Shown in pieces: positions 1 to 64,000 of a stretch of DNA of 64,000 nucleotides; within the stretch, counting starts at the first letter, position 1; each line of letters begins with the position of its first letter. The notes under the pieces are model-generated. The model was not told the DNA's origin, made no database searches, and saw only the letters and a program-made list of their open reading frames with translations. Both the position numbers and the translations under genes were made by a program. The stretch comes from Siphonodentalium dalli. Its lineage: Eukaryota; Mollusca; Scaphopoda; Gadilida; Siphonodentaliidae. The DNA lies in NCBI GenBank assembly GCA_032622095.1, contig CP136067.1, positions 80,068,705 through 80,132,704 of the forward strand, written 5' to 3'.

Positions 1-1284
1 TTTTAACGCTGCACCAGTGCATCTCCCATCATGAAATGGTTAAATAGCCTACATTTTGGCAATGATATGCATTGCTCTCTGAACGTATAATTAAATATTT
101 TGTATAAATTCAAAATTACTGAGAAATGGCCTTGAATTTCAGAATTAACGTCTAGTTTCCTCTTATATTTCCATAAAATCAGATAAATTCTTTGAGAGCA
201 ATAATTATGTCCTGTGAACAAACACCAGTCATCACGCATCCAGAAGAGGAAAAACTTCATTTCCATCATTTTCATTGGTCGGTCAGTTTAAATCAACAAT
301 GCTGGCATCTTCGCAAAATTATGTGGAGGGGTGCTGTCTGGAAACCAGTTCATGCACATGTGTTTTCTGGAAGGGTGACCAACATCAATTAAGGTTATTG
401 GTGCATAACCTGAATGGCTTATTAAGCGACATCCCAATTGTTTTACAATATTCCATGAATTGACATTGCTAGATATAAATGGCTGTAAACATGAAGGGAT
501 ATATGCCATCAATATGTCTATTATATCACTATATATTATTGCCGTTATGGCCATGTTTTAGGGCCTTGTTATAATTTATCCATTTCTGAACTGAAGAACC
601 TTGTGTCATATTTAGGTACCAAGTAAGTTTAGAGCTGTGACTGATTTTTGTCATGGACCTGTGATTATCTTGTGCATTTTCCACTTTTTTCATAAATTTT
701 AACTGGACGTTATGGTGCAGGAGAATTGTATGGCTAAACAAACCTTATTTCAGCTTCATCCTGTTTGCCGCAATGGAATAGTAACAATTTTGTCAACAAA
801 AGCACAAACAGGTGGATCAACCCCAGTGATAACCGTGCACAAAGTGAATATAGTCTCTACACTTTAGGCCAAAATAAAAAGGGTTTTGGTTCTCAGGCCC
901 ACTGCATTGAATAAATAGGGCAGCATTAGGTGTTTTTATTTTGATTCCTGATGTTATGACCAAAAAAAAAATCAAAAACAAAAAAAATTATATATATTTA
1001 TTATAGTATATGAATATGGAGACTTTGTTGCCTTTTAGCAGTTATGCCCTCCAATTTCATGACAATTTTATATTTGTTCACGCTTAGTTATATTGGTTGC
1101 TTATATTAATAAACAGCCCATTGAATGTGAACTTAGTTGTCAATAAAAAGCTTATTCTTTGAGTGCCCCCTCATTTCCTGATACATAGGGTTAATTAGAT
1201 TCTAAAGAACATAAATGTTTTTACCAACATGTCCATTAGTGTGCAAAACAATCAGCTTTGGGACTGTTGAACATAAACTCCAAG
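1..1284. other. AT-rich intergenic DNA, no gene recognised
   Basis: Short open frames here have no recognisable domain and no splice or start context that supports them. There are A-rich runs near 961-990 and an AT microsatellite near 990-1010. Nothing else could be supported. Confidence 0.5.
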
Positions 1285-1920
1285 CCATCAAGTCAAGGTC
1301 AGGTCCTGGTCACGATTTGACCTGTCCAATACACTCCCCGGACAAAAGTACACCTGGCGTGGTTCGTCCCATGGCTTTGTTTGAAAAAGCAATTACAACA
1401 GCTTCAGAGACAGACAATTTTGAAGGTCAAGGTCATGTCGTGGTCAAGATTTGACCCGTCCAAAACACCCCCCCCCCCCCCCCGGACAAAAGTACCCCTA
1501 GGTATAAAATTTCGTCGAAATCCGCCAGTTTTACCCGATTTGACACACACACACATATATATCATTTGTGGGTAGCCGTTTCAAAGTCACCGCGGAAAAA
1601 CTGGAAAAAAATCTCCGCCGTTCCTTGGAACCCCTAAGTACGAAATTTTGTCTCGAGAAGGTCGATTGAGCCGTATTTATACTCGTCTTGTATATAAACG
1701 CTCTTTATCAACGACACTGCGGATACGAACACTCTTTAACTATCACGCGATTAACCCCACAATTCCGGCAGTGGGAATGGAGAAGGAGTGCTCGGACATT
1801 CTCAGAAGCGGTCCGACGACACTGTCCGTGGGTTTTTACCCTTAAATAGGGAGTTTGGGCTCAATCGGTCCCGCCGTTTTCGAGTCTATAGCGTCTACAT
1901 ATACATACATGTATATACAT
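1285..1920 (+). repeat. Dispersed repeat, ATATATTAGA-tail family, copy 1
   Basis: The block shares ordered landmarks with copies at 1921-2577, 11694-12298 and 41270-42059: GGTCAAGGTCAGGTC, GACCCGTCCAAAACAC, CGGACAAAAGTA, CCTAGGTATAAAATTTCG, CTTGGAACCCCTAAGTA, CGCTCTTTATCAACGACA and CTCAATCGGTC. A C-run interrupts it at about 1466-1483. It carries no open frame of note. It could be a SINE or the 3' part of a non-LTR element, but the class is not determined. Confidence 0.75.
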
Positions 1921-2577
1921 CTAATATATATTTTGGGACTTCTGTTTGTCTGTCTGCTATGGCTGGGAAAACGGCTGGACCGATTGAGCTCAAACTTCCA
2001 ATCTAAGGTTAAAAAACCACGGGCAGTGTTTACTGCCGTTTTGGAGAAGCTCCCAGCACCCCTTCTCCACCCCCAGTCACCAAAATGACCGTCATTGGCA
2101 CTGTGGGGTTAATCGCGTTGATAGTTAAAGAGCGTTCGTATCCGCAGTGTCGTTGATAAAGAGCGTATGCGTGAATCGTGTGTCTGGGGCCAGACGTGAG
2201 TGTGTCTGTATCCAGACATCAGTGTGATTCTTATGTCTGTCTTCGTATTTAGGGGTTCCAATGAACAGGGGAGATTTTCATCGGATAAGTTTTTCCGCCC
2301 GAGGTGATCTTCACCTTGAAACAGGTACCCACAAACGTACCTCTTTTAGGGACGGGTACCATCATGGGATGGGTACCATCATTTCTCTTTATTAAAAAGG
2401 CAGAATTAACTCAAATTAAATTAAAAAATTAACGGATTACGACGAAATTTGATACCTAGGGATACTTTTGTCGGTGGAGTGTTTTGGACGGGTCAAATCG
2501 TTACCCTGACCTGACCTTGACCTTCAAAATGGTCTATTCAAGGTCAAAGCCCGGACAAAGTCGGGTCACCTGCTAGT
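1921..2577 (-). repeat. Dispersed repeat, ATATATTAGA-tail family, copy 2 (inverted)
   Basis: On the minus strand this reads from TAGCAGGTGACCCGAC at the right through the same landmarks as copy 1 to the CCAAAATATATATTAGA tail at the left. It abuts copy 1 tail to tail. It matches 41270-42059 closely, including a GGTACCCGTCC segment and CAGACAGACA near the tail. Confidence 0.8.
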
Positions 2578-2625
2578 ATATATATATATATACGGAGTTC
2601 TCAAAATATATAGTAGATTAAATGA
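2574..2625. repeat. TA microsatellite and repeat tail fragment
   Basis: A (TA)n run at about 2575-2592 is followed by a fragment, CTCAAAATATATAGTAGAT, that equals the tail seen at 12275-12298. It looks like the remnant of another copy of the same dispersed family. Confidence 0.6.
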
Positions 2626-2794
2626 ATTTATATGCATAACAGTTGCCTCTACATGTTCTGGTTATTACTAGACTAAGTAATGTGTATCATTGTCCATGCT
2701 TACTGTGTGCAGATAAAATTAAAAATAAAAGCCTCCCTCACTGATTTGAAGAAAAAAAATTGTCTGATAATTTTTTGTATGCAATCTCCTTAGG

Positions 2795-3232
2795 ATGGTA
2801 TCTCCGCATGATGCTAATTGCGGTTTCAAGTTACACCTCTTTTTCGACTTATTTTAACTTAGAAAATTCTTTCCAACTTAATAGCTTTAACAAATATGAA
2901 CCGATTTCAATAATTTTTGGTATACATGCTTCTCACAATAGCCTCTCTACATGATGCGGCTAGGGATTGGCTCAGACTGTTTTTCGTAATATTACACCTC
3001 ATTTTCGACTTATTTTGACTTAGAAAATTCTGTCTGACTTAATAACTTTAACAAATATGAACCGATTTGAATAATTTTTTCTGTACAAGCTTCTTGTGAC
3101 ACCATATCGATATTATTAGTCCGAATTTTTCTTTAAAGTTAAAAATCTTTTTGGTTGAGTTTACGGATAATGCGGGTTGAATTTGCCATGGTGGGGGTAT
3201 GCTAGCACTCGAGTGCACACCTCTTGTTATTT
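2795..3232. repeat. Dispersed repeat with two 160-bp internal units, CTCTTGTT end
   Basis: The phrase TTACACCTC...TTTTCGACTTATTTT...AACTTAGAAAATTC recurs at 2831 and 2991, giving a period of 160 bp. The block ends in GCACACCTCTTGTT, like the element at 34819-35408, which ends in GTACCTCTTGTT. No coding potential was seen. The family resembles abundant non-coding repeats of marine lophotrochozoans (from memory). Confidence 0.6.
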
Positions 3233-4202
3233 TCGGAAAATAAATATTTTCTTTTGAATCAGATTGCATATATGATAAGCGTCATATGTAATTATTACAT
3301 GCAATTATTTGAACAGTTTTGTATTGAGGTTGAAATCTGTTTGTGTGCAGTCGTGGACAAAAACCTTTCTCGGCATATATCAGCAACTCATTGGATTTTT
3401 CAGCTCAGAAGCTGGGGATTCAACTTTTTTAAGAAGTGTACCATAATTGCTCAATCTTTGGTTATACTGAGAAGAATATAGGACTATGCTACTTTAACAG
3501 ATACATGTATGTGGTCTCTCTCACCTGTACTACTGGTCAGCGACAAATTGAGGTGGGACATGTATAAAAAAAAAAAATTGAGAATAGGAAATTGAACACT
3601 TTCAACACAAAATTTAGTCATCAAAAACTTATCTATATGCCAACCCTCCTTCAAAACAATTGTAATTGTATTCTATATATGTAAAAAAATTACAATACTG
3701 AGCTATTCTGTGATAATGTTTTACAAAATATATTATATACATTGTGCTTTCTTTTATTAAGCCTGCTGCTGTTGGAATATTCTGTTTTAGTTGAGTTATT
3801 AATGTATAAAATACAAATTTTAGGTTTTATTCCCAATGTGACTATTATATCATATCAGAGTTAGACATCAACTCATTGTGAAATAAACATTTTCAATTGC
3901 ATAGTGGCATTGGTTTATTGTGTGTTGTGGGCCATGCATGGTCTTCCACCATGGTCCGATCCCCTGCCTCCACCCATTGGCACGAATAGTTCAATGCAAT
4001 GGAAATGTCTGTTTTTGTTATAAATGCAACCTATTTTGAGAATAATTCACTTCTTCTTGGCACTAAACTGAGTATTGGAGCACATGGTGGTAAATGTTTC
4101 AATCTTGCGAGAGCAGTCAAATTCCCAATCTGAATGCTAAATATTATCAAAATATTTTACTCCCCCAGCTGCCCACATTGACCAAAACTGATTTTCAGAA
4201 AC
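3233..4202. other. Intergenic stretch, nothing recognised
   Basis: AT-rich sequence with only short frames; no repeat landmark, RNA gene or coding segment could be supported. Confidence 0.4.
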
Positions 4203-5005
4203 AGTCAGTCTGCAGTGTGGAGGATCTGTTCCTCGAAATATCATTCCGCCCGAGCAAAATTCCCATTCCGAGCGGTAGAAGATCCGATTCTGTGAAAGAT
4301 TTGCTTGATTTTCCATGACCATGTTTACTAATTGGTGTATACCGAGGGAGCAACTAATGGGATGACACATTCAAATGATAGGACTGGCTTCTAAGGTATT
4401 TTACTCTTCACTTACTTATTCTTTAGTCCCATATATAACACTCTGCATGAAATTACAAGGGTCTGCTAACTCAAATCCACACACAAAGAAGAAAAGTATT
4501 GTGTACAAATGTGAATTTCGAAGCGAAAGAGTTAAATGTTTTGTAGAACAAATTGTGTATGTGTGTCCGCAAACATCCCATGGTTACTTTAAAAATACAG
4601 TTGATAAAAATACGCAATTTTAGCCTGACATAATGCCTTCAAATTAACACTATCATACATTCTGATTCTTTCGGAGTGTTCCGATTCACAACACGCACAT
4701 TCTCAGCATTCCGATTCCTGACATGGATAATGTTCACCGTAATCCAGTTAATTGCGTCATTTTGCTGGCTCCACGGCCGTTCTACACATGTACATGACGG
4801 TAAATTGTCCTATAATGATTGACTAAGTACAACGAATTAGTATCTTATACTACAACAGATCTATGTCACTGGTGTTGATTTTGATGCAATGTTTTTTTTA
4901 TATATATTTTTCTATAATATCTTGAGGTAGTTTATTAAAAATACCAAACATACATGTGCATGTATATGGGAAGCCAATTTACATTTAATAAATAATTGAG
5001 CTTAA

Positions 5006-5432
5006 AGGTACTCAATCTGATTCTATGGTCCCCATATCATCAGATTCCAATAACAATTTTTTTTTTAAATGCAGCTCCAGTTATCAGAATCGATTAATTG
5101 CCCAAAAATAATGCTAACCACAGTCTATAGTACAACTATAGTACAAAATTGCCCAAAACCTGTTATTTGTCAACATTTTGTTCAACGAAATTTTGCCGGT
5201 TTGTCAATTATCTGACACAAAAAAGCCACTTGATTTTAGAGACTTAGAGTTATCCATCTTCATCCGCAATTTGGTCAGAGACCGTCTTCTCGTCGACCTT
5301 TACCCGGCCACTAAAAATTATCGGTGGAGAAAAATAATAGATTTCAAAAATCGATATCTGATCACTCTGAACTTTGATGGGTGGGTTATTCAACTCGATT
5401 TCAAATATTTTTTATCACCGAAGCCAAGGATA
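5006..5432 (+). repeat. Dispersed repeat (GGTCCCCATATCATCAGATT family), copy 1
   Basis: Related copies lie at 32308-32740 (nearly full length) and 23369-23560 (left part only). Shared landmarks in order are GGTACTCAATC, CCCCATATCATCA, AGTTATCAGAATCGATTAA, CATCTTCATCCGCAAT, GAGACCGTC and AAAAATCGATATCTGATCAC. An 86-codon open frame crosses the block but is not conserved in the other copies, so it is not called as coding. Confidence 0.75.
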
Positions 5433-5447
5433 CAGTAATTCAGCATC

Positions 5448-6165
5448 TTTCAGGAATCTCTAATCGCGCTTAACCATAATATGGGAAGATCTAATTGTGC
5501 TTAAATGCATAAGGAAATATCTAATTGCTCAATAATTAATATTTGATTGCGTTAAGCACAATAAGGAATATTTTATTGCGCTTAAGCGCAAAAATGAGTC
5601 TCTAATTGCACTTAAGCGCAATAAGGACTATTCTTATTGTGCTTAAGTTAAATAAGTGCTAATTGTGCTTAAGTGCAATTAAAAATCTTCCTTGTTGCAC
5701 TTGAGAGCAATAAGCCACATTACATTATCTCCCTGTAATTCAAATGGTGTAGTCCATAGTACAATGGGTGGCGTTTACCTGTATTGGTGACCTGGAGACT
5801 GTCCACATGTAGGCCTATTCGGATTCTACTATTTGCAGAGGGGTGATCTCATGAGGGAGATATTAATTGCACTTAAGCGCAATTGCATCTTTATTGAAGT
5901 GCAATAAGGAACGTCTTATTTCGCTTAAGCTCAATAAGGAATCCCTAATTGCGCTTAAGCGCAAAAAGGAAAAATCTAATTGAGCTTAAGCGAAATAAGA
6001 GAAGATCATATTGCACTTAAGCACAATAAGGAATATATAATTGCACTTATGGGCAATAAGAGAAAATCTTATTTCACTTGAGCACAATAAGGAATCTCTA
6101 ATTGCGCAATTCTTATTGCGCTTAAGCACAATTAGAGATTCCTTAAAGAGCTTAAGCTTAATTAT
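5448..6165. repeat. Array of ATTGCGCTTAAGCGCAAT-like palindromes
   Basis: Some fifteen or more degenerate units built around the palindrome ATTGCGCTTAAGCGCAAT alternate with AAGGAATCTCTA-type linkers. Spacing is irregular (about 30-45 bp), and the unit core CTTAAG is its own reverse complement. A different array of the same general type, with ATTGCACTGAAGCACAAT, lies at 20430-20660. Confidence 0.8.
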
Positions 6166-6815
6166 TTATTAAATGTCAATATGGCTTCCCATACATGTAC
6201 ATTATATACACAAAATAATGTGCGCATATTACGTTAGTCAGTGGAGGTACTACTACCTTAATCAACAGCAATTTAGTAACTGTGTCGGGGAATATGTTGG
6301 GATTTTTTGCTTTTCGTATTAGCCTTCATTACTTTGCTATCGATGACGTAAAATGATGTCATCTACTTTTAAGATGGCGATAGTCCGTACTGACATAGAT
6401 TTTAGTCTGTGGTACTGATCTCTGATGGGAATGCATGTTACAGAGCTTCGTGAAGTGTTTTATCTATGAGCCAGAGACGAGTCATTCAGTTGGCAATCAG
6501 CTGATTCGTTTTGTCTACATTGTCGACGAGGGGGAAAAACTCACAACGGAGTCAGCATTTGCTCGGTCGGAATGATATTTCGAGGAGCAGATCCTCCACA
6601 GTGAGTCTGACTAATAATATATACCATCTCATGTGTATAATAAGAATAATTTAAAGATAATGTCATTCAATTTAGAAGCCATGATAGCTATGATGGCTTT
6701 TTAAAATTTGGACCAAAATATCATCTGCAAAAGTTTACTATCGCCTTGACTACTTGTCTGTTAATTGGTTACAGAAACTACATTAAAAAATTCTGATATA
6801 TTATCCATTATCTTA

Positions 6816-6821
6816 TTTAAT
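6816..6821 (-). promoter_or_regulatory. Possible polyadenylation signal ATTAAA
   Basis: ATTAAA on the minus strand lies about 40 bp downstream of the stop codon of the SOCS-box gene. It is the common variant of AATAAA and fits a short 3' UTR. The region is AT-rich, so chance occurrence is possible. Confidence 0.35.
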
Positions 6822-6861
6822 AAGCATGAAAATAATAAGTGGTATAATTATTTTAAAGTAG

Positions 6862-8079
6862 CTAGTGAGCAAATTGCAGGTATTCCTTGAGATTTTCTGG
6901 GATAGGCAGGCATCTGATATCACTCAGATGTACAAGATGTAGTAAAGCCCGTCTGCAGATATGCTTCAACGAGTCTGTTATTATCGGAAGTTTGTACACA
7001 TAGATCCTACGTTTGTATGTAGTGTTTTGCATCATAGCAATTGCAGCTTCACTGGGTGAGAAATGTGGAAAGACTTGTAGATTAGTCACCTCTGAGATGG
7101 GCCAATAACGGCCTTTTACATTCACCATAAAAAGCAGATCCAACTCTGGGAAATTAAAAACTCCAATCATATTAACAGTAAACTCATTAGAATGAACAGG
7201 GGTCACGCATCTCACAGTTATGAAATCCCCTAATGCACTCGATTTGATTTGCTGAATTCCTGCTGGAAGACACAGAAAAGATTCCTGCCTCATAAGTTCC
7301 CATGAATCAGTGCGCCTCACCTCCAAATCACGGCCATAAGCAGTGACAAACATCTCATCACCTAATTTGATGTTGAACGTCAAACAATGCTGTCGCAATA
7401 TAGGAGCAACGACTCTCACTTTGAGTTGTGCACAATTGATATTTAGGTTCTGTACAACATAGTTATCTGGAACGACTAACACCCTGTTCAGATGATCAGG
7501 TCTGATCAGAATTCTTGTTTTGTTTGGAGAAATGTAGCATTCGTACCATCGTTTCGATTGATAAACCATAATGAAAGAAGCAACACATTCCTTCTTTTCC
7601 AGATCAATAACGTAAAATTTTGGCGTTAGATATCTATTATCTGTGAAAGCCTGGATGACCAGTAGGCCATCATGGTATGCAACTACAGACGATTCATGAC
7701 GCATCTGATGACGTGGCTGTCGTACCCAACGGTCATCATGTACATCAGGCAGAGGAACTCTGGGTAACTTCACTGCATTTGCAGTCCATGACTCTTTTTC
7801 TAAAATTAACACCTCGTGAGATTTTTTAAAATGTGGATGAAAATATCTTCCATTTGTCAGGTCAGGTTTCACTAGGATTCCTTGGCTTTTACATGGATCT
7901 CTTACTGATACATAGTCTGCTAGATCTGTGAACCCACACAATGTCTTTGAACTTTTAGCCCATCTACTGAGTGAACATGAATGAAGTTCTTCACCTTTAT
8001 GAGAGGAGTTGATCTTTTCAAGAAACTGGATGCGGTTTATCTTCTCATGTTTTTGTTGTTTGCCTCTAATATTTCCCAT
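6862..8079 (-). CDS. SOCS-box protein, probable beta-propeller, intronless
   Basis: Single uninterrupted frame of 405 residues. The C terminus (residues 370-403) is a clear SOCS box. Its BC box, SLKHICRRAL (370-379), fits the Elongin B/C-binding pattern, and LPIP (391-394) fits the Cullin-5 box, followed by ENLKEYL. Such proteins are substrate receptors of Cullin-5 ubiquitin ligases. Residues about 130-360 contain repeated blade-like segments (for example YISPNKTRILI and HFSPSEAAIAM), which suggests a WD-like beta-propeller as the substrate-binding part; this is an inference. The start is supported by an in-frame TGA 9 bases upstream and a good Kozak context (G at -3 and +4). The N terminus MGNIRGK could be N-myristoylated. 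There are no introns, unlike the neighbouring exchanger gene, so it may descend from a retrocopy or an intronless family. The substrate is unknown. Confidence 0.88.
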   Translation of the reverse strand: MGNIRGKQQKHEKINRIQFLEKINSSHKGEELHSCSLSRWAKSSKTLCGFTDLADYVSVRDPCKSQGILVKPDLTNGRYFHPHFKKSHEVLILEKESWTANAVKLPRVPLPDVHDDRWVRQPRHQMRHESSVVAYHDGLLVIQAFTDNRYLTPKFYVIDLEKKECVASFIMVYQSKRWYECYISPNKTRILIRPDHLNRVLVVPDNYVVQNLNINCAQLKVRVVAPILRQHCLTFNIKLGDEMFVTAYGRDLEVRRTDSWELMRQESFLCLPAGIQQIKSSALGDFITVRCVTPVHSNEFTVNMIGVFNFPELDLLFMVNVKGRYWPISEVTNLQVFPHFSPSEAAIAMMQNTTYKRRIYVYKLPIITDSLKHICRRALLHLVHLSDIRCLPIPENLKEYLQFAH

Positions 8080-8364
8080 TCCAATATATCAGAAGTTTTG
8101 ATATCGTTCATGAATTGCAGTCTAGCTTCTGACCATTATGTGCACTCCAATTTCAAATTCTGAAAGAGAAAATCACATAGCAAATTTAATAAAGAATGCA
8201 TGTTTTTCAGTGCTATATCAAAGAATTGTCAGAAATATTCTCCTAAAGGACCTTTAATTATTGGGATATAAAACATGTGGATGTATCTTTAATAAATCAT
8301 GTCAAGTTTTCTAATAAGTCATGTCAAGTTCAAATGCTACTTGCCGCATGGAAAATTGTTCTCA
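8080..8364 (-). other. Upstream region of the SOCS-box gene
   Basis: This is the only space between the start codon and the next dispersed repeat, so any promoter should lie here or further right. No TATA box or initiator could be assigned with confidence. An internal 26-bp near-duplication (TAATAAATCATGTCAAGTTTT and TAATAAGTCATGTCAAGTTC) sits at about 8289-8332. Confidence 0.35.
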
Positions 8365-9380
8365 TTAGCCAAAATATAATTTAAAATAATTGTGCTGTAA
8401 TAGACCCCCCCTATAAAAAAAAATACGGAGACTAGGAATGACAGGTGTCTGTCCAAAACGTCCAGATGATAACATGAATAATATTTGAAAGGATTTTATG
8501 AAACATGGTATATGGTCATCATATGAGAAAGTCTTGGTCAAGTTCAAATCTGGGTCTGGACTGACAATTTCTGATGGAGTTATGCACCTTTTCAACTTTA
8601 ATAGAATTTGTTGTCTGCCAGATAACTTGCATATTAAATGACAGAAATTCATGAAACTTTCAACATGGTCTTCTAATGAGACAGAGTAATGCCCATTTTT
8701 GAGGAATTTGCTGATTATATTGTTGTCCAGATGATAACTTGCATTTTATTTGATAGTATTTCATAAAAGTTGATAAAACCAGATCCAGATCCAGGTGATG
8801 TTCGAATTTGCGTCCAGTACAACCATTTCTGGTCAACAGATTTATGTTCATTTTCAACTCAGAATTTGCTGATTATTTTGTTGTCAGAACAAACTGGAAC
8901 TAGAGTTTTAGCTTTTAAAATTTATTATGTGGATTAATAACATGATACATGTCAAGGTCAAATTTTGGTCTGGTTCAACAATGTCTGATCGAGTTATGCT
9001 CCTTTCAACTTAGAATTTGCCCATGGTTTTGATTTCTGAATGATAACTGTAGTTGTTATTTGATTGCTCTCAGATGTCACCCGAAGTGTATCTCATCGCT
9101 CTTGGCGACAATTTCAACTCAAAAGTAGTTCCGGCTTATACTCCACTTGTGGTTTACAACAAAATGTAATCAATGGCTGGGATTCCATTGAATACATGTG
9201 CCTCACGTCAACGGATGTGGAATAAAAATCTGCATATTTGTCTGTCTGAATCATAACTTTGACAATACTAATCGGAATTCCATGGGATTTGGTACATAGT
9301 TAATATTTGAGAATGTGCAGGTTAAGATTGAATTTGGTCAAGGTCCGATGATTTTTGGCAGAGTTAAAGATACATTGGAA
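8365..9380. repeat. Dispersed repeat with internally repeated segments
   Basis: Phrases such as TCAACTCAGAATTTGCTGATTA, GTCCAGATGATAACTTGCAT and CTGGTCAACA...ATG recur with variation roughly every 160-220 bp. The phrase TTTCAACTTAGAATTTG is shared with 35205-35222. Frames are short and differ from unit to unit. Its class is unknown. Confidence 0.55.
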
Positions 9381-9446
9381 TTTGTATACATTGCAAATGC
9401 CATTGTTTTTTTATGACTGAAATTTATATCCATATTACATTATGCT

Positions 9447-9596
9447 ACAGTAATGCCCTAAATAATCGACTCCTTAACCACAGCAGAATTATTGGTAATT
9501 TTTCAGGATTTAGTCGGAAATATGGCTTGTTGCCATTCATCGGAAAGCTCTCACTCTCTCCTTAACCACAGCAGAATTACCAATAATTACCGTCTT
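9447..9596 (+). mobile_element. TA-flanked MITE (CAGTAATGCCCTAA family), copy 1
   Basis: Begins TACAGTAATGCCCTAAATAA and continues CGACTCCTTAACCACAGCAG, then AGGATTTAGTCGGAAATATG and GGCTTGTTGCCATTCATCGG. Related copies are at 25612-25753, 60962-61080 and 63425-63612, the last being a complete palindromic hairpin. The right half is degenerate here. The TA flanks suggest mobilisation by a Tc1/mariner-type transposase (inference). Confidence 0.7.
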
Positions 9597-10815
9597 TTTA
9601 GTATGACGCTAGGTCTTGTTGACCGTTCGTTTTCTGAGAAATTGGATGTAGTTACAGAATACTTGTGGAAATAATCAGTAATATGGTATACCGCGTTGTG
9701 ATTTAAGAATTCAGTACCGAGTCTGTATTTTTATTTGCCAACATGTACCGGTACATGTACACTGCCAAAGTACTAGGAAGATTTCAAGAAAAATTATATG
9801 TACATGAGGTTAAGGCCAAAGGAGAGTGTGCAAGCAATTATTAAAGCAATGCATCCGGCCGATGACAATGGTGTATTGTTAGGTACCTCATCTAAACAAG
9901 GCGATTATACCGAGGTTGACGAGTCAGTAGCGACAAATTGTGAAGATCTCACTTTCCGGGGTGTTGGTCTCAGGGTTGGCACAGGACCAAAATTTTCTCT
10001 TGCCAAATGAATTTTTGTTTTGGCCAAATTTAATTGAAGGTATAATTGTGGGAATTGAAGGAAATGATCATTTTTTCTCTTTTAAATTAACCAGACACAT
10101 TTAAAATGAGCTAATAAAGCAAGTTAGTATTATTAATAAATATCTAAGGGACAATAAGCATACATAATATGAATCGTACGTTACACGTAGTGGAGCAACC
10201 ACACAGGCTGTGCCTCGAAATTGTCTTTTATCGGCGACATAACGCTAACAACAATTTATATAATATCATGCAGTGGTCATGACGGAGACAACATGACATA
10301 CTGACAAGAATTGTCGTGGATGTGCAATCTTGTCTGGATTCTGGTCCACAAATCCAAAATGACGTCAGAAACTGTGTCATGGTGTCTTCAATTTTTTTTT
10401 TCATTATTAAGCTAACCAATGAAATTGGTCTAAATGAAATTGATAGGCCTAAATCAGATGGGAATTCTTCGTAAGTTGTGAAGTAGCTACTATAATTTTC
10501 ATTGCGATGCTCCATTCCCGATTCCGCATTTTGGAAATATCCACACTGTTGCTAACCAGAAGTCATGTGACAATTTATCCAAAATCCATACCCTGTGATC
10601 TTTGAAAATTCACTGATGGATATAGAAAAAAATATAGGATGTCATTCACCTGCGTCTAAGGTATAAACAACCACACGTGCCTACTGCGCACTGGTGGTTA
10701 ATATTATTTCACCCTGTAGGCTGTACCAGTGCTGGCAACAATGAGCCACAAATTAATCCATCGCTCGCCATTCACAATCGGCTGATCTGATCAACCTATT
10801 GTCATATACTCGCTG
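9597..10815. other. Intergenic stretch, one repeat fragment
   Basis: Contains a fragment near 9965-10035 (GGACCAAAATTTTCTCTTGCC...) shared with 25105-25160. The short frames at 9798-10010 and 10228-10515 have no recognisable domain. No gene is supported. Confidence 0.4.
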
Positions 10816-10901
10816 CACAGGTTCCTGGGAAATTTTTTCCACAATAAGTAGAGTACTATAGTTTTATAGGTATTGAAGAAAAAATTTCCCAGGGACCTGT
10901 G
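10816..10901. mobile_element. Short hairpin element
   Basis: CACAGGTTCCTGGGAAATTT at the left pairs with AAATTTCCCAGGGACCTGTG at the right, giving arms of about 24 bp around a roughly 38-bp AT-rich loop. It is probably a very small MITE. No clear target duplication was found. Confidence 0.6.
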
Positions 10902-11693
10902 TAACAAAGTACGTTCTATCTTTAATGTTGACTACCTGGGGTTCCAATGGGTTATAATTATGACATAAAAACAAACGACGGGCTTATTTAACTTTTTTGT
11001 GGTACTGTATGTATATACATGTGTACCCTACCAGTATAACAACATAAAATGATCAATGGTTACATCAATTGAATGGCTACATGGTATGTTTATGGTTTAC
11101 GTGGCTGTGAAATAGACCCGATGATTATAATTCAGTTATATTAATCGACTTTCCGTAAAACAACTTTTTATACACGTGTTCCCTCACAATTCTAAGAATT
11201 TTCAACGTACAAAAATCGTTCTTGCCAGCCAAAATATTTATTTCAATGGGTTTGGTTTGCTTTATTTAGTTCAACCATCGGGACAGACCTCATGATTATA
11301 AATCAAGTACCTTAAGCCTAAAACTTTAAAGTACTTGGTAAAATGTCGCACATTTTCATTTTCCGGTACTTGAATGTGCCCTGGTAACTTCCGCCACGAG
11401 GCATAATATTTCCCAATACAGAAATCTGAGAAAATGGGATCGCAAATCGTACCAGATCTATGTCGTGGCTATATAAAGAGAACATACGGTGAAATATGCG
11501 ATGCTAAATATGTATGTCACAGGTGGTCAGATTGATGTATAATAGTCATATAACATCAATGTACCGGTATATGGAGATCTCGGCAATCAATAATGTGTTT
11601 ACAGTTTCCTATTTCCAAGTGAAATAATTATCAATCAATATTAATAGGTCAAATTGTTAATCCTCTAGTTACAATCCTAGTCTTTTATATACA
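10902..11693. other. Intergenic stretch, nothing recognised
   Basis: AT-rich DNA without a supported gene, RNA or repeat; only short frames. Confidence 0.4.
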
Positions 11694-12298
11694 TACTAGC
11701 AGATTAGCCCGCCACTGGCAGGATTGGTTCCATGGCTTTGGTCGATCCATTAATTTGTGTTTTTCAAGGTAACCCCATACTGGCACGCCGACAGCATGTT
11801 GGGTGGACAACATAACCCGACAAAAATATTCCCCGTCCCGAGTTAACCATACATAACAAATTTCACGTCGATGTCACCGCTGACGACCGAGATATCGCCC
11901 AAGGTCATTTGTGGGTACCCGTTTCAAGGTGAAAGTCACCTCAGGCGTACAAACTGACCCGACGAAAATCTCCCCCGTCCCTTGGAAGCCCTAAGTAGGA
12001 AATTTTGTCTCGATATCCCCAGATTGAGCCGTATTTATACTTGTGTATATAAACGCTCTTTAACAACGACACCGCAGATACGAACGCTCCTTAATCATTA
12101 ACCCATCAATTCCAACGATGGTGGCAGGGTGAAGGAGTGCTCGGACGTTCTCAGAAGCAGTGTGATGGCACTTCTCGTGGCTTCTTACCTTAGATAGCAA
12201 GTTTGGGCTCAATCGGTCAAGCCGTTTTCGAGTCTATAAAGGATATAAGGATATATAGATATACACATGTACGGAAGTCTCAAAATATATAGTAGATA
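11694..12298 (+). repeat. Dispersed repeat, ATATATTAGA-tail family, copy 3
   Basis: Starts TACTAGCAGATTAGCCCG and shows GGGTACCCGTTTCAAGGTGA, CCCTTGGAAGCCCTAAGTA, CGCTCTTTAACAACGACACC and CTCAATCGGTC. It ends CTCAAAATATATAGTAGAT. The order is the same as in copies 1 and 2, with more divergence at the 5' side. Confidence 0.75.
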
Positions 12299-12412
12299 TA
12301 GGACTATCTATTATTATTTTTATTATCATTTTGACAAACTCCTGTGGTCCCACACAATTATACAAATTCTGTTCTGCAGTTTCAACTTTCAGTTTCAGTA
12401 AGTTTCAAGCAC

Positions 12413-12645
12413 AGTTGTTGGAAATTTGTGTCAGAAAAACAGATATCCCCACCCCTACTTATTATATATTTATATAAGATGGGGAGGGGATATCTGTTTT
12501 TTTCACAGTTGTTGGAAATTTGTGTCAAAAACCCAGAAAAACAGATATCCCCACCCCTACTTATTATACAATTATAAAAGTAGGGGTGGGGATATGTTTT
12601 TTCGGGGTTTTTGACACAAATTTCCAACAACTGTCGTTTAAAGTT
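12413..12645. repeat. Inverted-repeat cluster with nested hairpins
   Basis: CAGTTGTTGGAAATTTGTGT occurs twice forward (12413 and 12509) and once inverted (at about 12615-12637). Two internal hairpins pair ACAGATATCCCCACCCCTAC with its complement around AT-rich loops (12447-12502 and 12541-12597). The apparent open frames on both strands are products of this symmetry. Confidence 0.8.
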
Positions 12646-13072
12646 TCATGAGTTTGTCATTTTGACCAGGTCTGGTAAATGTGAGAATACAGCTACAATA
12701 TCTGTATTCAGCTAGCCTAGCTGAATTCAGCTTTATATTCTACTCTCAAACCGGCCTTTTTTCAATAATAAACTAGAAGCGCTAACTTGCGAATAAAATT
12801 TAGGTCACCCTATTATCCGGTCACTTTAAACCAAATCAAAAACGTCACTTGTTTTGTGACAAAGTGCTGCAATTTATCGACACAGCGATTTCGATTTTTG
12901 TGTGGAAACTTAGTACAACAGGAGGTGAATGTAAATATCCTACCTGCATGGGGACTATTTTTTGTGAAAACATGAAATAAATAATTTGTAAAACATGCAT
13001 GTAGATATATACTCCATCAAAGACACTCCTGTATTTCTTCCCGCTGCTAAAATGGAAAGGAGCATTACTAGT

Positions 13073-14539
13073 AGTGTCGGCGCACACGATCCCGATTGTG
13101 CCCGGTTAAATCCGGCTGTCCGATAAAATCGGGGGGTCAGCGCACACGAATCTAACACTAAACTTCAGCCCAAAATGTTCTTGACGGGGAAGTCGTATGA
13201 GATTGCCATTTTCTGCTCACCAGCCGTTGTTCCTTGTCGATCGATCAGACTTCTTGATTTAATTTTGAATAGCGGTCGCCGCTAACTATTCCGACATTTT
13301 GAATGAGGTATTGGTCATGTGACCAAGGGCGAAGTTTTAGGTACGGCCGGAAGGTTTTGGCCGTACCAATATTTCACCAAAAAATAATACTGAATAGGCC
13401 CAATATTACCGGCCACGTTCTCCAATCACTTGATAAATGACGCACAACGTGTTACAATGTGATTCAGTCACACATTTAACCATCTATATATAGGTAACCC
13501 AGATTATTTACGTCGTATTATGCCTCGAGTTCATTGGGTCTATAAGGATACGTTGTCGTATAGCGGTTACGTTGTATAACGTACGTCAATCGATTACATG
13601 CACGAGATATGTACTGCGCGATCAAAGGGGCATAACCGAATGTTTTTGTCGCGCGTTATTTGAAATGGTAATTGCTGAAAGCTACGATGCCCAGGGAGGG
13701 TTCAATGCTAGTCCGGCCATAGTATTACTATCGTCTGACTATATATCCCTGCACCAGGCTTCGTGACTTTCAGTTGTCCCCATCAAATGATCAATTATGT
13801 CAACTAAAAATTCGAAACAGAAGAAACTTTTGAATTATTTCAAATCAAATGTTACAGCTAATGAAAACACAGGACAAGATCAAGTTATGCCTGGTGTTGA
13901 TTCTGTCGAACATGAACAAATGCTATCCGAAACGGCCAATACTGGCGATAAAGCTAAGAGTACGGCCACTGAGACTGAATCCATCAGACCCTTGTCTAGT
14001 GAACATGAAAATACTACTAGTAGTAGGCCTACCGCAACCCAAAGTCGTATTTATGAGGTTGGCATCGTTCATGTTTTCAAAATGATTGTCTCATCATTGT
14101 CATGCATATATCATTGCGTTGACCAGTGTACTATCGCTTAAAAGTAAGTACTCTCATCATACACGCGAATTGACAAAGTGAATGGATGTCCGTTAAAAAC
14201 GCTCTAGATTGCACAGGATAGCTCCATTTCAATCCAAGAATGAATTTTTTTTCTCATTTTGGTAGGGGGGACAACGCCCTTCCAAACCATCCCCATCTCG
14301 CCGGTATGCGGCTCGATGTCAATGTACCCAATATTTATATAGCCGTACCAATAATTTATTGGCTGCTATGCCCCTGCATGTGACGGTCATGTGACAAGCA
14401 AAACATGCGCGTTGCCATCGTCACGAGCAGGATTTTCCTGATAGAAATCAAACTCATTTTGATCAGTCCAATTAAATTGGATCCGACAAAAACCGCTCCG
14501 GATTAATCGGGGACAATCGGGATAATGTGCGCTGACACT
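13073..14539 (+). mobile_element. hAT-like non-autonomous transposon remnant
   Basis: Terminal inverted repeats begin AGTGTCGGCGCACACGATCC at the left and, read inward from the right, AGTGTCAGCGCACATTATCC; both continue CGATTGT-CCC and a TTAATCCGG / TTAAATCCGG block. A subterminal repeat of GTCAGCGCACACGA lies at about 13137-13150. The element encloses a short frame that looks like the start of a hAT-associated zinc-finger protein. The length of 1.47 kb is too short for an autonomous hAT. An 8-bp target duplication was not found intact. Confidence 0.65.
13797..14141 (+). pseudogene. N-terminal fragment of a hAT-type transposase-like protein
   Basis: The 114-codon frame starts MSTKNSKQKKLLNYFKS, a basic-aromatic opening typical of hAT/ZMYM-like proteins in which KKxxxLxxYF precedes a low-complexity acidic-serine linker. 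Residues 20-85 are such a linker, rich in Glu, Thr and Ser. The TTF zinc finger, RNase H-like core and dimerisation region are all absent before the element ends. It lies inside the 13073-14539 inverted repeats in the expected orientation, which supports a transposon origin. It could be the first exon of a formerly spliced gene. The family call rests on a short motif, so it is tentative. Confidence 0.4.
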
Positions 14540-14587
14540 TAGAGTGGTGGACAGAACCTCAAGCATTTGAACTCACACACCACTTAC

Positions 14588-14998
14588 GCTGAAATGGTCA
14601 TTGTCACCCCCTTTCGTTCAGTTGGGTACCCAGCTTTTTAAAACTTTCAGTTGGGTACCCAGGTTTTATAAAATTTACAGTTGGGTACCCAGCTTTATGA
14701 GCAGTCAATCTGCAGTACTTACCTATGTCCTAGCTTAGCATACAATTCTTCTCCACTATTATTTTCAAACATCGTGACCAATAGACATCATAATTCATAT
14801 GTAAACAAGAATTCACACATTTACCAGGTTCATTTCGCAATCGACTGAAGGCAATCACTAATTAAATAAAGATATGTGTGAGATTTCATAAATCTGGGTA
14901 CCCAAATGCAAATTTTACAAAAGCTGGGTACCCAACTGAAAATAAAAATAAGCTGGGTACCCAACTGAACGAAAGGGTGTGACAGTGACCATTTCAGC
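14588..14998. mobile_element. MITE with 9-bp target duplication
   Basis: The ends GCTGAAATGGTCATTGTCAC and its inverted copy enclose 411 bp and are flanked on both sides by ACCACTTAC (14579-14587 and 14999-15007). Inside, CAGTTGGGTACCCAGCTTT-type motifs occur three times at the left and, inverted, three times at the right. A 9-bp duplication fits Mutator-like transposases (known for the family); no transposase is encoded. A relative of its end sits at about 23055 (AAGCTGAAGTGGTCATTG). Confidence 0.85.
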
Positions 14999-15230
14999 AC
15001 CACTTACGAGTTGGGAGCGATAACGATTACTATTCATAAGGGTATTATACAGATACGGTAGTGTGTCACAGTGTGGTAAGCTAAAGTGGTAAGTACAAGT
15101 GCTCGCTCTGTTAATCTCGGGCTAGAGCTGTCCCCCTTTTCAACTATTTAATAATTTTAGAGCACCAATCAAATTGCGTTGGAGCAACATCGGAAGACAT
15201 TGCATCTTTGGTGTTGAATATTGCGGTGAC

Positions 15231-16202
15231 GCGTTATGCAGTAGGTCCCTAGATTTGCGTAGGTCTCCGTAGGTCACTCAATTCGCGTAGGTCCCCGCAG
15301 TAATGTAATATATAGTAGGTCCGGAAAAAGCAGGACAGTTCTTTCTTTATTTTTGATACTAACGAGCGTGTGAATTGGTTTCATTTCATAATTAATGAGA
15401 GAAATTGTGCTTTTTAAATAAAAAAGCATGTGGTTTTTAAATAAAAAGCATTTCATATAATAAACCTGTTATCGCTGCAGTGAATTGATCTGGGCTTCGC
15501 ATCACGTCTCGTTGAAGAGGTCAGATCGCTGGATCAAACTCGACGCCTGCGGCGGCTCGTTTGATCCAGCGATCTGACCTCTTCAACTCGACGTGATACT
15601 TCGCCCCAGATCAATTCACTGCAGCGATAACATGTATGTATTTTTGCATTTATTTAGGTTCCCGTAGTAATGCAAGAGTGCATGCTTTATAGATGAGTGA
15701 CAAATAAATAATTTAATTTCAATGTTATACTTACCATTTTATTTGTATATTTTTATATTCAATAAACTATGAACATTATCAAATTCTCCTAGCTAACGCA
15801 TCCATGCCCACTCACCTATAGTTAAGAATCGAGAAATCTGATAATCCTCTTATTTTCTGCTCCAAAAGCCACACAAATCAATGCAAAAATACAATCAGTT
15901 ATCCTCCAGTTAATCTTATCCCGAAGCCAGCAAGTTAATCCTCTTATTTTCCCGATCAGAAATCACGTAATTTTAGTTAGGCTTCATCCTCTAGTCTAAG
16001 TATCACTTAGCAAACAAACCCATCAGATTTGGGAAAATTAATTATAACAAAAATATGCAAAGTAACATATAACATGATCATTTAGTGGTATCAATCCATT
16101 TTATCAGTCAATAAATATATATTATTACATTACTGCGGGGACCTACGCGAATTGAGTGACCTACGGAGACCTACGCAAATCTAGGGACCTACTGCATAAC
16201 GC
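15231..16202. mobile_element. Foldback element with about 80-bp perfect inverted ends
   Basis: 15231-15312 and the last ~80 bp before 16202 appear to be exact reverse complements, beginning GCGTTATGCAGTAGGTCCC and containing GTAGGTCTCCGTAGGTCACT. A CCGTAGTAATGCAAGAG fragment at about 15662 repeats part of the end. The interior is AT-rich apart from the GC-rich hairpin at 15467-15632. No coding frame was seen. Confidence 0.85.
15467..15632. repeat. 166-bp hairpin inside the foldback element
   Basis: TGTTATCGCTGCAGTGAATT at the left pairs with the exact complement at 15612-15631, and AGAGGTCAGATCGCTGGATC pairs with GATCCAGCGATCTGACCTCT. Together they form a stem of about 75 bp with a few bulges and a GC-rich loop (GACGCCTGCGGCGGCTC). 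It contrasts strongly with its AT-rich surroundings. Confidence 0.85.
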
Positions 16203-16598
16203 AGTACCCGAATATTGTATTAAATATAGTTTTCAAGGTATTCTGCAATGCATGAGAGAGTTATAAACCGTTATGACCGACATCAATCGCCGTAGTGAGC
16301 TTTCACACATAATCGAAATCGCTGTGTCGATAAAACGCAACACTTTGTCACAAAACAAGTGAATTAATCAGTGATGGTTTTGATTTGTTTGAAAATGAAA
16401 GTGATTGGAGAATGGCGTAACCTAGTTTTGATACACAAATTAGCCGTAATCTAGTTTTGATGCACAAATTAGCGTTTCTAGTTAATTATCGAAAAAACAG
16501 CCGGTTTGAGAGTAGAATATATAGCTGAATTCAGCTGGGTTAGCTGAATACAGCTATTGTAGCTGTATTCTCACAGTCACATTTGCCATACCTGTTAG

Positions 16599-17100
16599 TG
16601 TTACTAGTGTTAGGCTGTTGACAGTTTTTTTCCAGCATGACCCGCAGTTTGTCATGTCCCAAACTTTTTTGAATTTGAATTTATTTGACCTTGGTTATTT
16701 AATATAATGTGTGTCTGGTCAATTAGGTCTTGTCAATCAATAAATTGCTGTGAATCCACGACATACATGAAACTCCCAATCAATTTGCGTTGGTCTCTCA
16801 AAATGTAAACAAAACTACTTCCTGTAGACAGAAGATACAAAATTCGGAATTGGAACTGGAATCGATTGTATTTTAATATTCATGATCCTGTGTTGGAAGA
16901 TTAGAAAGTTTTTGAGGATGATGGTCGGGGTTTGTTTCATAAGGGTCTCTCAGAAGAGAAAGTCTAAAGTCTAATGTATTCTAGACCACACTGAGGTTGT
17001 TCGAAATCCAGATTGTGACAATTAATGCAGTCTCACTCAGTAAACTGTCAACAGATTAAGGACCACTTAATTTTCGAACCCCGTGACGGTGATCACATAT
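16599..17100. other. Intergenic stretch, nothing recognised
   Basis: AT-rich DNA with no supported gene or repeat. Confidence 0.4.
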
Positions 17101-17109
17101 ATAAAACAT

Positions 17110-17256
17110 TAGTCCAACAAATTAGACTATTCGGGTTAAGATATATTTTCATATTTGGACATTTACGATTATCTTAACCCTTCTAAGGATTAAAAGGTCC
17201 ATAAATGTCCAAATATTAAAATTCCTATTAATCCGAAAGTCTAATTTGTTGGACTA
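17110..17256. mobile_element. 147-bp MITE with perfect 9-bp target duplication
   Basis: TAGTCCAACAAATTAGACT at the left is matched by its complement at the right, and the element is flanked by ATAAAACAT on both sides (17101-17109 and 17257-17265). Internal arms GGGTTAAGATA and TATCTTAACCC also pair, so most of the element folds. It is small, intact and probably recent. Confidence 0.88.
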
Positions 17257-17559
17257 ATAAAACATATGCCATATAATATTATGTAGCATACCATTCGAAA
17301 GAGGAAGCTCCAAAACATTTGTATTTTCAACTTATCCGGTGTAATAAACTGTGAACATGTTGTTTTTGTTGAGTTACTGACTTGCTTTTTTCATTTGGAT
17401 TGTAAATTTGTAATTGACCTCAAGCTTTCATGGTGTTGGAAATTTCAAACCTCATGATACTCTCCCTTAGTTTGGAAATTTTCCAACTGATGACCATTTC
17501 AGTCAACAATTTGAACCAATTGTTGTAAAATATTGTTTACTTAGTATTTTTTTTTATTG

Positions 17560-18660
17560 ACCACGGGGAGGGACCAGGACACACCGGGCCGACCATGGTT
17601 CGGCCGCGGTGTGCGAAAATTTTGAAATCTGAACAAGAAAATCGCAAAATCCTAGCATCTAGACTATCCTCAAGCATTCATAGAGTTGGAAATTTCAAAC
17701 CTGACACACCTTAAGGTTGGAAAATTTCTAACTGATGGCCATTTCAGTCCCAAATTTTTACCAAAAGAAGGAAAATATGCAAATATTGGTCCAAAATCAA
17801 TAAATTGTTTGAAAATCAAACAAGAACATTTTCAACCTGTTGTTGGTGTGAAATTTCCAACTAATGTTGTGTCAGGTATGAAATTTCCAACAGTTACTGT
17901 TGAAAATTTGGACCAAAGTTGGGGGTGAGACACCCCCCCCCCCCAACAACAACAACCCCCCCCCCCCCCTGTCGCCACGTCTCTGACAATAGGTTGAAAA
18001 TGTTCTTGTTTGATTTTCAAACAATTTATTGTGGGAATTTATTGTATTTGGACCAATATTTGCATATTTTCCTACAGTTGTTGGTCAATATTTTGGACTG
18101 AAATGACCGTCAGTTGGAAATTTTCCAACCTTAGGGGGGGGGGGGTGTAAGGTTGGAAATTTCCAGCACTTGGAAAAGCTTGAGTCCTGGTCCCTCCCCC
18201 GTGGCCAGTCAAAAACTGCTAGTTAATTTAAGAAAACAATATTGTCCTGCATTTGGTCAACATTTTCATTGGAATTGTCATCAGTTGGAAATTTTCCAAC
18301 CTAAGTGGGGGTGTCAGGTTTGAACTTTCCAATTATAGGGTTGAGGCTAGTCTAGATGCTAGGATTTAGCAATTTTCTTGTTCAGATTTCACAATTTTCA
18401 TGGGCCCCCCCCCCCCCCCCCCCCCGTGGCCAATAAAACACTCTTAATTAGTTTTTACTACCTTTGGTCAAAATTGTGGACTGTTCAAAATGGTCATCAG
18501 TTGGAGAATTTTCCAACCTAAGGGTGATTATGAGGTTTGAAATTTCAACACTGGGAAAACACGCTTGAGGCCAGTCTAGATGCTAGGATTTTGCGATTTT
18601 CCTGTTTAGTTTAAAAAAAATTCTCACACTGGGCCGAACAACCATGGTTGGCCCGGTGTG
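17560..18660. repeat. TTGGAAATTTCCAAC / CCGGGCCGAACCATGG repeat block, copy 1
   Basis: Contains repeated GTCATCAGTTGGAAATTTTC and TCTAGATGCTAGGATTTTGC segments with C- and G-runs between them. 17680-17930 is inverted relative to 17985-18130. A GC-rich palindrome of the form CACACCGGGCCGAAC-CATGG-TTCGGCCCGGTGTG occurs at about 17580 and 18627. 21540-22580 is a second copy in the same orientation as the right part. No coding frame. Confidence 0.8.
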
Positions 18661-19165
18661 TCCTGGTTTAGTTGTCCGTCGCCGTGTGCATTTGTCTGGA
18701 GTTGGCACTACATGTTAGGATTTATGCAATTTTCAGTTTCAAATGTTTGAATGTTCTCATACCGGGTATATAGAACCATGGTTGATAAATTTATAGGGTT
18801 GTTAGGTTCCATGCAACACTTGTGCACATGTTCTGTCGGATTCAAGGGGGGGGGGGGGTGCAGTTGGAATTTCCCAAAGTGGACACCCCCTCACAACGAA
18901 GACCCGCTAGCCACGTCCCTGGATTGTTATGGGTGGGTCAGTGAACAATTCCGCTTCTAATGGTGTATATATATTCTACTTACCGTTACCGTTGAGCGTG
19001 TTCTTTGACCCAGATTAGCGGACACAATGTATCGAACGAGTGAAATTTTACAGCCGGTTTGCGTCAGACCTGCACTCGATCATTAAAACCAGAGTTTTTC
19101 TGAACCAATTTATACACCGGATACATTTAATTGAAGAGTAATAAAATATCGTTCTACCTATATAT
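18661..19165. other. Repeat flank and unannotated DNA
   Basis: 18720-18920 continues the repeat block (shares ATACCGGGTATATAGAACCATGG and a G-run followed by TGCAGTTGGAATTTCCCAA with 22400-22580). The rest has nothing recognised. Confidence 0.5.
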
Positions 19166-19169
19166 AATA

Positions 19170-19822
19170 CGGTGGCTGGTTTAGGACATTGTAAAAAAAA
19201 AGCTCGCACGTTCGAACGTGCGAGCCCTTACGTTCGAACGTGCGAGCCCTTACGTTCGAACGTGCGAGCCCTTGCGTTCGAACGTTGCATTCGAACGTGC
19301 GAGCCCTTGCGTTCGAACGTGCGAGCTCTTACGTTCGAACGTGCGAGCCATTGCGTTCGAACGTGCGAGCCCTTGCATTCGAACGTGCGAGCCATTGCAA
19401 TACTTGCTTCGTTCGAACGCACGTGATACATGCTCGCATGTTCGAACGTAAGAGCTCGCACGTTCGAACGCAAGGGCTCGCACGTTTGAACGCAAGAGCT
19501 CGCACGTTTGAACGCAAGAGCTCGCACGTTCGAACGTAAGAGCTCGCACGTTCGAACGTAAGAGCTCGCACGTTCGAACGCAAGGGCTCGCACGTTCGAA
19601 CGTAAGAGCTCTTGCTTCGAACGCAAGGGCTCGCACGTTCGAACGTAATGGCTCGCATGTTTGAACACAAGAGCTCGCACGTTTGGACGCAAGGGCTCGC
19701 ACGTTCGAACGCAAGGGCTCGCAAGTTCGAACGCAAGGGCTAGCACGTTCGAACTCTTGCGTTCGAACGTAAGGGCTCGCACGTTCGAGCTTTTTTTTTA
19801 CCATGTCCTAAACCAGCCACCG
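19170..19822. mobile_element. Foldback element made of 22-bp TTCGAACG minisatellite units
   Basis: The ends CGGTGGCTGGTTTAGGACAT and its complement (right end before 19822) are flanked by TA on both sides, followed inward by a run of A (left) or T (right). Between them lie about 27 units of about 22 bp with consensus GCTCGCACGTTCGAACGCAA. About nine are in one orientation on the left and about sixteen inverted on the right, with a unique spacer near 19395-19430 (TACTTGCTTCG). Each unit carries the palindrome CGTTCGAACG. The long frames of Arg/Ser/Cys repeats on both strands are translation artefacts of the units. Confidence 0.92.
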
Positions 19823-21539
19823 TAGGAATCAGATATAGTTCTGGATTAATTTATTTCAGGTATAAGTGTTGAAATATATTCAGGCCCACCCTACATCCCT
19901 TCTGTTTGATTCAAGTCTCATGGCAGCCTATGAGCACCACGAGATTTTAAGTGAGGATATGACCGCTGGATGATGTAGTTAACACCGGTTGTGTAAAAAA
20001 GGTGATCCATGAATAGGTAGGGTGAGATACGGTGTTTTTGCGTCGATGTTGTGAATAGTTCAAGATGAATAATATATTTCAGGTAAGTATAGTTTATTCA
20101 TAAAACATGGACTTGTTCCAAATTTAACATTTTTTTCAATTTGGCGAAGTTTTCCACCCTGTACTATGATTTAGTTATGTAGTTTTATTTTGATCCCCAG
20201 ATTATGGGATGCCAAATTCACATATATTAATAATTGCACTGAAGCACAGTTCATTTGCGCTGTACATAGCGGATGATGGCCTAATTAGTATTCTTATCTG
20301 ACAGACTGACACCCCTGCGAGATGACTGGTTTAAGCTATGTGCAGCCATTTGGATTGGATTGCAGGATGAAACTATTGATGTGCTATTCCTTAGCCAGTT
20401 GGGTTATTTTAATTTTACTCTGAGGGGTTACCCATGTAAATAATTGCACTGAAGCACAATTCAATTCTGCTGAAGCGCAATTAATTTATAATTATTATTA
20501 ATTATTAATTGGATTATGCTTTAGTACAATTCAATTACACTTCAGTGCAATTGATTGTGCTTTAGTGCAATTGATTGCACTTCAGTGTATTATTTGATCG
20601 TGCTTCAGTTCAATGTGACAAGCATAATTGTGCAATTGCAGTGCAATTAATATTAATAATTGTGAATTTGGCCTACAATACAAGTTGGCATCTGGAAGGA
20701 TACAGTATAGGGGTATTGGCAGTCGAACGTGTTAGTTAAGTGAGATCAACATTTTCCGGTGAAACATTAGATCATGCCATGAACCTCTGCTCTGGCTACA
20801 CCCGTAAAGATCATATTCCACCAGTACAAAACCTGGGAACTTTTTGATATTCTGGCCCGTTCTGGCAGGAAACTTTATAACATTGAACAAACAAGGCAGG
20901 GAATATGTTTCTTTGTTAATACTTGTTCCTCAATAATCTACTTCAACATGATTATATGGGGATGTCACAGCTCGAGACTGCATGCTTTTGTGAGCCGATA
21001 TCACAATAAACATTGAATTAATTACCTGAGAGAAATTCCATATTTATAAGAAACACAAAGCATGAAAGCAAAATCGCTCACAGTCACTAAGTAGTGCAAT
21101 TTAGATCTGGGACCTTCATCTACTGTAACAGTGAAGGGATGCATGATGACTCGGGCCAAATAGTGTTTTTACAGCAAAATGTTGTATAAATATATAAGAA
21201 TGGTAGCTGTGCGTTGTCAATTTGGATATAATAATTTTAAAAATAACGACTGTGAGTAAGACTATTCTTCATTTCTATTTCATCACCCTAGGTGAGAGTG
21301 TTTTACATAACTTTAAACACTTCCCTGTCACAACACAACATCAAAAAGTTCCCAGATTTTATAGTGGTTGAATATGATATCTCTATGGTAACAGCCAGAG
21401 TTTAATTCATAGTGAACTCAGTACTAGCTGCATGCTTCCATATTAAATTAATGTAATGACCACGAATTCGCTGTGAATTAGCCAGAGTAGAGATTCATGA
21501 CATGATAGAGTGAAACATGAGCGCGTGCCCAGAGACGTG
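19823..21539. other. Intergenic stretch with a palindrome array
   Basis: 20430-20660 is an array of ATTGCACTGAAGCACAATT-like palindromes, similar in style to 5448-6165 but with a different core (CTGAAG/CTTCAG). No gene was recognised in the remainder. Confidence 0.5.
20430..20660. repeat. Array of ATTGCACTGAAGCACAAT palindromes
   Basis: At least seven partly overlapping copies of TTGCACTGAAGCACAATT or its complement, separated by AT-rich linkers. Shorter, sparser and more diverged than the array at 5448-6165. Confidence 0.7.
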
Positions 21540-22580
21540 TTGACAGGGGGGGGGGGGCGGGGTGAGACCCCAACTTTGGTCAAAATTTTCAACAGTTGAA
21601 AATTTCATACCTGCCAAAACATTAGTTGGAAATTTCACACCAACAATAGGTTGAAAATGTTCTTGTAGTTCGATTTTCAAACAATTTATTGGGGGGGATT
21701 AATTGTTTTTGGACCAATATTTGCATATTTTCCATTTTTTTGTCAAAATTTTGGACTGAAATGGTCATCAGTTGGAAATTTTCCAACCTTATGGGGGGGG
21801 GGTGACACGTTGGAGATTTCCAACATTTGGAAAGCTTGTGTCCTGGTCCCTCCCCCGTGGCCAGTCAAAAACTGCTAGTTAATTTAAGAAAACAATATTG
21901 TTATACATTTGGTTAACATTGTCATTGGAATTGTCATCAGTTGGAAATTTTCCAACCTAAGTGGGTGTGTCAGGTTTGAAATTTCCAACTCTAGGAAGGC
22001 TTGAGGCTAGTCTAGATGCTAGGATTTTGCGATTTTCTTGTTCAGATTAAAAAATTTCCCCACACCGGGCTGAACCATGGTCGGCCCGGTGTGTCATTGT
22101 CCCTCCCCCGTGGCCAATACAAAACTGCTAATTAGTTTAAGAAAATAATCAACAATTTTACTACATTTGGTCAAAGTTGTGGACTGAAATGGTCATCAAT
22201 TGGAGAATTTTCCAACCTGAGAGGAGCATGAGGTTTGAAATTTCCAACACTAGGAAAGCTTGAGTTGAGGCAAATCTAGATGCTAGGAATTGCGATTTTC
22301 TTGTATAGTTTTCAAAATTTTATCACACCGGGCCGAACAACCATGGTCAGCCGGTGTGTCCTGGTCTCTTGCCCGTATGCAATGTTTCAGGTTAAAATAT
22401 TTTATTTTTCTCATACCGGGAATATAGAACCATGGTTTATTAATATATAGGCCTGAGCACTGAGGTGCAAAGGGGGGGGGGTGCAAATGGAATTATGTAT
22501 TGTGTTTGGACTGATTCTGATTCAAGGTGCAGTTGGAATTTCCCAAGGTGGACACCCCCAACGGAAACCCTCTAGCCACG
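21540..22580. repeat. TTGGAAATTTCCAAC / CCGGGCCGAACCATGG repeat block, copy 2
   Basis: Aligns with 17990-18910 over nearly its whole length: GGTTGAAAATGTTCTTG, GTCATCAGTTGGAAATTTTC, TCTAGATGCTAGGATTTTGC, GTCCCTCCCCCGTGGCCA and the final GTGCAGTTGGAATTTCCCAA. The GC-rich CATGG-centred palindrome occurs at about 22062 and 22325. G-runs mark 21547-21558 and 21793-21802. Confidence 0.8.
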
Positions 22581-24107
22581 TCCCTGCGCGTGCCTCGAAA
22601 TGCCCTGCAAGAACTTCTTATTTTGATAGCTTCATCGTGATCATGTTCTTTTGGCTTTCACGATATATCAAATACCAGTGTATATCTCATTGTTGAGAAT
22701 GAGAGCCCTCTGTTAAGCGCGCCGCACAGGTGCCATAATATGGTACAACAAATATCCTGCAATTACCGTTAATTATAAACCTGCAAGGTTCTGGTCGTTC
22801 TCACAAGTTGATTAGAAGATAGCTAACCCGCTGCAGCAAGATAGTTAACTTGCTGCAGCAAGATACCAATATAATTCATCTGGCGCCTCTACGCTTCCGT
22901 ATTAGCGTGAACAAATTCTCATTAAAAGATTATATGTAAAAATCTTAAATTATAGTTTCTGACCATTTTTGCCCAACCACCTCGTCCATTGCCAATAAGT
23001 GTTTAGTTATTGCATGGACTCATCTGTTACTGTGGACTGATTTTGTCACTCCTTAAAGCTGAAGTGGTCATTGTTGCCGCAGTTTGGTGTATTGGGTGTA
23101 TTTTTGCGAATAGGCGTTACATTTTGGGTACCCAGCATACGTATTCGTACATTAAAAAAACGTGATATACCGATAAAAAGCAATTATAGTCAGAAATATA
23201 TGTTTTAAAGATGATTACCCATGCGCCTTTTGATAGCATGCGATAGTTCTTCAAAATTTCTGTGATAAAAACCATGCAAAGGTCAAGCTGCCGGGGTACC
23301 CCAAAATACCAAGTTCCCTGAAGCTGGATACCCACCACATCAAAATATGGCGACCCATTCAGCCTTATTAAAGGTACTCTCTCCGAGTTGATGGTCCCCA
23401 TAGCATCAGATTCCAACAACAACAACAACAACAACAACATTTCTTGAAATACCGCTTCAGTTATCAGAATCAATTAATTGCGAATATTAATGTTAACCAT
23501 GCACTGTCATCTATAGTATAAATTTTCCCCAAATATATATATAAATATATAAATACTTATCAAATACATTGAACTTAACAGCTCCTTAATGCAATGTAAA
23601 TAATGTAAATATTCCTGATCACTCAGGATCACTCACCGTTTGAAATCATCTCCAATTGGGTCGTAGTGTGGTCAAATTATTGATTTTCAATTTGCTTTGG
23701 CTTGTGACGAAAAATGGTGAGAAATTTAACATGGTATAATCCTCTCTGCTTTCCCTTTCCTTTCTCTTCATCTAAACTTTATTATTCGGACCATACGTAT
23801 ATACATGCATATGAATTTTATAAAACTGGGTTTCGCATAATTTCGCCTATTTTTTTATATCTCAGATTCGATCCACGTGCATAATTTTGTGTAACGTTAT
23901 AGACGACGTCTCACGTCAAACTTACGTTACTGTCAGTCTAAACCTGTAACGGATATATGCATCATTTCGCCCAGGCTAACGACAAACATATGCTTGACAA
24001 TATACAGTGACACTGTGACACTGCTGAGCTTCAGCTGGTCCAAGAGACTTCATCCTTGGTATGAGTACCAGTATCTCGGTTGAAAGGCAACTGACATACT
24101 GCTTTAA
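22581..24107. other. Region upstream of the exchanger gene
   Basis: Includes a fragment at about 23055-23135 related to the 14588-14998 MITE ends (AAGCTGAAGTGGTCATTG and TTTGGGTACCCAGC). It also holds a left-part copy of the 5006-5432 repeat at 23369-23560 with a (CAA)n run near 23414-23440. The promoter and any 5' UTR exon of the exchanger should lie here but could not be located. An AT-rich stretch with TATAAATATATAAATA at about 23537 is a weak TATA candidate. Confidence 0.45.
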
Positions 24108-24125
24108 TGAAACACATCTGAAAAC

Positions 24126-24234
24126 ATGACTACCGTTACCACTGCAAATCCAGAAAGCACCCTGAATCATGAAGTTGATGAAGAGAGCGACCCGACTGTC
24201 ATCCTCTTTATTTTTGCCAGCTGTGCTATCGGAG
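24126..24234 (+). CDS. SLC9C1: SLC9C exon 1 (start codon)
   Basis: Codons 1-36 plus one base. An in-frame TGA at 24108-24110 lies 15 bases before the ATG, and A stands at -3, so this is a sound start. The acidic cytosolic or lumenal head (MTTVTTANPEST...DEESD) is followed by the first hydrophobic segment, PTVILFIFASCAIGG. Donor GAG|GTATGT. Confidence 0.85.
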
Positions 24235-27200
24235 GTATGTCGACATAATGAATAACCACGTATTCTTACACCATGCACTCCGTTTGAACAAAATACACCG
24301 CAATTTATTTATTGCACCGGTTTGGGTTTTCCCGCCAAAATGTTAGATAATTAATTCTTCAAGTTATCAAAATCAGCTGATTATTGAAAACATGCACGCA
24401 CATCCATTCAATTTTAAATATATATATTATAATGTACCAGTAGTAATATTTATTATAATTTTGTACTATAGACGTATATTCGCTATCTTGGAGAAAATTT
24501 CTGGTTTGTATAATATTAAAAAAAAAATTAATAATCAAATTTGTGAGCTTGCATCAAGTAGCAATTTACCTCAAAGGTTTTTGGAAAAGTACATGTGATT
24601 GTTTAGATATTTATGTTTTCAGAGGGGGAGATAACTACAAGCATATGTAAATTAAAGCAAAAAAAAAAAAATTCCCATTATTCTTTTTTTGCCAAATTTT
24701 TAAAGTTCGGGCTTTGAAATAAAATGTCTGTAAGGTTTGGGCTTCGTTGGGGGAGCAAGAAGAGCCAAAATTTCTTAGCCATTACTTAAATCAGTGCCCA
24801 TACAATCTAAAAAAAATAGTAAGTAGTTTGTCTCGCCTCTGTTTTCTGCCACTTTTTTGACCAGCAAAATTAGGTGATATAAAACAAAACCACTATTTCA
24901 GGAAGATGCAAATAAATATGAACAAATGGAGTATAAAAATACTTAGAAAAGTAAATAGAATAAGAGTTAGTTGTCATGTATAGTGGGAAAAAGGAAATAA
25001 TCCTGGTATAAAGTGAGTTTACAATAGAATAAACATTGTGATGTAACATGTGTCCAGATAGGCACTGGAAATGAAACTGTGGAAGTGAGGTTGCTACATC
25101 AGGGTCAGCGCTGGACCAAAATTTACTTTTGCCAAATGAAAATATTTTTTGTCAAATTCTGTTTATTGATATGATAGGAAAGCATTTAGTGAATAATTAT
25201 ACTCGCATCTCTGTTGTGGTTTATCATACAACATTGTCAACAATAAATCAATCACCGAACAATAATATGATATTGAGCGTTGCTTCATCAGAAGGGCGCA
25301 TCACATTGCAAGAGGAATAGCTATGTAAACACTACCACCACCACACAAAATACCGGTAATCACTCTACCCATCAATACTAATGCTATCAGATTAACTTCA
25401 TCTTTATAGATGTGTTAACTGTTCCTAAACCATATAAAACACCACTAATTAATATAATTATATTGTATAAGAGTTTTCTGAAATGAATGGTATTGATTGA
25501 CAAATATTTTTTCAACTTTCTTCAGGAATTAAAAAGTGACTTGCCAAAACTTTTGCCAAACGAAAATATTTTTTGACAAATGTGAATTATTTGCCAAGTG
25601 GCAGAAACATGGCTTGTTGCTATTCATCCGAAAGCTCTCAGTGAGAGCTTTCCAATGAATGGCAACAAGCCATATTTCTGACTAAATCCTGAAAAAAAGT
25701 TACCCATAATTCTGCTGTGGTTAAGGTGTCGATTATTTAGGGCATTACTGTATTTTGTTCATGGTTGTCAGTTTGTGTAAGGCTTCTCACCAAACCATTC
25801 TATCAGTCATAATAGCATGGGAAAATGACAATATTTGAGATATTAACATGTTCACTGCCGACTATGAGTTATCTCGTGCTTTTAGATGTAATTGAATGGG
25901 CGTCAGCAGTGAACGTGTTAACATGCTGGTTTTAATAAAATTATTTTTATTCCCAAAAAATGATTTCAAGTGAATATATTATGAGATTTGCATTCATCAG
26001 GATTGTGTTCCCTCCTCCATCAAGAGATTTATTTATTAAACCAACTAATAAAATTATGTGGCCTTATTTGGTTTTTTAGCTGATTAGAATATAATATCAA
26101 AATTTTATATAAAAATAGTTCATCAATTTGGCTAATATTTCATTTGTACATGTAAATGCATATTTACGCAGCTCTTGAAATTGGATATTTTACTAGTACG
26201 GCATTTGTCTAGAACTGCATGAAATTCTATATATTGGCTTAGAGAGCTACATATTTTTTTCTATGGCGTAGCTAATTTTAAGTAATAATAATTATTAATA
26301 CATATATATTGTTCTCTCCTGATTCCTCTCATTCAATACCAAATATAAGAGAGCGTAACTCAACCCTTCCATCAATGCACCTTTTGTTGTATGAAATTAA
26401 AGAATTAAATAATGTCCATCAGCATTATAATTTGATTTGAGTACCATGCTATACTGTACTTGAATATTTATTTTCAGTTTTCACAAGGAGGGTGCTCTCT
26501 GCTTTCAAAGAAAAATTCAAAATTCAACTGCCTTACACTGGACTAGCACTTTTGATTGGAATTGCCTTTGGACTGGTGGCAAGATACAGCAAGCATGTTA
26601 ACAGATATGCATCCATCATAGAAGTCAACCCTCATGTCATCTTACATTTGTTCCTGCCTGTGCTCATATTTGAATCAGCATTCGGCATGGAGTCACACTT
26701 ATTTGTGAAGTCTAAGCTGCAGGTGATAATCCTGGCTGTTCCTGGATTGGGTATGTATGTATTTGGAGTATTCTTTTGGAAATCCCCCCCTAATATTTAT
26801 ACCCCCACTTTTGACCAGGGTTCCCGTGGATCCTTGAAATCCTAGATTAACCTTGACTTTGACAAATTTACCATTCAAAGTCTGGGAAATGCTTGAATTT
26901 CCATGGTAGGTGAACCTTTTGTTTTGGCGACATTAGCATCTCTTGCCAAATTCGTATTAAATTGATGCCAATTGCATTTTACCGTATAATTTAAGGTCAT
27001 GAAAACAGCTTAATATTGTCCAGAAATGGCCTTTTAGAATTAAGACATTTAATCCTTTCTTGATGGAAGGCCCTGGTGCAGCATTAAAGATCCTGTGCCA
27101 GTGCATACTCTTACATATGTGAGTCTCCCATAGGGAGCCTCGCATATATAAGAGAATGCACTGATTTACAAGATCAATGTAAATATTGTTAGGCCAATTA

Positions 27201-30200
27201 TATATTGATGCATTCTCTTAAAGCAAGGCTCTCTATGGGAGACTCTGTTTATATAAGAGAATGTATTGGCACAGGGTTTACGCAAAATTTCAGGAAGCTC
27301 CAGTCATGGAAGGCGCGGTTAAGGGCCTTGAAAAAACATGAAACAATTTGAGAACCCTGTTCATTCAAAAAAGGAGGGAATGATTAATTTTAAGTCCTCC
27401 CTGTTCATACCGAATGATATCAACATGAAGACACAGGTACACATAGTTGGTGTGGATTGTTTGGCCATTGCCAAATGGTGGGTTCAGGAAATGAAAGTTT
27501 AAGAAGAAAGCGAGAAGCCATTTCATTCAAAGCCTTGATATTGCATACCGGTATGATAAATTGATCAGAATATATTTATAGTTCAAAGTGTTTGAGATAT
27601 ATGGGGTTTTTCTATTCCAGTGCTATCAGCGTTTTTGACATCTCTTCTTGGAAAATATATGTTTACATACAATTGGGACTGGTACACCGCAATGATGTTT
27701 GGCTCTATATTGAGTGCAACAGACCCTGTAGCTGTGGTTGCAATGCTGAAAGAAATAGGTTTGTAATAACTTTAAAGGGACCCAAGCACTTTCGTGTTAA
27801 ACCATTGTTATGTAAGGCCAAAGAAAAAAGATACTATGTTTTCGGTCTAGATAGTTCAATATTTCTGCAGTTTGATAAAAAAAAATCAAAATAAATTAAA
27901 AAAAAAATCCCTACATACCTACCTTAATTTTCGCTCCGTTAGTGGAAACATACAATCTTTTTTTTTTGGTCTAAACAAAACTGTTACATTGATTTCAACA
28001 AACTTTGTTAATCTTTGTAAACTTGGAGGTAGCAGTTTGAAAATTCTGACCAGTGGGGCGGTGCGAGTTTCTTTTGAAGCTGGTTAAACAGACCATCTGG
28101 CCTCGTCGCTGAGAGAGACGGTCTCCCAGGAATCGGTAAACAAAATGTGTACTGTCGAATGTAAGACAAACATACTTGAGTTCGATTAGGAACTAAAAGT
28201 TCTCCGGGGCGTGCCATAAAACGACAATAAATCGAAACACTTGAAGGAGAGATATTTGTACAATTATATACATACATCGATACTTACACATGTTCTGAAA
28301 ATGAAATGAAATAGAAACAATGTAAGATATTTGGGATAATTGGCATATTGGACATATGCTATCGCTCTCTCTAGGCGCGAAACGCTGAATGAATACCTGG
28401 AAAGCATATCCAAACATATATAGCTTATTCTATTGGGCTAGGGATGCATGTGGCTACATGCGGATCATGGTGTCAAGCTCAACAGGACTGGTCTTATTTA
28501 CGACCAATTCTGTATGTTTAAATTATTATAAACTGTTGACAAAATTTAATGTCAGTCCAATTCCTCACTGTTTTTGAAAAATTTGAAATTCCTATTTCTA
28601 CATTAATTAATATGATTATTTTGAATCAATACATGGAAAAATCCTACTTTCAGTCCAACAAAGGGCTTTTCCTCATTGGGGTTCACATTAAAAGTGTACG
28701 CCATATTAGTTAAATAGGTGTATTTTAGTTTATGGCCTTGTAATATTTTCGTTATAATAACCCTTCATAATAATGAACATTCATAAACAAAACATGACTC
28801 CTATCCAAAATCGGTAATTATATGGCATTTATAACTCGTTTTTGTTTTCCCACTGAAAATTTGATTGGAATACATAGCATAGAAAATAGAATATCAAATT
28901 TGTTCACTTTATTTGTAAATAAATCGGCATATGGCAATACAAAATCATGCACATACCACATTGTAACAAATCATAAATGTTGTCTCTCTTCCCATTAGTT
29001 TCATGTCATTGTGATGACAGGCTGTACATATAGTACCACACACGAACATACAAATGTTTGACTAAAACATGATATTTAGTAATTGGTATACCACAAGTGG
29101 GCAACGCATGTAAAACTGTCCAGATACAAGAAGAAAGAAATACCAATTTAATGATATCCAATCTGATAATGAGGACAATTTTAAATGACTTTGACCTGCA
29201 AAACCTGTTTCATATGGATATAGAATCAATATCATATATTTCCCTTACCCCCATTTCGAAAGGAAAATCGTCGCATCGTTTTAGTTACATGTCCGTGCAG
29301 CCGTCTGTCTGTTAAGCTACATTCCGCAGATGATAAAAATATTCTGGCAAATTGTCATCAAATTCCTCATAGATGGCTATCTATTTTATATTTTTGGCTG
29401 ACACATTTTGGTGAAATACATGGCAGATTCTTGACAGATATTTGAAGGCAAATTTAGAGCAATTTATAGTCAGTTGCATAATCCCCCTGCATGCTACTGG
29501 TAAACGGTAAATTAAGAAATTTATCGTTCATATCGTAGCATACACCATCCTCCACGATGAAGTGTCCATACAATTTTGGTGGTATTTTCCTGATTTGTTG
29601 CGGGAATCCCAAGTTATAGAATTCCATGGCCAATTGCTTCAGAAAAGCCACCAGCCTGTGTCTCACAATGGTCTCATCTGAAGATATGTGGGCATGTCGT
29701 CAGTAGTATATAGCACCTGGAATTACAAAATACTGTCTTTTTCTTGCACTGGAAATTGGGCCAATGTAAAAATGGCTATACATGTATATACCGGTTCACA
29801 TATACCTGTTTTAGTCTCCTCCTGCTTGTTTTTCTTTGGATAATTTTGATGTAAACTTTTTCTCATGCCTTAATCGTCAAATTACGTTTCAATGACGCAT
29901 TATTCAGTCTATTATGGTAAAGAAATATCTAGAACTGACCATGGTCAGACTTCAGGATATGATCAGTTTCAGTGTCGCGTGTATAAGACATTGCTTAAAG
30001 ATCATGTTGTAGCCGGGGTGAAGGAGAAGATCACTCGATCTTTTCGACCATCCCGGGCGCTTCGCGCCCATCTACTCACTCTCTGTTGTAGCCGGGGAAA
30101 TATAAAGGTCCTGGACACCATGACTGTCATCGCCATGCTAAAATAAGATGAAGAGTATATATAATATGCGAAAAAGTGTCTTTTTCCACAATAAATTGTT

Positions 30201-33200
30201 GAGGATACTCTTTAGTCGAATCACGACTATTAAAGCGGACAAATATTTAGTGACTAATAATTAACATTTTTGGACTAGCCGGACAGTAATTTCGAAGCAG
30301 ATACCTGTATATAAATTGGAAATTTGGAATACTGAGATATTCCATGACAATACTCGATATATGCATTTGTGAGAGGAGGACAGGCGCTTCGATCGATATA
30401 ATGGTTGTGGCGAAAGTGGCTGAGATTATTGTGAAAATTTACAATTTCTGGGATATTTTGTGGAAGAAATTGTCGCGCGCCGATGATTAAATTGCATTTT
30501 TTCCATGGTAGAGCAGATAAAAATGCTATATTAACTGAGTGAGAGAATCCATTTAGTATTGAATTGGTTAATTCAAGTGAAACATGCACATTTTGTTATC
30601 AGAGCTCCTTCACAAAAATTTATATTATGTATGTGGACACCAGAATTATGTATGTACATAGTTTTTGACACCAGAATTATGTATATATACATAGTTATTT
30701 ATGAAACAACCAAATTGGCATGACTTTCCATGTTGACCGATTCCCAGGTTGTTGAAATTTTTTATGATAAATTATATGGAATTGGACTTCATGATAATCA
30801 AATTTTTGTTTTTATTTCTACTGACAGGTGCATCAAAGCAACTGGCTATGTTGATTGAGGGTGAGTCCCTCCTCAATGATGGAGCAGCGATTGTTATCTT
30901 CAATGTTTTCCTAAAATTGGCAGCATCAGAAGAAAACACGTCTGGTAAGTTCACAAAATCAGAACTTAGATTGATCAACTAGTACAGATAGTCCTTTCTA
31001 GGTTGAGTTCCTCTTAGGGCTGCCACGATTAATCGAATAATCAATTTAACCCTTTACCCAACAGAAGGGCCCTGTGCCAATGCATTCTCTTATATATGCG
31101 AGTCGACCATAGGTCGCCTCGCATATATATAAGAGAATGCATTGGCTTAACACATTAAAAATTATAAAATTGTTAAAGAATGTAAGAAAAAATGGTAAAA
31201 AGTGTTAAAAAAAGATTTTTTTTAGGCCAATGCATTCTCTTATATATGCGAGGCGACCTATGGTCGACTCGCATATATAAGAGAATGCATTGGCACAGGG
31301 CATAACTGTAACTATCACAATGTGGTCAAGGAGCCGGTTCCAATGATATCCATATTTGTATGGTTCTATTGAGACAGACCGAAGATATTTTAGGCTGTTG
31401 AAGCTTTATTTGGCCGGTTTTGGCCGGTTTGTTGGGTAAAGGGTTAACAACTGTTGATAAAGTGGATAAACGATTACCATTTTGATAATTGACTATTCGG
31501 TACTATTGTATAACAGTATATTGTGCTTTTCGGCAGTGTTTTATTTTCCGGTCGCACTGTTGAAGATTAACATGCACTGGTCCTTGATTGGCATAAATGA
31601 ACAGTATTTTAACAAAACGGACATTTCCCAACCTGGATAATTCCACCTTTGCTCATCTGTTCCTCGAAAATCATTCCTGTCCCGTTTTATGTTCCACTTC
31701 GAAGTTGTTTTTTGTTTACCTTCTTATTGATTTTTTTGACAAGATGGAGGTACCCGCACAGAAAAAGATGAGCTGCTGGACTATTTATCACATTTAGATT
31801 TGTTGCCGTTCACATCGAGGCCCGATAGGTAATAACCAATGGCTATATATGGAAATTATTTGGTTGTATATGTTCTTAGTCATACTGAATTTTACTAGTG
31901 GAAATTACGCTAGCATATAGTTCTACAAACCTGCGATTCTAAATTACGATAAAATACATCTTTACAAATGATTCACGACCTGTGTTTCAAGAATTACATT
32001 TATGGGCAATAGATATTACTTTTTCGACGAACCATATGTATGGGTACCACTTCTTAGTTAACAGGTGCTCCCCTTCTTAGCTCCAGAAATCCAGCATGTT
32101 TCGATTCTTATCAATTATAAATGTTCCACTTTTAAGATGAAAAATCATTGAGTTTTTACATGGAATCCTTTAGAAATTACTGTTTTAGTGATTGTGAGTA
32201 ATTTATATAATAATTTTTACAGTGACTAAATGGTAGAAACATGTCTTGTTGTGAATATATATAATTTAGTATGTATAATTGCCACAAATTACATTGGTAA
32301 TATTAAAAGTACTCAATCCAATCAGACAGTCCCCATATCATCAAGTTATAACAACAACAACATTTCTTCAAAATACGCTTTAGTTATCAGAATCGATTAA
32401 TTACAACAAAATAATGCTAACCACTGTCAACTATGGTATTACATTTCCCAAAACGTGTTATTTATCAACATGTTGCTCAACGAAATATGGCCGTATTATC
32501 ACTTGAGTATCACAAAATTTGGCTGTATTATATAATTACCATATGGTTTTAGAGTTATACATCTTCATCCGCAATTTTGTCCGAGACCGTCGGTTTGGCA
32601 ACTTTTTTATGGGCCACAAAATGTACACATTTAGAGAAATAAAAAATTTCAAAAATCGATATCTGATCACTCTGAGCTTTGATGGATGAGTTCCTAGAGT
32701 CGAATCAAATATTTTTTACCCCCGAAGCCATTGAAGAAATAGTAATTTGGGAGATCCTGCATGCATGGGTGTTTGTTTGAACGTTGAGGACATCCTGTGT
32801 GTCTTCTTGCACTAAACCATGCGACAATGACCAATTCAGCATTACCCGGTAGTGTGTATCATGTATGACTCTGAATTACTTTATGGTTCCTTGGTGCATT
32901 GATTTATCTTGATCACTAGACTATAGAGCATAGAGCGAGCATGTACTATATGTTCAATCAAAGGGTTTGATAACTGTGTGCAAATATTACATTATAGATC
33001 TGGTAGATATATAACTATGTCATAAAGTAAAACTTCAAAGGAATAAAATACAATCCATAGCACTAAATATTTAGCAGTTTTGATTCACGTTATCATATTC
33101 TCTGTATTGCGGAGATCGAGATTTGATTGAAATCGGTAACACCATTTTTATTATTTTATTTGATTAATTATGGCTCCCCCACTGTGTTCCTCCCCACCCC

Positions 33201-36200
33201 ACCACTGAATCGGGTGAAGCGATGTAGGCAATTCCAAATGACATAGCTATATTATCCATATCACGTACGGTAATTCTTTCAAATGAGTTTGACAGAAATC
33301 AGCGACGAAAACATTCTTATCAATTTTGATTCCCCTCGATATGCATCTCGAGTCACAGATCACCCATTTCTGCAAAACTTGAACTAACCACTTCGTGAAA
33401 AGTTATCACCAGAACCAATTTTGAAGCCCCTTTAATTTCTATAGTGTTTCACAGAAAACATATAGGCCTGAATAATTTGTTGTATGCATGCATGTTATAT
33501 CATGGGTATGTTGCGTCAAATGTGTTCTGTTTTCTCATGAATCAAGCTCATGTGTGGTCAGGAAATTCATATAATAACGGATTGTCATAGAAGTAGGGAA
33601 GATGGCGTGAATTCGATGAGTTTTGAGCATGGCACGTCTTCGCGCAGCAGCAGCTGCAAGATACGGGTTCCTGACTTTGTCTAATTGCATCTTAACATTC
33701 GACGGAAACAACTGGAAAATACGATATTGAGCATTAGATTATCATGAAGATTCTTATTCTGCAAAAGATGGCATCTGATTGATTGGAACCATGCTGAGAG
33801 CCATATGTTTCAATACCTTTGCATAGTTTTTCTATTGAGTATATGGACAAAGGAGGTTGTTGTTTTACTGGAAACTGTGAGTAGACACAATGCAATGGCT
33901 CGACCACTGAATCTTCCTGGTGTTAATGATTCTCGAAATGACATACATTTTAGTCGAATCCCACCAAGAATTTATTCTTTAATAAAGACACTAGGTAAAT
34001 GCCAACGCAAACCAACAAAAGGGGGTGTCAGGCTGGCAAATGAGTAAAATGGACCAAGTTCGACTCTCATTGGATTCTGATTTGAATTCTCTCCAGGACA
34101 TAGAAGTGATTCAAAATTCAACTCATCATGTTATACATAAGGAATTTTCCCATTGCACTGTTAAACCTGACAATCTAATAGCAGTTCACCCAACCATCAG
34201 TGGAAGCAATGTCAACATATGCATCCTGAACTGTCACTCTGTTAACAATAAGGCGGACTATACATTGCAGATTATGTAGTTGAACACAGCATCGATGTTA
34301 TGGCTATGACTGTAACATGGTTGTCTGAAAATTAATGCCAGATGATTCGTGACCTTACGCCGAGAGGATATAACTTCCATCATGTATCTAGAATATCTCT
34401 GGAATTCTCTACCGGTGATCATCCGCAGCTGTCCTGGATATGATGAATTCAAAGGTCTTTTGAAAACTCAATTATTCACGGAATATTATTCTGAACATTT
34501 AGGCGCGGAACTAATGAACCAGCTCTCAATGCGGGCTATATAATTATTGCATGTTTGAACTGTAAATTTTGGAATTTGTTTATTTATTTTAATGTTGTCA
34601 AGCACCTTGAAACTTCGGTGATATGTACGCTATACAAGAAATGTGTGATATTATATGATAAATCACCAAAGAAGTGGAACAGCAAAGAAGTGATCAGGAA
34701 AACAAAAAATTGTCTAACAAGTGGAACATATTAGGGTGAAATTTTCCCACACTTTTCACATGGAAACGATTATAGGATCATGCTGATTTGCTGCATGTAT
34801 AGCTAATGGTACCCATTTATTATGCCCCCGACTTGAAGTCGGCGGGTATATAGTCGACGTCTCCATCCGTACGTACGTACGTCCGTCCGTACAAACATTT
34901 TGCATTGTTCAGCAACCGCTGGGCAGATTTAGCTGATATTTGGTATGGTGATAGAGCAGCATGGGGGAACAGCTACATGCATAGCGCGGGTTTCGTCCAC
35001 CCATTTTCACCAGAGCTATGGCCCTTTTTTTACTTAGAAAATTCAATTTTTCTCTTGTTTTTTGGGTTTCCAGATGATAGCGTGAGCTTTGGTGGTACGA
35101 TTGCAAATCCCGTATTTTTGTGGATCAGTTATATGAAAATACATGTCAAGTGCGAATTTGGGTATGATCTGATGATTTTTGCCAGAGTTATGGCCCTTTT
35201 TTCAACTTAGAAAATTTGAATTTTCCCTTGTTTTTGGGTTTCCGGATCGCTTGTTTTTGGGTTTCCGGAATTTCTAGAAGTGATGATTGTACGAACTTCT
35301 TTTGGAATGGTCATATAGACCTCCTCGGATATCCGCAGTTTCGTCCATGCTTAATCCGAATTGCTACGGTCGGGGGCAAATGCCACGTGACAGCGTACCT
35401 CTTGTTATAAATCTCAAGATTCCATGACGATATGTCGGGTTGATTTGCAAGAAATCAACTCAACAGTTTTCCTTTGTATCAACACTTGAATTAGTTGAAA
35501 TGCTATTTTAATGGAAATTAGAGTGAAATAACAGTTTGACACAAGCTGTATTTATTTATCATCCTCACACTGGCCAAAATACATGTTGACAAACTCACTT
35601 ATCTGCCATTTTGTGGAAGTTTTCCAGCCTTTTCAGCTTCCAAAACATTAAAAAATCATAATCGAAGGGGGACAAGATTAAAATCGAAGTGCAACATAAA
35701 ACAGGACAGGAATGATTTATTGGGAACAGATGAGCAACAGTGAATTCCCCACTGGACATTTGTTGGTCAACATGTTGGTCACCTCGGAAATTGATCATTG
35801 TGACATCCAATTTGTCTCGATTTAGCTGGCGGCGTAATAGACACACTTAAATTCTTGTGCTTATTTTTAGTAGCACCACACAAAGGTCTCAGGACAAGCT
35901 CACTGTCATATTTTTTTACAAACATCAAACGCCGCCTTGTGAAGCCTTCTCACTGTCAGTGATATATGCTGTCATGTGGTTTTACAAACACCAAACACCG
36001 CCACTATGGAGCCATCTTAATATATGTCACTTATTATCACCTATAGCTGTGTTAATTGTCCTGTGGACTATCGCTTATGTGATTGCATGAGCTGTATATG
36101 TACATCATGGCCACCACCCCATTTGGGTTGATCTAATTGTCCCCGTAGGTCGTAGCTCTGTGAAAGTTTGATCTAGCAGATTAACGCGGGAGTCTGGCAT

Positions 36201-39200
36201 AAGGGTTAGCTCGATTATAAATACCCTAGATGACCCAATTGCATCTGTACCATATTAACAAATCATTACACTATACTTCATTTTATTATTTTCCCACTGG
36301 TGGCCATCTGTGTATTCCAATTTCCCACATTTTGTTCGTAACTCAAAGTAACCATTTTTTGTTGTGAATTGCTTGTCCTGGCAATAATAGACATCCAAAA
36401 CAAACAGCAGTACGTTAGTTATTGAATTATAATTCGCCATACCAGATACATTTTGAAAAGTCTTATATTGCAGTCATTATACGTACGATTAATCGATAAT
36501 TATCAATTATTGTTGGCTGATAATTGCAAGTTTCTTGTGGACATATATAGTTTCCACATACTTGAAATTGATCCCTGATATTTATGTCCAATTTCCACCA
36601 AATTTTATTTTTTTATTTTATTTGAATATTTCATAATGACAATATCTGAACTGATTCCATCGCACTGTCTTTGAACATGAACTTGAACAAGAATGTATGG
36701 ACTGTGTTATCCATGCTGTTCTCTATCCATCTATTGTAGGAAGTAGCATTGTGGGATACTTTTTACGGGTTACATTTGGAGGTCCAGTCTTTGGATTTAT
36801 TATGGCGAAAATAACCCTGTTCTTCCTGTCGGGAATCTTCAACGATGCTCTGGCTGAGATTACGCTCACACTCTCATCGACGTACCTCACATACTACATC
36901 GGTAAGTAAACTGTGCTTGATGGAGCTTTATCCCTTTCTATACTAAATGGGTTCTCCCTGTCAGTTAAAAAGTGTACATCGGAATGGTCTATTATTGATT
37001 TAGAGGGATGATAAGGTGATAAAAGCAGATGACAGATAAATAAAAGTGCAGAAGAAGTCCTATTTATTGAGGGAAATGTTTAGATAATAAGTTCAACAAA
37101 TGACGGTCAACAAATGAGTTCAACAAATGACAGTCATTTGTTGAACTTATTATCTGAACATTTCCTATGGTATTCTAACTACTCATCAATGATGCTTTAG
37201 TATAGAAAGGGTTAGACTTATTATCTGAACATTTCCTATGGTATAACTACTCATCAATGATGCTTTAGTATAGAAAGGGTCAGGAGATATGTACACTTTT
37301 TATCTGAAATCTCCCTCAGTCTAGTATGCCCCAACAATAAATAACAATGCCCTCTTTTTAGTAGCTTTCTGTCTCACAGCCTTTATTAGCTAATAGTCAG
37401 CCTCCAGTTGGCCTGTTATGATTTATGACCTGGCCATCTGCCTTTCAGCTGATCAGTTTTGTATCCTAAACGGGTCGCAAACAGCTCATGACGAATTTCG
37501 GCCTCTGCAGACGACATAGAGTTACTAATTCCCTCATGCTATCATAAATCAATTACCAGTTACGAGTACAAGTTTACAGCAATAAATTGTTTGCATGTTC
37601 CAATTTTATATCAAAATGTTGATCACAACAAAAACAAATTAATTTTTCTTTCTCTTTAAAAAAAAAAAAACGGAATAACCGGGGGACACACTAAAAGGTG
37701 TTGTCCGAGTTCGAGCCCGAGCCCAGTAAAAGGTGTAGTTGGGATTTTCAATTTCGTTTATTGTCGTTAATATAGCACGTACTGTACCCCATTTAATGTT
37801 GGAACGAGCATGAAGTGATCGATATCACAACTCTTGAAACTTGAAACTACTAAGTGGTTATACATTACGATTTATGTAATGGATAATATTCTGAGCAGAG
37901 GGGATTCGGTAAAAGAATAGACGAACTTGCGCCGAGTCTATTCTTGACCAAATTCCTGATGCTGAGAATATTATCTAACTTAAAACCCACCCATTGAATT
38001 GTCATTTGAGCCAACTATCCATTTGGTCTGGTCCACAGCTCTGTCTTGATTACCTGAGTATATGCCCACAGTTCAGCATGGACAGTTATTGTTGTCCACG
38101 GTTTCAATTATTATTTAATTAGAATTAGGACTCGCCAGTTGAGAGACGTTTCCTCCGAAGTTTGCGGTTGCGCTATGGATTCGGCCAGTGTATGTGAGCA
38201 ATTTATTTCTATCCAATTGTATTTGTTTATTTTTTTTCTTTCTTGATTTAAAGATGCCCCATCCAATTTGACATCAAATAAGTTAATATTACATAGAATT
38301 TATCAGGCAATAAAACATGAAAATAATGGTCCTTATGCATTACCAATACAGCACCACAAGAAACATCCAAAATAATGTGATCAGAATCATAAATAGCTTA
38401 TTTTCAAAATTTCTCTTCAATTTTCATTGTTGGTTGGTAATGAAGAAAAAACGCTCTTTATAAAATGTGATTTTCAGATATTCTGCCGCCAAACAACATG
38501 AAACCTGGTAAACTGCCTTATTATTAAGAAGTTGAAAGCACACAAGAAGCTTGCATAAATGGGTTTACTGATTCTTTCTCATTGTTGTCTTGTGTAGAAT
38601 ACGCAAGAATAGAAGTATTGAGAGACGTTTCCTCCGAAGTTGCTTACAACCCAGTGGCTTGGAATTTCCTAACTGTCCCTATTGTTGGGAGGAATCATGA
38701 AACAATTTGAAATATGAGTTTGAATACCGTAAAATGGGGTGACTTTGCCACCAACAGGGTGACTTTGCCACGTCACTGAGAAAAAGTTAAGAATTAACAG
38801 CTCAGCACCAATAACCAGATAGCTAAATGTTTCATATTTACTAATGATTTTACAAGTTCAGATTGTATCACATGTGCCACAAAACTTGATGTATACAAAT
38901 TCTGAAGGTCAAGGTCACCACGCGACCTTTATAGAACATTTTGGCAAATTTTCTACATAACTCCAAATTTGAAGGGTTTCTTCGACACCAGCAATGATAC
39001 ACACCTAAGGGAAAGTTCATGTTTATTGCTCTTTGGTCTTGTTTCCATGAATATATTTACTTTTTCCTGGTATTAGATTATTTAATTGTAATTTGGAAAA
39101 AAACAATTTCCATGTGAGAATTGAAATCGCTCGGGGTCACTTTGCCATAGTGGCAAAGTAACCCCGCATTAAATTAGAACAGAAAAATTTACAAGCCACA

Positions 39201-42200
39201 TATATTTATATAGAATCTATCACTTTACTTCAGTTAATACTGTTATTAGTATGAAAACTTGCATCTTCATGTATAAAAATTTAGCATGGTATTTCCTGAT
39301 AAGCCCTATTGCATAAAAACTGCAAAAAGCCTATAGATGGATATTTTTACCATTGAAGGCAATACCGTTTCGAACCAATATAATACATGTATTTGTACCA
39401 TTTTAGAATCATCGGTTTTATTCAGCCATGACTGTGGTGAACATTAAGTTACTAAGGCATTATCAAGCTCACAAATCTTCTCATTGCTTGGTAAACCTGT
39501 TATGTGGATTTCAGTCATTGGGAAGTATTTCTAATACAGGTGAGGGGGTGATATATCTTATACCACAAAAACCATCGCCGCGGGTCACCCACCTCCACGC
39601 AAAAACATCTCTGATGTGTAATCACACCACTACTCAAAGTTAATTCACATGTGTGTGCTGGTCACATACTATAGTATCAAACAATAGGACTAGAGTAAAT
39701 ATATGAATACAGGTGTAAAGTAAAGTGATTCAAGTGATCATCACAGAATACTATGCATTAATCCAGATGCCCAGCGACTGTATTATATGTACTGGATTAA
39801 CTGTAATTATGGTCTATCACTCATTTACAAAGTATCGGTACCTTCATCACAACCTGAGCAGATACATGTATCTTGGTGAGATCATCACCATAATCCATTG
39901 TATTGGATGCAATCTGGAAAAACCTGTGACTTGAAATTCTTAAGAGTATTTAGCTTAGGGCATGCTTTTTTGTGACTTTTCAGTGATAACCAAGACGCTC
40001 AAGATTGCGGAGTGAAGTTTATGATATCGTCCCATCAGTAGCATAGTTTTCTCCATGTGACACCAAAAACAGCCTATCCTAGTAGTTGTACAATATTAGC
40101 ACATGTATTATTTTGACAATTATGTGTTCTCTATATTTCGTAATCAAGATTATAAAGACATTTGTGATGCAGACCAGACTGGACCACCCTAGGTGGTCCA
40201 GTCTGGTCTGCATCACAAATGTCTTTATAATCTTGATTACGAAATATAGAGAACACATAATTGTCAAAATAATACATGTGCTAATATTGTACAACTACTA
40301 GGATAGGCTGTTTTTGGTGTCACATGGAGAAAACTATGCTACTGATGGGACGATATCATAAACTTCACTCCGCAATCTTGAGCGTCTTGGTTATCACTGA
40401 AAAGTCACAAAAAAGCATGCCCTAAGCTAAATACTCTTAAGAATTTCAAGTCACAGGTTTTTCCAGATTGCATCCAATACAATGGATTATGGTGATGATC
40501 TCACCAAGATACATGTATCTGCTCAGGTTGTGATGAAGGTACCGATACTTTGTAAATGAGTGATAGACCATAATTACAGTTAATCCAGTACATATAATAC
40601 AGTCGCTGGGCATCTGGATTAATGCATAGTATTCTGTGATGATCACTTGAATCACTTTACTTTACACCTGTATTCATATATTTACTCTAGTCCTAGGTGG
40701 TCCAGTCTAGCGTGGTCCAGTCCATTGACTAGGCAGTCCTGTCCGGTCCAGGCCATTCTGGTCTGGTATTCTTGTATGGAGTTGGACTGGTCCAAAGCGG
40801 TCTGGTCTACTTACATGTGAATGAATTACCCTTTTAGCCAAATCTATACATTATACTATACCAGGCCCATATAAAATGGACAATAGATACATGTGGCACT
40901 GTTATTTATAACACACATAGAAGCATACAGAGAATCGTACCGACAGGTGGCAAAGTCACCCCAACCCATGGGGTGACTTTGCCACCCAACTTTTTCAGTA
41001 CATGGACCATAACCACACATGAAATATATAGCATGAAGTTACCTGAGTTAAATGACTGTAGAACTGTTTTCTGAATTTAGCTTGTGACTGAATGCTGCAT
41101 AGAAATATGCCAAAAAGGTGGCAAAGTCACCCCGTTTTACGGTACTGTAAAATACTAGCATCTATATAAAAGTCTAACTCCATGAAAACTCAGGCCTCGA
41201 TTTGTTTTTTGTTTTAAACATTTTTAAAATCTGAACCTGACTGAAATCTGTAGTCTTACAATATATTATACTAGCAGGTGACCCGACTTCGTCCGGGCTT
41301 TGACCTTGAATTGACCATTTTGAAGGTCAAGGTCAGGTCGGGGTAACAATTTGACCCGTCCAAAACACTCCCCGGACAAAAGTATCCCTAGGTATAAAAT
41401 TTCGTCGAAATCCATCCGTTTTACCCGATTTGACCTTGAATTGACCATTTTGAAGGTCAGGTCGTGGTCACGATTTGACGCGTCAAAAACACTCCCCCGA
41501 CAAAAGTATCCCTAGGTGTCAAATTTCGTCGAAATCCGTTAATTTTTTTATTTAATTTGAGTTAATTCTGCCTTTTTAATCAAGTGAAATGATGGTACCC
41601 GTCCCGTGATGGTACCCGTCCCTAAAAGAGGTACGTTTGTGGGTACCCGTTTCAAGGTGAAGATCACCTCGGGCAGAAAAACTTACCCGATGAAAATCTC
41701 CCCCATTCCTTGGAACCCCTAAGTACGAAGACAGACATAAGAATCACACAACACACTCACGTCTGGCCCTAGACATAAGAATCACACTACACGCATGTAT
41801 ACGCTCTTTATCAACGACACTGCGGATACGAACGCTCTTTAACTATCAACGCGATTAACCCCACAGTGCCAAGGATGGTCATTTTGGTGACTGGGAGTGG
41901 AGAAGGGGTGCTGGGAGCTTCTCCAAAACGGTGGTAAACACTGCTCGTGTGTTTTTAACCTTAGATCAGCTGCTTAGATCGGAAGTTTGAGCTCAATCGG
42001 TCCAGCAATTTTCCCGGCCATAGCTAACACACAGACAGAAGTCCCAAATATATATTAGACTAGCTGGGTACCCGTCCTGACGGGGTAGAGACGTTGTGTT
42101 GTTTTTTTACATCAACACCCTGAAAATGGTGGAAATCGGCCCAGCGGATACCGAGGTACAGGCTCAAGGTCATTTTAAAGGTCAAGGTCACGCCGCAGGG

Positions 42201-45200
42201 GCATCCGGGTGTGACGAAATTGATCAGTGCATCAAACTACCCGTCCCGAGATAGAGGTATCAAGCTTCAAAAGAATCGAGTTACGCAATTTCAATGTAAA
42301 TAAACCAAACGTCTGTTACACGGCTTTAACAAAAATTTCGGCCTGTGGACAATGATGTTTAGAAGGTGATTCTTCCGTCCACTATTCTCCTCAAACCAAC
42401 CTCGAAGTCCACTGTGGGGACGTATCAGGCGCTGATCTGAGAAGAACAGATACTACACTTTGATCTCAGCCAAAAGGCCGAGAAGCGTAACTCTACAGGA
42501 CTTCGCACTAAGCGAGGTGTGGAAAATAAATGCTCATTGAAACTATCAAACTATAAAACAGTCAACAGTCTGAATTAACAAAAAGAATGTCTGAAGTCGA
42601 AGCGTTGCGTCGAACAACAAAACCTTCACCAGCCTCATATACAAACATAACTGTACAGGACTTCGCACTAATCGTAAATGCTCATTGTAAACTATAAAAC
42701 AGTCAAAAGTCTGAATTAACAAAAAGTATGTCTGAAGTCGAAGCGTTGCGTCGAACAACAAAACCTTCGCCAGCCTCATATACAGATAAAGAGCGTTGTT
42801 AAGTTAATCAACCCGAATATGGAAAATATAAAGAGCGTTGTTTGTAAGGCAATTTAGCTCAGCGGATCCGGAGATATGAGTTTTGAAGGTGAAGGTCACG
42901 CCGCCGAACAAATGGATGGGCCTATGTTGGTCCTCGGGTGATACTACGTGCCCGTACCAAGTTTCGTCGAAATCGGTTTAGCCATTTTAGAGTCCATCGC
43001 GGCCACACACACAGACACACACACAGACACACAAACTTTCCTCAAATATATATTAGATGTATAGCTCTAACTACAGACAAATTCAGACCGCCATTCTGTT
43101 TTAGTTTGATTTATTTGTAATTTGTAATTGATTAGCAGGTTTTGACTTGCCAATGATTAGTGAGATGGGAGAACAATTAAAATTTTTAATTGGAAAATTC
43201 CCGTCAAATGTTTTGACCGAATGTAGGAAATTCCCCACTAATTACTAATTATCCCCACCCCCATATTTACGCCCGAGTCCCTGTTACGACAGACGTTGTA
43301 TGTATATTTTTATTCTATTCTCTCAACTCACGACAGGAGCTAGCATTCTTAAAGAATGCCCTGGGTATTCTTAAAGAATGCCAATGCCCACGGGCATTCT
43401 TAAAAAAGAATGACCATGGGTGTTTAATAATGCTCATGCGATCAAAAAGCTTGAGCATTCTGCCAGATAAGAGCCGTGTCAGGGCAAAGGGATAACACGC
43501 CAGTGGGTTTTAATAAGAAATAATATCAGTTTCCTAAGGTGATTACAAAGCTAAAATGCATCATACATCATCATATAACTACTAAGTGATTATACATTTA
43601 CGATTTATTAAGAAACAATTTGGTTGATATAAGTACCCTATTACTTTATACTTTATACTCGGTAATTATATATGCACACACACAAAGAAGCTTCCATTTG
43701 AAGATGAATTTGAGATATTTGCATGCAAACTGTAAACTCGCCTTTATTTAGAAGCACTCGCATTGGGCTGAATTGGTGTCAAACCAGGAGATAGTTATTT
43801 TTTATATTGACTTCTTTCTTTGTCGATCGATCCGGTTCGATGGCAGTCGAGGGTCTTCTGCGCGGTATATTTGAAATCTTGAACAGATGGATATATAAAA
43901 GTAATATCTCATCAATTTATTGTACTAATTTTGTAGATTATATATATAATTATTTTTGTTTTTTTATGTGTTCAGAATCCCGCCGATATCACAACGGGGC
44001 GGCGCATCAGTAGTTACATTACAACTGGAAATAATATTCCGATGCTCTGACATAACCTGATTTCGCAAAGTAAATTTGTGCAATAAAAGCAGAAAGATCC
44101 ACTTTGAGTCATAAATTTGGAATTGCAATGGTCGAGTTCTCAAATTAAACAACAATTGTGACACTTAATGAATATGTTTCACAATTCGTTTGTGAAGAGG
44201 TTCACCTAAATTCAATATTGAGACAAATTTTTTTTTTGACGCAAATTTGCAACCAGTGAACCAGAGTGAACCATGTGTTTCTGTTTCGTTTGTTTTCATT
44301 TTGTCAGCCAATACGAGACTGAGTATATCAACATTTTGTAATTATATAGGAACATTTTGTAATATATAGGAACATTTTGTAATATATAGGAAGGCAAGAT
44401 GTAAATTTGTGCCTTCATTATAATTTTAGTTGATTAAAACAAATTTATTATAAAAGTCTTTTTTCATGGCTGAAGTGACAATCATAATGGAACTCGACAA
44501 GAAAAACATACGAGTGGCCAGTTCCGCAACTGTGATGTTGAGATTTTGCTTAGCTGTGGCCGATTTTAATTAGGACTGGGAAAATTTTTCATATTGCACT
44601 ATTTGAAAACATAAAATCACCATCTAAGATTCCAATAAATATCAATTTCAAGTTGTACGCAATTAATCAACAAGGAAGCATCTCTGACAACAAATTTTGT
44701 CTTCGTCACAATCACGTGTTTCTATTTCGTTTGTTTTCATTTTGTCAGCCAAAACAGTATTCTAAATCACCATTTTGCAAATCTAAAGCCTAGTAGAACA
44801 AAACACAATCAATGTAAATCGTCATTATTCCTCTTTATTCGCGTCTCAAATCCGAGTGTTGAAAATGCAAAAAATTAAAGACGTCAAAAGACGATATGGA
44901 CGCTACAACAAAAGACATCACATGCCGATATGGATGCCACATCAAAAGACGATACGTTGGAATAAGGGTAAATTGCCTCACCCCTTTATGACTGTGAGGT
45001 TGTTATTATACATGTACTTTGATTTGTGTGAATCATGTGATTACAAATTCAGCATGACCTGGACACACCCTCCTGTAAAATGTTATTTCACTTTAAGGAG
45101 AGACGTTCCTTGGAGTATCAGGCGTGCTAGCTGTTGTTGTCCTTGGAGTAACAATGAGTGCTGAGAGAACGTCTATTAGCCCTGAGGTGGAGAGATTCCT

Positions 45201-48200
45201 GCACAGGTATAAAACTGATATTAGCCATGAGGTGGTGCGAGTCCTTAACAGTATAAAACTGATATTAGCCCTCTGGTGGAGCGAGTCCTAAACAGGTATA
45301 AAACTGATATCAGCCCTGATGTGGAGTGATTCCTGCAAATGTATAAAACTGATATTAGCCCTGAGGTGGAGTGATTGCTGAACAGGTATACAACTAATGT
45401 TAGCCTTGCCTGGAGTGATCCTTGAAAGAGACCTATGTGAAACTGATATTAGCCCTGAGGTGGAGCAATTCATGTACAGTTATAAAACTGATATTAGCCC
45501 TGAGGTGGAGTGATTCGCGTACAAGTATTAAACTTATATTAACCTTGCGTAGAATTATTCATGCACAGACCTTCATACAACTAATATTAGCCCTGAGTTA
45601 GAGATATTTCTTCAGAGGTATAAAATGTATATTAGCCCTGAAGTGGAGGATTCCTGCACAGGTATAAAATAGAGAGAAATCAATTGGTGAAAAATTCACA
45701 AGGGGAGCCATCACTAAAAGGAGCTATTCTAAAGACAATATGTGACAAATAGTCCCGATCAGCTGATGCGCTCACCACGGACATAATTCACAGGTGTGGT
45801 ATTATCACTTTTAATTTACTGAGAAATCCTTATAAATCACGACCGAGTGTGTAATAAATAGAGAGTACTCAATTTGTTCTGAGAATTATATTAAATAATT
45901 CTCAAGAGGCGAGAGACGTCAATAAGAAATGAGTGCGCGTTAGCACACAAGTTTCTTGCCTAAAGGTCTCTCGCCTCAAGTCAATGATGTCACAAGAAAT
46001 AACGTTAATTCACTAGTGACATTACCATTTTTAATTAACCGCGTTTTCATTGGAACTCGCGAAGAGAAGTGTAATTGACTGATATTAACCCTGAGGTGGA
46101 GATCCAGTTGCATACTGGAAGTTTGATCGTTCTGCAGTGAAGTCGTCACTGAGACAAATTTAGTTTAAACAATATTTTATTCCAAATCAAAAGATATAAC
46201 ATAAACATTACACATACTGGTACATAAAGATTCAGAATGAGTATCAGACAACAAGTTGATATTAGCTTCTTTAACCCTTTCATGACGGGAGCTTATTTAG
46301 GCGCCCTATGGGTGACTCCCATATATATAAGAGAATGCACAATTGCACAGGGTTTTCGCCAAAATTCAGGAAGCTCCAGCCATGAAAGGGTTCGATCAAG
46401 ATTTGTATTTACATTAACAAACGTTTATTGGGGTAACTCAGTTCAGCGCCCGTACAACTTCCTGTTAATCGTACCTAAAGTAAACAACTTTCTGGTTGAA
46501 CTCAATTACATGACTCCTAGCTGCATGGTGACTTATTTGACATGCATTGTCAATGACAGACACTCTACTCCAAATTTGTGCATGCTTTACAGATGGTGCT
46601 GTTGAAGCGAAAATTAAAGTTAGTAGCTCTTGACCAATCAGAATGCATTGTTTAGCAACAAATATCCAACTTGAATTACAATGCAATTAACATTCTCACT
46701 ATTTCTTGATTTTTTTTGGTGCAAATTATAGGTTTTGGGAAGTCCTAGCTTATCTGACCAACACGCTGATATTCATTATTGTGGGCGTCGTCATCTCCCA
46801 GAAGGCGATGAACCAAATCCATGGAATTGATTGGTTCTACATGTTTGGATTATACTTTGGACTGAATGTCATCAGGTATTTAACCCTTTATCAAATAACA
46901 TATCTAGTTACGCCATATAGTCATATAGCCAACATCGCCAGGTTCAAGTTCAAAGGCAATTACGTTAGCCAACTAGTATGGTCTTTGGAGGTTAGACCCA
47001 GAAAATAATTGGTAAATTTTGGCAATTTTGATGTCATTCGACACGGGGAAAATCTCTTTTATAACATATCTGAAATCCACTAAAATCTAATTTGGGTAAA
47101 ATCCGGAATTCAAGATGGCGTCCAATATGGCCGCCGATAATAATGGAAATCACAAATAGGTAGTTATTCATGAAAATCTACAATGAAAATGCGAATTCGG
47201 CACCAACATATATCACTGATTGCAACCAGTATGTTGTGGAAGGTGTGTGTAGCCAAGCATGAATCAACATTAAAGATGGCTACCAAAATGGTCACCGAAA
47301 ATTGTCAATTTTTATGTTTTGTTCAGATGAATGCCAAAACAACTCTTCAGTTGTGCATAACCGATGCTAGACTCATTAAATATTTAGTCAATACTATTTG
47401 CCACCACAATGAGTCCCACATATTAGAGCCAAATTGTTCCAACGAAGCAGTATCTACTGCAGGACCAAACATGATGCACACTTACAATGGAGGCTTCCTG
47501 GAAATTATGTAGAGATTAATCAGATTGCTTATGAAACTGTATAATATTGCCATAGTGTCCATTTTTATGTATAACCACAATTCAGAACTTTTCCATCAAA
47601 TATATGGACATCAGTGGTCTAGTCTGTATGGTGCATAAGCAATGACATTATGCGGCAATGGGTCATCCAGGGATGGCGAAGCTGGAAAGGACACTGAAGA
47701 GCACGTAATCTGGGGTTCATGCAATTGCAAAGGGAGGGTAGCATAAGTATAATTTGTGTATGTGGTCAAACTAGGAGTTTTATATCCCTCTAATATGAAA
47801 AATGTTGAATATTTCTTCACTTCCATCCATTCAATTGATATGGAGATGTATTTGAAAATCACAATTAAAATTTACCTAGTTGAGGGTCATTTTCGAAATT
47901 GGTTGGACCTGATTTGGACAAGCCTTCTGGGGTTGCTTCAGTCAAGCGCACAACTCTGTGAATATTTTCGAGGAGGAAAAATGTAATGTTGCCCACATAG
48001 AAAATTGATGTTTCTAAGTATCTTCTTAATAAATTTTGTCGTTACAAGTTCCAGAATGATGGTAACGGACGTACCTATTTTCGGTAACTGACGTACCCTT
48101 GTGAAACTAAGATCATTGGGCCCATCAATTGTGGCCAAAATCAATTGAGAAGTTATTGAAACATAACAAAGTAAACAGTCTAATATCATTGTAGCAAGTG

Positions 48201-51200
48201 AATCACATTCAAAATATAATACTACTACTGTAATACATGTACTAGGAACCAGTCATTTTTTGGGAGTCGTAGTCTACAAGAAATTAATTATGTGGGTGCT
48301 GCATCACAATGTTGAAATTGAAGATAAATCCAGCATGCAGGAAAACTGTTTTAAGGTGCATATTCAGGTACTGCATCGTAATCCCTATTTTAACAATGAA
48401 AATACAAGAATCCCCTGGCTGAAAGTCCAAAATTAGGATATATAATATACTATATAAATTCTTAACATTCAACCAGTGAATTTGGATATTATCTTTAAGT
48501 GTTGATGGCATACGGTATATATATGTATCTATGATCAATAAAAATAGATAGTTAAATGTACATGTACACATTTGGATAAATAGACTGCGCATGCGCTGGA
48601 AGTTAGGAAGCTTGTTGCATCCAGCTGTTTCGAAGTCTCTCTATAGTATTTTATGAACTTCCGTGATAACAGACTTCCTGGCCGGACTTTCAGGTTCTTT
48701 GAAATTTAGCATTGGCGAGTACCATTGGGAACAATCATTGAAAATCAAATCAAAATCAAAATATCAAAAAGGATCACGGACAATAGTATAACACGTAACC
48801 ATTGATAGTATGATAAAACTTTTCAAATATATGAGGCAATGGCTCCCGAAACGGCAACAGCTTTCATATTTCTCCACAAATTAATAATCGTGCTGACACT
48901 ATTATTAGGCACCTGAGAGTAGGTTTATAAATAACTGAAACTGAAATACTTTTAATGCATCAGAAATACTTTAATAATGAAGTCGTATAAATGATAACTT
49001 TGGAGAATAAAAATGGGCCAATTTTTCCTCCATAAAATTATAAGAAACAGGGTTTTTCCGCCAAGGAAAGCCCTTCAACTGCTCTATATGGATTGCATCT
49101 CCGGCCTTGTTTCAATGAGGAGGGTTAAAATTTTATTGTCCTACTCTGCTCACACCGTGCTCAGATTAGTCACGCATGAATACGCCCAGGTAAATCCCGC
49201 ATTCTTTAATTATTAAGTCAGTTTTTATTCCTCCTCGCTGTCCACAGGACGTGTTTTTCTAAAGGGAGTATTTTTCTGAATTGCGAGTTTATCGACTCAA
49301 TATTTATTGTTGATAACAAACTTGCAATTTATTTGTCGTCCTACCCGCTCGTTAATTAATATTTCTCACATCCGATCGGAAACTGTTTCGTTTCATTGTA
49401 TAAGTAATTTGTTTCCGTGTTTTTGTTTTATCATCGGGATGGCTCTTTCTAAAAAATTAGAAATAAGATGGCCATCTTGACAATGACAAAAGACAGACAT
49501 AGCTTACTTGTGGCGAAACCAAATATTGCATTTTTGTGCTACATATACGGCGTGATGACTAACGACTGAGGACGCTCGTGGTATGGTATGTGAAGTCTCC
49601 AAATTTCGTGCTACACGTGTTCACTTTCAGTCAACTCGCTTCGCTTATTTAATAAGTTCCGTTGCTATGTGAATAAAGTATACTGCCATATCATACATGG
49701 AACTGCTCTTTTAGTTCGCAGAAAGTTGCACAGGACAGCAATGTCTCCTTTGTAATAATTTACATGAATAAATACGAAAGATAGTCCTTGTTATCAGATG
49801 ACATTTGACATTTCTTTTGACTGAGCGATCTGTAACATTGTTTTAAAGATCAATACCTGCGAATCTACGCCCGCCAGTATGTATGAACGTGAGGTCTTGT
49901 CTTAGACACATGGCAAATGTAATAAAACATTACAGCGACTTCAAGGTTTTTAGAAAATTCTGTCTTGTCTATCGTGATTAAATATCTTATAACTCATTGT
50001 ATCATCAGTACAATGGTTACTAACACTCAGTAACAGGGAGCTTATATTCGTTATCACATATATAACCACACTTCCATTGATGTGTTATCTGTTGATATAA
50101 ATATAGTGTTGCATTCTCTACATCCATGTATGTACAGTCTGGGTTACTACGAGTCAGGCGATTGGTTTGGTTGGGGCTCAGGACAACCTTCATCGATGTA
50201 CAAGCCTTGACGACAGCCAATTTTCATTCAACAGTTTTTGTTATCAAATGAATTCTCAATCAAATCATACTTTGTCATTATTTCGGCGAAACTTGGGTAT
50301 ATTTCTTTACACCCACTCTACAATCTTGTTGAATAGGCTTCCCTGATCAAAGACTGCATAGATCTGAATACGTAGTAACCTGACACTCCAGCTACACTTG
50401 GCTCACTTTACTTAAATATACAACGGTGATTCTACCCGTGGTAAGAAATCTGTGGAGCCGTCTTGGATGTACGCCTTGACGTGAGCCCACTGGCCTACTT
50501 GTGGCAAGTAACCATATCCAATGGGAACTTGGTAAAACGGGAAATCTTTGTCTTCAATACAGAGCACCTTGTTCATAAGGGGCATGGTCAGGGTGTTTTA
50601 TTGGCTTGCCAGCATCTCACTGAATTTCAATTAAATCGATGTTTATCCTTATTCTCATCTGCCAGATGATTTACAATTTCCGACGTCCACAGTTTAGCAA
50701 TTAAAATTGTGACTCTTTGTGATGTAACGACTGTGATCAGTGTCACCAATTTGAAACATCTGACCTCTTATCCTCAGACATTCATGTTTTTAGATAAATT
50801 CAAATAATTCGGTCCCATTGAAATATTATGGTTTAAGTGCCTCAATGCCATAGTACCGTAGGACCTAATATGCATCGAAAATGGCGAGCATGCTATGTAT
50901 TGCAAGCCGTAATAGTTCCATACATTGTACATGGCAATAATATGGTATCAGGACCTCCCGACACTATGCCGTCAGAACTGACTATGCTTACATATGGTGA
51001 ACAGTTTTCACCCCAATACTGACATACTTTGCGGTTTTAATCGGTGCATAATAAAGGCCAACAGCGAAATAGAAAGCATATATATTGTCACGTGCTCCAG
51101 AATCACTGCCAATAGTCTTTCCAATAGAGTCCATCACTTGGCTCCTTAACTCCTATTTCCACATATATCGAAACGATAATCTGACAAATAGCTTTTACTC

Positions 51201-51936
51201 ATGTATGAAGCGCAGTTACATGAAACACATTTATATTACGCATGACCACTGCCCATATAATTTCCATAAAAGAGTCCAAACCATGACTCTTTTCCTTCTA
51301 TTGCCACATATCCAAATGATTATCTGGCGAATATCAGAAAGGACTGCATTTGTATTGTCACATGTCTAAAGCGCGATTACATGAACAGCGTTTATATTGC
51401 GCATATCCACTGCCAACATAATTCCAAAGAGGCCAAGACATGGCTCTTCTCCTTCTATTGTCACATATCCAATGATTATCTGGCAAATAGATTCGATACA
51501 AGCATAATGACAATGAAGGCATTTGTATCGTCACGTCCGCTGTCAGTGCACTTTTCTAACGGAAACCGCCTAGTTCTTGCACATGTGCATTCGGAACTCA
51601 TCGTCCTCATAAACGAGAAAAGACAGTATCTTACCTGTAATTCAATTTATAGCAGGTAAGATCACGTGGCCAGGAGAATAGAGTAAGTTTTATATTAACC
51701 TTACTTTCAATTCAATAACTAACAGACTGTATTGTATATTAACCTTGGTTTGTAATAACTAACAGAATGTCTTGTCTTGCAGTCGAACGTGATTCGACTT
51801 TGATGGCCATATACTGTGCGGGTTGCTCAATAACGGGTGTATTACTTGTCATAGTTGGGTGAGGGCATATTAGTCCATGATTACAAAATTTGAACAAACC
51901 GTACCAGTCTTTACCTCGGGCAGGACCAGTTCTGGC

Positions 51937-51985
<49 letters not shown>

Positions 51986-54900
51986 ATTATTGGGCACCTG
52001 GGAGTAGCCTTTGGCGGCTGTTCTGGGTGGGGAAGACTCATCACGTGACGCTATTGCTCATAGCGCACCAGCCAAATGGCCTTCTGACTCTTCCCCATGG
52101 TGCAGTGGCCAACATCTCCACAAGATGGGGTCCAGTCGATCCCCTGGAATCGTACACCTTCGGGTTACCTCCGGGCCTGCTCCTCTGCCGCCATGTGATC
52201 ATAGTGGTATGTCATCGACATTTATTCCAGTTTGGTCAGGACCACCTGCATTTGGGGGATTCCATGGAAGGGGCTTCCTTTGGTCAAGTGGCTCATCAGA
52301 ACTTATCCCTTCTGCCCTTCTGGCCTTGGGGCGCAGCCTATTCTACCTGGGCCATTAATGATGCACCAGAATTTTTGGAGGGGGGTGACCTTGGACAGGA
52401 AATAGCTCCTTAACCCAAATGCAAGAGCATTTGTCTTGCGTCGAACCATTTCAGAGTAGGCCTCTTCCATAGTATGGCATCCCAACTTGATGCAGCCAAT
52501 TCTGTTGCTGGCGTCAATCCTGACATGCTTCTCTGCATCACATGGCGTCGGCAGGTTTGACGATGATGAGCAAGAATCGCGGGTCGACAGTGGGTCCCCA
52601 GGCACACTGTTGGACGAGGATTCTGACATTGCTCTGGTAAGTGATTTTGTAAAAAGGACGAGGACACAGGTTGATATACACTTCTTCCAAAAGCTATATT
52701 GCTTAATTTAATTAAACAATTTGCACAAAAGTACCAGTATTTACCTCAGTCAGGAAAGCTCCAGCACTGTAGCCTTTGAAGGATGTTCTGGATGGGGAAG
52801 ACTTGTTGTCGCGTGCCTCCAAGAGCTGCACCAGCCAACCAGCCTTCTGACTCTTCCCCACGGTGCAGTGGCCCACATCTCCACAAGATGGGGTCCAGTC
52901 GATCCCCTGGAATCGTACACCTTCAGGATACCTCCAGGCCACTCCACCGGTCATTTTGCAACTTTGATCATTCTGCTAAATTTGATCATTTTGAAATGTA
53001 CCAGAAACTTGTCATGTGCGCCATCATAGATCACTGATGCTTATATGCCTGTTCATCAAGTCATCAGTGGTGTTCTCTAATCTCTATATATACTGGTATG
53101 TAATACCTTGGATCATGATGGCGTTCCCTGCTCTATACATTATACGAGGTTGGAGTAGGCATTTGTGGCATGATATAATGATACGTACATCATACATCGC
53201 TATGATATCTGCAGCATATCATTTTTACATCTGGTTTGTGTATCAGGGAGAAAATTACTTTTGAAATTTTGATTAGCAAATAACCTCACATTGACATGAT
53301 TAGATAGCATTTTATAACATCATATATATAAAATTCCTAGCTATTATCCACATTTCAGTAGCATATTGCGATGCGATACCAGTTCATTTGTTCCCTGGTG
53401 TATCATAAGCATCCTGATATCTTATGACATACACAATGGCTACATGTGATGTCAGTTCAAAATGTGAACTGTTGAGAGAATGAAGAAGATGACAAAGAGA
53501 ATAGGATGAAGCGACGGAAGAAGTGAAGGGAAAGAAGTCTCTTCAACAGTTATACTTGCTTGGTTGTCTCGCTAGCATGAATTATATGGCATTACCTGGG
53601 ATGTTTCTTCCAAAAACAAAGGGGGGAGGTCCACGTTTGAGCAATGTCGGAATCTGAATTGTGAGCTCTTTCACGTAACATAATCCAGGGTTTCCGCTAG
53701 GGGGTAGGGGAATGGGGCCGGTAGCCGTCAAGGGGAAAAATCCAGGTAAAAGTGGCCTGTTTTAGCACTGGTTGAACTACTTTCGTTATATCGGCCAATA
53801 GAATTGTGTGAGAGTAGAAATGGCAGATTGTTTTGTTCCATTTCTGCCCAAGTGCCAAGCTATCAAACCTTATACATGTACCTCTAACTTTAAAACTAGT
53901 AAATTTATTAGATATAAATTAATTTACGAAGTACAGAACACCATTAATTTGGATCTCGAGTTAAACGTGCTCGTTAATGTTAAAAGACTCACTGTGGAAG
54001 ACCCAGCAGATATTTTGGATGCATAACGTAATCGGAATATATTTTAGCAGCTGCAGTGTAAATATAGAAGGCTGATTACATATCTGGCCGATGACTATTC
54101 TTTGTGGGCAGTGGTAAGATGCCTTGATGCCCGGTGCGGCTACTCCCACATTTCTCTCTCGCTCTATTACAAAGTGAACAGTATATTTTGCAGTATAAAA
54201 CATGACAGGTATGATTAAAATACTGCTCTTTTGCATAACATAACCGGGTACTAACCGCAACGTAACTAACCAGCATCAAAGGCATAGCTTCTAGTGATGT
54301 CAGTTCCGATCACTTCCTGTTTCAATTTTCTGTATAACAATGCGTTTAGAGTGTGTACACTCACAAGATATAAAATAAATTCACCTTTTAAAATTCCTTA
54401 GTACTATTCCAACAAAATTCAGAAGTTTTAAACATCTTTATACCTTTATAGACATGCAGTATGTCCTGGGGTATGGCATGAGGGGAAAACTTGGCGAGGG
54501 GAATGGGTCATGGGGACCCCCTGCCGGTATAGCGGAAACCCTGCATAATCATATCAGATTCATGACTAAATCACATTTACATGAAATCTGTTTCGGAAGA
54601 GTGCATTCCCATCGAATTTGGATATTAATTAACTTTATTGCTCGTGCCTCCTCCTGGGCTTGCATTCTAATTCATATAGTTCAGTTGAAGGGCTTTCCTT
54701 GGCGGAAAAATATAATTAAAAAAATTATAATTAATTTTTCCTTAATAAGGGAAGCCCGAAACTGAACCATCATGGATCCCTCCCATGATGGTGCCATTCC
54801 CAACCCTGCGGCTCGCAAATCTCATAATTAGGTCGGAAATAAAAACTGACTTGATAATTAAAGAATGCGGGATTTACCTGGGCGTATTCATGCGTGACTA

Positions 54901-57900
54901 ATCTGCATGAGCACTGTGTGAGCGTAGTAGGACAACAATAAAATTTTAACCCTCCTGATTGACACAAGGCCGGAGATGCAATCCATATAGTTCAGTTTCG
55001 GGCTTCCCTTAAGGAAAAATTTATTATAATTTTTAAAATTATATTTCTACTAGTGGTTGGGGAATTGGATCCATATAGCAAACTGAATATAGATCTAGCA
55101 AAAGACCTCTAAATTAAAAAAATAATAATTATTAGCCAATCACTAATGTCGACTTTGATATGTTCCACAATAAATTTATTTTGTTGGATTAAATTGTTGA
55201 TGTGCGAATTTTTTAAGAAAATTATATTTCAGGAAATCAAGAAAAATGGTTTACTATAGTAGCCAGCATTATCTGACATTACAAATAAAATTCTCTTCAT
55301 TACCACCCCTATCTGTTTAACCCTTTCTCAACTAAATACTCATTGATGAGCAGTTCCCTTATGAAATATAATTCAGATAATAAGTTCAACATTAGCCGTT
55401 TGTTGAACATTTTCAGAACACCACCAGTGAATATAAAGCATCCAAGTGACATGACAGTAGGCTGAAAAAACTTTTTTCCAGATCTTTGGTACCCACCACA
55501 CCCTTATTTGAAGGAAAAAATATTTTTTTCCAATTCCATGCGGGGTACCCACCCCCATTTTTACCTCCAAATCTGTAGTCTCACACCATTTAAGCTTGAT
55601 GGTCAGTATTACAGTTACCCTATTTCTGTTTCTGGTTCTTCTAAGTCATTTCAACATTGAGAAGAACCGCATGAAAAAATGAATGAAACAGAAATTTCAG
55701 TCTGAGAACAGATAAGAATCGTATAAATCTGCACCCAGTGTTGTCCAGTTTGTTTTTGTAGACTAATTGATGCATGACAGTATTGACTTGTAAACAAGTT
55801 AGGCCAAAAAATAAAAAGATAGTATGTTTCCGCTAACGATGTGAAAAAATTAGGGTGGGTAGGTAGGGAATTTTTGTTTTTTTTACCTTTTTAAATTTTT
55901 TATCCAGCTGCAGAATGCAGAAATATTGAACTACCTCGACCGAAGTTACATAAAATACCGACTCATGTTGTGGGGAAAGTATCGCTTGAACAACACAGTG
56001 GAAATATACATTAAGATTGAATAAAAGATCAAACTTGGTTTATACTTAATTAATTAAGTGTGTGATTTGTTATGCATTTTCATAATTTTGGCTATATTAC
56101 TTGGTATGAAATTGTTGTCACTAATGTTTTATGAGAATTTTACCCATAATACATAGAGGATATCTACACTTTTTGGTTGGATATGGGAATTATCTCATGA
56201 GTAATGGCAAAAAAATGAATTACCACGAGTGGAAATTATTTTTTTTTTGTCATCACGAATGAGATATTTTACCATGTCCAACCAAAAAAATGTAGATGTT
56301 CTGTTTATTATATGCTCCACTCAGTTGGACCATGACTCAACTCGAAAGAAGAGTAAAGAGATCAAATTTGTATACCCAAGCACAATTAACCATTAATGAG
56401 CTTGTGCATATTAAAATAGTTCCATTTTCAGACAGATTGGTTGAGGGATAAAGGGGTTAACATCACAGTATATTTAAGAAAATAATTTAATTGATCATAT
56501 ATCACAGTTTTTTTCAAACTGAACACTCAGGGACTTTTAGCTTAGTCTTCCATCTAGAAACCTAATCACTTTTAATTTTAGCGCGGATGGATACGAGTGA
56601 GATATCGATATCTCACTAGACGGATAACGGTTTATATCTGATACAAAAATACTACTATTTGATAGCTTAGCATATAATAAATGATAATACCACCATTACA
56701 CCGGTACTTGTATTGTGATGACTACGTCCCATTTTCTGGAGGTAGCCAGTACATGTACATTCAACCTACTAGTAGCATGCCTGGTTTTTGGAAACAGTAC
56801 ATGTAGCTATATAGATACCCCTTCCATATGTGGTGATAACCTCTATATTTATACCTATACACACCCACCATGTCTGTTGATAGTTCCCAACCAAGGCTTA
56901 AAACAGGCCTGATATCCACTCTCAGGAAACTAAAATCGCAAAATCATGCCCATCAATCCATGAATCCACACCTGAACTTTTAACTGTTGAGATCCAGCTG
57001 TCACTTTATGGTCACTTTACACAGGGATATGTTAGAAACCATGTGTTTTGCAACTATAAATGAACATCATTATGTATGTGCATTGGTGGGGGTTTTTTTT
57101 ATTTTTATTTTTCAGCTTTTTCTCAAAATATCAATAAAAAGATTAGGGTTGGCGGTTATTTTTTAGGGTCGGTCGATGTGCTTAAACATAGTATCTTTTT
57201 TCTTTGGCCATATATGAACATTTTATTAAATTTCTACTGATTTTCAGTAATCACCTGAAAACTCTTATCAAAATAATAAAATATCAATTTTGGCAAAACA
57301 TTTATGCTAAATAATACTGGATCCACAAGATCTTACACCATCTCACACCATGGCTTTTAACAGATTTATCAGCATCCATGTGGCTTTGATGTGAAATTTA
57401 ATTTTGTGTCCATAAACAAACAATAAATACAACTAAATAAAACAAACAAAAGTTAACACTGGATGTTGCTTTAAATAGGATTCAATAATTTCTAGCATGA
57501 TGAGATTTCCATGTTTTTGCCTCTAATTATGTCTGTCTGATCAGGTATATAATGAGTAAATATTAATGCTATAAATGAATAGCTTTTTTCATTTTATTTA
57601 CATTAAAGTTTATTCATGTGCTACATAACTGTCCATTTTCATCTGGAACCAGTAGCATTGGTACATGGCAATGTGATCGGATGTAAAAGGCGAATTCCTG
57701 AAAGTTGGTTTGTAATCTGGATTTATGAGAAGCATCATGCCAATATCCACACTAACTACCCCCCCCCCCTCCCCAAAGCACTGCCCTAAGTGTCATACAC
57801 ACCTTAACAATGATGCTGAACACTTTGAGGCAATTATATTGCAGAAATGTTGTAAGAGGAAAAAGTTGCGACCACTCAGGAAAAAAGTGACTTTTTTCTC

Positions 57901-60900
57901 AGTTGAATCACCCACCCACCCCGGCCTACTGTATGGAAAAAAGTGGATGACCCCCCCCCCCCCCCCCCCATTCATCTACTTATATTTCCTGAACATCCCC
58001 CACATGAATAATAGATCATGTATACTTCTATAAATGACTGAGAATTCATTCAGTAAAGGAATGGTTAATTTCAATTGGATAGAGGCATCGTGATAGGATT
58101 ACTGAGTCCAGTGCTGCGCCACACAGGCTATGGTATGACGTGGAAGGAGGGATGCGTTATGACCTGGGGAGGTTTGAGAGGAGCTGTTGGATTAGCCCTC
58201 GCTCTGCTAGTTGCTGAGGAACATTCATTGGATAAAGACAATGTGAGACTGAAAGTGAGTTTTTAAATTCGCAGGTTTCAGGTAATATAATCAAGTGCTC
58301 AATCCCTTTGACAATTTATGCTTTCACTTCCATATAATAATTTTAATAACTGTTGTGTATGTTGCATGGTTTTCTCTGTTAGACAGTCGGCTTAAAATTT
58401 ACTGTCACAAATTTAAACATACCATATTTGAAACAGTAAAACTAGTGGTCTACCACTGAAAACTATGTAGCACAATTTTATTTTATCCCCCGCAAATTAA
58501 AGCCACATGGCGGTTTGTGCTCCAAAATATATACACCCAATAATATTCCCTTTTTAAAAACATTCTGTTATCGAAAGATGTCAATAAATACCTGAACTAA
58601 ATATGTCAATAAATACCTGAACTACCATTCTACGAGCATTATATGTCACAGAAAGATGCATTGAAGTCATAAAAAATACAACTTCGAACAAAATGTACGT
58701 GTCCTGTACAAAAAACAGTGTCAGTTGTATTCATCAGAAAAGGAATGTCCAGAAAAGGTTTATTGTGTTATCATCACATGAAACTATTTACAAACTTCAC
58801 GCCCTGCTTTTTATTAGGTTTAATCAGCAAAATTATACAGTACCATAAATGTTACAGACCGACGACAGCTCAAGATTTTATTCCCATGGCCTACAGTTGC
58901 AATTTGTATGTGACTACTGGTTGAACAAATTTAACCGACACAAGAAACAAAACATGTATTTTCAGCACTATAACAACAAATTTGTTCGTAAATCTTCCAC
59001 ATAGGTATGTTTTGAAATACCTCTTACCACATTATGTATACATAATTTTGGGGTTCTAAGAAGCCATGTCCGTTTAAATGAAGTTTGGCAGGGGATATAT
59101 CAAAATGGTTCTGTCCGTCCGTAACAACTTTGGATCGAGCTCTCAACCTAAAGTCATTATAGGTCAGATTTCAATTATCTTTGACACTTATGAACCGCCA
59201 TGGGGAAGGGAAATCTAAACGGAACTGGTTTTGTCCATACATTTGTTGCAGAGTTATGGCTTTAGTTGAAAAGTCATCTGTGACAAGCCTGATTTTAATG
59301 TGTCTGACATTTGCAGAATGAGGTCCCCAGAGGGTGAATGTAGTGATGCTAAGCCGCACAGTGGGCTAGCATCACCAAATTCACCCTCTGGGGACCTCAT
59401 TCTGCATGGTCTCATCTGCTATGGGAGACAAATACTCAGATTAATGTTCCCAAATGGTGAATATTGTGATGTACACCATTTGGGAACCTTGATTATGCAA
59501 TGTGTCATCTGCCAATTTGGGAAATAGAGAAACTAAACTAATAAATAAAATAGAATCTATGTGAAGAAGTTTCTTTAGAAATTTGATAATTATAATAAAG
59601 AAACTTTTCCAAGAAGATAAGTCCTAAGCAGAATGAGGTCCCCAGTGGGTGAATTTACTGATGCTACCCACTATGCAGGATATCGTCACTAAATTCACCC
59701 TCTTGGGACCTCAGTTTGCAAATGACAGGCACCTTATTATGTGCCAACTTTTGATCTGTCATGTTTGAATGATATTTAGTAGAAGCATGAAGGGAACAAT
59801 ATCCACATGTAAAATGTTTTGTCCATTTATCAGTTATGGCCATTAGACTGTAAATTACATCTATCCCTGTATCTTCAGGACGTCATATTACATAGGATGA
59901 GATTAATCTTTGGTACAGTCATGACAAGGTTTATGCTAGCCGAAAATAAATGAGACCATTTGGCGGGAAACTCCAAACCCGACTAGGTGACCAATGGTGT
60001 GGCCCATCTGGAGACAATTTTGGCTTTTGCGAATGAAAAGTAGCCATTTTTCTTGCACTTGCACCTGGGACAAGAGTCAGGAACTTTGAAGATTTATACT
60101 AAAAACAAATTGAATGTGGATGTGAAATAATACAAGTAATGTACCTAAAAAGAGTGGCAGCCTGGTCATAAATTTACGTCAGAATTCAGGTGACAACCAC
60201 ATGCTTCTTAAATTATCGGGATTAATATGTATTTTTATTATTTATTGAGAGTAAATTATAATTTTTGCTTTGGCAGTTTAGAGGTGCTATGAACAAGTAA
60301 ATATATATTTTCTTACAGATCCTTGTTCATGTTTCCGGCATTGTGTTCTTGACTTTGATTCTCAATGCTACAACAATTCATCCACTGCTGACTCTTCTAG
60401 GTTTGTATTTATTTCCACTTGTAAAGATGGAAATATATTTCATGTATTAATTTTTTGCCGAGTTCTATAACAAAATAACCGATGGTTTGATGAATGACAG
60501 TGGTCATTTGTGTCAGTCCATCCATTTGTCTGTATGTCATGACATGACATAAGCGAGATAACTCCAATAAAATTTACCCTATTTTAATCACGTCTGTATC
60601 GCAATGCACACTGCTCTTCTAGGTCTGCATTCATTCATGAAAATAAATATTATATGTAATTTTATATTATATAAATATGCAGAATAGAACAATAGGGAGG
60701 TTTAGATCGAAAGCTTCTAATTTCAAACCTTTCTTTACTAAATGGATTCTCCCAATCAGTTAAAAAGTGTACATCGGAATGGTCTGTCATTGATTTGGAT
60801 GGATGTTAAGGGGATAAAAGCAGACGACAGATAAATAAAAGTGGTGAAGGAGCCCTATCTATTGAGGGAAATGTTTAGATAATAAGTTCAATGAACGACC

Positions 60901-63178
60901 TTTGGGATAACTACTCATCAATGATGCTTTAGTATAGAAAGGGTTAAGGTGCTGTCAGCTAGGGTAATGCCCTAAATAATCGACTCCTTAAACACAGCAG
61001 AATTATGGGTAACTTTTCAGGATTTAGTCGGAAATATGGCTTGCTGCCATTCATCAGAAAGCTCTCACTTGCACCATTCAACAATTACACGTTGCTCAGT
61101 TTGGCCAAGCCACTGTTGTGTGAAACTTACATTAGACCAGCGGTGAGCTGCAAACTCATCTCGATGTATTTACAGGGAAGACAACTCCAACATGCTAACC
61201 ACTGGATCACGGAGCTCCATAGAGATGGATCGTATCTATCCATTTGCAAAAAATCTCTAGCAATCACATGCTGGAGACTCAGTGGAACTGTGCATTTAAG
61301 TGCTGTATCAGGTGTGGTCACGTTTGTAAATACTCGTGGAAGAATTTATGTGTTGCAAAAACTGAAAAATAATCTTCCCATTTACACATCTGAATTTTGC
61401 ATTAAAATTACTCTTAACACTTTCTTTACTAAATACTCATTGACAAATAGTTTCTTCAGGAAATGTTCAGATAATATGTTCAAATAATAGCCACAGGCCG
61501 TATATTGTACTTGTTATTTCAAAAATTCTATTAATAGGAATCCTTCTGCACTTGTACAATCTTTTGTGAGCTTATATTCCCTAAACATCCCTCGTGATGA
61601 ATAATATACCATTCCAATGTATACATTTGTAACTGAATGGGAGAATCCATTTAGTAAATAAAGGTTAACCCTTTCATGATGGGAGCTTTTCTGGTGAAGT
61701 ATTAAATATCCTGTGCCAGTGCATTCTCTTTTAATTGCGAGTCTCCCATAGGGAGCCTCGCATGTATAAAAGAATGCATTGGCTTACACGATCAAGGTAA
61801 ATATTGTTAGCCATAATATTGTTAGGCCAATGTCTCCCTATGGGAGACTCGCATATATAAGAGAATTGGCACATATGGTTTTTGTAACATTTTAGGAAGC
61901 TCCAGTCATGGAAGGGTTAAGGTAGTCAGTATCACCACGTTAGTTCCAGAAGCGAAGTAATTCTTTAATCCATTTCATGAGTAAAGGTGCCACGATTATT
62001 GATTTTGATAATCAATAATCGGTCGTCAATAATCAACTATAATCGATTAATTGTACCTAATAACATCAGTGGAAGTATTCTGTAATATGGCATATTGGCT
62101 GGGTGCTGGTTAACTGCACTGTGGCAGTACAAATTGAACAATGTATTCAAACAGCACAATTCTCGACAATGTTATGGTTATAATATCTGTGAGTTCATTA
62201 GAAAGAACGTAGCTATTAATTTTAGTGTTATGAATAGCCAAACATACAGACAGTATAAAAGTAGGAATGCATGACGGATGGCTGACAGTTCCTAAAAAAG
62301 GAAACTATTAGTTTCATCAAACTTCGAGAGCGTAGATAACAATCACAAAGGTGTGCCCCCACCCGCAAATTGCAGGACTCAGAACAAGTTAAGTATTTGG
62401 TAATATCGAGTTTCATTCAGCAATCTGTGCATGATCGATACACGATAGCCTGTACTAGTAACATCTAAGTATACTTATACAAACAAAGTATACTCGCAAA
62501 TGACATCGCGGAGAACATCGCTGATTAAAATGCCACAGGTTCCCTGGTTTCCAGAAAATGTCAATCAACTCCCCATTGGTTCAATCAGATTCAAGGGCAA
62601 GTGCATTCACGGTGCCAGTCGGCACATTTCAAAGATGTAGTGCCGCCTTTCAAGTATAAATATACAATGACGTCGCCATAAGTTCAAAGCTGCAGTGCCG
62701 CCAATTTGTAGAATATACAACGACCCGAAGAGTAACCATGTCATCAAATGAACTGCCAACTGTTTGCAACATAAGTTAGTAGTATTCATCTTGTTGGAAT
62801 CTCTTTGATATGCGATCAAAGGTTGTTAACCCATCGGTTGTAGATTAAACTGCATGTGTAAAACAAATACGGTATTCAATAATAACCGGCATTTTCCGAT
62901 GTCAAAATAAATAATGCAGATTAATCAACGATGGAAATGGTAGTCGATTATCGGCTTTACCAACGGTTCGTAGATTATACGATTAATCATGGCACCCCTA
63001 TTCATAAGTAACTTAGAAAATAACTCTTGAGAAACTCATTCCCAAGAAAGCAAATTGTTCAGGATTATATTTTAGGAATGAGTGATGTATCTGTTGCCAA
63101 ACGAATGGCCATGGCAAACTCTGTGAGGTATCTACAGGATGTCAGAATGAAAACACTAAACATGCTCAAGACTGACAG
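24126..63178 (+). CDS. SLC9C1: SLC9C-type sodium/proton exchanger, N-terminal ten exons (3' incomplete)
   Basis: Exons: 24126-24234, 26478-26750, 27621-27758, 30828-30944, 36740-36901, 45098-45206, 46732-46875, 58083-58254, 60319-60400, 63076-63178. All borders are GT-AG and the phases join without a break, giving 469 complete codons. The product is a multi-pass membrane transporter exchanging Na+ for H+. Visible family marks are SATDPVAVVA (Asp162), GESLLNDGAAIVIF (Asn190-Asp191, the ion-binding pair of cation/proton antiporters), SGVLAVVVLG, TLIFIIVGVVIS and GGLRGAVGLAL (Arg383). In sea urchin and mammals SLC9C1 (sNHE) is a sperm-flagellum protein that also carries a voltage sensor and a cyclic-nucleotide-binding domain; those would follow past 63178 and are outside the window. 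LGMSDVSVAKRMAMANSV at the end is the linker typical of SLC9C and argues against other NHEs. SLC9C2 remains possible. Expression in sperm is inferred, not seen. Confidence 0.9.
25612..25753 (-). mobile_element. TA-flanked MITE (CAGTAATGCCCTAA family), copy 2
   Basis: On the minus strand it begins TACAGTAATGCCCTAAATAA, runs through CTTAACCACAGCAGAATTAT and GCTTGTTGCCATTCATTGG, then turns back through AGAGCTTTC...GAATAGCAACAAGCC. The second arm is truncated. Confidence 0.75.
25843..25921. mobile_element. 79-bp TTAA-flanked mini-element
   Basis: TTAACATGTTCACTGCCGAC at the left and the imperfect complement of TTAACACGTTCACTGCTGAC at the right give arms of about 20 bp. TTAA at both borders fits piggyBac-type insertion. 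It is among the smallest possible mobile units. Confidence 0.65.
26478..26750 (+). CDS. SLC9C1: SLC9C exon 2
   Basis: Acceptor TTTATTTTCAG. Codons 37-127: basic loop (FTRRVLSAFKEKFK), then YTGLALLIGIAFGLVARYS and the conserved HVILHLFLPVLIFESAFGM, the NHE segment with the Phe-Glu-Ser-Ala-Phe motif. Ends VIILAVPGLG with donor G|GTATGT. The long frame that continues into the intron is not coding. Confidence 0.92.
26751..27620 (+). other. SLC9C intron 2
   Basis: Largely occupied by the TTAA-flanked MITE at 27049-27322; the rest is not recognised. Confidence 0.6.
27049..27322. mobile_element. TTAA-flanked MITE, GAGAATGCA/GCGAGG family
   Basis: Bordered by TTAA at 27049 and 27319. Begins TTAATCCTTTCTTGATGG and ends near GGAAGCTCCAGTCATGGAAG. 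Internal pairs of TCTCTTATATATGCGAG and its complement, with CTCCCATAGGGAGCC, form hairpins. Related to 31046-31447, 46271-46394 and 61665-61920. piggyBac-type target choice is inferred from TTAA and the CCCTTT ends. Confidence 0.75.
27621..27758 (+). CDS. SLC9C1: SLC9C exon 3 with ATDP motif
   Basis: Acceptor TTTTCTATTCCAG. Codons 128-173: VLSAFLTSLLGKYMF, then WDWYTAMMFGSILSATDPVA and VVAMLKEIG. ATDPVAVVA is the unwound-helix region of the CPA antiporter fold. Donor ATAG|GTTTGT. Confidence 0.93.
27759..30827 (+). other. SLC9C intron 3
   Basis: Holds a dispersed repeat at about 27790-28420 (starts GTAAGGCCAAAGAAAAAAG, which is shared with 55800 and 57205 in inverted or related form), a candidate minus-strand exon at 29454-29680 and a MITE-like fragment near 30535. 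Nothing else is supported. Confidence 0.5.
29454..29680 (-). CDS. Candidate terminal exon of an unknown minus-strand gene
   Basis: An open frame of about 75 codons, reading DETIVRHRLVAFLKQLAMEF at its start and GDYATDYKLL before the stop, has a protein-like composition. A possible acceptor, CCACATATCTTCAG, stands directly upstream on the minus strand. No family was recognised and no partner exon was found, so this may be a pseudogene fragment or chance. It lies inside an intron of the exchanger gene on the opposite strand. Confidence 0.25.
30828..30944 (+). CDS. SLC9C1: SLC9C exon 4 with NDG transport site
   Basis: Acceptor TTTCTACTGACAG. Codons 174-212: GASKQLAMLIEGESLLNDGA then AIVIFNVFLKLAASEENTS. 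Asn190-Asp191 are the residues equivalent to the Na+/H+-binding pair of NHE proteins. Donor G|GTAAGT is strong. Confidence 0.94.
31046..31447. mobile_element. 402-bp TTAA-flanked MITE
   Basis: TTAACCCTTTACCCAACA at the left and its exact complement at the right (TTAA 31046-31049 and 31444-31447). Inside, GCCAATGCATTCTCTTATAT-type hairpins occur twice, each with a GAGTCGACCATAGGTCGCCT-like loop side. It fits a piggyBac-type non-autonomous element. Confidence 0.88.
32308..32740 (+). repeat. Dispersed repeat (GGTCCCCATATCATCAGATT family), copy 2
   Basis: Aligns over its length to 5006-5432: CCCCATATCATCA, AGTTATCAGAATCGATTAA, CATCTTCATCCGCAAT, CGAGACCGTC, AAAAATCGATATCTGATCAC and CACCCCCGAAGCCA-type end. 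A CAACAACAAC run marks its left part. Confidence 0.75.
33790..34660 (+). pseudogene. Internally deleted non-LTR retrotransposon (LINE)
   Basis: At 34190-34320 an endonuclease N-terminal signature is readable: NICILNCHSVNNKADY, then after a frameshift IADYVVEHSIDVMAMT and WLSEN. It runs almost directly into the carboxyl end of reverse transcriptase (34380-34540: LWNSLPVIIRSCPGYDEFKG, LLKTQLFTEYY). The usual catalytic TET of the endonuclease reads TVT. The whole catalytic reverse transcriptase is missing. The downstream AGCACCTTGAAACTTCGGTG and CGCTATACAAGAAATG is the CR1/L2-like 3' tail pattern. The frame at 33805-34047 may be the remnant of an upstream ORF. It is dead. Confidence 0.8.
34819..35408. 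repeat. Dispersed repeat TTATGCCCCCGACTTGAAGTCGG ... CTCTTGTT
   Basis: Starts ATTATGCCCCCGACTTGAAG and ends GGTCGGGGGCAAATGCCACG followed by GTACCTCTTGTT. The two CCCCCGAC / GTCGGGGG parts are complementary. The interior has two rounds of AGAGCTATGGCCC / AGAGTTATGGCCC and CTTAGAAAATT. From memory, such units are common in bivalve and related genomes. Non-coding. Confidence 0.75.
36740..36901 (+). CDS. SLC9C1: SLC9C exon 5
   Basis: Acceptor CCATCTATTGTAG. Codons 213-266: GSSIVGYFLRVTFGGPVFGF, then IMAKITLFFLSGIFNDALAE and ITLTLSSTYLTYYI. Two membrane segments are separated by a short acidic turn. Donor G|GTAAGT. It joins exon 4 in phase; a short skipped exon between them cannot be excluded because this loop is variable in the family. 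Confidence 0.92.
36932..37320. mobile_element. MITE of the CCCTTTCTATACTAAA family, copy 1
   Basis: Left CCCTTTCTATACTAAATGGG and right TTTAGTATAGAAAGGG. The interior AAAGTGTACATCGGAATGG and TTTAGATAATAAGTTCAAC is shared with 60726-60947. The right end is duplicated: about 70 bp ending AGTATAGAAAGGGT occurs twice (to 37211 and to 37280). Confidence 0.75.
38595..38711 (+). pseudogene. Possible M1-aminopeptidase-like exon fragment
   Basis: After a TTGTGTAG acceptor-like site, 37 codons are open, including LRDVSSEVAYNPVAWNFL, then a stop. AYNPV...AWNFL recalls the C-terminal helices of M1 aminopeptidases (…NP-G--LAWNF…), but with a gap, and nothing else of such a gene is nearby. A 24-bp exact piece of it (TTGAGAGACGTTTCCTCCGA...) also occurs at 38139-38162. 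Weak call. Confidence 0.25.
38727..41142. mobile_element. 2.4-kb TA-flanked element with long palindrome
   Basis: CCGTAAAATGGGGTGACTTT at the left and the complement of CCGTAAAACGGGGTGACTTT at the right are bordered by TA (38725-38726 and 41143-41144). GGGTGACTTTGCCAC-type motifs recur inside at about 38757, 39130-39165 (a palindromic pair) and 40949-40990 (another pair). The centre is the 1011-bp palindrome at 39685-40695. No transposase frame is present. The TA duplication suggests a Tc1/mariner-like or related superfamily. Confidence 0.82.
39685..40695. repeat. 1011-bp apparently perfect palindrome
   Basis: The two 504-bp arms mirror about base 40190, with a 3-base centre (CTA). Spot checks across the arms found no mismatch: TAGGACTAGAGTAAAT at 39685 against ATTTACTCTAGTCCTA at the right, CACAGAATACTATGCATTAA, and CAATATTAGCACATG. 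The same 69- and 71-codon frames therefore appear on both strands and are not evidence of coding. Confidence 0.93.
41270..42059 (+). repeat. Dispersed repeat, ATATATTAGA-tail family, copy 4
   Basis: Starts ACTAGCAGGTGACCCGACTT and ends CCCAAATATATATTAGAC. It is the best-preserved copy, with a duplicated first part: GACCTTGAATTGACCATTTT occurs twice, about 130 bp apart. Confidence 0.82.
42404..42488 (-). ncRNA. U2 snRNA-like sequence, 5' half, divergent
   Basis: On the minus strand it reads ACGCTTCTCGGCCTTTTGGC, then TGAGATCAAAGTGTAGTATC and TGTTCTTCTCAG. This matches the first 45-50 bases of U2 snRNA with a handful of changes, and the branch-site recognition sequence GTAGTA is intact. Stem-loop IIa is present in altered form (ATCAG-CGC-CTGAT) and a IIb-like GTCC...GGAC hairpin follows. 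The Sm site (ATTTTTGG-like) and stems III-IV were not found. It could be a pseudogene, a divergent U2 variant or a U2-derived piece of a mobile repeat. Confidence 0.75.
42488..42786. repeat. 160-bp tandem duplication abutting the U2-like 5' end
   Basis: TAACTCTACAGGACTTCGCA at 42488 recurs as TAACTGTACAGGACTTCGCA at 42648. Both units share CAGTCTGAATTAACAAAAAG-like sequence, GTCTGAAGTCGAAGCGTTGC and CAGCCTCATATACA. The first unit starts exactly where the U2 similarity ends, so the duplicated part is upstream of the U2-like start. Confidence 0.85.
44334..44395 (+). repeat. Three tandem copies of an AACATTTTGTAATATATAGG unit
   Basis: A unit of about 20-22 bp is repeated three times with one insertion in the first copy. 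Confidence 0.85.
45098..45206 (+). CDS. SLC9C1: SLC9C exon 6, seed of the downstream minisatellite
   Basis: Acceptor TTATTTCACTTTAAG. Codons 267-302: GETFLGVSGVLAVVVLGVT then MSAERTSISPEVERFLH, which matches the SGVLAVVxLG...ISPE signature of SLC9C. Donor ACAG|GTATAA. The last 33 exon bases and the first 12 intron bases form the 45-bp unit repeated about ten more times just downstream. Confidence 0.93.
45174..45672 (+). repeat. 45-bp minisatellite derived from exon 6 / splice donor
   Basis: The first unit starts inside exon 6 at 45174 (TATTAGCCCTGAGGTGGAG..., then CACAGGTATAAAACTGA in the intron). About ten further units follow with a period of 45 bp (44-49), each a diverged copy of the exon end plus the intron start. 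Several keep CAGGTATA, so duplicated 5' splice sites are present, for example at about 45295, 45385, 45616 and 45660. A solitary unit start lies at 46079 (GATATTAACCCTGAGGTGGA). Confidence 0.93.
45207..46731 (+). other. SLC9C intron 6
   Basis: Carries the exon-derived minisatellite to 45672, a pair of GGCGAGAGAC / GTCTCTCGCC inverted segments at about 45907-45976, and the TTAA MITE remnant at 46271-46394. Confidence 0.7.
46271..46394. mobile_element. Short TTAA-type MITE remnant
   Basis: Left TTAACCCTTTCATGACGGGA, right GAAGCTCCAGCCATGAAAGG followed by GTTCG where TTAA would be expected. Internal TATATATAAGAGAATGCA and GCACAGGG match the 61665-61920 element. About half the interior is missing. 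Confidence 0.7.
46732..46875 (+). CDS. SLC9C1: SLC9C exon 7
   Basis: Acceptor GCAAATTATAG. Codons 303-350: RFWEVLAYLTNTLIFIIVGV then VISQKAMNQIHGIDWFYMFG and LYFGLNVI. The FWE-LAY-NTLIF-VG pattern is diagnostic of NHE helix eight to nine. Donor ATCAG|GTATTT, with a TTAACCCTTT transposon-end-like sequence starting five bases into the intron. Confidence 0.93.
48586..48597. promoter_or_regulatory. NRF-1-like site TGCGCATGCGCT
   Basis: A GCGCATGCGC palindrome, the core of NRF-1 sites, in AT-rich intronic DNA. It is followed by GGAAGT, an ETS-like core. No transcript start is visible nearby, so this is only a motif match. Confidence 0.3.
51081..51549 (+). repeat. Three diverged tandem units of about 155 bp
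   Basis: TATTGTCACGT...CACTGCC...CACATAT...GATAATCTG-CAAATA recurs three times. The units share TTCCTTCTATTGYCACATAT and GATTATCTGGCRAATA. Open frames that span units are not conserved between them. Confidence 0.65.
51890..52955. repeat. Duplicated, exon-like block of unknown origin
   Basis: Copy A (51890-52175) and copy B (52725-52945) share GTACCAGT-TTTACCTC, CTTCTGACTCTTCCCCA, CATCTCCACAAGATGGGGTC and CCCCTGGAATCGTACACCTT. Between them lies a segment open on the minus strand (52629-52347, ...HVRIDASNRIGCIKLGCHTM...) and, overlapping it, a plus-strand stretch framed by CGGCAG and CTG|GTAAGT. The base composition is clearly more GC-rich than the surroundings. It is probably a fragment of a mobile or retro-copied gene; strand and family are unresolved. 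Confidence 0.5.
51938..51984 (+). repeat. 47-base C homopolymer
   Basis: Unbroken C-run on the plus strand. Length may be affected by assembly or sequencing error. It interrupts the first copy of a duplicated block (see 51890-52955). Confidence 0.9.
54670..55045. mobile_element. MITE-like element with GGGCTTCCCTTAAGGAAAAA ends
   Basis: AGTTGAAGGGCTTTCCTTGG at the left, AAGGGAAGCCCGAAACTGAA at 54748 and GTTCAGTTTCGGGCTTCCCT at 54990 form inverted repeats. The interior 54830-54985 matches the complement of 49060-49225. AT-rich palindromic stretches (AATTATAATTAATTTTTCC) lie at the ends. Confidence 0.55.
55317..55450 (+). mobile_element. TTAACCCTTTCTCAACTAAA end, MITE fragment
   Basis: TTAACCCTTTCTCAACTAAA then TACTCATTGATGAGCAGTT and CAGATAATAAGTTCAAC, as in 61414-61668. 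The other end was not found nearby. Confidence 0.55.
57930..57969 (+). repeat. C-run and low-complexity segment
   Basis: A C-run of about 21 bases at about 57949-57969 follows CACCCACCCACCCC. A second C-run is at 57760-57772. No function is inferred. Confidence 0.7.
58083..58254 (+). CDS. SLC9C1: SLC9C exon 8 with GGLRG segment
   Basis: Acceptor TTTCAATTGGATAG. Codons 351-408: RGIVIGLLSPVLRHTGYGMT, WKEGCVMTWGGLRGAVGLAL and ALLVAEEHSLDKDNVRLK. Arg383 in GGLRG corresponds to the conserved arginine of the NHE fold. Donor AAA|GTGAGT, phase 0. It follows an 11.2-kb intron. Confidence 0.93.
59312..59405. repeat. Long hairpin 1 of a cluster (AATGAGGTCCCCAGAGGGTG)
   Basis: TGCAGAATGAGGTCCCCAGA and the following 20 bases pair with the complement ending at 59405. 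The stem is about 42 bp with few mismatches and a loop near GCACAGT. Related hairpins are at 59443-59491 and 59628-59719. Confidence 0.85.
59443..59491. repeat. Hairpin 2 of the cluster
   Basis: AATGTTCCCAAATGGTGAAT pairs partly with CACCATTTGGGAACCTT. The pattern TCCC-A-GGTGAAT...GTGATG is shared with hairpins 1 and 3, so it looks like a diverged copy. Confidence 0.7.
59628..59719. repeat. Hairpin 3 of the cluster
   Basis: GCAGAATGAGGTCCCCAGTG and TGAATTTACTGATGCTACCC pair with the complement that ends TTGGGACCTCAGTTTGC. Nearly the same outer stem as hairpin 1 but with more mismatches. Confidence 0.8.
60319..60400 (+). CDS. SLC9C1: SLC9C exon 9
   Basis: Acceptor TATTTTCTTACAG. Codons 409-435: ILVHVSGIVFLTLILNATTI then HPLLTLL, the last helix of the exchanger domain. 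Donor CTAG|GTTTGT. Confidence 0.92.
60726..60947. mobile_element. MITE of the CCCTTTCTATACTAAA family, copy 2
   Basis: ACCTTTCTTTACTAAATGGA at the left and TTTAGTATAGAAAGGGTTAA at the right. The interior matches 36932-37190 (AAAGTGTACATCGGAATGG and GGGAAATGTTTAGATAATAA). Confidence 0.8.
60962..61080 (+). mobile_element. CAGTAATGCCCTAA-family MITE, copy 3 (left half)
   Basis: GGTAATGCCCTAAATAATCG, ACACAGCAGAATTATGGGTA, GGATTTAGTCGGAAATATGG and CATTCATCAGAAAGCTCTCA, then similarity stops. Confidence 0.75.
61414..61668. mobile_element. 255-bp TTAA-flanked MITE
   Basis: TTAACACTTTCTTTACTAAA at the left and TTTAGTAAATAAAGGTTAA at the right, with TTAA at both borders. The interior contains AAATGTTCAGATAATATGTT and TACCATTCCAATGTATAC, related to the CTATACTAAA family. 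Confidence 0.8.
61665..61920. mobile_element. 256-bp TTAA-flanked MITE, GAGAATGCA family
   Basis: TTAACCCTTTCATGATGGGA at the left and GGAAGCTCCAGTCATGGAAG then GGTTAA at the right. Two hairpins of TCTCCCATAGGGAGCCTCG type lie inside. Its left TTAA is the right TTAA of the preceding MITE. Confidence 0.88.
63076..63178 (+). CDS. SLC9C1: SLC9C exon 10
   Basis: Acceptor GGATTATATTTTAG. Codons 436-469 plus two bases: GMSDVSVAKRMAMANSVRYL then QDVRMKTLNMLKTD. This is the cytosolic linker helix after the exchanger core, conserved in SLC9C proteins. Donor ACAG|GTTAGT; the next exon lies beyond the window. Confidence 0.92.
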
Positions 63179-64000
63179 GTTAGTTGCATTATATACCTTC
63201 CATGTTACACATCTTTCTTTCTTGTTTCAGCTTGCCTCATAGTGATGAGCGAGTAATAGCCTGTTACGTTTTGTGGGCTGTTAATTTTTTAGTAACTTTC
63301 TGTTAATGACATCTATCTCCTCCAAATTTCCATGGACTCTAATATTTGTGAAGTTTTCTGGCTATAATATACCTTTTATCATGATGGAACAGACTTGTTT
63401 TCTGCCTAATTCTCGTTGAGAAGGTACAGTAATACCCTAAGTAATCGACTCTTTAACTACAGCAGAATTATGGGTAACTTTTCAGGATTTAGTTGGAAAT
63501 ATGGCTTGTTGCCATTTATCGGGGAGAGCTTACCGATGAATGGCAACAAGCCATATTTCCGACTAAATCCTGAAAAGTTACCCATAATTCTGCTGTACTT
63601 AGGGCATTACGGTATATTGCCACATCATGCTGTTGCCTATTTCTGAAAAGCCAATATTTCAAACAAAAAAACACACCTTTTCAGAGATGTGTGCCCATGT
63701 AGCTTTAGGCCCTGTGAAGATTCGAAGAGTTGCATGGTTTGGTGTCGAATCTCCAATTTGTAGATTTCTAAAATTGGGTTAATCTTGTTCATTTACAAGT
63801 CAAAGCTATATATCTAATTTATCCATGAGTGAAGATCAATGAATGGGGCAACTCCAACATTGTACAGAGAGGTCTCATGTCGATCGACACATATTTCACA
63901 AAAAATATCAGATATTGACACTAACTGATGACCTCAATATCCTCATATCTCTAATATTAGGTCACATTTAATTGAAACAGCCAAGATATAAAGTTACAGT
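63179..64000 (+). other. SLC9C intron 10 (incomplete)
   Basis: Holds the MITE at 63425-63612. No further exon was recognised before the window ends. Confidence 0.6.
63425..63612. mobile_element. CAGTAATGCCCTAA-family MITE, copy 4 (complete hairpin)
   Basis: The left arm TACAGTAATACCCTAAGTAA to TTGTTGCCATTTATCGGG pairs with the right arm from CCGATGAATGGCAACAAGCC to GGGCATTACGGTA. TA is at both ends. About 80 bp per arm; the central GAGAGCTTA forms the loop. Confidence 0.88.

Follow-up and report, generated by a model that had tools for sequence, protein, structure and literature searches.

At the 5′ end of one intron in the genome of the scaphopod Siphonodentalium dalli, an exon-intron junction has been multiplied into a minisatellite, which raises the question of whether the repeated 5′ splice sites do anything for their gene or are merely left over from the growth of the repeat. 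The window analysed is the whole stretch of 64,000 nucleotides in which the array lies, and all coordinates refer to it. The coding exons on the two sides of the intron are:

45098-45206, + strand: coding exon ("exon 6") of an SLC9C-like sperm Na+/H+ exchanger gene, 109 nt, ending in CTGCACAG
46732-46875, + strand: next coding exon (exon 7), with donor CAG|GTATTT and a translation that matches sperm-specific Na+/H+ exchangers

Exon 6 is bordered by the acceptor TTTAAG|GA and the donor CAG|GTATAA, and it joins exon 7 in phase 2 (HR|FW) to give ...SISPEVERFLHR|FWEVLAYL..., a translation with its best match to PDB 8xq8 and other sperm-specific Na+/H+ exchangers (E 2e-28; next group 8.8e-12). The peptide TSISPEVE.FLHRFWE is common to this translation and the sperm-specific exchangers of solved structure, those matched being presumably from sea urchin. 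The exon number is that of the original prediction and is nominal: four upstream coding exons were read (at about 26.48, 27.62, 30.83 and 36.7 kb) and the first exon was not identified. Six joined exons match sperm-specific exchangers with an E-value of 6.9e-97 (the exon 3 part of the query being inexact), and no stops or frameshifts were seen in the exons read. The Pfam family Na_H_Exchanger is above its cut-off for exon 2 and just below it for an exon-like piece near 58.1 kb (24.4 against 26.2 bits), and a Pfam search with the exon 5 stretch gave no match. A second later exon-like piece, near 63.1 kb, is a putative exchanger exon by its resemblance to exchanger sequence. SLC9C sperm Na+/H+ exchangers possess voltage-sensor and cyclic-nucleotide-binding domains in addition to the transporter; the host gene is annotated here as an SLC9C-like sperm Na+/H+ exchanger by its best match over the transporter domain.

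The array begins within exon 6 and continues into the intron:

45174-45218, + strand: unit 1, made of 33 nt from the 3′ end of the exon and the 12 intron nt that follow them, with the presumed true donor at 45206|45207
45219-45673, + strand: units 2-11, diverged tandem copies in the intron, with an approximate end (45669-45673)

The division of unit 1 into exon and intron bases follows from the phase-2 join, which places the end of the exon at 45206 with a translation that matches exchangers. According to TRF the array spans 45174-45669, with a score of 447, a period of 45, 73% matches and 10.9 copies, and cutting at the unit head resolves 45174-45673 into 11 head-to-tail units of 45, 44, 45, 45, 45, 49, 45, 45, 48, 45 and 44 bp, where the end of unit 11 at 45673 is a choice, similarity stopping at 45669-45672. 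These results bear out the original prediction that a 45-bp unit taken from the two sides of the junction is followed directly by about ten diverged copies, the first of which is 44 bp long. Minisatellites are tandem arrays with units of roughly 10-100 bp, and their copy number usually varies among individuals, although this is not a requirement; with 11 units of period 45 in one haplotype, the array falls within that range. The 19-base unit head, with up to three mismatches allowed, occurs at 10 places in the window, all within 45174-46101, compared with a mean of 0.00 in 100 dinucleotide shuffles. Among the 31 hand-merged tandem-repeat loci of the window, the 45-bp array is the one locus that overlaps any of the six exons compared.

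Alignment of the units gives some indication of how they are related. Units 6 and 9 both carry CCTTG, a lost base and extra bases at the donor, and may descend from one altered copy. Unit position 20 is A in units 1 and 10, a gap in unit 11, and T or C in units 2-9, a pattern that suggests growth of the array from inside. A higher-order repeat, for which TRF periods of 139 and 184 made a candidate, was rejected: adjacent blocks of two, three and four units are 66-83% alike, with no clear recent block duplication.

Beyond unit 11, the intron contains a gap and then one more piece of the repeat:

45670-46078, + strand: gap between unit 11 and the 12th copy, 409 nt unlike the unit, with GTATAAAA at its left and CTGATATTAACCC at its right
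46079-46101, + strand: 12th, truncated copy, consisting of CTGA and a 19-nt unit head at 46083-46101

The 12th partial copy is new here, the original prediction having ended with the array proper. It equals the unit head at 18 of 19 bases (nhmmer E 9.5e-4) and is directly preceded by CTGA, the normal end of a unit. When a profile of the 11 units was run against the window with nhmmer, unfiltered and with hits accepted up to E 1, those 11 and the copy at 46083 were the only ones found. This stray copy suggests that the array was formerly longer or was split by an insertion; the 409 nt that separate it from unit 11 are a probable insertion into an older, longer array. Other than a 25-nt self-inverted match, blastn within the window found no other copy of these 409 nt. 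Farther along the same intron, 46299-46392 resembles sequences at 27.1-27.3, 31.1-31.3 and 61.7-61.9 kb (73-81% identity, both strands) and is probably a dispersed element.

The exon is the source of the array because unit 1 resembles the other units most closely on average (mean identity 0.838, versus 0.647-0.805 for the rest) and a branch length of about zero in the unit tree (45 sites, node supports 0.36-0.91), so the array grew out of the exon-intron junction, as originally proposed. The opposite derivation, of the exon from the array, does not hold, since the exon peptide is common to the sperm exchangers of solved structure. Unit 1 is also the best partner of six of the ten copies, and it differs from the majority of the other ten units at two positions, the lowest number among the 11, compared with an average of 6.8 in units 2-11 (Poisson P 0.034, to be taken only as a guide, the copies not being independent and unit 11 having three differences). 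Unit 11, the last of the array, shares 93% identity with unit 1. Because the array's source is a conserved coding exon whose splice site presumably works, the founding unit of this minisatellite can be identified directly.

With each copy of the unit came a copy of the donor, five of which deserve individual description:

45247-45256, + strand: donor position of unit 2, AACA|GTATAA, with one base missing, hence a 44-bp unit and a frame shift
45293-45301, + strand: donor copy of unit 3, CAG|GTATAA, the same 9-mer as the true donor, +89 nt
45383-45391, + strand: donor copy of unit 5, CAG|GTATAC, +179 nt
45615-45623, + strand: donor copy of unit 10, GAG|GTATAA, +411 nt
45659-45667, + strand: donor copy of unit 11, CAG|GTATAA, +455 nt

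GT is kept at the homologous place in seven of the ten downstream copies (units 2, 3, 4, 5, 8, 10 and 11) and lost in units 6, 7 and 9. The several copies that had been said to keep CAG|GTATA number three of ten (units 3, 5 and 11), and unit 10 has GAG|GTATA. Around the donor of unit 11, all 21 nt of 45649-45669 are identical to the surroundings of the true donor. The computed energy of the duplex with U1 is -7.2 kcal/mol for the true donor and likewise for units 3, 5 and 11; the other copies are weaker, at -5.8 (unit 10), -3.4 (unit 8), -2.9 (unit 2) and -1.9 kcal/mol (unit 4). When 1500 GT sites were taken at random from the window, 2% equalled or exceeded the true donor in strength. Together with the donor of exon 7 (-7.2), the true donor is the weakest of six donors scored in the gene, the other four ranging from -7.5 to -10.9. 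Duplex energy is a crude measure: a second, exon-derived site, GAG|GTGGAG, scores between -6.2 and -7.8 in units 5, 7 and 8, and in units 5 and 8 its -7.8 is stronger than the true donor.

What would follow from use of these downstream donors is determined by the lost base of unit 2 and by one stop codon:

45289-45291, + strand: TAA stop, in frame from the exon when the homologous donor of unit 3 or of any later unit is used

A splice from the unit 2 donor would retain 44 nt and shift the frame, with a stop in exon 7, and the six GT-keeping donors from unit 3 onward (+89, +134, +179, +318, +411 and +455 nt) all meet the TAA at 45289. Therefore, none of the seven homologous downstream donors that keep GT leads to an extension that is open and in frame, and none gives a longer protein.

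Set beside the anatomy, exon origin, donor remnants and reading frames described above, the preferred reading, to which a rough probability of 0.78 may be given, is that a minisatellite was seeded on the splice junction and is now drifting, with the exon's own donor in use and downstream use unproductive. A segment across the exon-intron junction would have been tandemly duplicated, and its copies would have multiplied, probably by replication slippage or unequal exchange, so that the intron now opens with a 45-bp minisatellite. The downstream copies would then have drifted, and the exon copy, being coding and holding the working donor, would have stayed near its ancestral form. Splicing most likely still takes place at 45206|45207, aided by exon definition, the exon being 109 nt long. 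If the better copies (units 3, 5, 10 and 11) were used now and then, the resulting mRNA would have a premature stop and would be expected to go by nonsense-mediated decay. The spare donors look like decaying by-products. Splicing may not use the first donor cleanly, because units 3, 5 and 11 equal it in U1 energy, GAG|GTGGAG is stronger in units 5 and 8, and among donors of equal strength the intron-proximal ones are often preferred; that several copies equal the true donor by U1 pairing is what speaks most against a wholly passive role.

That the array has such an active role, as a control by unproductive splicing, is unlikely. The downstream donors would make poison exon extensions that tune the exchanger mRNA, and the number of copies would affect the output. 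In keeping with this, four fair donors persist (units 3, 5 and 11 at -7.2 and unit 10 at -5.8 kcal/mol), each leading to the TAA at 45289, and they would compete with a true donor that is among the weakest of those scored in the gene. Against it, GT has been lost in three of ten copies and the donor positions are kept no better than the rest of the unit. In comparisons of low power (45 sites and 10 related copies), departures from unit 1 occupy 17 of 90 cells at the positions of the donor 9-mer and 59 of 360 at the others (Fisher P 0.64), and 59 of 330 at exon-derived and 17 of 120 at intron-derived positions (P 0.40); of the 20 GT cells, 4 are changed where the rate at the other positions predicts 3.3; and at codon positions 1, 2 and 3 the changed cells number 26, 17 and 16, each out of 110, without the third-position excess that coding constraint on the copies would leave. 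Since change has been as great at the donor positions as elsewhere in the unit, nothing in this weak test shows selection on the ladder of donors, and nothing in the copies appears to depart from drift as far as such low power can tell. A working dial, in which the copy number varies between individuals and tunes the level of the sperm exchanger, is improbable; alleles with a 45-bp second unit could in that case also add 15 or 30 residues.

It is very doubtful that the repeat was made by the assembler. The window does contain another suspicious feature, a perfect inverted repeat at 39685-40695 with two 504-nt arms that are 100% complementary and 3 nt apart, which is either a very young foldback element or a hairpin-read assembly artefact. 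However, the units of the array differ mutually by 7-48%, unlike a false duplication, and the 12th copy stands apart from the array.

The original prediction also held that downstream donors could lengthen the protein in steps, which would be of 15 residues each, and cautioned that little read-through would survive the 44-bp unit and the stops after it. The caution was justified; stepwise lengthening is not supported in the present haplotype and is hardly credible as an explanation of the array. The common unit is indeed 45 bp, and four of the ten downstream units (2, 3, 7 and 10) are free of stops when read alone in the frame of the exon, but the 44 bp of unit 2 followed by the TAA at 45289 close all seven homologous joins. 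The intron has 85 GT sites, the true donor among them; apart from it, only two non-homologous sites with weak U1 pairing are open and in frame through exon 7, CTG|GTGGAG at +69 (-4.6 kcal/mol) and CGA|GTCCTA at +78 (-1.8 kcal/mol).

Just as hard to credit is a use of CAG|GT as back-to-back acceptor and donor, whether in recursive splicing or as a source from which a new intron could arise under the duplicated-AGGT model: AG|GT is present in units 1, 3, 5, 10 and 11, but pyrimidines make up only 35-41% of the bases before AG in units 1, 3, 5 and 11, versus 59-71% at five real acceptors of the gene, and recursive splicing was rejected on these weak tracts, unit 10 (59%) excepted. The excerpted account of PMC4974935 does describe introns gained elsewhere by tandem duplication of AGGT-containing segments, as well as a 24-bp exonic segment that is repeated multiple times in fission yeasts. 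The duplicated segment of the SLC9C-like gene resembles those in carrying AG|GT and differs from them, as far as that account goes, in that it straddles an existing exon-intron boundary and that no new intron is evident.

No such array in SLC9C turned up among the listed titles and abstracts of the literature searches, and the closest known case is the minisatellite of human IFI6 (6-16, G1P3). It has a 12-bp unit, compared with 45 bp here, and its multiple splice donor sites were reportedly described by Turri, Cuin and Porter in 1995. According to the excerpted account of PMC4526556, the IFI6 (6-16) minisatellite provides multiple splice donor sites, and two downstream repeat units serve as donors, giving rise to three mRNA species that encode different isoforms. 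Like that minisatellite, the SLC9C-like array lies at the end of an exon and repeats the 5′ splice site so that donors stand in a row, with a unit that spans the junction (33 + 12 nt) and GT in seven of ten copies. Unlike the IFI6 copies, which yield isoforms, the SLC9C-like copies, if used, would break the frame or meet a stop, with none of seven predicted joins open and in frame. The statement in the original prediction that no case is described for this gene is therefore not contradicted by the literature search, but the kind has a precedent in IFI6 (PMC4526556, as excerpted), and a new mechanism is unlikely.

Internal tandem repeats at exon-intron boundaries are also described for human segmental-duplication genes, where, in the excerpts of PMC2812944, 162 alignments had repeats at boundaries and inspection left 27 intron modifications. 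Those repeats, with units of about 30 bp on average and altered gene structures, resemble the present array in placing minisatellite units at an exon-intron boundary; they are differences between recent paralogues, whereas the present case is a diverged array in a single gene. As a natural series of donor copies in graded decay within one transcript, the array could be useful for testing how the spliceosome chooses among equal donors.

Three further features of the window may be mentioned. On the - strand, 6865-8088 is an open frame of 408 amino acids with a C-terminal SOCS box (Pfam PF07525, E 4.7e-7) and no further Pfam match at E 0.01. Two neighbouring 22-bp arrays, at 19208-19399 and 19432-19754, have their units (CGTTCGAACGTGCGAGC...) in opposite orientation. 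At 51938-51984 on the + strand there is a run of 47 C.
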